Source: Halorubellus sp. JP-L1 (GTDB lineage Archaea; Halobacteriota; Halobacteria; Halobacteriales; Natrialbaceae). Taken from it: a stretch of 64,000 bases of DNA. The notes below the pieces were generated by a model. That model did not search any database. It worked only from the letters and a program-made list of their open reading frames with translations, and had not been told where the DNA came from. The stretch is taken from NCBI RefSeq assembly GCF_011440375.1, contig NZ_JAAOIR010000001.1, forward strand, positions 62,001-126,000, read 5' to 3'. A program made the position numbers and the translations under genes. Positions 1 through 64,000 of this stretch are shown one piece after another; position 1 is the first letter of the stretch, and every line of letters starts with the position of its first letter.

Positions 1-1
1 G

Positions 2-184
2 TTCGAACCGATGGATATCGAGAAGATAGACGACTACTCGTATAGGAACGAGAGTCGCGATGCGCAGAGACCTGAAGATTCGGTTTTGAGTGAACAGTAT
101 CGAACTATCATTGGTGGGGTCGCCGCGGCGTCGTTCGTCCTGATCGTGGTTGCTGTGTTGGTTGCGCAACGACGGCGGACTTAG
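2..184 (+). CDS. C-terminal fragment of a membrane-anchored protein
   Basis: Only the last 60 codons are inside the window and the start lies upstream. The fragment is a polar, charged stretch followed by one hydrophobic segment (about residues 35-55 of the fragment, IIGGVAAASFVLIVVAVLV) and the cationic tail AQRRRT before TAG. This is a typical single C-terminal membrane anchor with its tail in the cytoplasm. No domain is visible, so no function can be assigned. Its stop overlaps the stop of the convergent downstream gene by 4 nt. The frame is open from base 2 and its residue pattern is protein-like. Confidence 0.55.
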   Translation, partial: FEPMDIEKIDDYSYRNESRDAQRPEDSVLSEQYRTIIGGVAAASFVLIVVAVLVAQRRRT

Positions 185-411
185 GCGTGCTGTCTGACGT
201 CGCGGACGATCTCGTCGACGTCGTAGTCGTCGTCTGCGATGTCGAAGACGGTGGTGCCGTTGGCGGTGACGGTGAAGACGCCGTCGTCGCCGGGGACGAG
301 CGTGACTTCGTCGATGGTTTCGCCGAAGGATTGGACGAGGACGTGCTGGACGTCTTCGGCACGGTTCAGGTACCCACAGGGAAGGCAGAATTCGATTTCG
401 ACGGTCGTCAT
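181..411 (-). CDS. Rdx family (SelW/SelT-like) protein
   Basis: A 76-residue protein matching the small Rdx/SelW family of thioredoxin-fold redox proteins. The diagnostic feature is the N-terminal beta strand followed by a CxxC motif (FCLPCGY, Cys 9 and Cys 12), where one Cys replaces the selenocysteine of animal SelW. The remainder (SFGETIDEVTLVPGDDGVFTV) fits the family strand order. The partner and substrate in archaea are unknown; a role as a cytosolic thiol oxidoreductase is inference. It converges with the fragment upstream, and the two stop codons overlap. Confidence 0.8.
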   Translation of the reverse strand: MTTVEIEFCLPCGYLNRAEDVQHVLVQSFGETIDEVTLVPGDDGVFTVTANGTTVFDIADDDYDVDEIVRDVRQHA

Positions 412-444
412 CGCTCTTGTGTTCGGTCTGGTATTGGGTAAGGG

Positions 445-1245
445 TTATCGTCCGGTATAGGTCTCTGCGAGGGCGTCGAGTGCGTCGTGGTGTTCGGTCG
501 TGTGGGGGGCGGTGAGTGGAGAGACGCTGACGTTCCCGTTGACGATCGCGTAGCGGTCGGTTCCGGGTTCGTCTGGGACGTCGCCGCTGGCCATGCGCTC
601 CCAGATGTGGTCGTGGAGGACGATGCGGCCGTCGTCGTGGGTGGCGTCCATGTGGTAGGAGTGCGAGGGACGCGTGATCTCCATTTCCGCGGGGCCGTTC
701 TCGGGGATGGGGGCGTTGACGTTCAAATAGTCCGCGTGGTCGAAGACGCCGGTGTCCAGGGCGTGCTCGACGAGGTACGCGGTTGCGGTGGCCGCTTCGC
801 GGTAGTCTTCCTTCTCGGGTTGGACGTCAGAGAACTGGACGTCGCCGGGAATGGGGACGTAGAGACTCGTGGCGATTGCCGGGAGGCCGAAGAACGCGGC
901 TTCGACGGCAGCTGAGACGGTACCGGAGCGTCCGAGAACGTAGTGGCCGAGGTTCGCGCCGCGGTTGCAGCCGGCGACGACGAGGTCTGGGTCGTCGATG
1001 AACTCCGTGAGGCCGGCGACGACGCAGTCCGTGGGAGTGCCCTCGACCGCGTACCCGAGTTCGTGCTCGGTGAGTTCGGCGGTTGTGGACATGCTTCGGC
1101 CGACGGCGCTCTGGTCGTCTGCTGGGGCGACGACGGTGACGTCGCCGTGGTCGTCGAGGGCGTCGGCGAGCGCGTGGAGGCCGGGGCTGTCGATGCCGTC
1201 GTCGTTCGTGAGGAGGATCGAGCGGTCGGCGTCGGCGCTTGTCAT
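445..1245 (-). CDS. surE: 5'/3'-nucleotidase SurE
   Basis: SurE dephosphorylates nucleoside 5'- and 3'-monophosphates in the cytoplasm with a divalent metal. The N-terminus carries the family signature ILLTNDDGIDSPGL, with metal ligands Asp15 and Asp16. The NRGANLG block and a central GRSGTVSAAVEA helix follow. At 266 residues it has normal family length. The frame is open further upstream, but the arginine- and proline-rich translation there is not protein-like, and the ATG at 1245 places the first strand correctly. It lies 92 nt after the methyltransferase on the same strand. Confidence 0.95.
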   Translation of the reverse strand: MTSADADRSILLTNDDGIDSPGLHALADALDDHGDVTVVAPADDQSAVGRSMSTTAELTEHELGYAVEGTPTDCVVAGLTEFIDDPDLVVAGCNRGANLGHYVLGRSGTVSAAVEAAFFGLPAIATSLYVPIPGDVQFSDVQPEKEDYREAATATAYLVEHALDTGVFDHADYLNVNAPIPENGPAEMEITRPSHSYHMDATHDDGRIVLHDHIWERMASGDVPDEPGTDRYAIVNGNVSVSPLTAPHTTEHHDALDALAETYTGR

Positions 1246-1337
1246 GTCCGAGTCTGTGGCGGTGTGGTGGTTAAGCGTGTGGGTCGCGGGCGTTCGCGAC
1301 CCGCGAAGGGAGTCGGTGATCGATTCGAGCGAGCGTG

Positions 1338-2795
1338 CTACAGTGGTGCGGGTGCGTGGTCGACGGTGGTCTGTTCGTCGACGACGAGGTTGTACGCTTG
1401 CTCGTCGTCGTTCCAGAGGGCGAGTACGCCGTCGAACGTGAGGAGGTCGCCGTAGTCGGCGTACGCGAGGGCGTCGTTGAGTGCGGTTTCGTTCGTGAGG
1501 ACGGCGTAGTGGTCGGTTCCCTGGCTGCCGTCCCCGACCTTGTAGAGTGGGTTGGCGTCGTCCCGGTCGGTCAGGTCGTGCGAGAGCTTGACGGCGATCG
1601 CTTTGATCCGGTTGGGGACGTGCGATTCGGTGTCGGCCATGCGCGCGTACTTCGAGGAGCTTGCGGTGACGTCGAGGCGACGTGCGCCGTCGCGGCGGAG
1701 GATGCTGTAGGCGTACTGGACGTCGACGTTCACGAACTCGCCGGGCGTGTGCTCGGTGTCGGACTCGGGGGTGGCGTCGTCGAGTCGGCGCTGGAACTCG
1801 GGGACGTCGAGGTCGGGTTTGACGTCGAACGTCCACCCGTGGTCGGTGGGCTCCTGGCCGGCCCAGAGTCGGACGGTCGGCGAGTAGACGGTCGCGTCGG
1901 TCGTCTGGACGACGGCGCGTTCGGCCGTTCGGAGGCCGGTGGCGGTGTTCTCGTCGGCGGGTGCGAGCGCGACGAGTGCACCGTCGTCGGCGACGGCGTT
2001 CGCGTACGTCTCGAGGACGGATTCGGGGTCCTCGAGTTCGTTCAGGACGTTCGCGAACAGGACGAGGTCGAATTCGGATGGGTTATCCGCTGAACCGTCG
2101 ATGTCGATTCCGGTGGGGTCGACGGCTTCGGCGCGGTCGCGGTGGACGGTGGTGTGGAAGTTGTCGCCGGTCTCGGCGAGCATGGTCTCGAGGACGTCGG
2201 CGTTCGCGCTCGGTTCGAGCGCGTGGTAGTCGACGAGCGCGTCGTCGGGGAGGGCGTCGTTGATACCGAGTGCGGGGCCGCCGACGCCGGCGCCGACGTC
2301 GAGGATGCGGAGGTCGTGGTCGAGGAGGTGTTTCTCGGTGAGGTCACGGAGGACGTACTGGATGGCGGCGTAGAAGTCCGGGAGGTGATAGCAGCCGTAC
2401 GCGAGTGCGGCCCGCTCGTCGTACGTGACGTCGCGCTGGTGGAAGTAGTCGTCCTTCAAGCGGCGGATGGTCGTGCGGAGCGCATCGCCGCTGTCGCCGC
2501 GATGCCAGTCCGGGCCGTAGGCGGCGACGAGCTCGTCCTCGAACGTTCGCGCGTACGCGATGGGGAAGCGTTCGACGGTTCCCTCGCGGTGCGGGACGGG
2601 GTCGTCGCTGACGGGGACGAACGTCCCGTCGGCCCGCTGGACGAGTCCCAGGTCGAGCGCTTCCTCGTGGAGGATTCGCTTGACGACGGCGGGATGCGGG
2701 TGGCCGTCGACGTACTCGCAGATCTTCTCGGGGTCGATGGGGCGGACGTGCTGGAGGTACTTCGCGTTGTTCCGGATTGCGTCTCTGTCTGTCAC
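1338..2795 (-). CDS. Rsm22-like SAM-dependent methyltransferase
   Basis: A 485-residue protein with a mixed N-terminal region (residues 1-150), a class I methyltransferase core that begins at the SAM loop LRILDVGAGVGG (about residue 163), an acidic strand (LEPSA) and FDLVLFANVLNEL as motif IV. The C-terminal third (about 370-485) is separate and looks like a small beta-barrel add-on. This arrangement matches archaeal proteins annotated as the small-ribosomal-subunit Rsm22 family; the substrate is not known here. Translation begins at a GTG that overlaps the tyrA stop by 4 nt (GTGA), so it is probably coupled to tyrA. Confidence 0.75.
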   Translation of the reverse strand: MTDRDAIRNNAKYLQHVRPIDPEKICEYVDGHPHPAVVKRILHEEALDLGLVQRADGTFVPVSDDPVPHREGTVERFPIAYARTFEDELVAAYGPDWHRGDSGDALRTTIRRLKDDYFHQRDVTYDERAALAYGCYHLPDFYAAIQYVLRDLTEKHLLDHDLRILDVGAGVGGPALGINDALPDDALVDYHALEPSANADVLETMLAETGDNFHTTVHRDRAEAVDPTGIDIDGSADNPSEFDLVLFANVLNELEDPESVLETYANAVADDGALVALAPADENTATGLRTAERAVVQTTDATVYSPTVRLWAGQEPTDHGWTFDVKPDLDVPEFQRRLDDATPESDTEHTPGEFVNVDVQYAYSILRRDGARRLDVTASSSKYARMADTESHVPNRIKAIAVKLSHDLTDRDDANPLYKVGDGSQGTDHYAVLTNETALNDALAYADYGDLLTFDGVLALWNDDEQAYNLVVDEQTTVDHAPAPL

Positions 2796-3592
2796 TGGTC
2801 GTGCTCTCGGTCGGTGGGTGGTTCGGTCGGTGACTCGGTTCCCCGTTCGGCGCGGGCTCGGGCGTCGGCGAACGCCTCGAGGAACGCGTCGCGGTCGGCG
2901 TCAGCGATTCGTGCGGCGGCGTCGGCGAGCGCGTCGCGGCCGTCCGGATAGCGGTCGGCGATGTCGGCATACACGCGCGAATCCTGGCCGGTGACGTGCT
3001 CGGCGAGGTCGGCGAGTTCCCGCGAGAGTGGCGTGTGGAACTCGTCGCGGACATCCTCGGTGGCGAGGCGCCACGCGAGGATGGCGGCGTGCGTCGCCGC
3101 CTGCACGGACGCCATGGCGTCGTCGTGCTCCGCGACGGTAGTGTCGAAGACGTCGTTCCCGGCGGCTGTGAGCGACTCGCGGAGGGCGTCCGTGACGGGG
3201 CCGCGTTCGTCGTGGACCGCGGCGATGGACCCGGGCGCGTTCTCCGGCGCGAACAGGGGGTGGAGACTCAGTCGTTCTCGGCCGGGGGCGTGTTCGGCCA
3301 TTGCGGCGACGGGCGCCGCCATCTCGCCGCCGACGTCCACGACCGCCCGCTCGGCGCGAGGAGCGTGGGTCGCGATCGCGTCGTCGACCGCCGGCAACGG
3401 GACCGCAACGCAGACCACGTCGTACGTCGTCTCGTCGTCCCCGGGATCGAGTGGTGCACGTTCGGCGTCGGGTACGGCGGCCGCTGCACGCTCGGCCGCG
3501 TCCGGGTCGGCGTCCGCGAACGCCACCGTGGCGTCGACGGCCGCGCCGAGCCAGCGGCCCATCCGTCCGGCACCGACGACGAGCACTCGCAT
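2792..3592 (-). CDS. tyrA: prephenate dehydrogenase
   Basis: This oxidatively decarboxylates prephenate to 4-hydroxyphenylpyruvate for tyrosine synthesis, using NAD(P). The N-terminus is a clear dinucleotide-binding fold (RVLVVGAGRMGRWLG) with an acidic residue at the end of the second strand (FADADPDA), favouring NAD. Later blocks fit the TyrA family: VVCVAVPLPAVDDAI, a conserved LSHPLF-like stretch (SLHPLFAPEN) and a helical C-terminal domain. The 266-residue length matches the archaeal TyrA without a fused chorismate mutase. It is the promoter-proximal gene of a two-gene unit with the methyltransferase and lies near aroA and aroC. Confidence 0.88.
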   Translation of the reverse strand: MRVLVVGAGRMGRWLGAAVDATVAFADADPDAAERAAAAVPDAERAPLDPGDDETTYDVVCVAVPLPAVDDAIATHAPRAERAVVDVGGEMAAPVAAMAEHAPGRERLSLHPLFAPENAPGSIAAVHDERGPVTDALRESLTAAGNDVFDTTVAEHDDAMASVQAATHAAILAWRLATEDVRDEFHTPLSRELADLAEHVTGQDSRVYADIADRYPDGRDALADAAARIADADRDAFLEAFADARARAERGTESPTEPPTDREHDQ

Positions 3593-3700
3593 CTGGACGC
3601 GGATAGCCGACCGCGGGAGAAAAGCCGTTCGATACCGCCACTCGACGACGTGGCGGTCGTCGGCGCCGACTCGCGGCGACGGACCCGCCTCGCGTGGTCG

Positions 3701-4882
3701 CTACTCGACCTCGAGTTCGATCGGGTAGTCGGTGAGGTTCTCGTATCCGTCTTCGGTGACGACGACGATGTCCTCGATTCGGACGCCACCGACCGCGGGG
3801 TCGTAGAGCCCAGGTTCGATCGTGATGACGTGCCCGGCCTCGAGTTCCGGGCCGTTCCGCGAGATCGAGGGGGCTTCGTGGACGTCCAGTCCGACGCCGT
3901 GACCCGTCGAGTGGATGAATCCCGTCTCGGTCTCCGGGTCGGTGAACACCGTCGGGTGGCCGGCATCCTGGTATACGTCGACGACCGCCTGGTTCACCTC
4001 TTCGCCGCTCACGCCCGCTTCGACAGCGTCGAGCGCGGCCTTCCGTGCCTCGTCTGTGACCGCGTGCCACTCCTTCTGGGTTTCGGTCGCATCGCCCTTC
4101 ACGAACGTCCGCGTCATGTCTGCGTGATACTTCGTCGCCTTGCTCCGCGGGAAGATGTCGACGATGATCGTCTCGCCGGCCTCGAGCGGGCCCCCCCCGC
4201 GGTCGTGCGGGTCTGCGGCGTCCGAGCCACAGGCGACGATGGTCTCGTCGAGCGCACAGCCCTGGCGGAGGAGCGTCACCTCGATCTCCTCGGTCACGCG
4301 CTCGCTCGTCAACGCCTCGCCGTCGTGGTAAAGGACGCCGTCCTCGACGGACGCGTCGCGGATGAGCGCCTCCGCCGCCCGCATCGCTTCCTCGTTGGCC
4401 TTCTGGGCGTCGCGGACGTGCTCGAGTTCCTCGTCGGTCTTCACCGCACGGACGCCCATGATCTCGCTGTGCCGCGAGTACTCGGGGTCGACTGTCACGC
4501 CCTCCTCGCGGAGTCCGTCCGCGAGCCCCGCCGGGAACCCGAACTGGGTCGCGACCGACTCGACGCCGACGTCCTCCAAGAACGCAGAGACGACCTTCTG
4601 CTGGACGAGTTCCTCGCCGTACTCCTCGCGCTTCTCCCGGGGATCGTACGCCGCCTGTCGCTCGACGACGTCGGCCCGGCTCTCTTTGCGTGCTCGCCCG
4701 TACTCGAGCGATGAGACGAGTATCGCGGTCTCCTCGGGCGTGTACACCGCGAAGAACGGGTCGGGGGCCCCGAAGCCGGTCGTGTAGTAGAGGTCCGAGT
4801 TCGAGTCGTCGTCGAAGAACGCGTAGCCGTCGACGCCCTGCTCGTCGAGGTACGCGTCCAGTCCGGAGAGGTCCGGTTCCAT
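3701..4882 (-). CDS. M24 family metallopeptidase (Xaa-Pro aminopeptidase-like)
   Basis: A 393-residue pita-bread-fold peptidase with a creatinase-like N-terminal domain (residues 1-150) and a catalytic domain. The five expected metal ligands are visible: two Asp in IIVDIFPRSKATKYHADMTR, His in STGHGVGLDVHE, Glu in ITIEPGLYD and Glu in GGVRIEDIVVV. Such enzymes remove N-terminal residues before proline or cleave Xaa-Pro dipeptides in the cytoplasm; which of these applies cannot be read from sequence. The ATG at 4882 fits the family start, while the longer upstream frame is low-complexity. It is 31 nt from the preceding gene on the same strand. Confidence 0.9.
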   Translation of the reverse strand: MEPDLSGLDAYLDEQGVDGYAFFDDDSNSDLYYTTGFGAPDPFFAVYTPEETAILVSSLEYGRARKESRADVVERQAAYDPREKREEYGEELVQQKVVSAFLEDVGVESVATQFGFPAGLADGLREEGVTVDPEYSRHSEIMGVRAVKTDEELEHVRDAQKANEEAMRAAEALIRDASVEDGVLYHDGEALTSERVTEEIEVTLLRQGCALDETIVACGSDAADPHDRGGGPLEAGETIIVDIFPRSKATKYHADMTRTFVKGDATETQKEWHAVTDEARKAALDAVEAGVSGEEVNQAVVDVYQDAGHPTVFTDPETETGFIHSTGHGVGLDVHEAPSISRNGPELEAGHVITIEPGLYDPAVGGVRIEDIVVVTEDGYENLTDYPIELEVE

Positions 4883-4913
4883 GCGCGCATCGACGGCAGC
4901 CCTCGGCTTACGT

Positions 4914-5531
4914 CTACTGTTTTCCAGCACCGAGGTACCGGACTTCGAACCGACAGTCCGCGCCGTCGGGTCCGGCGACCGCGGTTTGCTCGCGGAAGTG
5001 CTCGGTGATTGTCTCGCGCCACTCTGTGACGGTGTCCTCGTGCCGGTGGAAGTGCTCGTCGACGTCGTAGGACGGCGAGTCGGCTGGCGCGGGTTCGGTG
5101 TCGGGCGCTCGCGGGAACGACGGCGCGTCCGCATCGAGGAACGCGCTCGGTGGAACGAGCAACGGCGTTCCAGCTGCGTCCTGGTCGCTCGCGGAGTGCT
5201 CGCTCCTGGAGTCGTCTTCGCCGGAGAAGTCGCCACCGGGAACGTGAATGCGAGCCCGTTGTCGTGGACGGAACGGTGGGGTCACGCGCAGCACCGTCTC
5301 CCGGCCTTGCGCGGTCGCTGCGAGCGCCGTCACCACGTCGTCGGCGTGCACGACGAGCACGTCCACGACTCGCGGGTCCGCCGACCCCCTGGACACGTCC
5401 GTACGTCCGGCGGCGAGGAACTTCACTCGCACGCCCGCGGCGTCCCACGCTGCTGGGGCGGAACGGACCTGGCTGGCTGACGTTGACGACGTCGGTACCC
5501 ATAACTCGCCGGCCGTCCACGCCTCGAGCAT
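4914..5531 (-). CDS. uncharacterised haloarchaeal protein (DUF8009-like)
   Basis: A 205-residue acidic protein. The central and C-terminal parts ([19 protein letters not shown], then [19 protein letters not shown]) resemble a haloarchaeal family of unknown function that I recall as DUF8009; that label is from memory. The first about 55 residues look unlike the rest, so translation may begin at an internal codon such as the GTG at 5366. With the ATG used here, the start codon overlaps that of the divergent aroA within the palindrome CATG. No catalytic motif is visible. Confidence 0.7.
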
Positions 5532-6852
5532 GGACGCACACGTCTCGCCGTCGGCCGTCTCGGGGACGGCGCGAGCGCCGCCGTCGAAGAGTTACACGCA
5601 TCGCGCCATCCTCGCCGCCGGACTCGGCGATGGAGCGACCGTCCGCGACCCACTCCTGAGCGCTGACACGCGAGCGACCGCGCGAGCCGTCGAAGCGTTC
5701 GGCGGGAGCGTCGACGTCACGGACAACGAGACCGAACTCGACGTCGATGGCGTCGCCGGATCGCCGGGCACGCCCGCGGACGTCGTCGACTGCGCGAACA
5801 GCGGCACGACGATGCGGCTCGTGACCGCGGTCGCCGGACTCGTCGACGGCACGACCGTCCTCACCGGCGACTCGTCGCTCCGGTCGCGCCCGCAGGGTCC
5901 GTTGCTCGACGCGCTCGAACAGCTCGGCGCCACCGCGCGAAGCACGCGCTCGAACGGACGGGCGCCACTCGTGGTCGACGGCCCGATGGACGGCGGGACG
6001 GCGAGTATCCCCGGCGACGTCTCCTCGCAGTTCGTCACCGCGCTCCTGATGGCGGGCGCGCTCACCGACGACGGCGTGACAGTGGCCCTCGAGACAGAAT
6101 TGAAGTCCGCGCCGTACGTCGACGTCACGCTCGACGTCCTCGACGCGTTCGGCGTCGACGCGACCGAGTCCGCTGGCGGCGACGCCGAGGTCGGGAGCGT
6201 CGCGGGCTACCGCGTCGACGGCGGGCAGTCCTACGACCCCGCGGGCGGCGAGTACCGGGTTCCGGGGGATTTCTCGTCGATGTCGTACCTCCTCGGCGCG
6301 GGCGCCGTCGCCGGTGACCCGTCCGTGACCGTCGAGGGTGCGGTCCCGAGCGCGCAGGGCGACGCCGCCATCATCGACGTCATCGAGCGCATGGGAGCGC
6401 CAATCGACTGGGACCGCGAGTCTGGGACGGCGACCGTCGAACGGAGCGCGCTCTCCGGGGTCACCGTCGACGTCGGCGCTACCCCCGACCTCCTCCCGAC
6501 GATCGCTGCACTCGGCGCGGTCGCCGACGGCGACACCCGAATCGAGAACGCCGAGCACGTCCGATACAAGGAGACCGACCGCGTGACCGCGATGGCCGAG
6601 GAACTCTCGAAGATGGGCGCGATCGTCACCGAGGAACGCGACGCGCTCACCGTGCACGGCGGCGACACCGACCTCCAGGGGGCGACCGTCGACGGCCGCG
6701 CCGACCACCGTCTCGTCATGGCGCTCGCCGTCGCAGCACTCGCCGCCGACGGAGATACGACCGTTCGGGGCTGCGAGCACGTCGACGTCTCCTTCCCCGG
6801 GTTCTTCGACGCTCTCGCGGACCTCGGCGCGCACGCCCACCCGATCGACTGA
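5530..6852 (+). CDS. aroA: 3-phosphoshikimate 1-carboxyvinyltransferase (EPSP synthase)
   Basis: It transfers the enolpyruvyl group of PEP to shikimate-3-phosphate, the penultimate step to chorismate. The 440-residue protein has the family markers: N-terminal [12 protein letters not shown], the NSGTTMRL block, SLRSRP (RP near the active site), [11 protein letters not shown], and the C-terminal VRYKETDR motif and ADHRLVMA. The chosen ATG gives [20 protein letters not shown], which aligns with the usual start. The frame is open upstream, but that part is not conserved-looking. The gene diverges from the uncharacterised gene on the other strand and is separated from aroC by one gene. Confidence 0.95.
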
Positions 6853-6963
6853 TCGCGACGACGTCCGATCGCGGCGACGGTCGGTGAGAGGTAGCGGGCG
6901 CCTCGTGACACTCGGTCGCGTGGCGCCGTCGATTTCTTGTGCCGGGGTTCCCTCGTCGTGACC

Positions 6964-8250
6964 ATGCTCCGCGACGAGGTCGCCGCCGACCTCCGGGACC
7001 GCTTCCAGGAGGACGGCCCGCGGCTCTACCCGGCGTACGAGGACTACTGCTTCGGGAACGTCCCCGGGACGCTCACGAGCGCGCTCGGCGAACCCACCGG
7101 AACGCGACGACTCCCAGCCGACGTCTACGACGGCGTCGACGGCGTCGCCGTGGACGGCGCGCGCGACGTCGACTACGTCCTCCTGTTCCTCGTCGACGGG
7201 TTCGGGCTCGCGCAGTGGCACGACCACCGCGACCACCCGGTCGTCACCGGAATCGAAGCGTCGACGACCGTCACGCCGCTGACGTCCGTGTTCCCGAGCG
7301 AGACGGCCGCCGCCATCACGACCCTGAACACCGGCGCCTATCCCGCCGAGCACGGCGTCCTCGGCTGGGACGTCTACGATCCCGCTCTCGACGCCTCGTT
7401 CCTGGGGCTCAAGTTCGACGGCACGGGCGGCAGCGACGTGTCCGAGTATGGGGCCGAGGACGCGTTCGCAGTCGACGCCATCTACCCCGGGCTCGACGCG
7501 CGTGGCGTCGACTGTCGGACCGTCGCGCCGTTCCCGGGGTCGTACTCGGGCGCGACCCCCTCGCAGTACGACGGCGAAGACCTCGCGACACTTCCGGAGA
7601 CCGTGAGTACCGCGCTCGGGGCCGCGGACGACCCGGCTTACGTCTACGTCTACCTGCCACAGATCGACGCGAGCGGCCACCACGACGGCAACCACTCGGG
7701 GACGTACGCGGACGTCGTCGACGAGACGTGGCAGGCGGTCGCGGACGCCGTCGCTGCCGCGGACGACGCGCTCGGCGCGGACGACGACGTCCTCGTCGCG
7801 TTCGCCGCCGACCACGGCCAGATAGACACGGACCCCGAGCGGAACGTCGACCTCACGACGTACCCGACCGTCGTCGACGGGCTCGAACGCTTCGAGGACG
7901 GGTCGCCAGTGTACCTCTCCGGGGGGCCGCGGAGCGTGGAACTGCACGTCCGCGACGACGCGAAAACGGACGTCCGGCGCGTCCTCGAGGAGGACGTCGG
8001 CGCGTTCGTCCTCGACGGCAAGGAGGCGATAGACGCTGGGCTCTACGGCGACGGCCCGGTCGCGCCCGAGACGAAGCGGCGCGTTGGCGACCTCGTCGTC
8101 CTCCACCCGACGCTCGGCGTCTACTTCGGCGGTGACGCCGCGCCGGCGAGCCTCGAGTTCGTCGGAATGCACGGCGGCCTCCACCCCGACGAGATGCTCG
8201 TGCCGTTCGCTGCCGGTCGCCTCGACGAGGTCGCGGACGCGCTCTCGTAG
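6964..8250 (+). CDS. alkaline-phosphatase-superfamily phosphodiesterase-like protein
   Basis: A 428-residue protein of the nucleotide pyrophosphatase/phosphodiesterase branch of the alkaline phosphatase superfamily. Visible elements are the first metal strand FLVDGFGLAQW, the nucleophile region TSVFPSETAAAITTL followed by GAYPAEHGVLGW, the IDASGHHDG block and the FAADHGQID metal site. There is no signal peptide or membrane segment, so it is probably cytoplasmic, and the substrate is unknown. The ATG at 6964 is preferred over an in-frame ATG at 6937 because homologous residues begin close to it. It separates aroA from aroC, but nothing ties it to shikimate chemistry. Confidence 0.85.
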   Translation: MLRDEVAADLRDRFQEDGPRLYPAYEDYCFGNVPGTLTSALGEPTGTRRLPADVYDGVDGVAVDGARDVDYVLLFLVDGFGLAQWHDHRDHPVVTGIEASTTVTPLTSVFPSETAAAITTLNTGAYPAEHGVLGWDVYDPALDASFLGLKFDGTGGSDVSEYGAEDAFAVDAIYPGLDARGVDCRTVAPFPGSYSGATPSQYDGEDLATLPETVSTALGAADDPAYVYVYLPQIDASGHHDGNHSGTYADVVDETWQAVADAVAAADDALGADDDVLVAFAADHGQIDTDPERNVDLTTYPTVVDGLERFEDGSPVYLSGGPRSVELHVRDDAKTDVRRVLEEDVGAFVLDGKEAIDAGLYGDGPVAPETKRRVGDLVVLHPTLGVYFGGDAAPASLEFVGMHGGLHPDEMLVPFAAGRLDEVADALS

Positions 8251-8481
8251 CGGTCGCTGGCGGACTGTCTCTCGCTGGCTGGCAGGTGACGGTCGCGGCT
8301 TGTCGCCGGCGGGGTCGTCACGCTCCCGCCCTGGCCCGCCGGCGGCGTCGGTCAAGTGATGGCGAGGGTGGCCGCGGCCCCGTTCATCAATCCTCGGTCG
8401 CGACGCCGTCGAGGGCTCGTGGTAGTGGGTCGGAATTGCATCTACGGCAGGGTTGAAAGGGTGGGGCGCGTAGGTGGCGGC

Positions 8482-9633
8482 ATGAACGGGAACTCGTTCG
8501 GGCGGCTCTTCCAGATCGCGACGTTCGGGGAGAGCCACGGCGACGCGATGGGCGTGACGGTGTCGGGGTGTCCCGCGGGCCTGGAGCTCTCGGAGGAAGA
8601 CGTCCAGCGGGACCTCGATCGGCGCAAGCCGGGACAGTCGAAGATCACGACGAGTCGAGGCGAACCGGACGCCGTCTCCATCAAGTCCGGCATCCAGGAC
8701 GGCTACACGACGGGGACGCCGATCGGGATGGTCATCGAGAACAAGGACGCCCGGTCGGGGAAGTACGAGCCGTTCGTCACGGCGCCCCGCCCCTCCCACG
8801 GCGACTTCACGTACTCGTCGAAGTTCGGGACGCGGAGCTGGGGCGGCGGCGGTCGGTCGTCGGCGCGCGAGACCGTGAACTGGGTGGCGGCGGGCGCGAT
8901 CGCGAAGAAGCTCCTGGAGCGCGAAGGCGTCCGTTTGAAGGCGCACGTGAACCAGATCGACGATATCGAGGCGCCGGAGGTGTCGTTCGAGGAGATGCTG
9001 GAGTACAGCGAGGAGAACCCGGTGCGGTGTGCGCACCCGGAGACCGCGGAGCGGATGCGCGAGCGCATCGACGAGTATCAGGAGGCCGGGGACTCGATCG
9101 GCGGGAGCATCGAGTTCCGCGTCGAGGGCGTGCCGCGCGGTTTGGGTGCGCCGCGGTTCGATTCGCTGTCGGCGCGTCTCGGGCAGGCGATGATGGCGGT
9201 TCCGGCGACGACCGCGTTTGAGTTCGGGCTGGGGACGGACGCGACGGAGTGGACGGGTAGCGAGCGCAACGACGAGTGGGAATTCGGCGAAGACGGGGAG
9301 CCGGTACCGACCGAGAATGACCACGGCGGCATCCAGGGTGGCATCTCGTCGGGCGAACCGATCTACGGCGAGGTGACGCTACACGCGCCGACGTCGATCC
9401 CGATCGAGCAGGAGACGGTGGACTGGGAGACCGGCGAGGAGAAGACCGAGCAGGTCATCGGGCGCCACGACCCCGTGTTGCCGCCGCGTGGCGTCCCGGT
9501 CGTCGAGGCGATGCTCGCGCTGACGCTCGTCGACTTCATGCTGCTCGCGGGGCGCATCAACCCGGACCGCGCCGACGGCGACGTCGGCGAGTACGACACC
9601 GACTACCACCCGAGCAGTCCACGGAACGAGTAG
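8482..9633 (+). CDS. aroC: chorismate synthase
   Basis: It converts EPSP to chorismate with reduced FMN, the last shikimate step. The 383-residue protein shows FGESHG near the N-terminus, the FMN and substrate loop GGGRSSARETVNWVAAGAI, and the C-terminal block with HDPVLPPRGVPVVEAM. The ATG at 8482 gives MNGNSFGRLFQIATFGESHG, the expected start; the open frame extends back to 8356 but reads as low-complexity. It is probably transcribed from its own promoter in the 231-nt gap that follows the phosphodiesterase gene. Confidence 0.97.
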   Translation: MNGNSFGRLFQIATFGESHGDAMGVTVSGCPAGLELSEEDVQRDLDRRKPGQSKITTSRGEPDAVSIKSGIQDGYTTGTPIGMVIENKDARSGKYEPFVTAPRPSHGDFTYSSKFGTRSWGGGGRSSARETVNWVAAGAIAKKLLEREGVRLKAHVNQIDDIEAPEVSFEEMLEYSEENPVRCAHPETAERMRERIDEYQEAGDSIGGSIEFRVEGVPRGLGAPRFDSLSARLGQAMMAVPATTAFEFGLGTDATEWTGSERNDEWEFGEDGEPVPTENDHGGIQGGISSGEPIYGEVTLHAPTSIPIEQETVDWETGEEKTEQVIGRHDPVLPPRGVPVVEAMLALTLVDFMLLAGRINPDRADGDVGEYDTDYHPSSPRNE

Positions 9634-9772
9634 CCCCGGACGAGAGGGCGCGGCGGGGCGACCACCGGCGGCGGGTGTGCCGCCGTCGAATCCAGACCTG
9701 GAACTGAAATGAACGTCCGTTTTGAATACCACGTGGCGACGCCGTCTGCGACAACGCTACAACGGTTCAGCG

Positions 9773-9791
9773 GTTCTTCACAATTATTGTG
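9773..9791. promoter_or_regulatory. inverted repeat upstream of korAB, candidate operator
   Basis: Within the 239-nt gap before korA lies a perfect inverted repeat, CACAATTATTGTG (9779-9791): six bases each side of a central T, AT-rich in a GC-rich background. It is 82 nt upstream of the korA ATG. A weak TATA-like CTTTAG sits near 9811. The repeat could bind a dimeric regulator of korAB; the Lrp protein encoded at 14325 is one possible binder, which is a guess. The rest of the gap (9634-9772) shows no gene. Confidence 0.4.
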
Positions 9792-9872
9792 TGCTAATGG
9801 ATAGCAAAGGCTTTAGTCCGTTTCACGTGAATCTCCACCTACCTAGGTCCACCAGGGGCCGTGATTCCAACA

Positions 9873-11798
9873 ATGACTGACGACGAACTCATCTGGCGCG
9901 TCTCTGGCGGTTCCGGCGACGGGATCGACTCGACGAGCCAGAACTTCGCGAAAGCCCTGATGCGGTCGGGGCTGAACATCTTCACGCACCGTCACTATCC
10001 GTCTCGAATTCGCGGTGGCCACACGTACGTCGAGATCCGTGCGGCCGACCACGAAGTCCGCTCCCGCGGCGACGGATACAACTTCCTCCTCGCCCTCGGC
10101 GACTCCTTCGCGCGGAACCCGAAGGAGAACGCCTACTACGGGAACGAGGAACTGAAACCGCTCAGCGAGAACCTCGACGACCTCCGGGAGGGCGGCGTCG
10201 TCGTCTACGACACCGGCCTGCTCGACGAGGAGGACGTCGCCGAGCTGAACCTCGAGGAGCGCGCTGAGGAGAACGACTGGCACCTCTACCCGATGGACCT
10301 CCGCGAGATCGCGAAGGAACACGGGCGCGAGGTCATGCGGAACACCGCTGGCGTCGCCGCGACCGCCGCGCTGCTGGACATGGATCTCGCGCACATCAAG
10401 GAGATCATGGGCGAGGCGATGTCCGGCGACATCCTCGACGCGAACGTCACGATCCTCGAGGACACGTACGAGGACGTCAAGGAGAACACCGACATGACCC
10501 ACGACCTCCGCGCCCCCACGGGCGAGTACGAGGACGAGCAAGCGCTGCTCTCCGGGTCGAACGCGATCGCGTACGGCGCGATCGACGCCGGCTGTCGGTT
10601 CATCGCGGGCTACCCGATGACGCCGTGGACGGACGTCTTCACGATCATGAGCCAGAACCTCCCGGGGATGGGCGGCATCTCCGAGCAGGTCGAGGACGAG
10701 ATCGCTGCGGCCGCGCTCGCGGTCGGCGCCAGCCACAACGGCGCGAAGGCGATGTCCGGGTCCTCCGGCGGCGGGTTCGCGCTGATGAGCGAACCCCTCG
10801 GGCTCGCCGAGCAGACGGAGACGCCGCTCGTGCTCGTCGAAGCGATGCGCGCCGGCCCGTCCACGGGGATGCCGACGAAGCCCGAACAGGGCGACTTGGA
10901 GCACGTCCTCTACACGAGCCAGGGCGACTCCCAGCGCGTCGTGTTCGCGCCCGGGAACATCCGCGAGGCCTACGAGCAGACGCGGATGGCGTTCAAGATC
11001 GCGTACGACTACCAGATCCCCGCGATCCTCGTCTACGACCAGAAGCTCGGTGGCGAGAACACGAACGTCGACGTCGAGTTCTTCGACCGCGAGCCCGCGC
11101 CCGACCTCGGGTCGACGCTCAGCGAGGAGGAACTCCGGGAGGCCGCACACGACGACTCCGGGAAGTTCCACCGCTTCCAGCACGACCCCGAGGCCGCTTA
11201 CGGCGACCGGTTCGGGGAAGGCGTGAGTCCGCGGTCGCTCCCCGGTCAGAAGGGCGGCCGATTCCTCGCGAGCGGGAACGAGCACAACGCGTCCGGGCAC
11301 ATCAGCGAGGACCCGGACAACCGCGTCGCGCAGATGGACCGCCGGAAGCGCAAGAAGGAAGCTATCCGTCGCGAACTCGACGAGGAGCACGAGACCCAGC
11401 AGACGTACTACGGCCCCGAGGAGGCCGACTACGGCATCCTCACGTGGGGGTCGAGTCAGGGTGCGGTGTTCGAGGCGGTCGACCGCCTCAACGCGGACGG
11501 CGAGAGCGTCAAGGCGCTCTCGGTGTCGGACATGATGCCGTTCGCCGCCACCGAGGTCACGGAGTGGCTGGAGAGCGTGGACGAAGCGATGGTCGTCGAG
11601 ATGAACGCGACCGCGCAGTTCCGCGGGCACGTCCAGCGCGAACTCGGTCGCTTCGGCGACAAGATGACGAGCCTCCTGAAGTACAACGGCAATCCCTTCG
11701 AGCCCGCTGAGGTCGTCGAAGGCTTCGAGGCGAACGTGAACGGGGACGCCACGGACCTCACCGCGCAGGTCCGCATCGAACCCGCAGCAGGTGACTAA
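9873..11798 (+). CDS. korA: 2-oxoacid:ferredoxin oxidoreductase alpha subunit
   Basis: The large subunit of a CoA-dependent 2-oxoacid oxidoreductase that decarboxylates pyruvate or 2-oxoglutarate and passes electrons to ferredoxin. The first about 200 residues are the gamma-type domain fused at the N-terminus (WRVSGGSGDGIDSTSQNFAK, SRIRGGHTY). The alpha domain follows, with GYPMTPWTDVF and the MSGSSGGGFALM loop. At 641 residues it matches haloarchaeal KorA/PorA. An in-frame GTG at 9861 is an alternative start. The stop is 3 nt before korB, so the two are cotranscribed. Substrate specificity cannot be read from sequence. Confidence 0.92.
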   Translation: MTDDELIWRVSGGSGDGIDSTSQNFAKALMRSGLNIFTHRHYPSRIRGGHTYVEIRAADHEVRSRGDGYNFLLALGDSFARNPKENAYYGNEELKPLSENLDDLREGGVVVYDTGLLDEEDVAELNLEERAEENDWHLYPMDLREIAKEHGREVMRNTAGVAATAALLDMDLAHIKEIMGEAMSGDILDANVTILEDTYEDVKENTDMTHDLRAPTGEYEDEQALLSGSNAIAYGAIDAGCRFIAGYPMTPWTDVFTIMSQNLPGMGGISEQVEDEIAAAALAVGASHNGAKAMSGSSGGGFALMSEPLGLAEQTETPLVLVEAMRAGPSTGMPTKPEQGDLEHVLYTSQGDSQRVVFAPGNIREAYEQTRMAFKIAYDYQIPAILVYDQKLGGENTNVDVEFFDREPAPDLGSTLSEEELREAAHDDSGKFHRFQHDPEAAYGDRFGEGVSPRSLPGQKGGRFLASGNEHNASGHISEDPDNRVAQMDRRKRKKEAIRRELDEEHETQQTYYGPEEADYGILTWGSSQGAVFEAVDRLNADGESVKALSVSDMMPFAATEVTEWLESVDEAMVVEMNATAQFRGHVQRELGRFGDKMTSLLKYNGNPFEPAEVVEGFEANVNGDATDLTAQVRIEPAAGD

Positions 11799-11801
11799 TC
11801 C

Positions 11802-12737
11802 ATGAGTGCATTCAACGCAGTCGACGACGAACGCGAGATCGACCGGGACGAGTTCACGCCCGGTATCGAACCCCAGCCCACGTGGTGTCCGGGGTGCGGT
11901 GACTTCGGCGTCCTGAAGGCGCTGAAGCAGGCGCTCCCGGAGGTCGGCAAGACCCCCGAGGAAGTGCTCACCGTGACGGGCATCGGGTGCTCTGGGAAGC
12001 TGAACAGCTACCTCGACACGTACGGGTTCCACACGATCCACGGCCGCGCGCTCCCGGTCGCTCGGGCGGCGAAGCTCGCGAACCCCGGCGTCGAGGTAAT
12101 CGCCGCGGGCGGCGACGGCGACGGGTACGGCATCGGTGGGAACCACACGATGCACACCGCTCGCGAGAACCACGACATGACGTACATCGTGTTCAACAAC
12201 GAGATCTTCGGGCTGACGAAGGGCCAGACGAGCCCGACGAGCCCGAAGGGCCACAAGTCCAAGACCCAGCCCCACGGGAACACGAAGACGCCGATCCGGC
12301 CGCTGTCGCTCGCGCTCACGAGCGGCGCGACGTACGTCGCCCGCACGGCCGCGGTGAACCCGAACCAGGCCAAGGAGATCATCAAGGAAGCCATCGAGCA
12401 CGACGGGTTCGCGCACATCGACTTCCTCACGCAGTGCCCGACGTGGAACAAGGACGCGCGCCAGTACGTGCCGTACATCGACGTCCAGGAGTCCGACGAC
12501 TACGACTTCGACACGGGCTCGCGGACCGAAGCCCAGGAGATGATGACGAAGACCGAGGAAGCCCTCTACGAGGGCGAGGTCCTCACGGGCCGGTACTACG
12601 TCGACGACGAGTCAGTGTCCTACCAGCAACAGAAGCGGGAGATCGGCGAGATGCCCGAGGAACCGCTCGCGGAGCGGTACTTCGACGACGACTACGAGTG
12701 GGAGCGGAGCTACGACCTGCTCGAGCGCCACACCTGA
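11802..12737 (+). CDS. korB: 2-oxoacid:ferredoxin oxidoreductase beta subunit
   Basis: The thiamine-diphosphate-binding subunit that pairs with the product of the gene just upstream. The 311-residue protein has the iron-sulfur/ThDP N-terminal block WCPGCGDFGVL, a conserved VTGIGCSGKL cysteine region and the ThDP-Mg motif GGDGDGYGIGGNH followed by NNEIFGLTKGQTSPTSPKG. The reaction is cytoplasmic oxidative decarboxylation with reduction of ferredoxin. Three nucleotides separate it from korA. The gap downstream (12738-12805) lies between convergent genes and shows no feature. Confidence 0.93.
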   Translation: MSAFNAVDDEREIDRDEFTPGIEPQPTWCPGCGDFGVLKALKQALPEVGKTPEEVLTVTGIGCSGKLNSYLDTYGFHTIHGRALPVARAAKLANPGVEVIAAGGDGDGYGIGGNHTMHTARENHDMTYIVFNNEIFGLTKGQTSPTSPKGHKSKTQPHGNTKTPIRPLSLALTSGATYVARTAAVNPNQAKEIIKEAIEHDGFAHIDFLTQCPTWNKDARQYVPYIDVQESDDYDFDTGSRTEAQEMMTKTEEALYEGEVLTGRYYVDDESVSYQQQKREIGEMPEEPLAERYFDDDYEWERSYDLLERHT

Positions 12738-12805
12738 GCCGCCGACCCCTTCCTTCGATCCGAGTCGGGACCCGTCTTCGCTCCGGTTTCGCGTCCGGTG
12801 AGTCG

Positions 12806-14119
12806 TCAGTCCATCCCCGACACCGTCGGTTCGTCGGCCTCGTGCCCGTGCCGTCGCCTGTCGACGACGTTCATGACGTAGTTCGCGCTGATGCCGTGGA
12901 CGACGATCGAGACGAGGACGACGAACCCGAGGAGCGCCCAGAGACGCTCGCCGGCGAGGACGAGCTCGGCCTCCTGGAACGACGCCTCGTTGAGCGCGTG
13001 CGCGAGGTAGTAGAACGACCCGATGCCGCGGATGCCGTACGACGAGACGACGAGTCGTTCGTCCCAGTCGACGCTCGACCCGAGGAAGCTGAGGAGGCCA
13101 GCGAGCGGGCGGACGACGAACAGGAGCGCGAGGCCGACGACGGCGTCCAGCCAGTCGAGCGGTGAGAGCAGACCGCCGGCGATCGCGCCACCGAAGAGGA
13201 CGAGGACGGCGGCCATCAGCAGTCGTTCGACGATGACGGCGAAGTCGTGGAGGTTGACGTAGTAGTCGTCGGTCCACTCGTAGTGGCGGAGCGTGATCGC
13301 GGCTACGAACACCGCGAGGAACCCGTACCCGCCGACGAGTTCGGTGGCGGCGTACGTAAGGAGGGTGCCCGCGAGGGCTTCGCCACCGGCGAGCACCCGG
13401 GCGAGGTCGGTGCTCGCGGGTGCGCCGAAGATCACCCACGCGAGCGCCCACCCGGCGGCGTACCCGGCGATCGCGCCGACGCCGAGCTTGTACGCGACGT
13501 CGATCAGGAACCACTCGCCTAGCCACGCGTAGCCGGCGACCCCGCTCGCGGCGGCGACCGCTATCGCGAGGTTCGTGAACGGGAACGCGAGGCCGTCGTT
13601 CAGTCCCGCTTCGGACGTGAGACTGAACCTGATGTTTCCACCCTGGTCGCTCGATTTCACGTCCTCGTCGACGTCTTCGGTCGGTTCGGTCGCCTGGACG
13701 TCGGACGCGAGCACGGGATCGGTGGGTGCGATGACCGCGCCGAGCAGTATCGCCGTCGCGGGAAGCGTCCCGAGGAGTCCCCAGCCGAGGAGTGCGGCCG
13801 CACCGATGGTGAGCGGCATCGCGATGGCGAGCAGTCGCCACGTCGACCCCCACCCTCTGAAGGAGAACGGGCGGTCGATCTTGAGTCCCGCGCCCATCAA
13901 CGCGATGATGACGACGAGTTCGGTGAGTCGCTCGGTCACCTCCACGTGCTCTATCGGGTCCGGGTACTGGACGCCGAGTGGTAGCGAGAACAGGACGAAG
14001 CCGGCGAGGACGTAGATGATCGGGAACGACATCGGTTTGTCCGACACGTACCTCGGGAGGACGACCGCGCCGGCGATGGCGAGTCCCGTGAAGAGCAGCA
14101 TAACTTCGTAGAGCGCCAT
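12806..14119 (-). CDS. cation:proton antiporter (NhaP/CPA1-type)
   Basis: A 437-residue integral membrane protein with about 12 hydrophobic segments. The ion-binding core is visible as LGAVIAPTDPVLASDVQ and SEAGLNDGLAFPF, which match the TDP and ND motifs of CPA1 sodium/proton antiporters. Such a protein exports Na+ (or K+) in exchange for protons, a housekeeping need for a halophile. The C-terminal tail of about 25 residues is short and charged, so there is no large regulatory domain. It is transcribed alone and converges with korB. Confidence 0.9.
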   Translation of the reverse strand: MALYEVMLLFTGLAIAGAVVLPRYVSDKPMSFPIIYVLAGFVLFSLPLGVQYPDPIEHVEVTERLTELVVIIALMGAGLKIDRPFSFRGWGSTWRLLAIAMPLTIGAAALLGWGLLGTLPATAILLGAVIAPTDPVLASDVQATEPTEDVDEDVKSSDQGGNIRFSLTSEAGLNDGLAFPFTNLAIAVAAASGVAGYAWLGEWFLIDVAYKLGVGAIAGYAAGWALAWVIFGAPASTDLARVLAGGEALAGTLLTYAATELVGGYGFLAVFVAAITLRHYEWTDDYYVNLHDFAVIVERLLMAAVLVLFGGAIAGGLLSPLDWLDAVVGLALLFVVRPLAGLLSFLGSSVDWDERLVVSSYGIRGIGSFYYLAHALNEASFQEAELVLAGERLWALLGFVVLVSIVVHGISANYVMNVVDRRRHGHEADEPTVSGMD

Positions 14120-14324
14120 GCGGATTGAGTGGGGCTATCCATCCAAAACGTGTGACCTTGCAATGGGCGACGGCCGACGTCCGTTTGACGGGTGGATCGT
14201 CGAGTACGTTCGACGACGCGACTGTCGACGGAGTCGCTCTGACGTTCGCTGAATCTCCCACTTCGCACGTTCCAGTTCCGTGGTCCGAAAGGTTCTTTCG
14301 CGTCCACCCAAATTTGTTCTACAT

Positions 14325-14753
14325 ATGAGTACGGAGTCCACGGCGGACCGCATCCTCTCCATCCTCGAGGAGGACGCGCAAGCGTCCCACGCGGAGATCG
14401 CCGACCGCGCGGGGGTCTCGAAGCCGACGGTACGGAAGTATATCAACGAACTCGAATCGGAGGGAGTCATCGTCGGGTACTCCGCGGAGGTCGACCCGAA
14501 GAAGCTCTCCAGTCAGTCGATCGCGCTCGTCGGCATCGACGTGGCGAGCGAGAAGTACGTCGAGGGGACGCGCGCCCTGAAAGCGCTCGACGAGGTCGAG
14601 TCGCTGTACACGTCCAGCGGCGACCACATGCTGATGGCGGAGGTCCGCGCGGAGGACGGGAACGCGGTCGGGGCGATCATCGAGGACGAGATCCTCGCGA
14701 TCGACGGCGTGACGGCAGCACACCCCTCGTTCCTCCAGGAACGACTGAAGTGA
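14325..14753 (+). CDS. Lrp/AsnC family transcriptional regulator
   Basis: A 142-residue regulator with an N-terminal helix-turn-helix (residues 5-60: ADRILSILEEDAQASHAEIA, then GVSKPTVRKYINELESEGVI) and a C-terminal ligand-binding RAM domain (about 65-140, ending DGVTAAHPSFLQERLK). It closely resembles what I remember of haloarchaeal LrpA1-type proteins, but that assignment is from memory. These regulators form dimers to octamers and respond to amino acids. The ATG at 14325 fits the family. The 205-nt gap upstream separates it from the divergent antiporter gene. Confidence 0.9.
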   Translation: MSTESTADRILSILEEDAQASHAEIADRAGVSKPTVRKYINELESEGVIVGYSAEVDPKKLSSQSIALVGIDVASEKYVEGTRALKALDEVESLYTSSGDHMLMAEVRAEDGNAVGAIIEDEILAIDGVTAAHPSFLQERLK

Positions 14754-14853
14754 CCCACCGGCGGACCCCTGTCGCTTCGAGCGGCCGTTTTTCGTTCCCC
14801 TGGTGAGTTCCAGTACCCGCGACGTTTTGCCGGTCCAGCGGTAAGTTCTGTAC

Positions 14854-15333
14854 ATGCCGACGTTCCAGCGCGACGTCCGCGTGCACGCGCCGTTCGAGAC
14901 CGTCTGGGACTTCCATTCCGACGTCGCCGGTCTCGAGGCGTTGACGCCAGAGTTCATGCGACTGGAGGTCGTCTCGGTCCGCGGTCCGGACGGTGAACCG
15001 GAGCCCGACGTCCTGGAGACAGGTGCGGAGATCGACATGCGGATGCACCCGCTGGGCGTGACGCCTGCGCTGTCGTGGACGTCCGTCATCGTCGAGCGCG
15101 AGGAGACCGACGGGTCGGCGTACTTCGTCGACGAAATGCGCGACGGGCCGTTCCGCGAGTGGCGGCACGCACACATGTTCTACGCGGACGACGGCGACAC
15201 GATCGTTCGCGACCGCGTCGACTACCGGCTGCCGTTCGGTGCGCTCGGCGACGCGGTGGGGCCGTTCGCGAAACTCGGCTTCGAGGGGATGTTCCGGGAC
15301 CGACACGGGCGAACGAAGCGGCTCCTCGAGTAG
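14854..15333 (+). CDS. SRPBCC (START-like) superfamily protein
   Basis: A 159-residue single-domain protein with the SRPBCC fold pattern: an N-terminal strand with VHAPFETVWDFHSD, a central VDEMRDGPFREWRHAHMFY, and a long C-terminal helix PFAKLGFEGMFRDRHGRTKRLLE. Members bind hydrophobic ligands in a deep pocket or act as cyclases, and the ligand here is unknown. No signal peptide is visible. It lies 100 nt after the Lrp gene and 81 nt before the flavoprotein gene, all on the plus strand, so an operon is possible but not shown. Confidence 0.85.
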   Translation: MPTFQRDVRVHAPFETVWDFHSDVAGLEALTPEFMRLEVVSVRGPDGEPEPDVLETGAEIDMRMHPLGVTPALSWTSVIVEREETDGSAYFVDEMRDGPFREWRHAHMFYADDGDTIVRDRVDYRLPFGALGDAVGPFAKLGFEGMFRDRHGRTKRLLE

Positions 15334-15414
15334 GCGGGACGTGCTCGAACAGGCTGGATTCGACGGGTTCCGGGACGCGTACGCTTTTTCCCGTCCAGCC
15401 CGTGGTTCGATAGC

Positions 15415-15981
15415 ATGGCACGCGTAGTAGTCGTCGGCGGCGGTCCCGCCGGCCTGAGCGCCGCGCTGTTCACCGCGAAGAACGGGCTCGACACGACGGT
15501 GTTCGACACCGACGAGACGTGGATGCACAAGGCCCACCTGTTCAACTACCTCGGCATCGAGTCGATCGGTGGCAGCCGGTTCCTGGAGGACGCCCGCGAG
15601 CACGCCGACTCCTACGGCGTCGAACGCAACCAGGCCGAGGAAGTGACGGACGTCGAGTCGACCGACGACGGGTTCGTCGTCCGCACGAGCGACGAAGCGG
15701 AGAGCGAGTACGAGGCGGACTACGTCGTGCTCGCGACGGGCGCGAACCGCGACCTGGCCGAGTCCCTCGGGTGCGAGTTCGACGACGACGGGACGGTGTC
15801 GGTGAACCTCTCGATGGAGACGAGCGTCGCGGACGCCTACGCGACCGGCGCGATGGTCCGCGACCAGGAGTGGCAGGCGATCATCTCCGCGGGCGACGGT
15901 GGCGCGGCCGCCCTCGACGTCCTCAGCAAGGAGGAGGGCGAGCACTTCCACGACTTCGACGTCCCGGGCGACGCCGAGTGA
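15415..15981 (+). CDS. thioredoxin-reductase-like FAD/NAD(P)-binding protein
   Basis: A 188-residue flavoprotein with an N-terminal FAD-binding loop (VVVVGGGPAGLSAALF), an ADYVVLATGANRD strand and a C-terminal block AYATGAMVRDQEWQAIISAGDGGAAA that contacts FAD in thioredoxin reductases. It is about 60% of the length of a full thioredoxin reductase, lacks the NAD(P) domain insert, and has no redox-active CxxC pair. It is therefore a short monomodular member of unknown substrate. The frame is intact, so the shortness is not a break. The TATA-like CGCTTTTTCC lies about 30 nt before the ATG. Confidence 0.85.
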   Translation: MARVVVVGGGPAGLSAALFTAKNGLDTTVFDTDETWMHKAHLFNYLGIESIGGSRFLEDAREHADSYGVERNQAEEVTDVESTDDGFVVRTSDEAESEYEADYVVLATGANRDLAESLGCEFDDDGTVSVNLSMETSVADAYATGAMVRDQEWQAIISAGDGGAAALDVLSKEEGEHFHDFDVPGDAE

Positions 15982-16019
15982 CGCGATCGGTCGGCGGCTG
16001 ATACGGTCGGTCACGCGAC

Positions 16020-16076
16020 CGGTGGCGGCCGAGCCGACGGATTGCGGCCGAAGCGGTCGGTGGCGGCCGAGCCGAC
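16020..16076. repeat. pair of 19-bp direct repeats, 38-bp spacing
   Basis: The intergenic stretch 15982-16119 contains two identical copies of CGGTGGCGGCCGAGCCGAC, at 16020-16038 and 16058-16076, with shorter related pieces around them (GCGATCGGTCGGCGG, TGCGGCCGAAGCGGTC). This looks like a local tandem duplication within a GC-rich spacer upstream of the EamA gene. The promoter-like CCGCTTTTTCGG (about 16088-16099) follows it. No function is evident. Confidence 0.5.
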
Positions 16077-16119
16077 CGGTACCGGAACCGCTTTTTCGGA
16101 CCTGGGCCGACGTCGAGGC

Positions 16120-17073
16120 GTGTTCGCGAGGCTTCGCGGGCTCGTCGCAGAGCGGCCGGTCGTCGGGCTCGTCGTCGCGGTGCTCGCGGTCTCGACGAGC
16201 GCGCCGCTCGTCGAGCTGTCGGGTGCGCCGAGCACCGTGAAGGCGTTCTATCGCGTGCTCTTCATGACGGCGCTCGTCGCGCCGGTCGCGCTCCGCCGGA
16301 ACCCCGGCGACTTCTCGGCGATCACGACCCGCGACCTCGCGGTCGCGGTCGTTGCGGGCGTGGCGCTGGCCGCGCACTTCGCGCTCTGGTTCGCGAGCAT
16401 CGACCTGACGACGATCGCGGCGAGCGCGACGCTCGTCCAGACCCAGCCCGTGTTCGTCGCCATCGGCGCGTGGCTCGTGCTCTCGGACCGCGTCACGTCC
16501 CGCGTCGTCGTCGGCATCCTCGTCGCGGTCGTCGGCGCGGCACTCATCGGCATGGACGCCTCGGGTGTCAGCGCCTCCAGTGCGCCACAGCCGTTGCTCG
16601 GGAACGCGCTCGCGGTCGTCTCCGCCGCGATGGCCGCGGGCTACGTGCTCGTCGGCCGGTCGCTCCGTCAGCGCATTCGCGTGTTCCCGTACGTCACGGT
16701 CGTCTACGGTGCGTGCACGGTCGCGCTCCTCGCGGCGGTCCTCCTCCAGGGGGACGCGCTCCTCGGCTACGAGGCGGTGGAGTACGTGCTCTTCCTCGCG
16801 ATGGCCGTCGGCCCGGGCCTGTTCGGGCACACCGTCATCAACTGGCTGCTCGAGCGCGTCGAGTCAGCGGTCGTCTCCGTCTCCCTGCTCGGCGAACCCG
16901 TCGGCGCCGCCGTCCTCGCACTCCTCCTCTTCGCGGAGGTCCCGGGCTGGCTCACCGTCGTCGGCGGCGCAGTCGCGCTCGCCGGCATCGGCGTCACCGT
17001 CTGGGCGCGCGAACGCGACGCCGACTCTGACCCCGACGCCGACGTCGACGGCGTGGATTCCCCGACCGACTGA
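16120..17073 (+). CDS. EamA/DMT superfamily transporter
   Basis: A 317-residue membrane protein with ten hydrophobic segments arranged as two five-helix EamA repeats. Marks include APLVELSGAPSTVKAFYRVLF in the first repeat and GHTVINWLLERVESAVVSVS with SLLGEPVGA in the second, both typical of drug/metabolite transporters. The substrate cannot be assigned. I prefer the GTG at 16120 because the promoter-like CCGCTTTTTCGG lies about 25 nt upstream; an in-frame ATG at 16042 would add an unlikely charged extension. The C-terminal tail is aspartate-rich. Confidence 0.85.
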   Translation: MFARLRGLVAERPVVGLVVAVLAVSTSAPLVELSGAPSTVKAFYRVLFMTALVAPVALRRNPGDFSAITTRDLAVAVVAGVALAAHFALWFASIDLTTIAASATLVQTQPVFVAIGAWLVLSDRVTSRVVVGILVAVVGAALIGMDASGVSASSAPQPLLGNALAVVSAAMAAGYVLVGRSLRQRIRVFPYVTVVYGACTVALLAAVLLQGDALLGYEAVEYVLFLAMAVGPGLFGHTVINWLLERVESAVVSVSLLGEPVGAAVLALLLFAEVPGWLTVVGGAVALAGIGVTVWARERDADSDPDADVDGVDSPTD

Positions 17074-17283
17074 GGGAGCGTGCGCTCCAGCATCGCCGGA
17101 CACACACCCCCGATGCAAGTGAACGATTCCGGTCGCGTCGGGCGCATCACGGGCTGGGCTCCGGGACGGTGTGAATCGAGATTGGTGAGAGAACGCGAAG
17201 GCTCGAAGTGCGATTGACGGGAGCCGGGAGTGATGAAGGCGGGAGTGATGAGGGTCGGGTCGGTGGGGAGCGGTCCGCGGGTC

Positions 17284-17631
17284 TCAGTCCATCTGTTCCT
17301 GTATCTCGTTCTTCGCAGCGGACCGATCCTCGGTCGTCAGGAGGGGCGCGTCGCCGGAGAACTCGATGGCGAACTCGTCGAGCGTCCGCCGGTAGACGTT
17401 CGTCCGACGCCCCTCGTCCGAGAGCTGGCGGCCCTCGCACTGGAGCAACCCGGCGGACTCCAGTTCCTCGATGCGCCGGTAGCACGTCGCGATCGGGACG
17501 CCGAGTTCGTCCGCGAGGTCCTGGGCGGACGTCGGCGTGCGGGCCGCGCAGAGGATCTCGGCGCTGTACTTGCTCCCGAGCGCTGAGAGGACGTTGGCCG
17601 CGACGTCTCCCGACCGAGCACTCCCACTCAT
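17284..17631 (-). CDS. winged-helix (ArsR-like) transcriptional regulator
   Basis: A 115-residue protein with one winged-helix DNA-binding domain: SKYSAEILCAARTPTSAQDL, recognition helix PIATCYRRIEELESAGL, then a wing around GRRTNVYRR. The C-terminal 35 residues are acidic and could serve in dimerisation. The gene is divergent from the taxis operon, and a motif shared with the cheY promoter lies 16 nt upstream of its start, so control of taxis genes and of itself is a reasonable inference. The ATG at 17631 is preferred to an upstream in-frame ATG at 17697, which would include that motif in the coding sequence. Confidence 0.8.
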   Translation of the reverse strand: MSGSARSGDVAANVLSALGSKYSAEILCAARTPTSAQDLADELGVPIATCYRRIEELESAGLLQCEGRQLSDEGRRTNVYRRTLDEFAIEFSGDAPLLTTEDRSAAKNEIQEQMD

Positions 17632-17646
17632 GTACCCGTCGTTTAC

Positions 17647-17664
17647 GATTATCACGTTTGAAAC
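17647..17664. promoter_or_regulatory. candidate operator, copy 1 (regulator/cheW divergent region)
   Basis: The sequence GATTATCACGTTTGAAAC matches GATTATCGCGTTTGATAA before cheY over its first 15 bases except one A/G change. It is 16 nt upstream of the winged-helix gene start, where the TATA element of that leaderless-type gene would lie, so bound protein would block that promoter. It is 139 nt from the cheW start. Regulatory function is inferred from the repetition, the placement and the AT-rich palindromic core. Confidence 0.5.
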
Positions 17665-17767
17665 TTGTGGCTGGCGAAGAGATACCGCCCGCGACACGAC
17701 GATAGCTTCGGCGTCGTCCGCTGGTGGTGGCCGCTTGCTCTCGGACGCCGACCGTTCGGGGGTCAGG

Positions 17768-17775
17768 TTTTTATC
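17768..17775 (+). promoter_or_regulatory. TATA-like element of the che operon
   Basis: TTTTTATC stands out in the GC-rich spacer and lies 28 nt upstream of the cheW ATG. This is the spacing expected for a haloarchaeal TATA box feeding a leaderless or nearly leaderless transcript. The transcript would run into cheY and the rest of the operon. Confidence 0.5.
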
Positions 17776-17802
17776 GATGGCTACGGATTCTCGAACACGA
17801 GT

Positions 17803-18405
17803 ATGTCCGCCGACCTCCCCGACGAGTTACAGGACGTCGAAGTCTCGTCGCCGTCCGACGACGAGACGAGAGAGTCCGACACGGACCGCGGAGACGGCGA
17901 CGGCGACCCCGACGAGTTCGAGGACTTCGTCGTCTTCGCCGTCGGCGACCGACGGCTCGCGGTGTCCGTCGACGCCGTACGGAACATCGTCACGGTCGGC
18001 GCGACAACGCGCGTCCCGCGCGCCGCGAGCGCCATCGACGGGATCATGGACCTCCGCGGGGAGATCACCGCGATCATCGACGCCCGGTCGCACTTCCCGA
18101 CGCGAGCCGCCGAGCCCGCGACGAGCGACCAGCGCATCATCGTCTTCGACATGCCCCAGGGGCGACAGTCCGCGGGGATCCGCGTCGACGCGGTCGAGGG
18201 CGTGGAGCTGTTCCCGCTGAAGTACGTGACGCCGAGCGAGACGGTCGACGACGAGGCCGCCGACCACCCGCTCGTCGCCGCTCTCTTGCATCGCGTGGAG
18301 AACGGCGAGAAGACCGACCCGGTCGGACTCGTCGACGTCGAGGGGATCGTCGAGGCGTCCGGTCCGGTCGGCCAGTCCGACGACGCGCCGTCGAACGTGT
18401 CATAG
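17803..18405 (+). CDS. cheW: chemotaxis adaptor CheW
   Basis: The coupling protein that links receptor tips to CheA in the cytoplasmic signalling array. The 200-residue protein has an acidic N-terminal tail (residues 1-40) before the CheW beta-barrel domain. The domain starts at DFVVFAVGDRRLAVSVDAVRN and continues with MDLRGEITAIIDAR, IIVFDMPQ and a final GLVDVEGI. The tail is longer than usual. It is the first gene of the operon and is followed by a 145-nt gap that holds a second promoter region before cheY. Confidence 0.93.
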   Translation: MSADLPDELQDVEVSSPSDDETRESDTDRGDGDGDPDEFEDFVVFAVGDRRLAVSVDAVRNIVTVGATTRVPRAASAIDGIMDLRGEITAIIDARSHFPTRAAEPATSDQRIIVFDMPQGRQSAGIRVDAVEGVELFPLKYVTPSETVDDEAADHPLVAALLHRVENGEKTDPVGLVDVEGIVEASGPVGQSDDAPSNVS

Positions 18406-18475
18406 TCGCGTCGCGACTCGCATCGCAAAGGAGACGAGGACGCCCGAGAGCGGACAGTAGGAGCCACCTACCGGA

Positions 18476-18512
18476 GATTATCGCGTTTGATAACCGGGCA
18501 ATAGCATTTATG
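18476..18512. promoter_or_regulatory. cheY promoter region with candidate operator, copy 2
   Basis: GATTATCGCGTTTGATAAC (18476-18494) repeats the motif found beside the winged-helix regulator gene. Here it contains an inverted repeat, TTATC (18478-18482) and GATAA (18489-18493). A TATA-like ATTTATG (18506-18512) follows about 40 nt upstream of the cheY ATG. The operator thus lies just upstream of the core promoter, where a bound protein could repress or activate. An internal promoter would let cheY to cheR be expressed apart from cheW. Confidence 0.5.
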
Positions 18513-18550
18513 TTTTTGCTTCGTCTACGATTGCGTGGTGTATTAACCGA

Positions 18551-18913
18551 ATGTCGACAGGGGTGCTCATCGTGGACGACTCTCATTTTATGCGGAATCT
18601 CCTCAGACAGATTCTGGAGGACGATTACGAGATACTGGGAGAGGCGTCCAACGGGGCCGAAGCGGTGAAGTTGTACAAGGAACAGGACCCGGACATCGTC
18701 ATGATGGACATCGTGATGCCGAAGTGTAACGGCATCAAGGCGACAGCCGCGATAAAGAAACTCGATCCGAACTCGCGGGTCATCATGTGCACGTCCGTCG
18801 GCCAGCGCGAGAAGATGAAACTCGCCGTCAAGGCGGGCGCCGACGGGTACGTCACGAAGCCGTTCGAGGAACCCAGCGTCAGGAAGGCGTTGAAGGACGT
18901 CGTGCCTGCATGA
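18551..18913 (+). CDS. cheY: response regulator CheY
   Basis: A single receiver domain of 120 residues that carries the phosphoryl group from CheA to the archaellum switch adaptors. The acidic pair Asp9/Asp10 (LIVDDSHFMRN), the phosphoacceptor Asp53 (IVMMDIVMP), Thr81 (MCTS) and Lys103 (VTKPF) are all in place. There is no output domain. Its stop overlaps the cheB start by 4 nt (ATGA), indicating coupled translation. CheF, the usual archaeal partner linking CheY to the motor, is not in this window. Confidence 0.96.
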   Translation: MSTGVLIVDDSHFMRNLLRQILEDDYEILGEASNGAEAVKLYKEQDPDIVMMDIVMPKCNGIKATAAIKKLDPNSRVIMCTSVGQREKMKLAVKAGADGYVTKPFEEPSVRKALKDVVPA

Positions 18914-20040
18914 CGAGCGTGCTGGTCGTCGACGATTCGCAGTTCATGCGCACGGTCATCGGGAATGTGGTCGCGGACCACGGGTACCGGGTCATGAGCG
19001 CCAGCGACGGCCAGGAAGCCATCGAGATGGTGCACGATCACGACCCGGACGTCGTCACGATGGACGTGGAGATGCCCGGGATGGACGGCATCGAGGCGGT
19101 GTCGCGCATCATGGCGTCGAAGCCGACGCCGATCCTGATGTTGTCCGCGCACACGGAGACGGGCGCGGAGGCGACGCTCGACGCGCTCGCGCGCGGCGCC
19201 GTCGACTTCCTCCCGAAACCCGGCGGGGAGGTGACGCGGGACCTGAAGTCCCTCGGCGACCGTATCGTCGAGAAGATCGACGCGGTCGCGGGCGCGGACC
19301 TGGCGTCGATTACGCCGGCGACGCCCGCGACCAAAGCGACTGCTGGGACGCCGACAGCAGCGTCGGCCGGCGCTGAGAACGACGACTCGCGATCGGCGTC
19401 GTCAGCCGGCGACCGACCAGCACCGGAGCCCGACCGAGCGTTCGTCGAGCACCCCACGATAGTGATCGGGGCGTCGACGGGCGGCCCGAAGATCCTCGAG
19501 GGCGTCCTGCGCGCGCTCCCGGTGACGCTCGATCCGAAGGTGCTGGTCGTCCAGCACATGCCCGCGAGTTTCACGAACCGGCTCGCGGCGCGACTCGACA
19601 CGCTCCTGCCGTTCTCCGTCACCGAGGCGTCGGACGGCCAGCGCGTCGGCGACGGCGACGTGGTGGTCGCGAAGGGCGACTTTCACCTCGAGGTGGCGTC
19701 GAACGTCGCCGGAAACCTTCGCGTTCGCCTGACGGAGCGCGAGCGCGAGCACGGCGTCCGGCCGGCGATCGACGTGACGATGCGGACGGCCGCGGACGTC
19801 GTCTCCGATCCACTCGTCGGCGTCGCGCTGACGGGCATGGGGAAGGACGGCGCGGCCGGGATCGAGGCCATCAAACGAGCAGGTGGGGCGACGATCGCTC
19901 AGGACGAGGCGTCCAGTCCGGTGTTCGGGATCCCGCAGCAAGCGATCGCGACCGGGTGCGTCGATCGCGTCTGCGCTGCGGACGACGTCCCCGGCGCCAT
20001 CTGTGACGCGTTCGCGCAGGAGGCTCCGACCCATGGATGA
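18910..20040 (+). CDS. cheB: chemotaxis protein-glutamate methylesterase CheB
   Basis: It removes methyl groups from, and deamidates, receptors, and is activated by phosphorylation. The 376-residue protein has an N-terminal receiver domain (residues 1-115; phosphoacceptor Asp52 in VVTMDVEMP), an Ala/Thr/Ser-rich linker of about 50 residues, and a C-terminal esterase domain. The catalytic triad is visible as Ser in IGASTGGP, His in VVQHMPASF and Asp in GMGKDGAAG. It starts inside the cheY stop and ends 8 nt inside cheA, so translation is coupled on both sides. Confidence 0.96.
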   Translation: MTSVLVVDDSQFMRTVIGNVVADHGYRVMSASDGQEAIEMVHDHDPDVVTMDVEMPGMDGIEAVSRIMASKPTPILMLSAHTETGAEATLDALARGAVDFLPKPGGEVTRDLKSLGDRIVEKIDAVAGADLASITPATPATKATAGTPTAASAGAENDDSRSASSAGDRPAPEPDRAFVEHPTIVIGASTGGPKILEGVLRALPVTLDPKVLVVQHMPASFTNRLAARLDTLLPFSVTEASDGQRVGDGDVVVAKGDFHLEVASNVAGNLRVRLTEREREHGVRPAIDVTMRTAADVVSDPLVGVALTGMGKDGAAGIEAIKRAGGATIAQDEASSPVFGIPQQAIATGCVDRVCAADDVPGAICDAFAQEAPTHG

Positions 20041-23000
20041 GTACGTACGCGACTTCGTGCAGGAGGGCGAAGAGAACGTCACCGAGCTGAACAACGCGCT
20101 GCTGGAGCTGGAGCGCGAACCGGGTGACGAGGAGGCGATGGACCGCATCTTCCGCATGGCGCACACGCTGAAGGGGAATGCGGGCGCGATGGGGTTCGAC
20201 GAGGCCAGCGACCTGGCACACGCCATCGAGGACTTGCTGGACGCGGTCCGGTCGGGCCAGATGGCGGTGTCCGCGGACCTGATGGACGACGTGTTCGCGG
20301 CCGTCGACGAGTTCGAGTCGATGCTCGACGACGTGCGCGCGCACGGTGAGATTCGAACGGATCCGAGCGACACGATCGAGCGCCTGCGGGCGGTCGAGGC
20401 GGACGCGACGGGTGCGCCATCGATCACGGAACCGTCGGGCGGCGATCTCGACGACGCGGTCCGCGAGGCGGACGCGCTCGACGAGGCGGACCAGACGTTG
20501 TACCACGTCCGGCTCTCGATCGTCCGCGACGACGACGTGAACAACGCCGCGCTCGTCGTGGACGCGCTCGAGGACGCGTTCGACTTGCTCGGGACGACGC
20601 CGTCCCGGGACGTGGTGGACGCGGACGACGCGTCGGGCCGCATCGACGCGGTGTTCGGGTCGGCGGTGACGCCGTCGGCGATCGAGGCGGCGCTAGAGCC
20701 CGTCGGCGCGGTCGACAACTGGATCATCTCCGACGTCACCGACCGCTACAACGCCGTCGACGCCGCGGAGGACGCTGACGCCGTCGACGCCGCCGATGCT
20801 GCGGCGGCCGGGGACGACGGCGGCGCGATTCCGGACGACCCCGCCGCGGAGATCGACGAGGACGTCGCCCAGGACATGTCCGTCGACGAACTCCTCGGCG
20901 AGTTCGACGAGTACGACGACCTGGACGCGCTCGTCGAGGAGATGGACGACGTGTCCGGGTTCGACGACCTCGGCGAGGCCGGGTCGTTCGAGGACCTCGA
21001 CCTCGGCGACGACCTGGACCCGGCGGACGAACCCGCCGCCGACCCGCTCGGCGGCGAGGACGACCTCGACCTCGCCGGTGACGACGGGACGAACCTCGAC
21101 GGCGAGGACGAACTCGACTTCGCGGGCGACGACGACCTCGACCTCGCGGGCGACGACGACCTGGATCTCGGCGACGGCGCCGACGCCGGGGCGGACGACG
21201 CCGACGAGGACGAGCAAGTCGAGGACGCCGCGGAGACGTTCGCCGAACTCAAACAGGAGGTCGACCCGGTCGGGTTCGACGAACTTCAGGACGAGCTCGA
21301 CGAACTCGAGTTCGACGAGTACAGCGACGAGGAGGAGGTCGGGTTCGACGAACTCCTCGGCGACGACTTCGAGGAGGGCGACGACGACTTCTTCGGCGGC
21401 GACGCCGAGATCGGGGACGACGACCTCGAAGACATCCTCGTCGACGACGTCACCGGGTTCGACGAAGCCGACGACGCGGACGCTGCCGAAGCGAACGCGG
21501 ACGCTACCGAAGTCGAAGCGAACGCGGACGCTACCGAAGTCGAAGCGAACGCGGACGCTACCGAAGTCGAAGCGAACGCGGACGCTACCGAAGTCGAAGC
21601 GAACGCGGACGCTACCGAAGTCGAAGCGAACGCGGACGTAGCGGACGTGGAGGCCGAGACGGTCGACGCCGACGCAGCGGACGTAGAGGCCGACGCACCG
21701 AGCGTCGACGACGACGTCGCTGGAGACGCGGACGACGGTGCCGTCGCAGACGCCAGTGACGCGCTCGACGAAGCGCAGACGGCCGACGCGACCGAAGCCG
21801 TCGAAGCCGGCGCGTCCGACGAGGACGAGCCGGAGCTGGAGTCCGCAGACGGGTTCGAGAGCGCGCCGGACGTCGACGACTTCGACGATCCGACGACCGC
21901 CGACACCGACGCCGACGCGGGTGGGTTCGGCGACGACTTCGGCGACGACGAGTTCGACCTCGACGCCGCCGACCCGGACGCCGGCACGTCCCTCGACGAC
22001 GTCGACGACGCGTTCGCGGACGCCGACGATACGCTGTCGAGCGCGACCGGCGATGACGACCTCTCAAGTGACGTCGACGCGGACGACCTCGGCAGCGAGT
22101 TCGACGCGGACGGCCTCGACGCGGACGGCTTCGACGACGACCCCGATCTCGGGGACGACGACCTCGACCTCGGGGCTAGCGACTCCGAAATCGAAGCCGC
22201 GGCTCGGGACGCCGACGACGCGACGCCCGAGACCGACCCGACCGCCGGCCCGCTCGCGGGCGCAGACGAGGAGGACCTCGATAGCGTCGAAGTCGGCGAG
22301 TTCGAACTCGACGACCCCGACGCGGACGCCGGGACCGCCGGTGCGGACGTCGAGACCGGTGACTTCGGGACGGACGCCGGCGGGTTCGACGACGGCGTCG
22401 ACGCCGGCGTCGAGTACGGCGACGTCGACGCTGGCGGGTTCGACGACGCGCCCGACGACGCGGGTGGCGACGCTGCCGACGCGCCCGAAGGCGAGATGGA
22501 CCCCGACGAAGCGCGGGCGCTCGTCGACGCGACGCTCCCGCGCGGCGGCGACGACGACGGCGACGGCGACGTGCAGAGCGTTCGCGTCGACGTCGACCAG
22601 GTCGACCGCCTGCTGAACCTCGTCGAGGGACTCGTCACGAACCGCGTCCGGTTGCGTCGCTCCGTCGAGGAGGGCGCGAGCGCCGCGACGCTCGACGACG
22701 ACCTCGACGAACTCGAGGACATCACGGGCGAACTCCAGGACACCGTGATGGACATCCGGCTCGTCCCCCTGAAGATGGTCGCGAATAACCTGCCGCGGGT
22801 CGTCCGCGACGTCTCGCGCGAACAGGGCAAGAGCGTCGACTTCGAGATGGAGGGCGAGGACGTCGAGATGGACCGCACCATCCTCGACGAGATCAGCGAC
22901 CCGCTCGTGCACCTCGTGCGGAACGCCGTCGACCACGGCATCGAATCGCCCGAGGAACGCGAGGAATTGGAGAAACCGGACGCGGGAACCGTGCGGCTCG

Positions 23001-23710
23001 AAGCGCGTCGGGCGCGGGATCGCGTCGTCGTGGAAGTCAGCGACGACGGCCGCGGCCTCGACCCGGACGTCCTCCGCGACGAAGCCGTCGAGGAGGGCAT
23101 CCTCGATCGCGAGGAGGCGGACGCGATGACGGACGACGAGGCGCGCGAGCTCGTGTTCCATCCGGGGCTGTCGACGGCGCCGGAAGTGACGGACGTCAGC
23201 GGTCGTGGGGTGGGGATGGACGTCGTCCGGTCGACGGTCGAAGACCTCGACGGCGAGGTCGAGATCGAGAGCGAACTCGGCGAGGGCACCACGATACGGC
23301 TCGTGCTTCCGGTGTCGGTCGCGATCGACGACGTCCTGTTCGTGGAGTGCGGCGACGAGGAGTTCGGCGTCCCGACGAAGGTCGTTCGGGACATCGGCTC
23401 GGCGGCGGCGGTGGAACAGGTCGGCGACCGCGAGGTCGTTCGAACCGACGACGGGGACGAGACCCCGCTCGTCCGACTCGGTGACGCGCTCGAATCGCCG
23501 GGCAGCGCCCGGGCGGACGGCGGCGGCATGCTCCTGCACGTCCGCGGGGACGTCAGGGACGTGGCGCTGCACTGCGACCGCGTTCAGGGCCAACAGGAAG
23601 TCGTCGTGAAGCCGTACGACGACGTCCTCGGTGGGATTCCAGGGCTCTCGGGCGCGACGGTCCTCGGCGAGGGCGAGGTCGTGAACATCCTCGACGTGAA
23701 AACGCTATGA
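20033..23710 (+). CDS. cheA: chemotaxis histidine kinase CheA, with giant acidic linker
   Basis: The taxis kinase, 1225 residues, roughly twice the usual archaeal CheA. The HPt domain (1-105) has phosphoacceptor His44 (RMAHTLKGNAGAMGF). A P2-like domain spans about 150-240. Residues about 245-845 are an Asp/Glu/Ala/Gly-rich linker without hydrophobic cores, carrying five perfect copies of EANADATEV at 486-530. The dimerisation helices start near 851 (VDQVDRLLNLVEGLV). The ATPase follows (N box LVHLVRNAVDHGIE near 958, then VSDDGRGLD and GRGVGMDVV), and a CheW-like domain covers about 1085-1225. All catalytic motifs are present. The unbroken frame and normal flanks argue against a sequencing artefact. 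It overlaps cheB by 8 nt. Confidence 0.95.
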   Translation: MDEYVRDFVQEGEENVTELNNALLELEREPGDEEAMDRIFRMAHTLKGNAGAMGFDEASDLAHAIEDLLDAVRSGQMAVSADLMDDVFAAVDEFESMLDDVRAHGEIRTDPSDTIERLRAVEADATGAPSITEPSGGDLDDAVREADALDEADQTLYHVRLSIVRDDDVNNAALVVDALEDAFDLLGTTPSRDVVDADDASGRIDAVFGSAVTPSAIEAALEPVGAVDNWIISDVTDRYNAVDAAEDADAVDAADAAAAGDDGGAIPDDPAAEIDEDVAQDMSVDELLGEFDEYDDLDALVEEMDDVSGFDDLGEAGSFEDLDLGDDLDPADEPAADPLGGEDDLDLAGDDGTNLDGEDELDFAGDDDLDLAGDDDLDLGDGADAGADDADEDEQVEDAAETFAELKQEVDPVGFDELQDELDELEFDEYSDEEEVGFDELLGDDFEEGDDDFFGGDAEIGDDDLEDILVDDVTGFDEADDADAAEANADATEVEANADATEVEANADATEVEANADATEVEANADATEVEANADVADVEAETVDADAADVEADAPSVDDDVAGDADDGAVADASDALDEAQTADATEAVEAGASDEDEPELESADGFESAPDVDDFDDPTTADTDADAGGFGDDFGDDEFDLDAADPDAGTSLDDVDDAFADADDTLSSATGDDDLSSDVDADDLGSEFDADGLDADGFDDDPDLGDDDLDLGASDSEIEAAARDADDATPETDPTAGPLAGADEEDLDSVEVGEFELDDPDADAGTAGADVETGDFGTDAGGFDDGVDAGVEYGDVDAGGFDDAPDDAGGDAADAPEGEMDPDEARALVDATLPRGGDDDGDGDVQSVRVDVDQVDRLLNLVEGLVTNRVRLRRSVEEGASAATLDDDLDELEDITGELQDTVMDIRLVPLKMVANNLPRVVRDVSREQGKSVDFEMEGEDVEMDRTILDEISDPLVHLVRNAVDHGIESPEEREELEKPDAGTVRLEARRARDRVVVEVSDDGRGLDPDVLRDEAVEEGILDREEADAMTDDEARELVFHPGLSTAPEVTDVSGRGVGMDVVRSTVEDLDGEVEIESELGEGTTIRLVLPVSVAIDDVLFVECGDEEFGVPTKVVRDIGSAAAVEQVGDREVVRTDDGDETPLVRLGDALESPGSARADGGGMLLHVRGDVRDVALHCDRVQGQQEVVVKPYDDVLGGIPGLSGATVLGEGEVVNILDVKTL
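21488..21637 (+). repeat. 27-bp perfect tandem repeat inside cheA
   Basis: Five consecutive identical 27-bp units (21488-21514, 21515-21541, 21542-21568, 21569-21595, 21596-21622) are followed by 15 bases of a sixth. Each unit encodes the nine residues EANADATEV. Because 27 is a multiple of three, gain or loss of a unit keeps the cheA frame. Identity at every base, including wobble positions, points to recent slippage or unequal exchange. Confidence 0.95.
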
Positions 23711-23723
23711 ACGACTACAATCC

Positions 23724-24329
23724 ATGAGCTTGATGGTCGACATTCGGAAGCTTAGCTTCATCAACGAGATGGCAAAGGTGGGGACGAACGGCGTCGCCGA
23801 GAACATGAGTAAACTGACGGGCGAGGACGCCCAGATGGAGGTGACGAAGACGAACTTCATCGACGTCCAGGACATCAAGTCCCAGCTCGACGACGGGAAG
23901 CGCGTCGGCGTCCGCGTGCGGCTGATGGAGCCGCCACACGGGCACGTCCTCATCCTCTTCCCGGAATCGTCCGCGAAGAAGGTGACGGCGCTGATGCTGT
24001 CGGACATGGTCGACGACATGGGTGACGTGTCCGGCGAGATGGCGCGGTCCGCGGTCGAGGAACTCGGGAACATGATGGCCAGCGGGTTCATCGACGGGTG
24101 GGCGGACGTGCTCGGGCGGACGATCGACATCGCGACGCCCCAGCTCGTGTACGCGCCCGCTGGAGACATCGTCGAGCGGACGGCGGGTCTCGGCGGCGAG
24201 GACCTCGCGCTGTTCTTCGACTCGAACCTCACGGTCCCGAGTTACGACATCGCAGCGGAGATCTACGCGTTCCCCGACCTCGAGGAATTCGTGGAGATGG
24301 TCAACAGCATCGAGGCCCAGCCCCAATGA
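23724..24329 (+). CDS. cheC: CheC family protein, single domain
   Basis: A 201-residue CheC-fold protein. CheC proteins dephosphorylate CheY-P and bind CheD. The second active-site helix reads SAVEELGNMMASGFIDGW and keeps the E-x-x-N pattern, whereas the first (SFINEMAKVGTNGVAENMS) has E-x-x-K, so probably only one site is active. A second possible start lies at the ATG at 23733. The gene begins 13 nt after cheA and its stop overlaps the next gene by 4 nt. Confidence 0.9.
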   Translation: MSLMVDIRKLSFINEMAKVGTNGVAENMSKLTGEDAQMEVTKTNFIDVQDIKSQLDDGKRVGVRVRLMEPPHGHVLILFPESSAKKVTALMLSDMVDDMGDVSGEMARSAVEELGNMMASGFIDGWADVLGRTIDIATPQLVYAPAGDIVERTAGLGGEDLALFFDSNLTVPSYDIAAEIYAFPDLEEFVEMVNSIEAQPQ

Positions 24330-25570
24330 AACTGGACATCAAGGCACTCGGGACCTTCTACGAGATGGCGCGCGAAGGCGCCGGCCTCGCCGCGGGCCGA
24401 CTCACGCGGATGACGGGCGTGGAGACGCGCGTCGGCGTGACGAAACTGAACTTCATGCGGGGCTCGGAGATCCAGAAGGAGTTCGACGACGGCCGCGACA
24501 AGGTCGGCATCCGCGTCGAACTGTCGGACGGGATCGACGGGCACTCCGTGATCGTCTTCGACCGGGAGAGCGCGCTCGAGGTCGTTCGCATCCTCTTGGA
24601 TAGCGCGGACGCCGACGAGTTCGACGACATGAGTCGGAGCGCGGTGACGGAGGTCGGCCAGATCATGAACGCCGGGTTCATCGACGGCTGGGCGGACGTC
24701 CTCGAGACCGCGATCGACGTGGAGACCCCGGAGTTCGTCGAGGGTGCGACCGCGGACGCGTTCATCGGCGACCTCGCGGAGGCACCGAACGCGGACGACT
24801 TCGCGCTCCTCTTCCAGAGCCGGATCGAGGCCGTCGACACCGAGATCGAGTTCCGGCACTACCTGTTCCCGGAGCGCGAGTCGATGGCGCGCGTCCTCGA
24901 CCGGCACCGCGACCCGAACTCGGTCGGGATCGAGTACGACAAGCTCGCCGGGTTCGACGAGATGGCGAAACAGGGCGCGAAGGAGGTCGCGTCGAACATC
25001 ACGACGCTCACCGGCATCGATACCGAGGTCGAGGTCCGGCGGTTGAACTTCGCGAGCCTCGAAGCGATCCCGGAGGAGATTGACGACGAGATGCTCGTCG
25101 GCGTCGCGCACGAACTCGACGGCAACCCATCGGGGTACCTCCTGTTCCTGTTCGACGAGCAGAGTGCGCGCGAGGTCGTGGAGGCGACCGTGCCGAGTCC
25201 GCCCGACGACGAGTTCGGCGACCTCGGCGTCTCCGCGATCAAGGAACTCGGGAACATCATGGCGAGCGGGTTCATCGACGGGTGGGCGAACGTCCTCGAC
25301 ACGACGATCGATCATTCGCCGCCCGAGTACATCCACGACTACGGCGCCGCCGTCATCGACCCCGTCGTCATCCAGCTCGGCGAGGACCAGGAGTTCGCGT
25401 TCGTGTTCGACACCGTGATGCGCGCGAACGACCGCGAGTTCGACTGCTCGATCTACGCGATCCCGGACCAGGCCGACCTGGAGCGAGCGTTGAACGAACT
25501 GGACGTCGAGAAGGTCGCGGACGCCGAGACGAAGGCGGACGTCTCGATCGACGAACTGGAGAACGCATGA
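24326..25570 (+). CDS. cheC: CheC family protein, duplicated domain
   Basis: A 414-residue protein made of two CheC domains, about residues 1-200 and 210-400. The second keeps the phosphatase pattern E-x-x-N in SAIKELGNIMASGFIDGW, while the matching helix of the first is SAVTEVGQIMNAGFIDGW, with Gln in place of Asn. The paired domains suggest an internal CheC-CheC interface. Probable roles are CheY-P removal and control of CheD. The C-terminal tail is Glu/Asp-rich. Its start overlaps the preceding cheC stop (ATGA), and 57 nt separate it from cheD. Confidence 0.92.
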   Translation: MKLDIKALGTFYEMAREGAGLAAGRLTRMTGVETRVGVTKLNFMRGSEIQKEFDDGRDKVGIRVELSDGIDGHSVIVFDRESALEVVRILLDSADADEFDDMSRSAVTEVGQIMNAGFIDGWADVLETAIDVETPEFVEGATADAFIGDLAEAPNADDFALLFQSRIEAVDTEIEFRHYLFPERESMARVLDRHRDPNSVGIEYDKLAGFDEMAKQGAKEVASNITTLTGIDTEVEVRRLNFASLEAIPEEIDDEMLVGVAHELDGNPSGYLLFLFDEQSAREVVEATVPSPPDDEFGDLGVSAIKELGNIMASGFIDGWANVLDTTIDHSPPEYIHDYGAAVIDPVVIQLGEDQEFAFVFDTVMRANDREFDCSIYAIPDQADLERALNELDVEKVADAETKADVSIDELENA

Positions 25571-25627
25571 GGACGACGAACGTGACGACGACGAACGCGA
25601 GGATGGTGGACGTGAGATGGAGGAGGT

Positions 25628-26149
25628 ATGAAGACGTACGGTAGCGAACCCGGTGCGCCCGAGCCGGTCCAGGTCGGGATCTCGGAGTTCGTGGTCCGCG
25701 GGCGGGACGCCGAGGACACCCTGAAGTCGTACGGGCTCGGGTCGTGTCTCGCGGTCGCGCTCTGGGACCCGGACTCGAAGATCGGTGGGCTCGCGCACGT
25801 GATGCTCCCGGACGGCGATTCCGCGGGTGGTGCGGACGAGAAGCCCGGGAAGTACGCGGACACCGCAATCCGCGCGATGCTCCGTCGGATGGTGGAGAAG
25901 GGGGCGGCGTACACGAGCGTGGAGGCGCGGATCGCGGGCGGGAGCGACATGTTCGAGTTCGAGTCCTTCGGTGACGGCGTCGGCCAGCGGAACACGGCCG
26001 CGGCGAAGGAGGAGCTCGACAAGCTCGGCGTCCCGGTCGTCGCCGAGGACACGGGCGGGCAGCGCGGTCGCACGGTCGAGTTCGACACGGGCACGGGGAC
26101 GCTCACGGTTCGAACCGCCGACGGCGACCGTGGAGTGGTCGAGCTGTGA
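25628..26149 (+). CDS. cheD: chemoreceptor glutamine deamidase CheD
   Basis: It deamidates receptor glutamines and is regulated through binding to CheC. The 173-residue protein has the catalytic Cys40 in GLGSCLAVALWD and His57 in GGLAHVMLP, with the conserved RIAGGSDMF and a GGQRGRTVEFDT block. A purine-rich GGAGGT directly abuts the start codon, too close to act as a normal ribosome binding site. Its stop overlaps the GTG start of cheR by 4 nt. Adjacency to two cheC genes fits the known CheC-CheD pairing. Confidence 0.94.
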   Translation: MKTYGSEPGAPEPVQVGISEFVVRGRDAEDTLKSYGLGSCLAVALWDPDSKIGGLAHVMLPDGDSAGGADEKPGKYADTAIRAMLRRMVEKGAAYTSVEARIAGGSDMFEFESFGDGVGQRNTAAAKEELDKLGVPVVAEDTGGQRGRTVEFDTGTGTLTVRTADGDRGVVEL

Positions 26150-26949
26150 GCGGTGACGCTGCCTACGAGCGAGTGACGGCGTACGTCGAGGACGAGATCG
26201 GGTTCGCGACGAGCCACTACAACGACAGCTACCTGCAGCGTCGGCTGGCGAGCCGGATGCGCCGCACGGGGGCGGCGGACTACGACGAGTACTTCGAGAT
26301 ACTCGCCGGGAACGAGGAGGAAGCGCAAGCGCTCCTCGACGCGTTCTCGATCAACGTCACGGGGTTCTTCCGGAATCCGGACGTCTGGGAGGGGATCCGT
26401 GGCGTGCTCCGGGACCTCTCGGCGGAGAACGAGCACGTGTACGTGTGGTCTGCTGCGTGCGCGGACGGCCGAGAGCCGTACTCGCTGGCGATGCTCGCGA
26501 TGGACGACCCGCGCGTGGACGCGGAGAAGTTCCACTTCTACGGGACGGACATCAACGACGAGTCGCTCGCGACCGCGCAGTACGGCGAATACTCGAGTTC
26601 GCGGACGGTCGACATCGAGGAACAGCTCTCCTTCCTCTCGAACTTCCACGCGTACGTGGAGCGGGACGAGGATTCGTTCCGGATGCGAGAGGGTGTCCGG
26701 CGGAAGGTGACGTTCGCGAAGCACGACCTCATCAACGACGACCCGAAGAGCGGGTTCGATCTCGTGGTGTGCCGGAACCTCTTCATCTACATCGACAACG
26801 AGTACAAGCAGCCAATCCTGCGGACGATCGCGGACTCGCTGAAGCCCAGCGGGTACCTGGTAATTGGGAAGGCGGAGACGATCCCGCCGCAGTTGAAGTC
26901 GGCGTTCGAGGTCTTGGACGGCCGACTCCGCATCTACCGTCGCGACTGA
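26146..26949 (+). CDS. cheR: chemotaxis protein methyltransferase CheR
   Basis: It methylates receptor glutamates using SAM and opposes CheB. The 267-residue protein has the small N-terminal helical domain (SHYNDSYLQRRLASRMRR) and the methyltransferase domain with INVTGFFRNPDVW, the SAM loop VWSAACADGREPYSLAM, GTDINDESLATA and VVCRNLFIYI. It starts at GTG within the cheD stop (GTGA) and is the last gene of the operon. A T-rich stretch CATCTTTATTCC at about 26987-26998 may end the transcript. Confidence 0.95.
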   Translation: MSGDAAYERVTAYVEDEIGFATSHYNDSYLQRRLASRMRRTGAADYDEYFEILAGNEEEAQALLDAFSINVTGFFRNPDVWEGIRGVLRDLSAENEHVYVWSAACADGREPYSLAMLAMDDPRVDAEKFHFYGTDINDESLATAQYGEYSSSRTVDIEEQLSFLSNFHAYVERDEDSFRMREGVRRKVTFAKHDLINDDPKSGFDLVVCRNLFIYIDNEYKQPILRTIADSLKPSGYLVIGKAETIPPQLKSAFEVLDGRLRIYRRD

Positions 26950-27058
26950 CGTCGAGACCCACCACCGACTCGTATCGGCTCGTTCACATCTTTATTCCGC
27001 TTGTCAGAGGACTAACCTCAAGCGAGAACGGGTGCGGGCGCGAGTACCGTGGAAGGGG

Positions 27059-27199
27059 TCAGGCGCTCCGGCGCTTCAGGCGCTTCTTCACGGCGCGCTG
27101 CCCGAAGAACGCGAGTGCGCCGGCCGCGATCAGGCCCTTCCAGCCGTACTTCTGTTTGCCTTTCTTCGCTGCTTGCACGACGAGACTGGTGCCGAGCAT
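27059..27199 (-). CDS. small cationic protein, 46 residues, unknown function
   Basis: A short complete frame on the minus strand starting at ATG 27199 and ending with TGA. The product has an N-terminal basic patch (AAKKGKQKYGWKG), one short hydrophobic segment (LIAAGALAFFG) and a strongly basic end (RAVKKRLKRRSA). Such a composition is very unusual for a haloarchaeal protein, where acidic residues dominate, and suggests membrane or nucleic-acid contact. It is convergent with cheR. No domain is recognised. Confidence rests on the protein-like residue pattern and the GC-rich wobble positions. Confidence 0.6.
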   Translation of the reverse strand: MLGTSLVVQAAKKGKQKYGWKGLIAAGALAFFGQRAVKKRLKRRSA

Positions 27200-27462
27200 G
27201 GTCGACTGGAGGGTCGGAGGACACGTGAGTACACGGGCAATACACGTCGGGTCGGCGTCGAGCGCGGTCGCACGGTTGGCCTACCGCTGGCCGTGGATTC
27301 GCGCTTTGGCACCCGTAAGCACGGCGTACGACCCGCGTCCCGCCCCGCACCAGGGTGCGTATTTTCCAGGCCAACAGCGGTCCCGTCACGTGGTGGGGTG
27401 GCGTAAGCGACTGTTACTCGAGAGCGCGCGCGACGCGGACGACACCCACTCGCGAGAACTCG
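27200..27462. other. intergenic stretch without a clear gene
   Basis: This stretch separates the small minus-strand gene from the strong TATA element. A plus-strand frame is open through it, but the translation is rich in Arg, Pro and Trp without a hydrophobic core, so I do not call a gene. It should hold the promoter of the small minus-strand gene. Confidence 0.4.
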
Positions 27463-27470
27463 TATATAAA
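27463..27470 (+). promoter_or_regulatory. strong TATA box before a 31-codon frame
   Basis: TATATAAA within CTCGTATATAAATCC is the closest match to a consensus archaeal TATA box in this part of the window. The expected transcription start, 25-27 nt downstream, falls at about 27495-27497, a few bases before the ATG at 27501. This arrangement is that of a leaderless transcript. Confidence 0.6.
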
Positions 27471-27500
27471 TCCAGCGACGAGGCTTTCGATACTGGCACA

Positions 27501-27596
27501 ATGGTAAGAAAACATCAACGAATTCTGGTGGGAGTGAACGACGCGAACGAACCGCAGGATAGCGCCGGTTTCGAAACGAATTCAAGACCGTCTTGA
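27501..27596 (+). CDS. candidate 31-residue leaderless small protein
   Basis: A 31-codon frame (starting MVRKHQRILVGVNDANEPQD) begins about 5 nt after the transcription start predicted from the strong TATA box at 27463 and ends at TGA. The N-terminus is basic and the rest polar; there is no domain. It could be a real microprotein, or the transcript could be a small RNA or a leader for the pilin genes 157 nt downstream. Its lower GC content distinguishes it from the surrounding genes. The evidence is promoter position only. Confidence 0.35.
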   Translation: MVRKHQRILVGVNDANEPQDSAGFETNSRPS

Positions 27597-27670
27597 ACCC
27601 CGTAAAGCCTACCTATACGAATCTTCCCGACATGCTTGAACACACCCAACCGACCGGGCTGGCCGATGGT

Positions 27671-27679
27671 TATATATTT
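27671..27679 (+). promoter_or_regulatory. TATA box of the first pilin gene
   Basis: TATATATTT, inside GGTTATATATTTG, lies 74 nt before the pilin ATG at 27753. The predicted transcript would have a leader of about 45-50 nt, which is longer than for most genes in this window. Confidence 0.6.
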
Positions 27680-27752
27680 GTAGCAAAGATGGAATGAATC
27701 AGCACCGTAGCTGCGTGGGTGACGCCGCAACCCGGTGTGGGATATACACAAC

Positions 27753-28178
27753 ATGCAACTGAAGAACCTCTTCGCGGACGAGGACGCCGTGTCACCGGTC
27801 ATCGGGGTCATCCTGATGGTCGCGATCACTGTCATCCTCGCGGCCGTAATCGGCGCGTTCGTCCTCGGCATCGGTGGCAGTCAGGAACAGGTTCCCCAGG
27901 CAAGCTGGGAATGGACGAATGATACCGCTGATGGCACGAATTGTGGTTCTGCAAGCGGTGGTGCATCTTCGGTCCCCGTGAGTGTCGCGCACACGGGAGG
28001 TGACTCCGTCAATGACGACGATCTCGCAATCGGCGGTCAAGACTGTGACAACGACGACGCAATAACGGCCGGTGATTCGCTGCACGTCACCGACGTAGAC
28101 CCGGGCACCACGGTGAACCTCGTCTGGAAGAGTCCCTCGAGCGATGACACGAGCATCATTTCGAGCTTCGACATCTAA
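27753..28178 (+). CDS. type IV pilin-like protein
   Basis: A 141-residue archaeal type IV pilin. The short signal [12 protein letters not shown] leads into the N-terminal pilin domain [20 protein letters not shown], the class III signal cut by the prepilin peptidase, followed by the assembly helix. The mature domain is short, acidic and Gly/Ser/Asp-rich, with two cysteines (TNCGSA and GQDCDN) that could form a disulfide, uncommon in haloarchaeal surface proteins. No pilus ATPase or platform gene is nearby, so assembly would depend on loci elsewhere. An in-frame ATG 18 nt upstream is less likely, as it would lengthen the signal. Confidence 0.92.
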
Positions 28179-28221
28179 CCACGACTAACTCTCTCTTTTC
28201 CACTGCAGATTCGAACTCTCT

Positions 28222-28229
28222 CATATATT
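28222..28229 (+). promoter_or_regulatory. TATA-like element of the second pilin gene
   Basis: CATATATT, in CTCATATATTCG, ends 17 nt upstream of the ATG at 28246. The second pilin gene therefore probably has its own leaderless promoter and is not just a readthrough product of the first. Confidence 0.5.
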
Positions 28230-28245
28230 CGAAGCGCAATCAAGC

Positions 28246-28716
28246 ATGAAACTGACCATACTTCTCACCGAGGATGATGCTGTTTCCTCGACCATCGGTG
28301 TGGTTCTGATGGTCGCGGTGACGGTCATCCTCGCGGCGGCAGTGGGGACGTTCGCGCTCGGCCTGGCGGAGACTTCCGCGGAGGAGACCCCGTCGGCGTC
28401 GTTCGAAGTAGAATGGGGTCTCGATGGCGGAGATACAGTCGTGGACGTGACGATGCAGGGCGGTAATGGTGTCGAGGCGAAGTTCGTAACCGTCGAACTT
28501 GAGGGGTCCGAAGTGTGGAACGACGCAGACGAAGACGCCGCGGGCCGACTGACGCACTACGACGGCAAGGAGTGGACCGCCGATAAGATCCAGTCCGGGG
28601 ACACCCTCGGACTCAAAGAGGACGGCACGAGTCTCAACGAAGGCGACACGATCCCGGTCATCTGGAACAACGGCCAGAAGTCCCAGGTCCACGGCTCCGC
28701 AACCCTCAGCAACTAA
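28246..28716 (+). CDS. type IV pilin-like protein with variant signal
   Basis: A 156-residue pilin with signal MKLTILLTEDDA and hydrophobic domain VSSTIGVVLMVAVTVILAAA. The usual [10 protein letters not shown] is changed to VSSTIGVVLM, so the proline of the conserved motif is missing. The mature part is a compact acidic beta-rich domain (SFEVEWGLDGGDTVVDVTMQ; later EGDTIPVIWNNG). It follows the first pilin gene by 67 nt, with its own TATA-like element. The pair may be a major/minor set or two alternative subunits. Confidence 0.88.
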   Translation: MKLTILLTEDDAVSSTIGVVLMVAVTVILAAAVGTFALGLAETSAEETPSASFEVEWGLDGGDTVVDVTMQGGNGVEAKFVTVELEGSEVWNDADEDAAGRLTHYDGKEWTADKIQSGDTLGLKEDGTSLNEGDTIPVIWNNGQKSQVHGSATLSN

Positions 28717-28931
28717 CCGCTTCCCACAACACCCTTCTTCCGAGCTCACTCGGCACCGAGCCACCGCCACGTCCGATACCCAGCCAATCGAAACCTAGAT
28801 GAACTCGGTGGGAAGCCCACTGGTCGTCCGCTGCGCGCGACTGGTAGGACTTCAAATCTCGCCTGCGACGGTCAATTCTGACGGCTCCGACGACTCGCTA
28901 CGCTCGTCGGCTGGAGGCGCGAAAATGGGAG

Positions 28932-29003
28932 TGGACTTGTCGGGATTTGAACCCGAGGCCTTCCCCGTGCCAGGGGGATGATCTACCGCTGATCTACAAG
29001 CCC
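28932..29003 (-). tRNA. tRNA-Ala (anticodon GGC)
   Basis: A 72-nt tRNA on the minus strand that folds with a seven-pair acceptor stem (GGGCUUG with CAAGUCC), a D arm with GAUC/GAUC, an anticodon stem UCCCC/GGGGA around the loop CUGGCAC, and a T arm UCGGG-UUCAAAU-CCCGA. The anticodon GGC reads alanine codon GCC. The G3-U70 wobble pair, the alanine identity element, is present. The discriminator is A and CCA is not encoded. No intron is seen. A TATA-like TTTATCAATA (minus strand, near 29030) lies upstream. Confidence 0.97.
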
Positions 29004-29161
29004 GCTTCGCGTCACCTACTTGTCCGTGGGTTATTGATAAACCTCTCGGATTGCGTTCCGGTTCGGTGTGCTGCCGGCGCGCTGCGTGGTTCGTTTGGAA
29101 ACCCTTTTGAGCGTGCTTGACGGAGGTACTGGCGGGAACGGCACGGTCGCAAATCTGACTC

Positions 29162-29242
29162 GCCGCCCGGCTTCGGGTGGCTTGGGATTGCGATAGTGCG
29201 GCCCGACCGCGAGCCCCACCTGTAGGGTGGGGTGGCGGTCGG
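29162..29242 (+). ncRNA. two-hairpin structured RNA in the uS15 leader
   Basis: Two strong stem-loops lie between the tRNA and the uS15 gene. Hairpin 1 pairs 29162-29169 with 29174-29181 (one G-U pair) around a four-base loop. Hairpin 2 has an 8-bp outer stem (29203-29210 with 29235-29242), a GAG/TG internal loop and a 7-bp inner stem (29214-29220 with 29226-29232) closing a five-base loop. Both sit upstream of the rps15 ATG. This could be an autoregulatory leader for uS15 or a separate small RNA such as an H/ACA guide, but the sequence does not decide between them. Confidence 0.5.
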
Positions 29243-29281
29243 AGGACTATCTGCGCCGATGCGGTTCCTATCCTCAAGACA

Positions 29282-29752
29282 ATGGCACGAATGCATACTC
29301 GCCGCCGAGGCTCGTCCGGTTCGGACAAGCCAGCGGCAGACGAACCGCCGGAGTGGAGCGACGTCGACGCCGACGCCATCGAGGACCGCGTCGTCGAACT
29401 GAAAGAACAGGGCCACACCCCGTCCCAGATCGGGATGAAGCTACGCGACGAGGGCGTGCAGGGCACGCCGATCCCGGACGTGAAGCTCGCCACCGGGAAG
29501 AAGGTCAAGGAGATCCTCGCGGAGAACGACGCGACCGCTGACCTCCCCGAGGACCTCCGGAGTCTCATGGAGCGCGCCGTCCGCCTGCGCGCGCACATGG
29601 ACGAGCACCCGCTGGACGCGTCGAACAAGCGCGCGCTCCAGAACACGGAGTCGAAAGTCCGCCGTCTCGTCGACTACTACCGTGGCGACGAGCTCGACGC
29701 GGAGTTCACGTACGAGTACGAGGAAGCGAAGGAAGTCCTCGGGTACGAGTAA
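29282..29752 (+). CDS. rps15: 30S ribosomal protein uS15
   Basis: Small-subunit protein that binds the central domain of 16S rRNA. The 156-residue protein has the archaeal/eukaryotic N-terminal extension (ARMHTRRRGSSGSDKP), a PPEWSD block, and the core helices with PSQIGMKLRDEGVQGTPIPD, LRSLMERAVRLRAHM and SKVRRLVDYYRG. It is the first gene of a plus-strand operon leading into the RecJ-like gene 6 nt later. Its leader contains two strong hairpins. Confidence 0.97.
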   Translation: MARMHTRRRGSSGSDKPAADEPPEWSDVDADAIEDRVVELKEQGHTPSQIGMKLRDEGVQGTPIPDVKLATGKKVKEILAENDATADLPEDLRSLMERAVRLRAHMDEHPLDASNKRALQNTESKVRRLVDYYRGDELDAEFTYEYEEAKEVLGYE

Positions 29753-29758
29753 GCGTCG

Positions 29759-30964
29759 ATGTCGCAGTCAGGCCCCGGTGGTACCGACGGCGGGCTCGAC
29801 GCCGCGAGCGTCGCGGCCGAGATAGCCGACGCGCCGTTCGTTCGCGTGATCGCTCGCGCGAGCGGCGACGCGGTCGCCGCCGCGGGACTGCTCGGGCGCG
29901 TGCTCGCGTCCCAGGGGACGCCGTTCCAGGTGAGCGTCGGCCGGACCATCGAGGACCGGACGCGTCGCGTCGCCGAGGCCGACGACTCGTCGACCGCGGT
30001 CGTCGTCGGGTCGTCGCAGGCGACCGACGCCGTCCATCTCGACCCGGACGACGAGCCGGCGAGCGTCGCCGCGTGGCGGCTCGCCGGCGAACTCGGCGCG
30101 ACCGCGGACTCCGTGCTCGCGCTCGTCGGCGTCGCCGCGGCCGGCGTGACGCCGGGCGCGGGGTCGAGCGCGCGACTCGTCGAGTCCGCGGAGGCCGGGG
30201 GGCGACTCGATCGCCGCCCGGGCGTCGCGGGCCCCGTCGACGACGTCGTGGACGTGCTCGTGCACTCGACGCTCGTCCACGCGTCGTTCTCGGGCGACGA
30301 AGCGAGCGCGCGCAGCGCGCTCTCGACCCTCGGCGTGGACGTCGACGCCGACGTAGACGCCAGCGCTTCCGCGGACCTCTCGGACGACGTCCAGCGGCGC
30401 GTCGCGTCGTTCGTCGCCGTCGCGACGACGGGTGCGAGCGACGCACCGGCGCGCGCCGGCGAGGCCGTCGAGCGCGCGCTCCGCCCGTACGTCCTCACCG
30501 ACTCGGACGCGCCGTTCGCGACGGTCGTCGGGTACGCGGACGTGCTGTCCGCGCTCGCGTCGAGCGCGCCCGGCACGGGCGTCGCGGTGGCGCTCGGGCA
30601 CGACGTCCGCGACGGCGCGCTCGCGGCGTGGCGCGAGCACTCGCTCGCCGTCCACGACGCGGTCGCGTCCTGCGAGCGGTCGCGGCACGACGGCGTCGTG
30701 GTCGTTCGCGACGTCGACGCGCCGCTGTCGACGACCGCGCGTCTCGTCCGGGACTACCGGTCGCCGGAGCCCGTCGTCGCCGCGGTCGACACCGACGGAG
30801 ACGCGGTCGCGCTCGCGGCCACTCCCGAATTCGACGTCGAGGACGTGCTCGCGCGCGTCACCACCCAGACCGGTGGCGAGTACGACGGGACCGCCGACGC
30901 GGGGTACGCGACCATCGACTGCGACACCGACCAGTTCGTGACGACGCTCAGAGAGGAACTATGA
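29759..30964 (+). CDS. RecJ/DHH-superfamily-like protein with degenerate active site
   Basis: A 401-residue protein that occupies the position between uS15 and Pcc1 where other haloarchaea carry a RecJ-like gene. The N-terminal region (FVRVIARASGDAVAAAGLLG) resembles the first DHH strand and helix, but the usual acidic HxDxDG ligands are not present and no DHH triplet occurs later. GHDVRDG and TDQFVTTLREEL at the end are compatible with a DHHA1-type tail. It may be a structural paralogue, as in the Cdc45/GAN group, without nuclease activity; this is inference. Its stop overlaps the pcc1 start by 4 nt. Confidence 0.65.
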   Translation: MSQSGPGGTDGGLDAASVAAEIADAPFVRVIARASGDAVAAAGLLGRVLASQGTPFQVSVGRTIEDRTRRVAEADDSSTAVVVGSSQATDAVHLDPDDEPASVAAWRLAGELGATADSVLALVGVAAAGVTPGAGSSARLVESAEAGGRLDRRPGVAGPVDDVVDVLVHSTLVHASFSGDEASARSALSTLGVDVDADVDASASADLSDDVQRRVASFVAVATTGASDAPARAGEAVERALRPYVLTDSDAPFATVVGYADVLSALASSAPGTGVAVALGHDVRDGALAAWREHSLAVHDAVASCERSRHDGVVVVRDVDAPLSTTARLVRDYRSPEPVVAAVDTDGDAVALAATPEFDVEDVLARVTTQTGGEYDGTADAGYATIDCDTDQFVTTLREEL

Positions 30965-31197
30965 GAACTGCGACGATCACCACCACGCACGAGGACGCCG
31001 CGCTCGTCGCGGCGGCGCTCGCACCGGACGACACGAGCGAGATGCAGACGACCGTCGACGGGGACCGCGTCGTGACGCGCATCGAGCGCGAGACGACCAG
31101 CGGCCTGCAGTCGACGGTCGACGACTACGTGGTGAACGTGGACGTCGCGGTACAGATCGCACAGCACGCCAACCAGATACCTACCAAAGACACATGA
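30961..31197 (+). CDS. pcc1: KEOPS complex subunit Pcc1
   Basis: A 78-residue Pcc1 family protein, the dimerising subunit of KEOPS, the complex that makes t6A at position 37 of tRNAs reading ANN codons. The sequence has the expected two-strand, helix and strand pattern (TITTTHEDAALVAAALAPDD, VVTRIERETTSGLQSTVDDY) and a final helix VNVDVAVQIAQHANQ. It overlaps the gene before by 4 nt and the eS1 gene after by 4 nt, so all are translated in concert. Confidence 0.92.
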   Translation: MRTATITTTHEDAALVAAALAPDDTSEMQTTVDGDRVVTRIERETTSGLQSTVDDYVVNVDVAVQIAQHANQIPTKDT

Positions 31198-31853
31198 GTG
31201 AACGATCAGTCTCCCGTACGAAGGACCAGAAGCGCTGGTACACGATTCACGCGCCCGAGCAGTTCGGTCGCGAGGAGCTCGGTACCACGCCCGCAGACGA
31301 ACCGGATCAGGTGCTCGGTCGCACCATCGAAACCACGCTCGGCGACCTGAACAAGGACGCCAGCGAGAACAACACGAAGCTCACGTTCAAGATCAACGAC
31401 GTGGGCAGCGACGCGGCGTACACGGAGTTCGTGTCCCACGAACTCACGCGGGACTACCTCCGTAGTCTCGTTCGCCGCGGCGCCTCGAAGGTCGAGGCGT
31501 ACGTGACGGTGCTGTCGACGGACGACTACCGCGTCCAGATCCAGCCGGTCGCGTTCACGACGAAGAAGGCCGACGCGAGCCAGGAGAAGGCGATCCGTCG
31601 CGCGATGATCGACCAGGTCGAGGCCGCTGGCGAGGAGCGCACGTTCGAGGCGCTCGTCGACAGCGTCGTCGAGGGCCGGATGTCCTCGGCGATCTACAGC
31701 GACGCGAAGACGATCTACCCGCTGCGTCGCGTGGAGATCCAGAAGATGACGCTCGAGGCGCGTCCCGAGGAGGTCGCTGCCGAGGAGGAGACCGCCGTCG
31801 AGGTCGACGAGGACGAGGTCGCGGACGAGATCGAAACGGACGCAGAGGAGTAA
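31194..31853 (+). CDS. rps1e: 30S ribosomal protein eS1 (S3Ae)
   Basis: A 219-residue protein of the archaeal/eukaryotic S3Ae family at the platform of the small subunit. Recognisable blocks are the start with KDQKRWYTIHAPEQFG, KLTFKINDVGSDAAYTEF, ELTRDYLRSLVRRGASKVE, and the YPLRRVEIQKMTLEARP end region. An acidic Glu/Asp tail of about 30 residues is haloarchaeal in character. It is the last gene of the uS15/RecJ-like/Pcc1/eS1 unit, and its ATG lies in the pcc1 stop. Confidence 0.97.
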   Translation: MSERSVSRTKDQKRWYTIHAPEQFGREELGTTPADEPDQVLGRTIETTLGDLNKDASENNTKLTFKINDVGSDAAYTEFVSHELTRDYLRSLVRRGASKVEAYVTVLSTDDYRVQIQPVAFTTKKADASQEKAIRRAMIDQVEAAGEERTFEALVDSVVEGRMSSAIYSDAKTIYPLRRVEIQKMTLEARPEEVAAEEETAVEVDEDEVADEIETDAEE

Positions 31854-31973
31854 TCCGCTACGCACGCGACGTTCGCGTGCCCGAGACGCCTTTCTTCACG
31901 TGCAACGGTGGTGTGCGTTCGAGAGCGGTTGCGCCGGGCAGTCAGTCGGTGGGAGGACGCCGCGACCGACGAA

Positions 31974-32399
31974 CTACTCCTCGACGACTATGGTGCCCGT
32001 CATCGCCTGGCGTTCGTGCGGGATGCAGACGTACTCGTACTCGCCCGCGACGTCGAACGCGTGCTCGTACGTGTCGCCGGAGACGATGCCGCCGGCGCCG
32101 CGCTTCCAGGCGTCCCGCGCCGCCTGCTCGTCCTCGAATCCGCCGGACGCGAAGTAGTCGGCGCCGTCGGGGAGGCCGGAGTCGTACGCGGTGACGGTGT
32201 GCGAGCGCCCGCTCGTGTTCTTCCAGACGACGGTGTCGCCGACGGCGACCGTGACTGTCTCCGGGTCGAACGCGCTGTCGGTCATCCCGACGTCGTAGTC
32301 GTCGGCGTCGCCACCGGCGCTGTTGAACATCGCGAGACAGCCCGAGACCGCGCCCGCCGTCGCGAGCGCGCCCGAAGCGAGGACCGAGCGACGATTCAT
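31974..32399 (-). CDS. halocyanin-like type 1 copper lipoprotein
   Basis: A 141-residue small blue copper protein exported and lipid-anchored on the cell surface. The N-terminus has a twin-arginine-type signal (MNRRSVLASGALATAGAVSG) ending at a lipobox with Cys21. The cupredoxin domain shows the first copper His in SGRSHTVTAYD and the cluster EYVCIPHERQAM, which supplies Cys, His and Met. Members shuttle electrons in respiratory chains. The ATG at 32399 fixes the signal peptide; the upstream frame is not signal-like. Convergent with the eS1 gene. Confidence 0.92.
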   Translation of the reverse strand: MNRRSVLASGALATAGAVSGCLAMFNSAGGDADDYDVGMTDSAFDPETVTVAVGDTVVWKNTSGRSHTVTAYDSGLPDGADYFASGGFEDEQAARDAWKRGAGGIVSGDTYEHAFDVAGEYEYVCIPHERQAMTGTIVVEE

Positions 32400-32588
32400 G
32401 CGCTCGGGTACGGGTGGCCCCGACAAATGCACCACGGTTCCGCCGTCGCGTTCGACGCCCGAACCACCGGTCCGCGGTCGCGGTCCCCAACCGCGACCTG
32501 CGGACTGATTCACGTCGCAAGCGTGGGGACGCGATCGTCGATGGGGAGAACGCAAGTCCTATTGGTGCGGTTCACGCAGTCGTTCGAT

Positions 32589-33311
32589 ATGTTGCCGCGG
32601 TTCGTCGGGCGATTGAGTCTCGCGGACGCAGTCACCACCGCGAACGCCTCGCTGGGGTTCGTCGCAGTGGTGACGGCGTTCGCCGACCCGGCGCTCGCGG
32701 CGCGCGTCGTCCTGCTCGCCGGCATCGCGGACGGCCTCGACGGCGTCGTCGCACGCTACTCGGGCGGGTCCGCGGCCGGCCCGTACCTGGACTCGCTCGC
32801 GGACGTCGCGTCGTTCTGCGTCGCACCCGCCGTCGTCGTCTACGTCACCGTCACCGACGCCTGGGGGATCTCCGTCGCGAACCCAGAACCGTTGCTCGCG
32901 GTCGCGCTCGTCGTTCCCGCGCTGTTCGTCGCGATGGGCGTCGTCCGCCTCGGCCTCTACACCGCACACGACACCGCCGACGACTACACGGAGGGCGTCC
33001 AGACGACGCTCGCCGCGACCATCCTCGCCGCCGCCGTCCTCTCCGGCGTCACCGACCCGCGCGTCCTCGTCGTCGCGACCGCCGCGTTCGTCTACCTCAT
33101 GGTGTCCACGGTCCGCTACCCGGACCTCCTGGCGCGCGACGCGCTCCTCATGGGGATCGTGCACGCGCTCGCCGTCCTCGTCCCGCACGCGTTCGGGCGG
33201 ACGTTCCCGTGGGCGATCCTCACGCTCGGCGTCGCGTACCTCCTCGGCGGCCCGTGGTTCTACTGGCGCGACGACGACCAGCCGACCCCGAACCTGTATG
33301 GAAACGCTTAG
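32589..33311 (+). CDS. pssA: archaetidylserine synthase (CDP-alcohol phosphatidyltransferase family)
   Basis: A 240-residue membrane enzyme with six or more hydrophobic segments and the CDP-alcohol phosphotransferase signature DGLDGVVARYSGG followed by YLDSLADVASF (DGxxAR, G, D, D). It transfers serine onto CDP-archaeol. In haloarchaea a PssA of this type is needed, with a decarboxylase, for the lipid-anchoring of archaeosortase substrates. That role is carried over from family knowledge and from the gene order with uS15, RecJ-like, Pcc1 and eS1. The ATG at 32589 is chosen because MLPRFVGRLSLADAVTTANA is the family start. Confidence 0.88.
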   Translation: MLPRFVGRLSLADAVTTANASLGFVAVVTAFADPALAARVVLLAGIADGLDGVVARYSGGSAAGPYLDSLADVASFCVAPAVVVYVTVTDAWGISVANPEPLLAVALVVPALFVAMGVVRLGLYTAHDTADDYTEGVQTTLAATILAAAVLSGVTDPRVLVVATAAFVYLMVSTVRYPDLLARDALLMGIVHALAVLVPHAFGRTFPWAILTLGVAYLLGGPWFYWRDDDQPTPNLYGNA

Positions 33312-33334
33312 GAAACCGCTGGCCCCAGGTTTCC
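33311..33334. terminator. inverted repeat after pssA, terminator or operator
   Basis: GGAAACC (33311-33317) and GGTTTCC (33328-33334) form a perfect 7-bp inverted repeat with a 10-nt spacer, beginning at the last base of the pssA stop codon. It is 28 nt upstream of the HEAT-repeat gene. No poly-T follows, so it could equally be a dyad bound by a regulator of the downstream gene. Confidence 0.35.
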
Positions 33335-33362
33335 GTATGACTCACACGGCTGGTGGTCGCCC

Positions 33363-34910
33363 ATGAGCGAGGACGACGCCGAGGACCACGCCGACGACGA
33401 CCGCGAACCCCCAGAGAACGAGGTCTCCGACACCCAGGAGGGGAAGGGGACGCCGGGCGAGGAGCCCGCCGACGCCGGGGACGGCGAGACCGCCGAGGAA
33501 CTGGCCGAGGAATCGGTCGACGAAGACGGAGACGCCGCCGAGGACGCGGACGCCGACGTCGAGGACGCGGACGCCGACGTCGAGGACGCGGACGCCGACG
33601 TCGAGGCCGACACGGGTCCGGAGGACGAGTCGACGGAGGAAGCCGCGGAGGCGGCTGCCGTCGAGTCGGAGGCCGAGGACGGCGAGACCGAGGAGGAGAA
33701 ACTGCCCGCCGAAGAGCTCACGGTCGAGGACCTCCGCGAGCGCCTGGACGCCATCCGCGAGCGACTCGACGACGCCGAGACCGAAGCGGCTCTCGACGAC
33801 GTCGAAGCGGAGGTCGCGGCACTCGAGGCCGACGTCGACACCGCGGACCTCCCGGAACCGGACGACGAGGACGAGGACGCGCCCGCAGAGGAGCTCGCGG
33901 GCGAGATCGAAGACGTCCAGGGCGACATCGAGGAGGCTCGCGGCCCGTACGCGGAGGACGTCGCGAGCGACGTCGAGGCCGTCGCTGGCACGGTCGCGGA
34001 CACGCGCTGGACGGAGGACGGACACGACGAGGTCGTGGCCGTCGTCGAGTCGTTCCTGGCGACCGCCGCGTCAACGCTCCAGGAGACGTTCGACGTCGAC
34101 GAAGAGGACCCGGATTCGCTCGCCGCCGCCCTGGAGGAGGCCGCGGCAGCCATCGAGGCCGCGGGCCTGGACCCGGACGACGACGCCGAAACCATCCAGG
34201 GGCTCGTCGAGGCGACCGAGGAACTCGAGGCCGGCGTCGAGGACGCCGAGGAGTGGGACGACCTCTCCATCCGCGAGCAGCTCGCCTGGCACGGCGTCTA
34301 CGACCAGCTCGACCACCGGAAGGACTTCCCGCCGGAGTGGCACGCGCTCAAGGTGTACGAGAAGAACTTCGACGCCGAGGGCGTCCTCGTCGTCCTCGAC
34401 CGGATGGACTCGGACTTCATGGAACGGCACTGCCTCGAGGTCCTGGAGAAGCTCGGTCCCGAGGAAGCCCTGGACGAGATGAGCCAGCGCGCCCAGCGCC
34501 GGGACAAGGCCGCCATCCGCGTGCTCGGGAAGATCGGGAGCGAGGAGCCAGTCGAGACGCTCGTCGAGTACGTCGACGCGGACTCCGACCCGGAACTCCA
34601 GAAGGTGACGTTCCGTGCGCTCGGCGAGATCGGGAGCGAAGAGGCGACGCAGCCGATCGCGGACAAGCTCGTCGCGGACAGCGAGGACACGCGGTCGCGC
34701 GCTGCTCGCGCACTCGGTCTCATCGGTGACACGCGCGCGATCGACGCGCTCGCGGACGTCCTCGCCGACGACGACGAAGCCGATCGCGTTCGCGCCAGCG
34801 CCGCCTGGGCGCTGAACCAGATCGGGACCGAAGCAGCTCTCGAGGAAGTCAAGGGCTACACCGAGGATCGCGCGTACATCGTGCAGGCCGAAGCCGAGAA
34901 GGTCGCGTAA
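33363..34910 (+). CDS. HEAT-repeat protein with long acidic N-terminal region
   Basis: A 515-residue cytoplasmic protein. Residues 1-115 are almost entirely Asp, Glu and Ala, including three copies of EDADADV. Residues about 120-300 are predicted helical and acidic. From about 300 onward HEAT/PBS-lyase-like repeats can be read (KAAIRVLGKIGSEEPVETLV, TFRALGEIGSEEATQPIADK, SRAARALGLIGDTRAIDALA, SAAWALNQIGTEAALEEVK). Such repeats form protein-binding superhelices; no partner is known. It follows pssA by 51 nt and probably shares a transcript. A nine-codon upstream frame (33337-33366) overlaps its ATG. Confidence 0.85.
   Translation: MSEDDAEDHADDDREPPENEVSDTQEGKGTPGEEPADAGDGETAEELAEESVDEDGDAAEDADADVEDADADVEDADADVEADTGPEDESTEEAAEAAAVESEAEDGETEEEKLPAEELTVEDLRERLDAIRERLDDAETEAALDDVEAEVAALEADVDTADLPEPDDEDEDAPAEELAGEIEDVQGDIEEARGPYAEDVASDVEAVAGTVADTRWTEDGHDEVVAVVESFLATAASTLQETFDVDEEDPDSLAAALEEAAAAIEAAGLDPDDDAETIQGLVEATEELEAGVEDAEEWDDLSIREQLAWHGVYDQLDHRKDFPPEWHALKVYEKNFDAEGVLVVLDRMDSDFMERHCLEVLEKLGPEEALDEMSQRAQRRDKAAIRVLGKIGSEEPVETLVEYVDADSDPELQKVTFRALGEIGSEEATQPIADKLVADSEDTRSRAARALGLIGDTRAIDALADVLADDDEADRVRASAAWALNQIGTEAALEEVKGYTEDRAYIVQAEAEKVA
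33540..33602 (+). repeat. 21-bp tandem repeat inside the HEAT-repeat gene
   Basis: Three identical 21-bp units (33540-33560, 33561-33581, 33582-33602) each encode EDADADV within the acidic N-terminal region. The length is a multiple of three, so copy changes keep the frame. It resembles in kind the 27-bp repeat of cheA. Confidence 0.9.
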
Positions 34911-34985
34911 ACCCAGCCCGGTCCCGTCCACGAGCCTCGACGGGCCACCCGATTCTTCTTACGTGAGCGGGCGGCCAGCCAGAGC

Positions 34986-36746
34986 GTGCCATCGCGTCCG
35001 CTCCACGTCGCGTTCGTGATCGCGTTGCTCGTCGCACCAGCCACTGCGCCCGCAGCGGCGGGCGCGTCGAATGCGACCGTGACTGCGTCGACGGCAACGG
35101 CGTCGGCGGCGACGACGTCGACACCACTATCGCCTGGTGGAGCCGACGCAGTCGCACCTGCGGACGACGCTGCCGTCGTGGCGGCGTATCCGAATCCGGT
35201 CGTCGACGGCGACGTCGGCGAGTACGTCCTCCTCCGATTCCCCGAGCCGACGGCGGTCGGGAACTGGACGCTCTCGGACGGCGAGACGACCGTCGGGTTC
35301 CCGAACCGTACGCTGTCCGGGCGGGTGCTCGTGGCCGCGAACGTCTCCGCTGCGCGCTCGCTCCTCGCGAACCACTCCATCGGCGACGCCAGCGGCGGCC
35401 CAGGTAACGACAGCGCGACCACTGCCGCTGCCGGCGCCGTCGCGGCGGTCGAGGCGCCCGGTCTTGCGCTCGCGAACGGCGGGGAGACGCTCTCGCTCGC
35501 GACCCCGGACGGCCGGGTCGTCGGCGAGCTCGCGTACGCCGACGCGCCCGAGGGCGAACGCTACCGCGACGGCGCGTTCCACGCCCTCGGCGAGACCGAC
35601 CACCCGCCGCGGACGACCCGCGACGTCCGAACCCGGACGTTCGTCACGCCCGATTCCGCGGTTCCGCTCGCGCCAATCGAGCGCGCCGACGACCGCGTCT
35701 ACCTCGCCGGGTACACGTTCGCGTCCGAGCGCGTCGCCCGCGCGCTCGAACGCGCCGCCGCCCGTGGCGTCGACGTACAGGTCCTCCTCGACGACGCACC
35801 CGTCGGCGGCGTGACGCGGCGACAGGTACGCGTCCTCGACGCACTCGACGGGACCGACGTCGAGATACGCGCACTCGGCGGGTCTCGCGCCCGCTACGAC
35901 TACCACCACGCGAAGTACCTCGTCGCCGACGACGCCGCGGTCGTCCTCACCGAGAACTTCAAGCCATCCGGGACCGGCGGCCACGCCAACCGTGGCTGGG
36001 GCGTCGTCCTCGACGACGCCCAGACCGCCGGCGACCTCGCGACGGTCTTCCAGAGCGACTGGCGCGTGCCAGACGCCCGCCCCTGGTCGACCGTCGACCC
36101 CGACCCCGACGGGGACGACCAGGAGGAACCGCCCGCGAACGGCTCGTACCCGACGCGGATCGAGTCCGCGAACGTCACCGCGGACGCCGTCACCGTCGTC
36201 GTCGCGCCCGACAACGCCGAGCGCACCTACACTGCACGCCTCCGGAACGCGACCGACCGCGTGCGCGTCCTCCAGATGAGCGCCGAGCGCGACGGCGTCC
36301 TCCTCCGGGAAGCGATCGCCGCCGCTCGCCGCGGCGTCGACGTCGACGTCCTCCTCTCGTCGGCGTGGTACGCGCGCGAGGAGAACGGGCGCGTCGTCGA
36401 CTCCCTGAACGCGCTCGCCGAGCGCGAGGACCTCCCGCTCGCGGCGCGCCTCGTCGACCCCGGCGGTCGCTTCCGGAAGGTTCACGCGAAGGGCGTCGTC
36501 GTCGACGACGCCGTCGTCCTCGGCTCAGTCAACTGGAACGACCACTCGCTCCGCGAGAACCGCGAAGTCGCCGTCGTCCTCGAGGGCGACGCCGTCGCCA
36601 CCTACTACGCCGACGCCTTCCGCGCGGACTGGACGGGCGGCCCCGACCCCCGGGTACCACGGTGGCTCGCCGCCCTCACCGCACTCGCCGTCCTCGCACT
36701 CCTCGTCGTCCTCGCCCGACGCGTCGACTTCGACCCCCGAACGTGA
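34986..36746 (+). CDS. secreted phospholipase D-like protein with two HKD motifs
   Basis: A 586-residue exported protein starting at GTG. An N-terminal signal peptide (HVAFVIALLVAPATAPAAAG) is followed by a threonine-rich segment and a lamin-tail-like domain (VDGDVGEYVLLRFPEPTA). Two PLD domains come next, with HHAKYLVADDAAVVLTENF and VHAKGVVVDDAVVLGSVNW. A C-terminal helix (LAALTALAVLALLVVLARR) anchors it to the membrane. Both HxK motifs are intact, so it may hydrolyse or transfer phosphodiesters outside the cell; lipid or nucleic acid substrate is unknown. It lies 75 nt after the HEAT gene, and lipid chemistry next to pssA is suggestive only. Confidence 0.85.
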   Translation: MPSRPLHVAFVIALLVAPATAPAAAGASNATVTASTATASAATTSTPLSPGGADAVAPADDAAVVAAYPNPVVDGDVGEYVLLRFPEPTAVGNWTLSDGETTVGFPNRTLSGRVLVAANVSAARSLLANHSIGDASGGPGNDSATTAAAGAVAAVEAPGLALANGGETLSLATPDGRVVGELAYADAPEGERYRDGAFHALGETDHPPRTTRDVRTRTFVTPDSAVPLAPIERADDRVYLAGYTFASERVARALERAAARGVDVQVLLDDAPVGGVTRRQVRVLDALDGTDVEIRALGGSRARYDYHHAKYLVADDAAVVLTENFKPSGTGGHANRGWGVVLDDAQTAGDLATVFQSDWRVPDARPWSTVDPDPDGDDQEEPPANGSYPTRIESANVTADAVTVVVAPDNAERTYTARLRNATDRVRVLQMSAERDGVLLREAIAAARRGVDVDVLLSSAWYAREENGRVVDSLNALAEREDLPLAARLVDPGGRFRKVHAKGVVVDDAVVLGSVNWNDHSLRENREVAVVLEGDAVATYYADAFRADWTGGPDPRVPRWLAALTALAVLALLVVLARRVDFDPRT

Positions 36747-36817
36747 CCGCGAAAAACGAGCTCGTCAAAAAAGCAATCGACCGTCACAGGACAGCGAGCG
36801 GTCGGTCGCCGTCGCGC

Positions 36818-38719
36818 CTACACCTCGTCGACGGCGGAGAGACTGGAGACGTCCTCGTCGATGTCCGCCTCCGCCATCTTCTCCACGAGCGCGTCGATGA
36901 CCGCCTCGCGGCGGCCCTTCACGAACTTGATCGACCCGACGACGAGGTGTCCACCACCCGACACGCCGCCCTCGGGGACCTCCTCCGTGAGCTCGCTCAC
37001 CATGTTCGGGATGTCCAGGCGAACGCCGTCGGAGCGCAGCACCGCGAAGTCCGGGCCGTACCCGATCGTGATCACGGGACCGCCCGTCTCCTTGACCTTC
37101 CGGTCGTGGACTTCACCGGTCGTGTTCCCCGGCGCCGGGTACGTGAACCGGCGGGCGTGGTTCTCGACGTCCAGCCGGTACAGTTGCGCGCCGTTGTCGA
37201 GTTCCTCGTGCTCGACGTGCTGCATCGCCCGGTCGAGTTGCTTGTCCACGCGCGCTTCCGAGCGCGACGACAGGAACTCCACGAGTCGCTCGTGGCGGTC
37301 GTCGTCGTCGCACTGCACGTTCAGCGCGTCGTTGATGAGGTGCTGGCCGGAGTTGTACCGGAGCCAGTGCGCGCCGTAGTCCAGCGCCTCCGAGATGTCC
37401 CGGAGGTCGTCCTCGCTGTAGCCAGCCTCCGCGGCCAGCTCGAGGTAGTCCGTCATCGCCTCCGCCTTCGACCGGTCCGCGAGCCCAGCGACCGCGGGCA
37501 CGTGATCGAGCTTGTCCGCGAACTCGGGGTGGATCATGCGCGCCAGCTCGACGCACATCATGCCCGTCGTCACGCGGTAGTCCTCGTCGTACAGGTACGG
37601 GTTCACGTGATGCGTCAGGAGGTCCTCGACCGCCTCCGGGTCCGGGTGGTGGTGGTCGACGACGACGATTGGGATGTCGTAGTGCGCGAGCGTCTCGTAC
37701 GCTGGCACGTCCTCGGCCGTACTCCCGTTGTCCAGCATGAGCAGGAGCGGGAGCTTCTGGCCGTGCCGCGAGCGGTCCTCGAGCGCGAAGTTCAGGTCGC
37801 GCGTCGCGTCCTCCATCTCGTAGAACGGCGCCTTGCTCGGCAATCGCTTGAACAGGTGGCGCTTCGCGTCGCCGTCCTCGTGGACGTCCTCGATGAACGC
37901 CTCCAGCGCCGCCTGCACCGGCACGCTCGCGCACATCCCGTCGCCGTCCGCGTGATGACGGAGCCGGATCGGCCGGCCCTCGATGACGGTCTTCCGGAGC
38001 TCTCGCGCCACCGCCTCCAGGTCGCCGCGGAGCTTCTCGAACGCCTCCCACTCCACGAGCGGCTCCACGTCGTTCGGCGCCGCCGCGTCCAGCATCGCGC
38101 TCTCAAGGCGCTCCCGGACCGCGTCACCGGCCTCGCCAGAGAGCACCTCGATGTGCTCTACCTCTATCTGGTGCGTGCCCTCGCGCTTCTCGACCTCGCC
38201 AGCGACCCGAACCACGTCACCGACCTCGATACCCGGATGGGCGCGCACGCCAGCGGACTCGAACGCCGTCGCCGGCACCACACCGTGCTCGTCCCGCACC
38301 TGGAACACCGTCGGCCCCCCAGTCTGCTTGATCTGGGTCACCTCGCCCTCCACGTGCACACGATCTCCGAGTTGCGTCGACAACGCACTCGTCGCCGTCA
38401 ACGCCACGTCCTCGCTCACGCGCTCCACGTCGTACTCGTCGGCGACGTCCGCCAGCACGAACGACAGGTCGCCGTTGTCGCGGACAGCCTCCAGCTCGAC
38501 GACGAGGTCGTCGCCGACCGAGTACGTTCGATCGAGATTCGACTCGTGAACGAGCCCGGACACGGACTCGGACAGATCCACGAACACGCCGTACTCGACG
38601 ACCCCGTTCACCGTCGCCAGATACGGCACGTCCGCGTCGACGTCGTCGACGGTGCACTCCGGCGCCAGGTCGTAGACGACCGGGCGCTGCGCACCCTCAC
38701 CGGCAGATTCAGCAGTCAT
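36818..38719 (-). CDS. S1/OB-fold/DHH protein (RecJ-like exonuclease)
   Basis: A 633-residue protein with an S1 domain (residues about 28-95, [20 protein letters not shown]), an OB-fold (about 115-190), and a DHH phosphoesterase domain with RHHADGDG at 254-261 and VVDHHHPD at 353-360. A DHHA1-like end carries [16 protein letters not shown]. The active-site acidic and histidine ligands are present, unlike in the RecJ-like gene at 29759. It probably degrades single-stranded nucleic acid in repair or RNA processing. The ATG at 38719 fits better than an upstream in-frame ATG at 38761, which adds [10 protein letters not shown]. Confidence 0.88.
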
Positions 38720-38747
38720 GTTGTCACCGGATTCGCTCCGCCGCCGT

Positions 38748-38873
38748 TTAATCCTTGCCAAGACGCCCAGCCAGCCGCTTCACACCAACCAGCACCAACT
38801 GATGACCACCCCGCGCCAACCCACGATACCGCTCGTACACGCCATCCCCAGCAGCCTCGCTCGCAGCCCACAC
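38748..38873 (-). CDS. candidate 41-residue small protein upstream of the RecJ-like gene
   Basis: A short minus-strand frame ending at TAA, 28 nt before the RecJ-like start. With the GTG at 38873 the product reads [20 protein letters not shown] and continues [18 protein letters not shown], with an amphipathic basic C-terminus. The residue pattern looks like a protein more than a chance frame, and its 5' end coincides with copy 1 of the 82-bp direct repeat, so its true start is uncertain. No family is recognised. It could be transcribed with the RecJ-like gene. Confidence 0.4.
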
Positions 38874-39028
38874 GATCGCCGACCGCAAACAGCTCCGCAG
38901 GAAACGGCGACCTGGAGGTCGCCGTATGCTGGTGCGGCCGCATCCGACCGCAGACGATCGCCGACCGCAAGCAGCCCCGCGGGAAACGGCGACCTGGAGG
39001 TCGCCGTATGCTGGTGCGGCCGCATCCG
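38872..39028. repeat. 82-bp-spaced direct repeat with internal hairpins
   Basis: Two 75-bp copies (38872-38946 and 38954-39028) differ at about three bases. Each contains a perfect 7-bp hairpin, GGCGACC-TGGA-GGTCGCC (38906-38923 and 38988-39005), and the 10-bp palindrome TGCGGCCGCA. They lie in the divergent region between the RecJ-like gene and the JAMM gene. No coding frame explains the repetition. They could be a REP-like element, paired operator sites or a duplicated small-RNA gene. Confidence 0.8.
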
Positions 39029-39063
39029 CAACGTTCAGGTATCCAAGCCAACGAGTGGACGGC

Positions 39064-39588
39064 ATGGGGTTGTTCGACCGGTTCTTCCGGTCGCGGGACG
39101 TCGCCGGCATCGCCAGGGACACGCTGGAGTTCGCGCTCTCCTCGGCGGAGGACACGCACCCGAACGAGTACATGGGATTCATGCGGGGGACGCCAGCGGG
39201 CGAGTTCGACCTCGGCGAAGCGGTGCATCCCGACGACTACGTCGTCACGGACGTGCTCGTCATCCCTGGCACGTCCTCGAACGAAGTAAGTGCGACCGTC
39301 GACTCGAACATGATACCGAACGACATGCGGACGGTCGGGTCGATCCACTCGCATCCGAACGGCGTCCTCCGGCCGAGCGACGAGGACCTCGCGACGTTCA
39401 CGTCGGGGAGCGTGCACGTCATCATGGGGGCGCCCTACCGGTCGAACGACTGGGAGGCGTTCGACGAGAGCGGCGACGTCACCGAACTCCCGGTGCTCGA
39501 CGTCGCGCTCGACGACCCGGAGTCGTTCTTCGACTTCGACCAGTTCGACATCGACGAAGAGATCCGGTCGGAGGGCGGGTACCGATGA
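39064..39588 (+). CDS. JAMM/MPN+ domain protein (desampylase-like)
   Basis: A 174-residue protein with a complete JAMM metalloprotease signature: Glu35 in HPNEYMGFM, then His95-x-His97 in SIHSHPNGV and Ser105-x-x-Asp108 in RPSDED. Archaeal JAMM proteins remove ubiquitin-like SAMP modifiers from targets or process their ends; whether this one is active on SAMPs is not known. It begins with [20 protein letters not shown] and has no signal. It overlaps ribL by 4 nt (ATGA) and is divergent from the RecJ-like gene. Confidence 0.88.
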
Positions 39589-40016
39589 CGCGCGCGATCG
39601 CGCAAGGCACGTTCGACATCCTCCACCCCGGGCACGTCCACTACCTCGAGGAGGCGGCGGCGCTCGGCGACGAACTCCACGTCATCATCGCCCGCCGCGG
39701 GAACGTCACGCACAAGGAGAAACCGATCCTCGCCGACCGCCAGCGCCGCGACATGGTCGCCGCGCTCGACGTCGTCGACGAAGCCCACCTCGGGGACCGC
39801 GAGGACATCTTCGTCCCGATCGAGCGCATCGACCCGGACTACGTCGTGCTCGGGCACGACCAGCACCACGACGACGACGCCATCCAGCGCGCGCTCGACG
39901 ACCGCGGCATCGACTGCGAAGTGCGGCGCGCGAGCGCTCGCGAGAAGCGCTACGACGACGAACTCCTCTCGACGGGCCGCATCGTCGACCGTATCCTCGA
40001 AGAGCGCAGCGACTGA
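39585..40016 (+). CDS. ribL: FAD synthase RibL
   Basis: A 143-residue nucleotidyltransferase that adenylylates FMN to FAD. It carries the HxGH motif ([14 protein letters not shown], His14 and His17) and the C-terminal [12 protein letters not shown] block matching the STxxI motif. The length and the archaeal-type family (related to glycerol-3-phosphate cytidylyltransferases, not to bacterial RibF) support RibL. Its start overlaps the JAMM stop by 4 nt, so it is coupled. With ribH at 42390 this gives two flavin genes in 3 kb. Confidence 0.93.
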
Positions 40017-40033
40017 TTCGTTCGATCCGGCCG

Positions 40034-40408
40034 TCAGGAGAGCGTCGCGGTGACGTCCGTCGACGAGATCATCCCGACGTAGTCGTCGTCGACGACCGGG
40101 AGGTGCTTGATGCCGTACGTCTCCATCATCGCCGCGACCTCCTCCATGTAGAGGTCCGGACTCACGGTCTCCACGTCCTCCGTCATCACGTCCGACACCG
40201 TGAGATCAGCGACGTTCCGGCCCTCGGCGACGGCGTCCAGGACGTCCGTGCTGCTCACGATCGCGCGCGGGTTCGTCGGCACCACGAGCGCGTTGATGTC
40301 CAGTTCGCGCATCCGCTCGGCCGCTTCCTCGACGGTCGCGTCCTTCGAGATGGTCTCCAGGGGCGAGGACATCACGTCCGCGACGGTGACTCTGTCGCTA
40401 GAACTCAT
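40034..40408 (-). CDS. CBS-domain protein
   Basis: A 124-residue protein made of two CBS motifs: VADVMSSPLETISKDATVEE with LDINALVVPT, and VSDVMTEDVETVSPDLYMEE with YGIKHLPVVDDDYVGM. CBS pairs bind adenosyl compounds such as AMP or SAM and regulate partner proteins; a stand-alone module like this usually acts on an unlinked target. The ATG at 40408 gives MSSSDRVTVADVM; the much longer open frame upstream is not protein-like. It converges with ribL, with 17 nt between stops. Confidence 0.9.
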   Translation of the reverse strand: MSSSDRVTVADVMSSPLETISKDATVEEAAERMRELDINALVVPTNPRAIVSSTDVLDAVAEGRNVADLTVSDVMTEDVETVSPDLYMEEVAAMMETYGIKHLPVVDDDYVGMISSTDVTATLS

Positions 40409-40558
40409 AAGCAAACTCACGACGCCCGACGTGAAGGGGTTTGCCCTCGGACGGAGCGGTGTGTCGCGCGACGCCGAGGGTCGGCGAGGAGTCCGACAGT
40501 TCGTACCACGCCGGGCACCGCCCCAAGACTGATTCGGGCCGTCGTGGACCGCCGATAC

Positions 40559-41239
40559 ATGGACACGTACCTCGCGCTCGAGTACGAGCACGACACGCCG
40601 CTCCCGGAGGGATTCGACGACGAGTTCCGGACGCCCCACGCGCTCGTCGAGCGATTCCTCGACGAGTACACCGACCCCGGCGACCGCGTCTTCGACCCGT
40701 TCGCGGGGTTCGGGACGACGCTCGCCGTCGCCGAGCGCCTCGGTCGGACGGCCTACGGCGTCGAGTACGACGACGAGATGGTCACGTACGCGCGACGGCA
40801 CATCCCCGACGAGGACGACGACCGCGTTCGTCACGGGAGCGTGCTCGACCTCGACCCGTCGTGGGTCCCCGCGTGCGACTGCTGCTTCACGTCCCCGCCG
40901 TTCATGGAACGCGAGGACGACCGGAACCCCTTCGAGAACTACGCGGGCGAGAGCACGTACGCGGACTACCTCGACGACGTCGAGACCGCGTTCTCGCGGG
41001 TCCAGTCGGTGCTCGCACCCGGCGCACGGGTCGTCGTCGACGTCTCGAACATGAAGCACGAGGGGCGCGTTACGCCGCTGGCGTGGGACGTCGCCGACCG
41101 CGTCTCGAACGTCCTCCACTTCGACGGAGAAGTCGTCGTCACGTGGACGGGCGGCGAGGACCGAGACCACGGCGACGGCCGCTTCGGCTACGGCTACGAC
41201 CACTCGTACTGCCTCACGTTCACGAAAAACGGCGCTTAG
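40559..41239 (+). CDS. DNA/RNA methyltransferase-like protein (N4/N6-MTase fold)
   Basis: A 226-residue SAM-dependent methyltransferase. The SAM-binding motif DPFAGFGTTLA and the catalytic motif TSPPFME are those of amino-methyltransferases acting on the exocyclic nitrogen of bases, with FENYAGESTYADYLDDVET following. The order (catalytic motif after the SAM motif) and the short length resemble solitary m4C/m6A enzymes and Trm11-like proteins; there is no separate target-recognition domain and no restriction gene nearby. It is divergent from the CBS gene and convergent with the aminotransferase. Confidence 0.82.
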   Translation: MDTYLALEYEHDTPLPEGFDDEFRTPHALVERFLDEYTDPGDRVFDPFAGFGTTLAVAERLGRTAYGVEYDDEMVTYARRHIPDEDDDRVRHGSVLDLDPSWVPACDCCFTSPPFMEREDDRNPFENYAGESTYADYLDDVETAFSRVQSVLAPGARVVVDVSNMKHEGRVTPLAWDVADRVSNVLHFDGEVVVTWTGGEDRDHGDGRFGYGYDHSYCLTFTKNGA

Positions 41240-41247
41240 CGGACGGA

Positions 41248-42390
41248 CTACAGGAGGCCTTCGTCGGCGAGTCGCTCGACGCCCTCGCGGAGGCGCTCCT
41301 CGCTCGCGGCGTAGGAGAGTCGCGCGTAGCCGGGCGTCCCGAACGCGCTCCCGGGAACAGTCGCGACGTGCGCGTCCTCGATGGCGGCCTCGCACCACGC
41401 CTGATCGTCTCCACCGACCTCGGGCATCAGGTAGAACGCGCCGTCGGGGGTGGCCGCGTGCACGCCGTGGTCGTCGAACAGGTCGACGAGGAGATCGCGA
41501 CGGGACTGGAACGCCGCGACCATCTCCTCGACCGCGTCGGTCGTGTTCCGGAGCGCTTCCACGCCCGCGTGCTGGACGAAGTTCGTCGCACACGACACCG
41601 AGTGACTGTGGAGCTTGCTCGACTGGTCGACGAGCGCCTGCGGCGCGGCGTAGTACCCCAGGCGCCACCCAGTCATCGAGTACGCCTTCGAGAACCCGTT
41701 CACGGTGATCGTGCGGTCGGCCATCCCGTCGAACGTCCCGAGGCTCGTCGGCTCGACGCCGTACGTGATCTCCTTGTAGATCTCGTCGCTGATGACGGTG
41801 ACGTCGTGCTCGACCGCGAGGTCGCGCACGCCCTCCAGGGCGGCGTCCGAGTACACCGCGCCCGTCGGGTTGCTCGGCGAGTTCACGACCAGGAGTTCGG
41901 TGTCGTCGCTCACGGCCGCGGCGAGGTCCTCGAGCGCGGGCTCGAGCTGGAAGTCGTACGGCGACGTGTCGACGCGAGAGAGGCTCCCGCCAGCCATCTT
42001 CACCATCGCCTCGTAGGACACCCACGCTGGGTCGAGGAGGACGACCTCGTCGCCGTCGTCGATCAGCGTCTGCACGATCTCGTAGAGCGCCTGCTTCGCG
42101 CCCGGCGTCACCACCAGCTCGTCGGTCGAGTGATCGAGACCGTCCGCTGCGAGCTTGTCGACGATCGCGTCCTTCAGTTCGGGGATGCCGTTACTGGACG
42201 TGTAGCCCGTGTGGCCGGCGTCCATCGCGGCCTTCCCCGCCTCGACGACGTTCTCCGGGGTCGGGAAGTCTGGTTCGCCGACGCTCAGGTCCACCACGTC
42301 GTGCCCCTCCGCTTCGAGTTCGGAGGCGGCGTTCGAGATGGCGAGCGTCGCGGATGGTTCCACGCGTTCCACGCGAGATGCGAAGTCCAT
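41248..42390 (-). CDS. PLP-dependent class I/II aminotransferase (aspartate aminotransferase-like)
   Basis: A 380-residue fold-type I aminotransferase. The PLP lysine is in GFSKAYSMTGWRLGY; TGYTSSNGIPELKDAI, VVNSPSNPTGAVY and ISDEIYKEI are the substrate- and cofactor-binding blocks. It probably moves the amino group between aspartate or other amino acids and 2-oxoglutarate; substrate preference cannot be read safely. The ATG overlaps the ribH stop by one base, so it is translated after ribH in the same transcript. A functional link to riboflavin is not evident. Confidence 0.88.
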   Translation of the reverse strand: MDFASRVERVEPSATLAISNAASELEAEGHDVVDLSVGEPDFPTPENVVEAGKAAMDAGHTGYTSSNGIPELKDAIVDKLAADGLDHSTDELVVTPGAKQALYEIVQTLIDDGDEVVLLDPAWVSYEAMVKMAGGSLSRVDTSPYDFQLEPALEDLAAAVSDDTELLVVNSPSNPTGAVYSDAALEGVRDLAVEHDVTVISDEIYKEITYGVEPTSLGTFDGMADRTITVNGFSKAYSMTGWRLGYYAAPQALVDQSSKLHSHSVSCATNFVQHAGVEALRNTTDAVEEMVAAFQSRRDLLVDLFDDHGVHAATPDGAFYLMPEVGGDDQAWCEAAIEDAHVATVPGSAFGTPGYARLSYAASEERLREGVERLADEGLL

Positions 42391-42803
42391 TATGATGAGT
42401 CCTCCAGTGCTGCGACCAGGTCGAGCGCGCTGTCGACCGCCGTCGCGGCGTTCTCCACGCGCTCCCTGGCTTCCGCACCGCTCATGCCCGGGCCGGTGAC
42501 GCCGAGGGTGACGGGCGTGTCCCGCTCCAGGCTCACGTCAGTGAGCTTCTGGGCGATCGCGTGCCCGATGACCTCGTCGTGGTTCGTGTCGCCGGTGACG
42601 ATGGCGCCGACGACGGCGACCGCGTCCACGTCGTCCCGGCGCGCCAGCCGGTCGGCCGCGAGCGGCGAGTCGTACGCGCCCGGCACCGACGCGACGTCGA
42701 CGACCTCGGCGTCGCGCGCCTCCGCCGCCGACAGCGCCGCGGTCTCCATCTCCTCCGTGACCGACCGATTGAATTCGGCGACCACCAGTCCGAGCCGTAC
42801 CAT
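42390..42803 (-). CDS. ribH: 6,7-dimethyl-8-ribityllumazine synthase
   Basis: It condenses the pyrimidine and butanone phosphate precursors into lumazine, the step before riboflavin. The 137-residue protein has the N-terminal strand with VVAEFNRSVTEEM, SVPGAYDSPLAA (substrate loop), VAVVGAIVTGDTNHDEVIGH and TPVTLGVTGPGMS. Length and order match archaeal RibH capsid subunits. The ATG at 42803 gives MVRLGLVVAEFN. It is the first gene of a two-gene unit with the aminotransferase. Confidence 0.95.
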   Translation of the reverse strand: MVRLGLVVAEFNRSVTEEMETAALSAAEARDAEVVDVASVPGAYDSPLAADRLARRDDVDAVAVVGAIVTGDTNHDEVIGHAIAQKLTDVSLERDTPVTLGVTGPGMSGAEARERVENAATAVDSALDLVAALEDSS

Positions 42804-42958
42804 ACACGACCGGTGGCCGAGACGCCACAAGAACCTACCGGGACCACGCGACGGTGCAAGCGTTGCCGGCGACGGGACCTGTACCGCCGAGGTCGACCGG
42901 GGACGGCGACGCGGGAGATTGACAAAGCCCTTACCGGCCGGGGGAGAGTGGGGGAACG

Positions 42959-45142
42959 ATGATCACTCGTCGGACCGACCGACGCGGCCCGCTCGCCGCT
43001 CTCCTCGCCATCGCCGTCGGCGGCACGCTCGCTCGCTTGCTCGCGCTCGACGCCCGCATCGCGCACTGGGGTGAGGCGCGACTCGGGTACGACGTCCTCC
43101 GGTACGCCGCGACCGGCGTCTACGAGTACCGGCCCGTCACGCACGGCCCGCTCCTCTACCACGTCGACCGCGTCCTCTTCGAGTTCGTGGGCGCGTCGGA
43201 CTTCGCCGCGCGCCTCCCGGTCGCGGTCGTCGGCGGCCTGCTCCCGCTGGCCGCCTGGCTCTACCGCGACCACCTCCGGGACCTGGAACTCGTCGCGCTC
43301 GGCGCGCTGCTCTCCGCGAGTCCCGTGCTCGTCTACTACTCGCGATTCCTCGGGAACGACGTCCTCGTCGCCGCGTTCGCGTTCACCGCGCTCGGGTTCT
43401 TGCTGCGGACGCGAACGACCGGCGACGCCCGGTACCTCTACGCCGCCAGCACCGTCGGCGCGCTCGCGTTCGCGTCGAAGGCCAACGCCCTCCTCTACGC
43501 CCTCCTCTGGATCGCGGCTGGACTCGTCGTCCTCGACCAGCGCGCGTTCGTCCGGGCGGTCGCAGGTCGCCCGATCTTCGACCACGAGCGCGGCGCCGCG
43601 CTCGTCGCGAAGGCTCGCGCATCCGGGACGCCCGAGATGGCCGTCGTCGCGCTGTTCAATCCCGTCTTCGTGCTCGCGTTCGGGCCGTTCTCGACTGTCG
43701 TCGTCGCCATCCTCGTTGCCGTCGTCGCCCTGCTCGCCGGGCTCGTCCTCCAGGACCACGGCCGCATCGTCGACCGGAACGCGGTCTGGCTGATCGGCGG
43801 CGTCGTCGCTGCGTACGTCGCCGCGTCGGGATTCCTCGGCGACCCGCTCGCGAGCGGCGGCCGGCAGGTCGCGTTCGCGCTCACGTGGCTCGCGGCCGCC
43901 GCCGGCATCGTCGGCGTCCTCGCGAGCGGCACGCCGACCGGCGCGCGGATCCGTCGCTGGCGGGGGCCGGCGACGCTCGCTGTCGCGTGGTTCCTCGTCC
44001 TGACGCTCGTCCTGTTCGCCCCCCGGAACCCCGACGGCCTCGGCCTCTGGAGTTCGCTCACCGCCCCGAGCACGCTCCCCGCGCTCGTCGAGGCCGGGCT
44101 GATCACGCCGCTGTCGGAGTACGGTCGCGTCTGGCTGTCGAGCAACGGCAACGACGCGCTCTCGTTCGCCGTCCCGCTCCTGCTGACGCTCGCGTTCGCC
44201 GCGGTAACGGTGACCGTCGCGGGCACGATCGGGTTCCTCGCGAACCGCTACGGGGACCGGGACGAGGTCGTCGAGTTCGCGCTCGTCTGGGCCGGCCTGT
44301 CGGTGCTCGTCTACCCCATCGCCGCGCTCGTGAACGCGCCCTGGCACGCCGTCCACGTCGTCGTCCCGCTCGCCGTCCCCGCGGCCGTCGCCGTCGCCGC
44401 CGTCGCCCGCCGCCTCTTCGCTGGCGTCCGCGACGCCGACCCGGCGGTCGCGGGCGTCGCCGTCCTCGTCCTCTGCGTCGCGTTCGGCGCTCCGCTCGCG
44501 GCCGCCGCCGGCACGTCGTACCTCCACCCGCAGAGCCAGGACAACCCGCTCGTCCAGTACGGCCAGCCCAGCGACGACTTCCGCGAGACGCTCGCCGCCA
44601 TCGACGCCGGCGCCGCGGCGAACGACGACGGCCCCGACGTCGTCTACTACGGCGAATACTTCCACGTCGAGAACCCCGAGCGCGCGGACCGCCTCCCCGT
44701 CGGCGACGTCTACGTGCAGAACGACGGCGGCGAGTACGAGATCGTCGAGGAGAACGAGGGCTGGTACAACCGACTCCCGCTCCCGTGGTACACCGAGTCC
44801 TTCGGTGCGACCACCGCGAGCGCGGACACCCGGGCCGGACTGGACGACCTCGCCGCGACCGACCCGCCCGTGGTCGTCGTCCGCTCGCAGCTCGCCGAGA
44901 ACGTCTCGACCGTCCTCGGCGGCGGCTACCGGCGGACGACGTTCAACCTCACCCAGCACAACGTCACCGTCACCGTCTTCCTCGACGACACCGCGACCCC
45001 GCCACGAGCCAGCCTCGCCGGCTCACCAGCCGCGACAGGATCGATCGTCCCGTTCGACTCGAAGATCTCGCGCTCCCCGACCACGCACGTCGAAGGCGAG
45101 CCAGCGTCGACCGTCGCGCGGAACTCGAGAAGGAAGCGTTAA
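42959..45142 (+). CDS. agl23: Agl23-type membrane protein (flippase activity-associated, GT39-like)
   Basis: A 727-residue membrane protein with about 12 N-terminal hydrophobic segments and a C-terminal soluble part of about 200 residues (from LHPQSQDNPLVQYGQPSDDF). The glycosyltransferase-like first loop (ARIAHWGEARLGYDVLRYAA, THGPLLYH) and overall size match the haloarchaeal family named for flippase activity-associated Agl23. A role in protein N-glycosylation or lipid-linked glycan handling is from family annotation; no assay is implied. A purine-rich stretch (GGGGGAGAGTGGGGGAA) precedes the ATG. Confidence 0.85.
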   Translation: MITRRTDRRGPLAALLAIAVGGTLARLLALDARIAHWGEARLGYDVLRYAATGVYEYRPVTHGPLLYHVDRVLFEFVGASDFAARLPVAVVGGLLPLAAWLYRDHLRDLELVALGALLSASPVLVYYSRFLGNDVLVAAFAFTALGFLLRTRTTGDARYLYAASTVGALAFASKANALLYALLWIAAGLVVLDQRAFVRAVAGRPIFDHERGAALVAKARASGTPEMAVVALFNPVFVLAFGPFSTVVVAILVAVVALLAGLVLQDHGRIVDRNAVWLIGGVVAAYVAASGFLGDPLASGGRQVAFALTWLAAAAGIVGVLASGTPTGARIRRWRGPATLAVAWFLVLTLVLFAPRNPDGLGLWSSLTAPSTLPALVEAGLITPLSEYGRVWLSSNGNDALSFAVPLLLTLAFAAVTVTVAGTIGFLANRYGDRDEVVEFALVWAGLSVLVYPIAALVNAPWHAVHVVVPLAVPAAVAVAAVARRLFAGVRDADPAVAGVAVLVLCVAFGAPLAAAAGTSYLHPQSQDNPLVQYGQPSDDFRETLAAIDAGAAANDDGPDVVYYGEYFHVENPERADRLPVGDVYVQNDGGEYEIVEENEGWYNRLPLPWYTESFGATTASADTRAGLDDLAATDPPVVVVRSQLAENVSTVLGGGYRRTTFNLTQHNVTVTVFLDDTATPPRASLAGSPAATGSIVPFDSKISRSPTTHVEGEPASTVARNSRRKR

Positions 45143-45169
45143 GCGGGGACCGGAAGAACCCCTCGCGTG

Positions 45170-46333
45170 ATGACGACGCTCTCGACTCCCGGCCCGACGC
45201 TCGGGGTCGTCGGTGGCGGCCAGCTCGGGCGGATGCTCGCCGAGGCCGCCGCGCCCCTCGGCGTCGACGTGATCGTGCTCGACCCGACACCGGACTGTCC
45301 AGCGGCGCCGCCGGCGGGCGACCAGATCGTCGCGGAGTTCGACGACGTCGACGCGATCCGCGAGCTCGCCGAGCGCGCGGACGTCCTGACGTTCGAGATC
45401 GAGCTCGCCGACCAGGCGGCCCTGGAGCGCATCGAGCGCGACACCGGCGTCCCGTGCCACCCGAAGCCGTCGACGCTCGACCTGATCCACGACAAGCTCG
45501 TCCAGAAGCGCGCGCTCGACGACGCCGGCATCCCCGTGCCGGCGTTCCGCGAAGTGGAGAGCCCGGACGAGGTCGCGGACGCGCTCGACGACCTCGGATC
45601 GCCCGCGATGCTGAAGGCCCGTACCGGCGGCTACGACGGCCGCGGGAACGTCCCCGTCGACCGCGACACCGACCACGCCGCCGCGCTCGCCGAGGTCGGC
45701 GGCGAGGGGAACGCGATGGTCGAGTCGTTGGTCGAGTACGAGCGCGAACTCTCCGTCATCGCCGTCAAGGGCGACGGCGAGACGGCGGCGTTCCCCGTCG
45801 GCGAGAACGTCCACCGCGAGCAGATCCTCCGCGAGACCGTCGTGCCGGCGCGAACCACGGACGCCGTCCGCGAGCGCGCTCGCGACGTCGCCGAGGACGT
45901 CCTCGACGTGATGGACGGCCGCGGCGTCTACGGCATCGAGCTGTTCGAGCACGCGGACGGCTCCATCTCCGTGAACGAGATCGCGCCCCGCCCGCACAAC
46001 TCAGGGCACTGGACGATCGAGGGCGCACACAGCAGTCAGTTCGCCCAGCACGCCCGCGCCGTCCTCGGCTGGCCGCTCGCCGCAACGGACCTGCGATGTC
46101 CGACCGCGATGGCGAACCTCCTCGGAGACGGCGAGCGCTCGCGGGACGCGTCCATCGAGAACGTCGACGACGTCCTCGCCGCGCCGGGCGCGCACCTCCA
46201 CTGGTACGGCAAGCGCGAGACTCGCCCGCTCCGGAAGATGGGCCACGTCACGTGCGTCCAGACCGACGACGAGAGCGGCGAGGACCTCCTCTCGACGGCG
46301 CGCGCACTCCGCGACGGCGTCGACTTCGCCTGA
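45170..46333 (+). CDS. purK: 5-(carboxyamino)imidazole ribonucleotide synthase
   Basis: An ATP-grasp enzyme that carboxylates AIR to N5-CAIR in purine synthesis. The 387-residue protein has the N-terminal TLGVVGGGQLGRMLAEAA, the ADVLTFEIE block, the ATP loop KARTGGYDGRGN and the metal site GIELFEHADGSISVNEIAPR. A GTG three bases earlier (45167) is an alternative start. It is 27 nt after the Agl23 gene and 89 nt before purE, with which it forms a two-step pathway. Confidence 0.95.
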   Translation: MTTLSTPGPTLGVVGGGQLGRMLAEAAAPLGVDVIVLDPTPDCPAAPPAGDQIVAEFDDVDAIRELAERADVLTFEIELADQAALERIERDTGVPCHPKPSTLDLIHDKLVQKRALDDAGIPVPAFREVESPDEVADALDDLGSPAMLKARTGGYDGRGNVPVDRDTDHAAALAEVGGEGNAMVESLVEYERELSVIAVKGDGETAAFPVGENVHREQILRETVVPARTTDAVRERARDVAEDVLDVMDGRGVYGIELFEHADGSISVNEIAPRPHNSGHWTIEGAHSSQFAQHARAVLGWPLAATDLRCPTAMANLLGDGERSRDASIENVDDVLAAPGAHLHWYGKRETRPLRKMGHVTCVQTDDESGEDLLSTARALRDGVDFA

Positions 46334-46350
46334 CCACTCGCCGACTTCGC

Positions 46351-46394
46351 CCGACAACTCGAACAGACGCAACCGACAACTCGAACAGACGCGA
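46351..46394. repeat. 22-bp tandem duplication in the purK-purE spacer
   Basis: Two consecutive 22-bp units starting CCGACAACTCGAACAGACGC at 46351 and 46373 differ by one base. They lie in the short spacer between purK and purE. There is no evident role beyond a recent slippage duplication. Confidence 0.6.
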
Positions 46395-46422
46395 CCGACC
46401 GCGCACGCGACACCACTACGCC

Positions 46423-47061
46423 ATGACAGACCGACTCCAGGACCTCATCGACGACCTCCACGCACAGGCCGACGCAGACACCGACCCACAGGACACGCCG
46501 GACGTCGGCATCGTCATGGGGTCGAACTCCGACCTAGACGTGATGATGGGCACCGACGACGACGCCGGCGCGTACGACGCGCTCGTCGACGAACTCGGGT
46601 TCGCCGAGCAGACCAACTACCACGACCCGCCAGAAGCGCGGTTCACGTTCGAGACGTTCGTCGTCTCCGCGCATCGCACGCCCGAACTCATGTACGCGTA
46701 CGCCGAGACGGCCGAGGCCCGCGGGGTCGACGTCGTCATCGCCGGCGCGGGCGGGAAGTCCGCGGACCTCCCGAACATGACCGCGAGCATCGCGTACCCG
46801 CTCCCCGTGATCGGCGTCCCCGTCCAGGAAAAGTCAGTCGACTCCGTCATCGGTATGCCCACCGGCGCCCCGCTCACCGCCGTCGACGCCGGGAAGTCGT
46901 TCAACGCCGCGCTCTCGGCCGCGATGATCCTCGCCCGCGACGACGACGACCTCCGCGACCGACTCGTCGACTACCACGAGGGCCTCAAGGGCGACGTCGC
47001 CGACGTCTCCCACGACCTCCACACGCTCGGCACGCCCGGATTCCGCGACCGCCACGACTGA
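46423..47061 (+). CDS. purE: N5-carboxyaminoimidazole ribonucleotide mutase
   Basis: It converts N5-CAIR to CAIR, the step after PurK. The 212-residue protein has VGIVMGSNSDLDVM, the FVVSAHRTPELMYAYA block, IIAGAGGKSADLPNMTA-like stretch and PVIGVPVQ with VGMPTGAPLT-like end. It is longer than bacterial PurE by about 40 residues, partly from an acidic N-terminal extension and an insert after VMMGTDDDAG. This fits haloarchaeal members. It follows purK by 89 nt. Confidence 0.95.
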   Translation: MTDRLQDLIDDLHAQADADTDPQDTPDVGIVMGSNSDLDVMMGTDDDAGAYDALVDELGFAEQTNYHDPPEARFTFETFVVSAHRTPELMYAYAETAEARGVDVVIAGAGGKSADLPNMTASIAYPLPVIGVPVQEKSVDSVIGMPTGAPLTAVDAGKSFNAALSAAMILARDDDDLRDRLVDYHEGLKGDVADVSHDLHTLGTPGFRDRHD

Positions 47062-47157
47062 CCCCGTCGCGGGGACGCTCGCCCGGGAACGTCTCGTCCG
47101 TCGAACAAAACGGTCTTTCAGCGAACCATCAAGTGACTGCGCCGAGCAGCGCCGTCC

Positions 47158-48174
47158 ATGTCGACAGACACCATGCGGGCGGCCGTGGTTCCCGACTCCG
47201 ACGGTGGACTCGAGATCAGAGAGCGCCCCGTACCGGACCCCGGGCCCGGGGAAGTGCGGGTTCGCGTCGAGGCCTGTGGCGTCTGCGGCGGCGACGACGT
47301 CGTCGTCGACGGAACCCCCGGCGTCGACTACCCGCGCGTCCCCGGTCACGAACTCGTCGGCGTCGTCGACGCCGTCGGGCGCGACGTCACGGACTGGCGC
47401 GTCGACGACCGCGTCGGCGTCGGCTGGCACGGCGGCCACTGCTTCGCGTGCGAGGCGTGCCGGCACGGCGAGTTCCTGCACTGCGATGAGAAACCGATCA
47501 CGGGCGTCCACCGCGACGGCGGGTACGCCGAGTACGCACTCGCTCGAACGGAAGCCCTCGCCGCCGTCCCCGACGCCCTCGAGGCCGTCGACGCAGCACC
47601 CCTCCTCTGTGCGGGCCTCACGACGTTCAACGCCCTCCGCCACGCCGACGTCGGCGCCGGTGACCTCGTCGCCGTCCTCGGCGTCGGCGGGCTCGGCCAC
47701 CTCGCCGTCCAGTACGCGCACGAAGCCGGGTTCCGGACCGTCGCGGTCTCGCGCGGCGACGCCAAGCACGCCGCCGCGCGCGACCTCGGCGCCGACCACT
47801 ACGTCGACGCCCACGCGACCGACCCCGGCGAGGAACTCCAGGCGCTCGGCGGCGCCGACCTCGTCCTCTCGACCGCCCCAGTCGCCGACGCCGTCGCCCC
47901 CGTCGTCGACGGCCTCGCCGCCGGCGGCGACCTCTGCAACGTCGGCGTCCCCGACGACCCCGTCCCCGTCGACGTCGGCCGCCTCGTCGACGCCCGCGCG
48001 AGCGTCTCCGGCTGGGCCTCCGGGACACCCATCGACGCCGAGGAGACGCTCGCGTTCAGCGAGCGGCGCGCCGTCCGTCCGCGCGTCGAGACGTACGACC
48101 TCGAGGACGCCCCCACCGCCTACCGCCGCATGACCGACGGCGACGTCCGTTTCCGCGCGGTCCTCACCCCCTGA
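47158..48174 (+). CDS. zinc-dependent alcohol dehydrogenase family protein
   Basis: A 338-residue medium-chain dehydrogenase. The N-terminal catalytic domain has ACGVCGGDDVVV with a metal Cys, PGHELVGVVDAVG, and a structural-zinc cysteine set in GHCFACEACRHGEFLHC. The cofactor domain begins at LVAVLGVGGLGHLAVQYAHE. It oxidises an alcohol or reduces an aldehyde with NAD(P)H; the substrate is unknown. The catalytic-domain Cys to downstream His spacing matches the family. A second in-frame ATG 12 nt later is also possible. Monocistronic by context. Confidence 0.9.
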   Translation: MSTDTMRAAVVPDSDGGLEIRERPVPDPGPGEVRVRVEACGVCGGDDVVVDGTPGVDYPRVPGHELVGVVDAVGRDVTDWRVDDRVGVGWHGGHCFACEACRHGEFLHCDEKPITGVHRDGGYAEYALARTEALAAVPDALEAVDAAPLLCAGLTTFNALRHADVGAGDLVAVLGVGGLGHLAVQYAHEAGFRTVAVSRGDAKHAAARDLGADHYVDAHATDPGEELQALGGADLVLSTAPVADAVAPVVDGLAAGGDLCNVGVPDDPVPVDVGRLVDARASVSGWASGTPIDAEETLAFSERRAVRPRVETYDLEDAPTAYRRMTDGDVRFRAVLTP

Positions 48175-48469
48175 GCCGGCGTCAGCGTCCACCGGTGCCA
48201 CCATACCCGCCTACCAGCCTCCCCGTCTGCTATGCTACCTCCCTGGCAGCCTCCCCGCCGGCCAGCCTCCCGATCGACCACCGACGTGGTAACTCCGGTC
48301 TCCCCCGCGTGCGCACGAGCACCCGAATGAAACAAACCCCACGCATCGAAGGACGGTACGGGGATTCTCGCTTCTTCCCGTCCGAAACCCCTCCCAGCCG
48401 CCGAAAACCCCAAGAATCAACCCTTATATGGGTGCGCTTCAAACCCGCAGATGATACGGAGTATACGGT
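48175..48469. other. spacer between the dehydrogenase and nuo genes, with nuo promoter
   Basis: The first half is CT-rich on the plus strand, with repeated CAGCCTCCC motifs (about 48206-48271), and contains no convincing gene. The second half holds the TATA element TTATAT (48424-48429, in CCCTTATATGGG) of the nuo operon and a GGAG at 48458-48461 positioned as a ribosome binding site before the nuoA ATG. Confidence 0.5.
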
Positions 48470-48868
48470 ATGAATCCATGGATAGCAGTCGGGGCGCTCG
48501 CGACCGTGGCGGTACTGATACCAGTCGGGATGATGCTGGTATCGTGGCTGCTGCGCCCGAGCGTTCCAGAAGACAGTAAACGCACCACGTACGAGAGCGG
48601 CGAGGTCCCCACCGGCGGGACTCGAATCCGCTTCAACATCCAGTACTACATGGTCGCGCTCCTGTTCGTCGTCTTCGACATCGAGACCGTCCTCATCTTC
48701 CCTTGGACGGTCATCTACAGATCTGCTCTCGAAGGCGGCGAGGGGATCGTGGCCGTGCTGGCGCCGATGCTCCTGTTCATCGGCATCCTCGTGGTACCGC
48801 TCGCCTGGGCGTGGAAGGAAGGCGTCGTCCAGTGGGCACGCGGCCCGCAAGCGAGCGAGACACAGTAA
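48470..48868 (+). CDS. nuoA: NADH dehydrogenase-like complex subunit A
   Basis: A 132-residue membrane subunit of the complex I module, with three hydrophobic segments. Characteristic is the loop YESGEVPTGGTRIRFNIQYY and the following MVALLFVVFDIETVLIFPW, which are conserved in NuoA and form part of the quinone-site membrane loop. It is the first gene of an operon of eleven, preceded by a TATA box and a GGAG. The next gene follows after 12 nt. Confidence 0.96.
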   Translation: MNPWIAVGALATVAVLIPVGMMLVSWLLRPSVPEDSKRTTYESGEVPTGGTRIRFNIQYYMVALLFVVFDIETVLIFPWTVIYRSALEGGEGIVAVLAPMLLFIGILVVPLAWAWKEGVVQWARGPQASETQ

Positions 48869-48880
48869 CCCCGTCAAACA

Positions 48881-49582
48881 ATGAGTTCCGACAACACCAC
48901 GGACGGCGGCAGTACAGACGCACTGACGAAGACCCGCGAAGCGCGGATGGGCGAGGGACTCGACGACCGCTTCAACTCGAAGCTACGGGAAGCGTTCGGC
49001 GCATCCCCGTTCATCCTCACCAAGTTCGACAAGTTCATGAACTGGGTCCGGGGGTCCTCGATGTTCATGCTGCAGTTCGGTATCGCGTGCTGCAGCATCG
49101 AGATGATTCACACGTACGCGATCAAGCACGACCTCGACCGGTTCGGCGCGGGCATCCCGCGTGCGAGCCCGCGACAGGCCGACGTCATCATCGTGCCGGG
49201 AACGATCGTGTCGAAGTTCGCGCCGCGGATGAAGCGCGTGTACGACCAGATGCCGGAACCGAAGTTCGTCGTCGGCATGGGGTCGTGTACGATCTCCGGC
49301 GGCCCGTTCCAGGAGGGCTACAACGTCGTGAAGGGCGCCGAGGAGGTCATTCCCGTGGACATCCACGTCCCCGGGTGTCCGCCGCGGCCGGAAGCGCTCA
49401 TCTACGGCGTCGCGAAACTCCAGGAGCGCGTCGCGAACGGCGAGTCCACGCCCGTCACCGTCAAGCCCTACGAACTCGAGCAGTTCGGGGACATGGACGA
49501 CGACGAGGTCATCGACGAACTCGCCGACCAGATCGACGAAGACACGCTCGCGATGCGGTACAACTGGGCTGATTCGCCATGA
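48881..49582 (+). CDS. nuoB: NADH dehydrogenase-like complex subunit B
   Basis: A 233-residue subunit that holds the N2 iron-sulfur cluster next to the quinone site. The four cluster cysteines are visible as the pair Cys70-Cys71 in FGIACCSIEM, Cys in VGMGSCTISGGPF and Cys in HVPGCPPRPEAL. It has a haloarchaeal acidic N-terminal extension of about 30 residues and an Asp/Glu-rich end. Its stop overlaps the nuoCD start by 4 nt (ATGA). Confidence 0.97.
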   Translation: MSSDNTTDGGSTDALTKTREARMGEGLDDRFNSKLREAFGASPFILTKFDKFMNWVRGSSMFMLQFGIACCSIEMIHTYAIKHDLDRFGAGIPRASPRQADVIIVPGTIVSKFAPRMKRVYDQMPEPKFVVGMGSCTISGGPFQEGYNVVKGAEEVIPVDIHVPGCPPRPEALIYGVAKLQERVANGESTPVTVKPYELEQFGDMDDDEVIDELADQIDEDTLAMRYNWADSP

Positions 49583-51249
49583 GTCTCGAGAAACCGCGCG
49601 ACACCGCACTCGACGCGGCGGGCGACGTCGACGAGCAGGCGATCCTCGACCTGCTCGGGGATCGCGTCCTCGACACCGAGGAGCACCTCAACGCTGCCGT
49701 CGCGGTCGTCGTCCGACCGGACGCCGTCGAGGAGACGCTGCTCGCGCTCCGCGACGAAGCCGGGTTCGACCACTGTTCGCTCGTCACCGCCCAGGAGTAC
49801 GAGGACCGCTACGAGTCCATCTACCACCTCAAGCAGTACGACGACCCGACGAACGAGGTCAGCGTCGTCGTGCCAGCGACGAAGGACGACCCCGTCAGCG
49901 AGTCCGGGAACGCCGCGTACCGGACCTGCGACTGGCACGAGCGCGAAGCGTACGACCTGGTGGGGATCGAGTACGAGAACCACCCGGACCTCAAGCGCAT
50001 CCTGATGCCGGAGAACTGGCAGGGCCACCCGCTGTCGATGGACTACGACCAGGATCGCCCGCAGGTCGTCACGCTCGGCGAGCACGACAACCCGCTGAAG
50101 GACGACCACCGGGACGAGAACAGCGACACGATGTTCCTCAACATCGGCCCGCACCACCCGGCGACGCACGGCGTCCTCCACGTGAAGACCGTCCTCGACG
50201 GGGAGACGGTCGCGGACGTCGAGTCCGACATCGGGTACCTGCACCGGTGCGAGGAACAGATGGCTCAGTCCGGGACGTACCGGCACCAGATCATGCCGTA
50301 CCCGGACCGCTGGGACTACGTCTCCGCGGGCCTGCTCAACGAGTACGCGTACGCTCGCGCCGCCGAGGACCTCGCGGACATCGAGGTCCCCGAGTACGCG
50401 CAAGTCATCCGGACGATGGGCGCGGAACTCTGCCGGATCGCCGCGCACATGCTCGCGGTCGGGACGTTCGCACTGGACGTGTACGGCGACTTCACCGCCA
50501 TCTTCCAGTACGCGTTCCGCGACCGCGAAGTCGTGCAGAACATCCTCGAGGACCTCACCGGCCAGCGGTTGATGTTCAACTACTTCCGGCTCGGTGGCGT
50601 CGCGTGGGACCTGCCCGAGCCCCGCGACGAGTTCTTCGAGAAGACGCGGGACTTCCTCGACGAACTCCCGGGGAAGCTCGAGGAGTACCACGACCTCATC
50701 ACGGGCAACGAGATCTTCCAGCTGCGGTGCGTCGACACGGGCATCCTCGAGCCGGAGGTCGCGAAGTCCTACGGCGCGACCGGGCCCGTGGCGCGAGCGT
50801 CGGGCGTCGACTACGACCTCCGGCGGGACGACCCCTACGGCTACTACGACGAACTCGACTGGGACGTCATCACGGAGGACGGGAAGGACAACTACGCGCG
50901 CGTCCTCACGCGGCTTCAGGAGGTCGAGGAGTCCGCGAAGATCATCCAGCAGTGCGTGGACCTCCTCGAGGAGTGGCCCGAGGACGAGCGCACCATCCAG
51001 TCGAACGTTCCCCGGACGTTGAAGCCGGAGAACGACACGGAGACGTACCGTGCGGTCGAAGCCGCGAAGGGCGAACTCGGGATCTACATGCGGGCCGATG
51101 GGACGGACAAGCCCGCGCGCTTCAAGATCCGGAGCCCGTGCTTCTCGAACCTGCAGACGCTCCCGGAGATGGCCCAGGGCGAGTACGTCCCTGACCTCAT
51201 CGCGAGCCTCGGCAGCCTCGACATCGTGCTCGGGGAGGTGGATCGCTGA
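49579..51249 (+). CDS. nuoCD: NADH dehydrogenase-like complex fused subunits C and D
   Basis: A 556-residue fusion. The NuoC part covers about residues 1-160 (HCSLVTAQEYEDRY, CDWHEREAYDLVGIEYENHP) and leads into the NuoD part with IGPHHPATHGVLH, CEEQMAQSGTYRH, GAELCRIAAHMLAVGTFALD and a GEVDR end. The D domain is hydrogenase-derived and has lost the metal cysteines, as in all complex I, and binds quinone with NuoB. Its stop shares one base with the nuoH start. Confidence 0.96.
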   Translation: MSLEKPRDTALDAAGDVDEQAILDLLGDRVLDTEEHLNAAVAVVVRPDAVEETLLALRDEAGFDHCSLVTAQEYEDRYESIYHLKQYDDPTNEVSVVVPATKDDPVSESGNAAYRTCDWHEREAYDLVGIEYENHPDLKRILMPENWQGHPLSMDYDQDRPQVVTLGEHDNPLKDDHRDENSDTMFLNIGPHHPATHGVLHVKTVLDGETVADVESDIGYLHRCEEQMAQSGTYRHQIMPYPDRWDYVSAGLLNEYAYARAAEDLADIEVPEYAQVIRTMGAELCRIAAHMLAVGTFALDVYGDFTAIFQYAFRDREVVQNILEDLTGQRLMFNYFRLGGVAWDLPEPRDEFFEKTRDFLDELPGKLEEYHDLITGNEIFQLRCVDTGILEPEVAKSYGATGPVARASGVDYDLRRDDPYGYYDELDWDVITEDGKDNYARVLTRLQEVEESAKIIQQCVDLLEEWPEDERTIQSNVPRTLKPENDTETYRAVEAAKGELGIYMRADGTDKPARFKIRSPCFSNLQTLPEMAQGEYVPDLIASLGSLDIVLGEVDR

Positions 51250-52328
51250 TGGCCGAACAGACCCTGCCGGAGTTCATCGCCGACGTCACCGGTCTCGGCG
51301 AGTTCGGTGTCGCCGGCGAGTTCCTCGCGGCGTTCCTCGGTGCGTTCCTCGTCGGGAACATCTTGCTCGCGTACACGGGCGTGGCAGGGCCGTGGGCGAA
51401 GCGGAAGATCACGGCCGCGTTCACCGACCGGTACGCCGTGAACCGCATCGGTCCGTTCGGGTTGCTCATCATCGTCGCGGACGCCGTGCGGCTGCTCTCG
51501 AAGGAACTCATCATTCCCGAAGAGGTCGACCGGCCCGCGTTCGACCTGGCGCCGATCGTGCTCGCCGGGAGTGCGATGCTCGGGTTCGCGTTCATCCCGA
51601 TGGGATCGATCTTCGGGGTCAACATGCAGCTCGCGGACCCCGAGGCGGGACTGGCGTGGGTGTTCGCGATCGCGTCGATCGCGACGCTCGGATTGGCGAT
51701 GGCGGGGTACGCGAGCTCGAACAAGTACTCGTTCATGGGGATGCTGCGTGCGATCGCGCAGAACATCGCGTACGAGATCCCGCTCGTGCTGACCGCCGCG
51801 TCGGTCGTCATCTTCGCGGGGTCGCTCCAGACGAGCGAGATCGTCGCCGCGCAGACGATCGGTGGCGGCACCGAGCCGCTGTTCGCGATCGGCGGGCTCG
51901 AGATCCCGCCGTGGTTCGCGTTCGTGAACCCGTTCGCGTTCGTGCTGTTCATGATCGCGAACCTCGCGGAAGTCGGTCGGAATCCCTTCGACATCCCGGA
52001 GGCACCGACCGAGATCGTCGCCGGGTACCAGACGGAGTACTCGTCGGTGTACTTCGTCCTCATGTACCTCGGTGAGTTCCTCCACATCTTCCTCGGGGGC
52101 GCCATCGCCGCGACCGTCTTCCTCGGCGGTCCCGCCGGTCCGGTCCTCCCCGGGTTCGTGTGGTTCACGATCAAGATCTGGGCGGTGTTCCTGTTCACGC
52201 AGTGGGCTCGCTCCGCGGTGCCGCGCGTCCGCATCGACCAGCTCATCAACATCGGCTGGAAGGGCATGCTCGAGCTGTCCTTCGTGAACCTGATCCTGAC
52301 GGCAGTGCTCGTCGGGGTGATAGTATGA
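51249..52328 (+). CDS. nuoH: NADH dehydrogenase-like complex subunit H
   Basis: A 359-residue membrane subunit with about eight hydrophobic segments. The quinone-chamber motifs are visible: AYTGVAGPWAKRK, TDRYAVNRIGPFGLLIIVAD, SIATLGLAMAGYASSNKYSF, AEVGRNPFDIPEAPTEIVAG and the C-terminal QWARSAVPRVRIDQL. It links the hydrophilic arm to the proton-pumping arm. It overlaps nuoCD by 1 nt and nuoI by 4 nt. Confidence 0.97.
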   Translation: MAEQTLPEFIADVTGLGEFGVAGEFLAAFLGAFLVGNILLAYTGVAGPWAKRKITAAFTDRYAVNRIGPFGLLIIVADAVRLLSKELIIPEEVDRPAFDLAPIVLAGSAMLGFAFIPMGSIFGVNMQLADPEAGLAWVFAIASIATLGLAMAGYASSNKYSFMGMLRAIAQNIAYEIPLVLTAASVVIFAGSLQTSEIVAAQTIGGGTEPLFAIGGLEIPPWFAFVNPFAFVLFMIANLAEVGRNPFDIPEAPTEIVAGYQTEYSSVYFVLMYLGEFLHIFLGGAIAATVFLGGPAGPVLPGFVWFTIKIWAVFLFTQWARSAVPRVRIDQLINIGWKGMLELSFVNLILTAVLVGVIV

Positions 52329-52786
52329 TTGGTATTCTGAAAGGTATGGCGACGACGATGAAGCACGCGCTGGACGGCGAGAAGTTCACCGTGCAATACC
52401 CCGAGGAGACGCCGGAGGTCTCCGCGCGATTCCGTGGGGTACACAAGTTCAGTCAGGAGCGATGCATTTGGTGCCGGCAGTGCGAGAACGTCTGCCCGAA
52501 CGACACCATCCACATCGTCACCGACGACCAGCGCCAGGGCGAAGAGTACAACCTCCACATAGGGCAGTGCATCTACTGTCGACTGTGCGAGGAGGTGTGT
52601 CCGGTGGACGCGATCCTGCTCACGCAGAACTTCGAGTTCACGGGCGACACGAAGGACGAACTCGTGTACAACAAGGAACAGCTGAAGAGCGTTCCGTGGT
52701 ACAAGGACATCGACCCGCTCGAGTCCCGCGAACCCGACCGTGGTGCGTGGATCGGTGAGGGCGAAGGCGAGATCGACTACCAGTAA
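52325..52786 (+). CDS. nuoI: NADH dehydrogenase-like complex subunit I (two 4Fe-4S clusters)
   Basis: A 153-residue ferredoxin-like subunit. The two cluster motifs are CIWCRQCENVCPNDTIH and CIYCRLCEEVCPVDAI, each CxxCxxCxxxCP. An N-terminal amphipathic helix (GILKGMATTMKHALDGEKF) contacts the membrane subunit. It passes electrons to the NuoB cluster. The electron input is open: no NuoEFG is encoded here. It overlaps nuoH by 4 nt. Confidence 0.97.
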   Translation: MIGILKGMATTMKHALDGEKFTVQYPEETPEVSARFRGVHKFSQERCIWCRQCENVCPNDTIHIVTDDQRQGEEYNLHIGQCIYCRLCEEVCPVDAILLTQNFEFTGDTKDELVYNKEQLKSVPWYKDIDPLESREPDRGAWIGEGEGEIDYQ

Positions 52787-52803
52787 CAGAGCACAATTCA
52801 ACA

Positions 52804-53073
52804 ATGGTATCAGCAGAACTCATCGCGTTCGCGCTGTTCGCCCTCGTGACACTGGGGGCGGCGGCCGGGGTGGTCCTCGTCGAGGACGTGTGGCACGCCG
52901 CACTCTTCACGGGGATTTCCCTCCTCAGCGTCGCGGTTCACTTCGTGATGCTGCAGGCGGAATTCCTCGCAGCGATGCAGATCCTCGTCTACGTCGGCGG
53001 GGTTCTCATCCTCATCACGTTCGCCGTGATGCTGACGCGCGAAAGCGACGACGAAGGGGTGGTACAGACATGA
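52804..53073 (+). CDS. nuoJ1: NADH dehydrogenase-like complex subunit J, N-terminal half
   Basis: An 89-residue membrane protein with three hydrophobic segments that corresponds to the N-terminal half of NuoJ: AFALFALVTLGAAAGVVLVE, FTGISLLSVAVHFVMLQAEF and LVYVGGVLILITFAVMLT. The last segment carries the conserved VYVGG pi-bulge of NuoJ. In this window NuoJ is divided into two genes; the stop overlaps the next start by 4 nt. It is an antiporter-adjacent structural subunit of the proton channel. Confidence 0.93.
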   Translation: MVSAELIAFALFALVTLGAAAGVVLVEDVWHAALFTGISLLSVAVHFVMLQAEFLAAMQILVYVGGVLILITFAVMLTRESDDEGVVQT

Positions 53074-53672
53074 CGACGAGACCGGAGTTACGCGGTGACA
53101 CGGGCTCGCTACTGCCGGCGGTGGCGGCAGTCGGCCTGTTCGTGGTGATGGCGGCGGTGTTCCTCGGCGCACCCGTCGGGGACGCTGCTGGCTTCCCGCA
53201 GAACGTCGAGGTGGCGAACGAGTCCCTCGGCGAGTCGTCGTCCATCACGAACGCGTCCGTCGGCGAGACGAACGAGACGACGATCGCGTCGGTCAACCAG
53301 TCCGGCGAGGTCGTGAACACGACGCTCGCCGACCAGACGGGCGTGAACGCGTCGATCGTAACTGCTGGCGGGCAGACGTACGGTGTCGTGACCGAGTCCG
53401 TGAGCGTGACGGAGACGATCGGGTACGCGATGTTCGGACTGACCGACCAGCTCCCGGTCGACCTCCAGAGCGAGAGCTTCCTCGCGGTGTTCGAGATCAT
53501 CGCGCTCGTGCTCGTCGCCGCGCTCGTCGGCGCGGTGATGCTCGCGCGGCGCGAGGAGCCCGGGACCGTCGTCGCGCTGTTCGCGTCCACGGAGGACGCC
53601 AGCGCGAGCGGTGCGGTGGCGGCCGACGGCGGGTCCGAGGACGGCGAGGCGTTCGACGGAGGTGACGCCTGA
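53070..53672 (+). CDS. nuoJ2: NADH dehydrogenase-like complex subunit J, C-terminal half, with sequon-rich insert
   Basis: A 200-residue protein with one segment near residues 14-34 and another near 140-160, corresponding to the rest of NuoJ. Between them lies an insert (about 44-105) with six N-x-S/T sequons, at Asn50, 61, 68, 76, 83 and 93. The insert is outside the usual NuoJ pattern. The C-terminus is an acidic tail. It overlaps nuoJ1 by 4 nt and shares a base with nuoK. Complex I membership rests on position and helices. Confidence 0.85.
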   Translation: MTTRPELRGDTGSLLPAVAAVGLFVVMAAVFLGAPVGDAAGFPQNVEVANESLGESSSITNASVGETNETTIASVNQSGEVVNTTLADQTGVNASIVTAGGQTYGVVTESVSVTETIGYAMFGLTDQLPVDLQSESFLAVFEIIALVLVAALVGAVMLARREEPGTVVALFASTEDASASGAVAADGGSEDGEAFDGGDA

Positions 53673-53977
53673 TGGCGGTACCCGCGGGGTACTACCTCGT
53701 GCTCTCGGCCGGCCTGTTCTGCATCGGCCTGGCGGGCATCCTCACGCGGAAGAACGCCCTGATGTTCCTCATGAGCGTCGAGCTCATGCTGAACGCGGCG
53801 AACATCAACTTCGTCGCGTTCAGCCTGTACTGGGGGAACCTCACCGGGCAGACGTTCGCACTGTTCACGATGGCGCTGGCGGCCGCGGAGGTCGCCATCG
53901 GTATCGGCATCATCCTCGTCCTCTACCGGAACTTCGGGGACGTGGACGTGACCGATGCAACGGGGATGAGGTGGTAA
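53672..53977 (+). CDS. nuoK: NADH dehydrogenase-like complex subunit K
   Basis: A 101-residue membrane subunit with three hydrophobic segments. The first has YYLVLSAGLFCIGLAGILTR; the second carries the conserved glutamate in LMSVELMLNAANINFVAF and the third in MALAAAEVAIGIGIILVLY. Those two glutamates belong to the proton path. It begins at the last base of the nuoJ2 stop and is followed by nuoL after 1 nt. Confidence 0.97.
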   Translation: MAVPAGYYLVLSAGLFCIGLAGILTRKNALMFLMSVELMLNAANINFVAFSLYWGNLTGQTFALFTMALAAAEVAIGIGIILVLYRNFGDVDVTDATGMRW

Positions 53978-53978
53978 G

Positions 53979-56096
53979 ATGGTAGGTACGACACCATTGG
54001 CGTTCGAGTTCGCGCCGGCTATCGCGGCGCTCCCGTTCGTATCGTTCCTGATCGCACTCGCATTCGGCGACCGGATGCCCAAGGGCGGTGCGCTCGCGGG
54101 CATCCTCGCGACCGCCGGGTCGCTGCTGGCGTCCATCTGGGTGTTCGTCACGGTCTCCGGTGGCAGCGCGTACGTGCACGACATCCACACGTGGACGGTC
54201 CTGGACGCGGGTGGCGTCCTCGGCGACCTGAACTTGCACTTCGGGTTGCTGCTCGACCCGCTCTCGGCGATGATGCTCGTCATCGTGAGCCTCATCGCGT
54301 TGCTCGTGCACGTGTTCAGTCTCGGGTACATGAACGACGAGGGCGAGACGGGCCTGCCGCGGTACTATGCCGGCCTGGGCCTGTTCACGTTCTCGATGCT
54401 CGCGTTCGTCATGGCGGACAACCTCCTCATGGCGTTCATGTTCTTCGAGCTCGTCGGCCTCTGTTCGTTCCTCCTCATCGGGTTCTGGTTCCGGGAGGAC
54501 GCGCCGCCGAGTGCGGCGAAGAAGGCGTTCCTCGTGACGCGGTTCGGGGACTACTTCTTCCTCGTCGGCGTGGTCGGCATCATCGCGACGTTCGGCACGA
54601 GCCGGTTCGCGGTCGCGAGCGACTCGGGGGCGGCGGCGTTCCCCGTCGTCGCGGCGAAGGTCCTCGGCGTGACCGAGGGCTCGGCGGCCGCGGTACTGCC
54701 TGGCGGGATGGACCCCCAGCTGTGGTTCACGATCCTCGGACTCCTCGTCCTCGGTGGCGTGGTCGGGAAGTCCGCGCAGTTCCCGCTGCACACGTGGCTG
54801 CCCGACGCGATGGAGGGTCCGACGCCGGTCTCCGCGCTCATCCACGCGGCGACGATGGTCGCAGCCGGTGTGTACCTCGTCGCTCGAATGTACGGCTTCT
54901 ACCTGCTCTCCCCGACGGCGCTCGGCATCATCGCGCTCGTCGGCGGGTTCACGGCGCTGTTCGCGGCGTCGATGGGCGTCGTGAAGAAGGAGATCAAGCA
55001 GGTGCTCGCGTACTCCACCATCTCCCAGTACGGGTATATGATGCTCGCACTCGGTGCGGGTGGGTACGTCGCGGCGACCTTCCACCTCATGACTCACGCG
55101 TTCTTCAAGGCGCTGCTGTTCCTCGGCGCCGGGTCGGTCATCATCGCGATGCACCACAACGAGAACATGTGGGACATGGGCGGCCTGAAGGACAAGATGC
55201 CAGTCACGTACTGGACGTTCCTCGCCGGTTCGCTCGCGCTCGCCGGCATCGTCCCGTTCTCGGGGTTCTGGTCGAAGGACGAGGTGCTCTACGAGGCGCT
55301 CGTCCACGGGCTCGGGACCGCGGGCACGCAGGGGACGCTCCTGCTCGTCGCGTACGGGTTCGGGCTGCTCGCCGTGTTCTTCACGGGCTTCTACACGTTC
55401 CGGATGGTGTTCCTCACCTTCCACGGCGAACCCCGGACTGACACGGCGAAGAATCCCCACGGCGTTCGCTGGAACGTCAAGGGTCCGCTCGTGGTGCTCG
55501 GGACGCTCGCGGCCGTCGCCGGCTTCGTGAACATGGTGCCGGTGAAGAAGCTGCTCGGTGGCGCGGAGATCGACTTCCTCCACAAGTGGCTCGTCGGCCC
55601 CGACTCGCTCGCGTCCCAGACGTCGGTCTACCACTACGCGGACGCCGACGACAGTCTCCTGCACGAGGGCGCGCACTACACGTCGGGCGTCCTCGCCGGC
55701 GGCGAGATCGGGACCGTCCTGATTTCCGCGGCCGTCTCGCTCGGTCTCGCGCTCGCCGGGTCGCTGCTCGCGTACCGGCTGTACGCGGTCGACGACCCCG
55801 TCGAGCACACGGACAAGCTGGGCGGTGCGAAGGACGTCCTCTTCAACAACTACTACCAGGACGAGTTCCAGGTGTTCCTGGCCGAGCGCGTCACGATGCC
55901 GCTCGCGAAGGCCGCGGACACGTTCGACCAGGGCGTCATCGACGGCGCCGTCAACGGCACGTCGAGCGTGAGCCTGTTCTCCGGGCGTCGCATCCGGCGC
56001 GTTCAGACGGGCGTGGTGACGAACTACGCCCTCCTCTTGACGCTCGGGTTCCTGGTACTGCTCGTGACCATGGCGGTCGCGGGGGGGTGGTTCTAG
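53979..56096 (+). CDS. nuoL: NADH dehydrogenase-like complex subunit L
   Basis: A 705-residue antiporter-like proton-pumping subunit with about 16 hydrophobic segments. Family marks are the N-terminal FGLLLDPLSAMMLVIVSLIA and MVFFELVGLCSFLLIGFW-like stretch, the key lysines in SAQFPLHTWLPDAMEGPTPV and IKQVLAYSTISQYGYM, and HAFFKALLFLGAG. The C-terminal lateral-helix region follows. It is adjacent to nuoK and nuoM with no spacer on the latter side. Length is typical. Confidence 0.97.
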   Translation: MVGTTPLAFEFAPAIAALPFVSFLIALAFGDRMPKGGALAGILATAGSLLASIWVFVTVSGGSAYVHDIHTWTVLDAGGVLGDLNLHFGLLLDPLSAMMLVIVSLIALLVHVFSLGYMNDEGETGLPRYYAGLGLFTFSMLAFVMADNLLMAFMFFELVGLCSFLLIGFWFREDAPPSAAKKAFLVTRFGDYFFLVGVVGIIATFGTSRFAVASDSGAAAFPVVAAKVLGVTEGSAAAVLPGGMDPQLWFTILGLLVLGGVVGKSAQFPLHTWLPDAMEGPTPVSALIHAATMVAAGVYLVARMYGFYLLSPTALGIIALVGGFTALFAASMGVVKKEIKQVLAYSTISQYGYMMLALGAGGYVAATFHLMTHAFFKALLFLGAGSVIIAMHHNENMWDMGGLKDKMPVTYWTFLAGSLALAGIVPFSGFWSKDEVLYEALVHGLGTAGTQGTLLLVAYGFGLLAVFFTGFYTFRMVFLTFHGEPRTDTAKNPHGVRWNVKGPLVVLGTLAAVAGFVNMVPVKKLLGGAEIDFLHKWLVGPDSLASQTSVYHYADADDSLLHEGAHYTSGVLAGGEIGTVLISAAVSLGLALAGSLLAYRLYAVDDPVEHTDKLGGAKDVLFNNYYQDEFQVFLAERVTMPLAKAADTFDQGVIDGAVNGTSSVSLFSGRRIRRVQTGVVTNYALLLTLGFLVLLVTMAVAGGWF

Positions 56097-57644
56097 ATGA
56101 TAGACGGCACAATCGAAGCGCTCATCGCGGTGACGCTGGTCGCATCGTTCGCCGTGCTCGTCGCTCCCGACCGGTACGCCGCGAAGCTGGCGACAGCGCT
56201 CTCGCTGTTGCCGCTCGCCGGCAGTCTGGTGATGTGGAGCGGGTTCGAGCCGGCCGGGAACGCCCTGGTGGACGGCGAGTCCGCCATCGGGTACATGAGT
56301 CAAGTGCAGTGGATTGACCTCGGCGGCATCAGCCTGCAGTGGTTCGTCGGTGTCGACGGCGTCGCGATGCCGCTGGTCGTCCTGACGACGGTGCTCACGA
56401 CGCTCGCGCTCGTGAGCGCGTGGACGCCGATCGACGAGCGCCAGAGTCAGTTCTACGGCCTGGTGCTGTTCCTCGAGGCGTCGCTGCTCGGCGTCTTCAC
56501 CGCGCTCGACTTCTTCGTCTGGTTCGTCTTCTGGGAGGCCGTCCTCGTCCCGATGTACCTGCTCATCGGGGTCTGGGGTGGCCCGCGCCGGAAGTACGCC
56601 GCGATCAAGATGTTCGTGTACACGAACGTGGCGAGCCTCGTGCTGTTCATCGGGTTCGTGGCGCTCGTGTTCGGGCTCGGTGACAGCGTCTCGACGTTCG
56701 GCCTGCCGGAGATCACGCAGGCGCTGCGTGCGGGGGTCGCCCCCGACGGCCTGCCGGGCGTCGGCGCGGGCGACCTGAAGCTGTTCGCGTTCCTCGCGAT
56801 GTTCGTCGGGTTCGCGGTGAAGGTACCCGTCGTGCCCGTCCACACGTGGCTGCCGGACGCGCACGTCGAGGCGCCGACGCCGGTGTCGGTGCTGCTCGCG
56901 GGCGTCCTCCTGAAGATGGGGACGTACGCGCTCCTGCGGTTCAACTTCACGATGCTGCCGGACATCGCGAGCGACCTCGCGGTCCCCATCGCCGTGTTCG
57001 CGGTGGTGTCGGTCATCTATGGCGCGATGCTCGCGCTCGCACAGACCGACCTGAAGCGCATCGTCGCGTACTCCTCGGTGAGTTCGATGGGGTACGTCAT
57101 CCTCGGACTCGTCGCGTACACCACGATCGGCGTGAGCGGCGCGACGTTCCAGATGATCTCGCACGGCCTCATCTCGGGCCTGATGTTCATGGCGGTCGGC
57201 GTCATCTACAACGTCACGCACACGCGGATGGTCTCGGACATGTCCGGGATGGCCGACAGGATGCCCGTGACCGTCGGCATCTTCGTCGCCGGCGCGTTCG
57301 GGTACATGGGCCTCCCGCTCATGAGCGGGTTCGCCGCGGAGTTCTTCGTGTTCGTCGGGTCGTTCCAGTCGACGGTGCTGCCGTCGGCGCCGGTGTTCAC
57401 GGCCGCGGCGATGTTCGGTATCGTCATTGTCGCCGGCTACCTGCTGCTGGCGATGCAGAAGACGCTGTTCGGCGAGTTCCGGCTGGACACGGAGTACGAC
57501 GTGAACCGGGCGGCGTTCCACGACGTCGCACCCCTGTTCGTCCTGCTCCTGCTGGTCATCACGCTCGGCGTGTTCCCGGACCTGTTCATGGAGATGATCG
57601 AACGAGCGATCGAGCCGGTCGCTGACGTCGGAGGTGGTGCCTGA
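56097..57644 (+). CDS. nuoM: NADH dehydrogenase-like complex subunit M
   Basis: A 515-residue antiporter-like subunit with about 14 hydrophobic segments. It carries FVVGVDGVAMPLVVL-like N-terminal core (WFVGVDGVAMPLVVL), FWEAVLVPMYLLIGVWGG with the conserved glutamate, VPVHTWLPDAHVEAPTPVS, and LKRIVAYSSVSSMGYVILGL. Proton-path residues are intact. It starts directly after the nuoL stop and ends in the nuoN start by one shared base. Confidence 0.97.
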   Translation: MIDGTIEALIAVTLVASFAVLVAPDRYAAKLATALSLLPLAGSLVMWSGFEPAGNALVDGESAIGYMSQVQWIDLGGISLQWFVGVDGVAMPLVVLTTVLTTLALVSAWTPIDERQSQFYGLVLFLEASLLGVFTALDFFVWFVFWEAVLVPMYLLIGVWGGPRRKYAAIKMFVYTNVASLVLFIGFVALVFGLGDSVSTFGLPEITQALRAGVAPDGLPGVGAGDLKLFAFLAMFVGFAVKVPVVPVHTWLPDAHVEAPTPVSVLLAGVLLKMGTYALLRFNFTMLPDIASDLAVPIAVFAVVSVIYGAMLALAQTDLKRIVAYSSVSSMGYVILGLVAYTTIGVSGATFQMISHGLISGLMFMAVGVIYNVTHTRMVSDMSGMADRMPVTVGIFVAGAFGYMGLPLMSGFAAEFFVFVGSFQSTVLPSAPVFTAAAMFGIVIVAGYLLLAMQKTLFGEFRLDTEYDVNRAAFHDVAPLFVLLLLVITLGVFPDLFMEMIERAIEPVADVGGGA

Positions 57645-59371
57645 TGAGTAGTCACGTCTCGCTGTTCGCACTCGGACCGGCGCTGTACCTCGCAGCCGCC
57701 GGCCTGCTCGTGCTCGTCCTCGACTCGATCGGGAAGCGGACGCGAGTTCCGTTCGCGGTCGGGTCGATCGCGTTCGGCGTTCTCGCCGCTGGCGTCGCGG
57801 CGTACGCCGCGTTCACTGGCGGAACGCCGCTCGGTATCGGCGTCGGCGCGCACGCGTTCGCCGCGGTGAGTGCGTTCGTGGTCGCGTTCCTCGTCTTGCT
57901 CGTCGATCCGACGGGGTCGAACCGGACGCTCGTCGCGTCCGTCGCGGTCACGGGTGCGCTCGCGTCGTTCGCGAACGCCATGTACTACCTGGCGTTCCTC
58001 GCTGTCGACGACAGCGCGGGCCCGGCGTACCTCTTCGGTGGGAGCGACACGACCCAGATGACGGCGCAGCTCGTCGTCGACGAGATGAGCCTCATCTTCA
58101 TGGCGATCGCGGCGAGCGTCACGGCGCTCGTGGCGCTCGCGTCCTACGACTACCTCCGCGATCACGCGTACCAGGCGGAGTACTACGCGCTCGTCCTCCT
58201 CGCGGCGACGGGGATGAGCCTGATGGCGGCCGCGAACTCGCTCGCGGCCGTGTTCGTCGCGATGGAGCTCGCGAGCCTGCCGTCGTTCGCGCTCGTTGCC
58301 ATCCTCAAGAAGAACCGGGGGAGCGTCGAGGCGGGTCTGAAGTACTTCCTCATCGGCGCGCTCTCCTCGTCGTTCTTCGCGTACGGGATCAGTCTCGTGT
58401 ACGCGGTCACGGGGTCGCTCCAGTTGGTCGCCGTCGGCGACGCGCTCGCTGGCGGCACCGACCTCGTCGGGATGCTCGGCCTCGGCGTCCTCATGCTCGT
58501 CGGTGGGTTCGCGTACAAGACCGCGTCGGTGCCGTTCCACTTCTGGGCGCCCGAAGCGTACGAGGGCGCACCCGCACCGATCAGTGCGTTCCTGTCCTCG
58601 GCGTCGAAGGCCGCCGGGTTCGTCATCGCAATCCGCGTGTTCACGACGTCGTTCATGGCGCCCGAAGTGCTCGCGACCGTCGACTGGGTGCTCGCGTTCC
58701 AGGTGCTCGCGGTCGTGACGATGACGCTCGGGAACTTCGCGGCGGCGACCCAGGAGAACGTCAAGCGCATGCTCGCGTACTCCTCGATCGGGCACGCCGG
58801 CTACGTCCTCATCGGGCTGGCGTCCCTCGGCGGCGTCGCGTCCCAGGGCGACACCGTCCTGGGTGCGAGCATCATGCACCTGTTCGTGTACGGGTTCATG
58901 AACACGGGCGCGTTCCTGTTCATTGCACTCGTCGAGTACTGGGACGTCGGTCGGACGTTCGAGGACTACAACGGCCTCGGTCGGAAGGCACCGGTCGCGT
59001 GTGCCGCGATGACCGTGTTCCTGTTCTCGCTCGCGGGCCTCCCGGTCGGGGCGGGCTTCCTCTCGAAGTACGTCCTGTTCTTCGGCGCGGTCAGCGCCGG
59101 ATTCTGGTGGCTCGCGGCGGTCGGCGCGCTGAACAGTGCACTCAGCCTGTACTACTACACGCGCGTCGTGAAGGCGATGTGGCTCGAGGACCCGGCCGAC
59201 GATCTGGAGTTGCAGGGGCGGCCGACGGGACTGTACGCCGCGGTCGTCGCGGCGGCGGTCGTCACCGTCCTCTTGCTCCCCGGATTCTTCCCCATCGCCG
59301 AGACCGCGATCGAGGCGGCGAACGGCCTGCTCCCGAACGCGGGCGACACGACGACCGCGTTCTTCGGGTAG
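57644..59371 (+). CDS. nuoN: NADH dehydrogenase-like complex subunit N
   Basis: A 575-residue antiporter-like subunit, the last gene of the operon. Visible marks are YYALVLLAATGMSLMAAANS, MELASLPSFALVAILKKNRG with the Glu, FGYKTASVPFHFWAPEAYEG-like stretch and NVKRMLAYSSIGHAGYVLIG. The length is longer than the usual 480 because of extra N-terminal helices. The 109-nt gap downstream (59372-59480) leads to a separate gene. Confidence 0.96.
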   Translation: MSSHVSLFALGPALYLAAAGLLVLVLDSIGKRTRVPFAVGSIAFGVLAAGVAAYAAFTGGTPLGIGVGAHAFAAVSAFVVAFLVLLVDPTGSNRTLVASVAVTGALASFANAMYYLAFLAVDDSAGPAYLFGGSDTTQMTAQLVVDEMSLIFMAIAASVTALVALASYDYLRDHAYQAEYYALVLLAATGMSLMAAANSLAAVFVAMELASLPSFALVAILKKNRGSVEAGLKYFLIGALSSSFFAYGISLVYAVTGSLQLVAVGDALAGGTDLVGMLGLGVLMLVGGFAYKTASVPFHFWAPEAYEGAPAPISAFLSSASKAAGFVIAIRVFTTSFMAPEVLATVDWVLAFQVLAVVTMTLGNFAAATQENVKRMLAYSSIGHAGYVLIGLASLGGVASQGDTVLGASIMHLFVYGFMNTGAFLFIALVEYWDVGRTFEDYNGLGRKAPVACAAMTVFLFSLAGLPVGAGFLSKYVLFFGAVSAGFWWLAAVGALNSALSLYYYTRVVKAMWLEDPADDLELQGRPTGLYAAVVAAAVVTVLLLPGFFPIAETAIEAANGLLPNAGDTTTAFFG

Positions 59372-59480
59372 CCGCCGGTCGCTTTTCGGACGCGTTCTCG
59401 CGCGGTTCTTTGACGCGGACGGACACGCGGGTTCTCGCGCAGGTCGGAGGGTTTTAGCCTGCCGAGTCGATAACTCGAGT

Positions 59481-61004
59481 ATGGTTTCGCGGGTGGTTCT
59501 CGGGTGTGGCGCCGTCGGCCAGCGACTCGTCGGTCGGCTCGGCGAGCGCGACGGCGTCGACGCGGTGGTCTGCGAGAGCGAGAGCCACGTGGAGACGCTC
59601 CGCTCGGAGAACGTGACCGCGACGATCGGGGACCCGACGGACCCGACGGTGCTCGCCGAGCTTCCCGCGGCGACGACGGTCATGGTTGCGACGGACGACT
59701 CGGCGAGGAATCTCGCGGTGGTACGTGCGGCACGACAGCGGTACGGGGACGCGTTCGTACTGGCGTACGCGGGCGACGACGGCGGGGACGACTCGAGGGA
59801 CGCCGGGGGGTCCGCCGCTGGCGACGGCGTGCGCGAGGCGCTCGAGGCGGCGGCGGACGTGGTCGTGGATCCGACTGCGGTCGTCGTCGACTCGGTCACC
59901 GAGCAGGTCGTCGGGGACCGCGCGGAGGACACGCGCCGTCTCCGGCAGACGCTCCGGGAGGTCGACGGCGAACTGGCGGTCGTGATGCACGACAACCCGG
60001 ACCCGGACGCGATCGCGAGTGCGGTGGCGCTGGCGACGCTCGCGAACGCACTCGGGACGCCGGCACGACCGTGTTATTACGGGGATATCAGTCATCAGGA
60101 GAACCGCGCGATGGTGAATCTGCTGGACCTGGATCTCGAGAACCTCGACGTGGACGCGGACGTCCGCGAGCGCTTCGGTGGGTTCGCGCTCGTCGACCAC
60201 TCGCGGCCGGGCGTGAACGACCAGCTCCCGGAGGACCTCGAGGTGGACGTCGTCGTCGATCATCATCCGCCGCGTGGTGGGGTGCCGGCGCGGTACGCTG
60301 ACCTCCGGGCGGACGTCGGCGCGACGAGCACGCTCGTCCTCGATCACCTCCACCGGTACGGTATCGTGCCGTCGGCGACGGTGTCGACGGCACTCATGTA
60401 CGGCATCCAGGTGGACACCCACGACTTCTCGCGGGAGGTGTCGACGCTGGACTTCGAGGCGGCGGCGTCGATCCTGCCGTCGGTCGACGGCCCGCTCCTG
60501 GAGAAGGTGGAGTCGCCGAGCGTGAGCGCGGACACGATGGACACGCTCGCGTCCGCGATCGAGGACCGGACCGTGCGCGGGAGCGTGCTCGTGTCGTTCG
60601 CGGGGGAGATCAACGACCGGGACGCGCTCCCGCAGGCTGCGGACAGGCTCCTGACGATGGAGGGCATCACGACCGTGCTCGTCTACGGCGTCCTCGAGAA
60701 CGACGTCGTGATGTCGGCGCGAGCGCGCGGCGTGGACGTCGACCTCGGGGAGACGCTCCGGATCGCGTTCGACCACATCGGGAGTGCGGGCGGGCACGCG
60801 GACATGGCGGGCGCGCAGGTCCCGATCACGGACGCGTTCGGGGCGTTCGAGTCCGACGACGAGCGACTCGCGGCGGTCCGGGACGTCGTCACGGAGGCGT
60901 TCTTCGAGGCGCTCCACGCTCGGCCGACGACGGGCGGCCAAGTCGAAGGGCGGGAGACGTCCGCGGGGTTCGGGTTCGAGCGCGTGCTCGACGTGAACGA
61001 CTGA
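59481..61004 (+). CDS. TrkA-N and DHH/DHHA1 domain phosphoesterase-like protein
   Basis: A 507-residue cytoplasmic protein that fuses a TrkA-N nucleotide-binding domain (SRVVLGCGAVGQRLVGRLGE; residues 1-120) to a DHH phosphoesterase domain with HDNPDPDAIASA, FALVDHSRPG and VVVDHHPPRG, then a DHHA1 domain with GGHADMAGAQVP. All catalytic ligands are present. DHH proteins of this subgroup act on short oligonucleotides or cyclic dinucleotides; the substrate is not known. It lies 109 nt after nuoN on the same strand. Confidence 0.88.
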   Translation: MVSRVVLGCGAVGQRLVGRLGERDGVDAVVCESESHVETLRSENVTATIGDPTDPTVLAELPAATTVMVATDDSARNLAVVRAARQRYGDAFVLAYAGDDGGDDSRDAGGSAAGDGVREALEAAADVVVDPTAVVVDSVTEQVVGDRAEDTRRLRQTLREVDGELAVVMHDNPDPDAIASAVALATLANALGTPARPCYYGDISHQENRAMVNLLDLDLENLDVDADVRERFGGFALVDHSRPGVNDQLPEDLEVDVVVDHHPPRGGVPARYADLRADVGATSTLVLDHLHRYGIVPSATVSTALMYGIQVDTHDFSREVSTLDFEAAASILPSVDGPLLEKVESPSVSADTMDTLASAIEDRTVRGSVLVSFAGEINDRDALPQAADRLLTMEGITTVLVYGVLENDVVMSARARGVDVDLGETLRIAFDHIGSAGGHADMAGAQVPITDAFGAFESDDERLAAVRDVVTEAFFEALHARPTTGGQVEGRETSAGFGFERVLDVND

Positions 61005-61072
61005 CCACCGTCGCCCGCGTCCACGTCACCGCCTGGACTCGAGACCGGGATTTCGGAGGTCGAACCTCCCGT

Positions 61073-62860
61073 CTACGAACCGGTCGCGGACGCCATCGCA
61101 TACGTCGACTCTCTCGCGGTCAGGGGCGCCATCGCGACGGCGTCGGCCCCAGCGACTCCACCGACCGCATTCGCGACGGCGTTGGCCCCAGCGACTCCTC
61201 CGGGCGCCATCGTGACTCGTTCGTCGTCGGTCGTGGTCTCGTTCTCACTCGCGGACTGGTTCTCGGTTGCGTAGTTGCCCGTCTCGGCGAGCACGGCGAC
61301 GAACCCGTCGACGCGGTCGAGTGACGCGCTGACGGTGTTCCGGGTTGCGTTGACGTCGACGTCACCGGCGGTCGTCCAGTTCGCGGCGTCGGCGTCGTAC
61401 CGGTACACGTCGAGGTCGTCCTCGCTGGCGTTGAACCTCTCGAGCGACGCGTCGTCGTACTGGAGGGTCACCTGCAACGTGGTGTTCGCCGCGAACGTCG
61501 TGACGTTCAGGTCCACGCCGACGGAGTACGTCTTCCACGGGAACGACGGCGTCTCGATCGCGCGACCGACGCCGACGTCGCTCCCGGCGAACGACACCGT
61601 GCCGGCGTCGGTGGTCGCGTTCAGGACCGTCGTCGACGAGCCGTCGAACCCGGCGCAGATCCAGTCCGCGGCGTCGCTCGTCCTGGCGTCGACGATCGTG
61701 TTGTTGCGAGCGTCCACCGCGACGATCGCCGCCGACGCGTTCGCCTGGAATGGATAGAACTGCTCCGTAGTCGGCCCGGTGTCCGAGAGGTCGTTCCCCG
61801 TGGCGACGTTGCCGTCGGCGCCGACGAACGCGAGCGCGGCGGCGGTACTGTTCCGGATCACGTTGTCCGCCACGGCGTTCGACCGGGCGGTCGTCGCGGT
61901 CTCGGCCTCGGGTTGCACGCCGAGGTCGGCGGCGCTCGCGTCGGCGTCGGTGACGTTCACGGCGTCGGCGACGTTCGTCGCGTTCGACCGGAACCCCTCC
62001 AGGACGACGCCGTACCGGTTGTCCCAGACCGAGTTCGCCGCGATCGTCGAGTTCTGGACGCCGAACGCGTAGATGCCGAACGCGTTCCGGAACGCGGTGT
62101 TGTTCGCGATCGTGGCGTTGCTCGACGAGAACACCGCCGCGCCGAAGGCGCCGTTGTCCTTCAGTTCGTTGCCGACGACAACGTCGTTCGTCGTCCGGTT
62201 CCCGGCGCGAGCGTCGACGACGACGCCGAGAGCGAGATTCCGGGAGGCGTTCGACTCCTGGACCGTGACGTCGTTCGCGTCGTCGAGGACGATGCCGCCC
62301 CCGTTCTCGAACGCGTGGACGCCCGAGACGTTGGCGTCCGTGACGTTCTCGGCGAGCACGCCGTGGCTCCAGTTCGTCACCGTGACGTGATGGATCGTGA
62401 CGTTCTCGACGCGTTCGTTCGACCGGACGGTGACGCCGACGCCGACGCGGTCCTGCGACGATGGTCCGTCGATCGTCTCGCCGATCCCAGCGTGCGAGAG
62501 GTTCCCCGCGACGGCGTGTCTGTCCCCGTCGAAGTGGACGTCGCTCGACCGAATGTCGATGCAGACGCCCGCGGTGCTGTCCTCGACGTCCGCCGTCAGG
62601 ACGTACTCGCCGGGTTCGTCGATGACGGTGCACGAGTCGATCTGGACGGGCTGGTGGGTCGACGCACGCTCGTCGCTCCGACTCTCGTCGGTCGCGTTCT
62701 CGTCGGTTGCGCTCTCGCCGCTCGCGCTCCCGTCGGTCGCGCTCACGTCGGACACGGTCGCGGGAACCAACCCGACGAAGGGCGCGAGGAGGACCCCCGC
62801 CCACAGCGCGAGGGCGATCCCGACCGTCGCGACGAGAACCATCGTGCTTCTATTTGGCAT
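61073..62860 (-). CDS. secreted right-handed beta-helix (NosD-like) protein
   Basis: A 595-residue surface or secreted protein. The signal or anchor is MVLVATVGIALALWAGVLL. Then a Ser/Asp/Glu spacer leads to the beta-helix (about 75-370), with repeated N-x-T/S and V-x-N patterns (ENVTIHHVTVTNWSHGVLAE, NDVTVQESNASRNLALGVVV, NNTAFRNAFGIYAFGVQNST). A separate C-terminal module (VGVDLNVTTF to DGFVAVLAET) follows. The C-terminal tail contains near-repeats of GGVAGANAVA. Many sequons suggest glycosylation. It converges with the DHH gene and is a paralogue of the next gene. Confidence 0.85.
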   Translation of the reverse strand: MPNRSTMVLVATVGIALALWAGVLLAPFVGLVPATVSDVSATDGSASGESATDENATDESRSDERASTHQPVQIDSCTVIDEPGEYVLTADVEDSTAGVCIDIRSSDVHFDGDRHAVAGNLSHAGIGETIDGPSSQDRVGVGVTVRSNERVENVTIHHVTVTNWSHGVLAENVTDANVSGVHAFENGGGIVLDDANDVTVQESNASRNLALGVVVDARAGNRTTNDVVVGNELKDNGAFGAAVFSSSNATIANNTAFRNAFGIYAFGVQNSTIAANSVWDNRYGVVLEGFRSNATNVADAVNVTDADASAADLGVQPEAETATTARSNAVADNVIRNSTAAALAFVGADGNVATGNDLSDTGPTTEQFYPFQANASAAIVAVDARNNTIVDARTSDAADWICAGFDGSSTTVLNATTDAGTVSFAGSDVGVGRAIETPSFPWKTYSVGVDLNVTTFAANTTLQVTLQYDDASLERFNASEDDLDVYRYDADAANWTTAGDVDVNATRNTVSASLDRVDGFVAVLAETGNYATENQSASENETTTDDERVTMAPGGVAGANAVANAVGGVAGADAVAMAPLTARESTYAMASATGS

Positions 62861-63207
62861 ACGTACCAACGGTTGATGACCGGGCTTCTAAGGCTGGTTA
62901 CGGGGTGGCGAGCGTGACGGTGGCTTTGAGACCGATAACCGGCACGTTGTCCTCGAATCGGAACGAATCGCATACAGTTGGCGTTGGATAATTACCGATG
63001 CACGCAGAGACAACCGTCGAGCGACGGTCCGCGACCGAAGCGACGCGACTCGGCGACGCGACCTTGTCGACGCGACTCGGTGACGCGACTCTTCGAAGAT
63101 CAGCAACGCGACGCGGCCGACGCCCGGACAGGGAGACGGTTCCTCGCCCCCCTCGAACGTGACGGGTAAGGAGGGGGACGACGGCGACGGCCGAAGCAAC
63201 CCCTACG
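62861..63207. other. spacer between two beta-helix genes, with 21-bp repeats
   Basis: The spacer contains the promoter side of the upstream beta-helix gene (minus strand; a weak CTTAGAAG near 62890). Two 21-bp near-identical repeats of GACGCGACTCGGCGACGCGA lie at 63042-63062 and 63069-63089, with one base changed and 27-bp spacing. No gene is supported. Open frames here are arginine-rich and repetitive. Confidence 0.45.
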
Positions 63208-64000
63208 TCACGGATTCCATGACCCCGGACGTGGTGACGGCGCCGCGACCGCTGGCTCGGTCGCGAGCCCGGAGTTCGGTACGACGGCGTCGGGTCCAGA
63301 GGCGACACCGATTGCGGGAGCGAGACTCGCGCCCGCAGTCCTGGCGGCCCTCTCGGGACCCGTCTCGTTCTCAGTCCCGGCCTCCGTCGTGCTCGCGTTC
63401 GTGGTCTCGTTCCCGGTTTCTGTCGTGGTGCCGTTCGCCGTCTCGTTTCCGCCGGCGGTCTCGTTCTCGTAATCGCCCTTCTCGGCGAGTAGAACGACGA
63501 GCCCCTCGACACCGTCGAGCGAGGCGGCGACCGTGTTCAGGTTCGGGTTGACCTCGACGTCACCGGCGACGACTGTCCAGTTCGCGGCGTCGGCGTCGTA
63601 CCGGGACACGTCGAGGTCGTCCTCGCTCGCCGCGAACGCGTCGAGCGAGGCGTCGTCGTACTGGAAGGCCACCTGGAGCGAGGTGTTCTCTCCGAACGTC
63701 GTGACGTTCAGGTCCACGCCCACCGAGTAATTGTTCCGGGGGAACGGCGGCGTCTCGACGGCTCGACCGACGCCGACGTCGCTCCCGGAGAACGACACCG
63801 GTCCGGCGTCGGTCGTCGCGTTCAGGACCGCCGTCGACGACCCGTTGAACCCCGCGTAGATCCAGTCCGCGGCGTCGCTCGCCCTTGCGTCGACGATCGT
63901 GTTGTTGCGGGCATCCTCCGCGACGACCGCCGCCGACGCGTTCGTCCGGAACGGATAGTACTGGCCGTCGGCCGGGCCGGTGTCCGAGAGGTCGTTGCCG
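63208..64000 (-). CDS. second beta-helix surface protein, C-terminal part (cut by window end)
   Basis: The C-terminal 264 residues of a paralogue of the gene at 61073; the start is beyond base 64000. The residues DARNNTIVDARASDAADWI, VSFSGSDVGVGRAVETP and YSVGVDLNVTTF match the first protein closely, including the order of modules. After them the tail is Asn/Glu/Thr-rich (ETAGGNETANGTTTETGNET) and diverges from the first copy. It has no visible membrane anchor at its end. A GTG at 63798 would give a shorter frame, but the homology continues to the window end, so the gene is incomplete and not a short one. Confidence 0.8.
   Translation of the reverse strand, partial: GNDLSDTGPADGQYYPFRTNASAAVVAEDARNNTIVDARASDAADWIYAGFNGSSTAVLNATTDAGPVSFSGSDVGVGRAVETPPFPRNNYSVGVDLNVTTFGENTSLQVAFQYDDASLDAFAASEDDLDVSRYDADAANWTVVAGDVEVNPNLNTVAASLDGVEGLVVLLAEKGDYENETAGGNETANGTTTETGNETTNASTTEAGTENETGPERAARTAGASLAPAIGVASGPDAVVPNSGLATEPAVAAPSPRPGSWNP

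Follow-up and report, generated by a model that had tools for sequence, protein, structure and literature searches.

Predicted CsmR operators at the csmR and cheY promoters of Halorubellus sp. JP-L1

Introduction

The euryarchaeal archaellum regulator EarA resembles the system proposed here in being a winged-helix regulator of a motility locus that is bound upstream of the promoter; we know of no haloarchaeon that carries it. In terms of fold, the closest described proteins are two archaeal ArsR-type regulators, Phr of Pyrococcus furiosus (2P4W) and PH1932 (1ULY/2CWE). Both differ from the protein studied here in that they are longer (about 190-200 aa), have other binding sites and respond to other stimuli, and their identity to it is about 20-24%. 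Phr represses its own gene by promoter blocking, which offers a possible parallel for the site found before the regulator gene of this study.

CsmR (HVO_1209) of Haloferax volcanii, a winged-helix regulator of 13 kDa, was described in June 2026 and was classed as a member of the Lrp/AsnC family with similarity to Phr (PMC13286277). ChIP-seq of CsmR yielded the motif TATCA(N4)TGATA in 50 of 65 peaks, adjoining BRE/TATA, and its targets included archaellum (arl) and chemotaxis (che) promoters; the authors read the position of the dyad as activating (PMC13286277). Deletion of csmR raised che and arl transcripts and abolished motility (PMC13286277). The same paper places Haloferax csmR in the context of arlA1, arlA2 and cirA (KaiC), states that csmR always co-occurs with archaellins and describes a stable csmR transcript, while autoregulation is unmentioned (PMC13286277).

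Here we have analysed a window of 64,000 nt of the Halorubellus sp. JP-L1 genome in which a winged-helix gene, a cheW-like gene and cheY follow one another (Table 1). The comparison with Haloferax revealed the same recognition helix, the same dyad, the same placement of this dyad next to BRE/TATA at cheY and, as predicted by motif, chemotaxis targets. Unlike in Haloferax, csmR adjoins cheW/cheY and not archaellins, a conserved self-site lies before csmR while archaellin promoters carry no dyad, and in this family csmR tracks cheY independently of arlH.

Results

The original prediction had pointed to a 15-mer, GATTATC[AG]CGTTTGA, present at 17647 and 18476. Both coordinates were correct, and no further exact copy was found in the 3.76 Mb genome, where the closest other matches have 2 mismatches. 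The first copy lies at the promoter of the winged-helix gene, as proposed, and the second does contain an inverted repeat, TTATCGCGTTTGATAA, 13 bp before the TTTATG of cheY. The 15-mer itself did not stand as the unit. Judged by the promoters of relatives, what is conserved instead is a 16-bp dyad, TTATCR-N4-TGATAA, whose central four bases vary. Indeed, the csmR and cheY sites of Halorubellus salinus differ in these four bases (GTTTCAACAGTGATAA versus TTATCGCGAATGATAA), so that the identity of the two 15-mers over CGTTT is partly coincidence; common to both sites are the spaced dyad and the strong half TGATAA. The dyad was derived before it was compared with the published CsmR motif.

Table 1. 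Positions of the genes, sites and paralog loci considered in this study (window coordinates unless a locus is given)
Feature	Position	Strand	Evidence or remarks
csmR ortholog P0001, 115-aa winged-helix regulator	17284..17631	-	Family orthologs; Pfam HTH_20; tree with Haloferax CsmR
15-mer copy 1, GATTATCACGTTTGA	17647..17661	+	16-30 bp before the ATG of the winged-helix gene (minus strand, 17631)
CsmR-type dyad of csmR promoter (predicted), GTTTCA-AACG-TGATAA on the csmR strand	17649..17664	-	18-33 nt before ATG
cheW-like gene	17803..18405	+	Own promoter without dyad; Pfam CheW; window scan
15-mer copy 2, GATTATCGCGTTTGA	18476..18490	+	cheY upstream spacer
CsmR-type dyad of cheY promoter (predicted), TTATCG-CGTT-TGATAA, TTATCGCGTTTGATAA	18478..18493	+	Kept in 30/30 relatives
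TATA-like box TTTATG	18507..18512	+	13 bp 3′ of dyad; gap invariant in 30 relatives
cheY	18551..18913	+	NCBIfam CheY_Halo equivalog, 202 bits (cut-off 200)
cheB	18910..20040	+	Putative; overlaps cheY stop (ATGA); ORF positions and sequence
cheA	about 20033 to 23710		Downstream of cheB; ORF positions and sequence
Transducer gene	L248:4308-7580 (G000:C1:54.3 kb, outside the window)		In-register CsmR dyad
pilB3-type gene	L247:5171-9043 (G000:C1:157-161 kb, outside the window)		CsmR dyad upstream
Paralog loci	L291-L298		Genomes G033, G118, G038, G011, G020, G036, G039, G037

A chance match, or a recent local duplication that produced both copies, would fit with the distance of 829 bp between them and with a CGTT spacer identity that the sister species, Halorubellus salinus, does not share. 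However, base composition predicts 0.001 copies of the 15-mer per genome, and both sites are kept before the orthologous csmR and cheY genes, persisting at these promoters across 29 genera and often far apart. In many family genomes csmR and cheY are 38-211 kb from each other or lie on separate contigs, which excludes a local duplication and indicates a shared trans-acting factor. We consider an origin by chance or duplication to be refuted by these conservation data, its probability being negligible.

At cheY, 20 of the 30 relatives examined have a dyad perfect to TTATCA-N4-TGATAA, six show one departure and four show two. The 13-bp gap between the dyad and TTTAT is constant in all of them, and the central four bases are variable. 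When the genome was scanned for the dyad in register with a TATA element, the top match was the cheY site itself (0 mismatches). As to the genes downstream, the CheA sequence includes, near 21.5 kb, a long acidic linker in which VEANADATE is repeated in tandem.

The dyad before csmR is weaker. Most related csmR genes present a degenerate version, GATTCA-N4-TGATAA, at about -33..-18 of the start codon, preceded by a likewise conserved AACCAYAA. Of about 60 related csmR genes compared, most retain the TGATAA half together with the N4 spacing. A search for AAGATTCAATNNTGATAAT allowing ≤2 mismatches gives about one match per genome, in nearly all cases directly before csmR, and 106 of the 125 family genomes have a match. 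The self-site is absent from the region upstream of Haloferax csmR, which, like the stable csmR transcript described there, speaks against the proposal. Three Haloarcula-type csmR loci (L209, L212 and L213) show another upstream dyad, GTATCA-N4-CGATAG, with TTTTATA or CTTTATT close behind it; in that lineage, then, the self-site seems altered in form and position. Natronorubrum bangense carries two csmR genes, one on a plasmid and one on the chromosome (L165/L168), with identical promoters including the self-site.

We also considered that the self-site might serve cheW. This was rejected, since in Halorubellus salinus (L006/L139), where an inserted gene separates csmR from cheW, the site has remained next to csmR; cheW retains its own TATA without a dyad. 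The inserted gene encodes a membrane protein resembling a UbiA-type prenyltransferase.

If the csmR mRNA is leaderless or has a short leader, the self-dyad sits at the position expected for TATA/BRE, which suggests self-repression of csmR. This position would also suit an explanation in which the csmR copy is a core-promoter element (BRE/TATA or a start-site element) and CsmR has a site at cheY alone. In the self-site the left half, GATTCA, differs from TTATCA in a consistent way, so that part of its conservation may reflect the core promoter, and the left part AACCACAAGATTCA resembles AACCAACACATTGA upstream of Haloferax csmR, which has no TGATAA half. Nevertheless, the right half TGATAA and the spacing of four bases, preserved as noted above, agree with the CsmR dyad, the divergent csmR of a genome without cheY (L193 in G090) has lost the self-site, and the palindromes found before the paralogs' own genes (see below) sit well clear of the start. 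Thus, we regard the core-promoter explanation as unlikely and favour the self-site as a second CsmR operator.

To place the regulator, closely related Haloferax species stood in for HVO_1209 itself. P0001 shares about 50% identity overall with the Haloferax csmR homolog (52-53% in the best tblastn segment), while the csmR of Halorubellus salinus is 85% identical to that of the window. All 40 orthologs share the recognition helix PIATCYRRI without change. In the phylogenetic tree, P0001 falls in the same supported clade as Haloferax CsmR and the paralogs split off with support 100/99; we assign P0001 as a CsmR ortholog. In Haloferax prahovense, the csmR homolog is followed by two archaellins and faced by a KaiC gene, and TATCAATCTTGATA and TATCAAGGATGATA are found upstream of arlA1 and cheY, respectively.

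The family label given to CsmR was also examined. Pfam HTH_20 scored above cut-off for P0001 and matched all 40 orthologs. The AsnC-type HTH model matched eight of the 40 orthologs, with P0001 below cut-off, no family with the AsnC ligand-binding (RAM) domain matched any of the 40, and none of the ArsR-type NCBIfam models was above cut-off for P0001. The best folds to the predicted P0001 model were Phr, PH1932, AbfR2, CzrA and SmtB (Foldseek; closest E 9e-5), and the single PDB sequence-profile match was 1ULY (PH1932; E 0.003), thereby reproducing the Phr similarity stated in the CsmR paper. With the RAM domain missing from P0001 and the ArsR-type Phr and PH1932 as the nearest folds, the Lrp/AsnC label is not supported by these tests; by its HTH match and predicted fold, P0001 is an ArsR/Phr-like winged-helix protein.

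The dyad alone did not define a regulon in this genome. Scanning with ≤2 mismatches returned 14 places, compared to 18 for the reversed control, and a regulon prediction from the dyad alone was dropped. Scanning with ≤1 mismatch without the TATA register returned 37 places against 25, only mildly above the control. With the dyad and TATA register combined, two further promoters emerged. A transducer (Htr) gene with HAMP and MCP domains carries the in-register dyad TTTTCATCGGTGATAA, 13 bp and TTTATA (1 mismatch); one genome of genus g9 has a transducer site as well. The promoter of pilB3, encoding a pilus ATPase, has an in-register dyad with 3 mismatches, and four genomes of genus g12 (Natrialba-like) have the pilB3 site with a perfect dyad. 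The pilB3 open frame is 1290 aa long and extends nearly 500 aa past the PilB3_C match, perhaps owing to an intein or a fusion. A weaker in-register match with 3 mismatches (C2:141123) is followed by no plausible gene start. The scan of the window revealed no further dyad site at the cheW-like gene. Archaellum promoters had been expected to carry the motif; in this genome, the search of the archaellin and arl loci found no in-register dyad. The 29 archaellin loci of the family showed no such CsmR dyad either, five of them having a different palindrome.

We then compared the distribution of csmR, cheY and arlH in 125 genomes of one GTDB family, comprising 29 genera, calling csmR present at E < 1e-30 and cheY at E < 1e-60 (a cheY match spanning residues 1-87 alone, in G042, was scored present). 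Both csmR and cheY were found in 112 genomes and neither in 11, leaving two discordant genomes: one with a divergent csmR alone (G090) and one, 66% complete, with cheY alone (G116). This co-occurrence gives a Fisher p = 8e-14, uncorrected for phylogeny, and the absences are confined to two genera plus one further genome. The distribution of arlH, present in 82 of the 125 genomes, does not track csmR: it is present in 10 of the 11 genomes that have neither csmR nor cheY, and missing from about 40 genomes that have the two. The published statement that csmR is always found with archaellins fails in this 125-genome set. These distributions suggest that in this family CsmR is tied to chemotaxis and not to the swimming filament itself.

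Seven family genomes carry a CsmR paralog (about 40-47% identity) beside archaellins, and a more distant one is found in an eighth (G020). The recognition helix reads PVTTSYRRV in seven of the eight. Archaellin promoters of the paralog genomes contain TTYYCA-N4-TGAAAA, placed in the same register upstream of TTTAATA (TTTAAGT in one). A TTTTCA-N4-TGAAAA-like palindrome lies 68-80 bp before the paralog start in seven genomes, scoring 9-12 of 12, when composition-matched random sequence reaches 10 in 0.3%; G020 has the archaellin-promoter palindrome and no self-site at the paralog. A changed helix together with a changed palindrome, at both its own gene and its target, is what would be expected if the sites are read by these proteins.

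Many haloarchaeal regulators bind AT-rich dyads. A different transcription factor might thus read both dyads of the window, csmR being merely one target alongside cheY, the more so as family genomes encode further related winged-helix proteins and CsmR binding in this lineage is deduced from sequence. On the other hand, the motif recovered by ChIP-seq of Haloferax CsmR is the same dyad (PMC13286277), the recognition helix is unchanged between Haloferax CsmR and the window ortholog, and in the paralogs an altered helix is accompanied by an altered palindrome, both before the paralog gene itself and at the targets. We therefore find the intervention of another factor quite improbable. As P0001 is a CsmR ortholog with an identical helix and the dyad is that of the published motif, it is very probable that both sites are bound by the adjacent winged-helix protein, in agreement with the original prediction.

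Discussion

Our data argue strongly that both 15-mers are operators of the adjacent CsmR ortholog, which would set cheY-cheB-cheA expression and, most likely, keep its own production in check. The sites, their conservation, their spacing and the orthology of the regulator can be read directly in the genomes compared. What we infer is binding in this organism, dimerisation and whether CsmR activates or represses each promoter. In the proposed mechanism, CsmR would bind TTATCR-N4-TGATAA, presumably as a dimer. At cheY, where the dyad is directly upstream of BRE/TATA, bound CsmR would help or hinder TFB/TBP loading and so set the expression of the cheY-cheB-cheA operon, with either sign. At its own promoter, CsmR bound to the weaker dyad would most likely restrict the expression of csmR.

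In its essentials, this mechanism is already known from Haloferax. To the CsmR paper, the present comparison adds the predicted and conserved self-site, the cheY-linked phylogenetic profile, the candidate sites at pilB3 and at a transducer gene, and the paralog with a shifted palindrome. CsmR has only just been named, in one species, and the deep conservation of its putative operators traces CsmR independently in a second large clade and adds probable self-control. Across many genomes the regulator tracks chemotaxis over the archaellum, which conflicts with the published co-occurrence with archaellins.

CsmR and the archaellin-linked paralog may constitute a duplicated pair of shifted specificity, one devoted to chemotaxis and the other to archaellins, with parallel self-control, the Haloferax regulator of arl and che being the arrangement of one lineage; we lean slightly towards this reading. 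The paralog with its shifted palindrome provides a clean natural test of specificity and of the splitting of a regulon after duplication. If true, the two halves of motility would be under separately evolving, parallel self-controlled switches.
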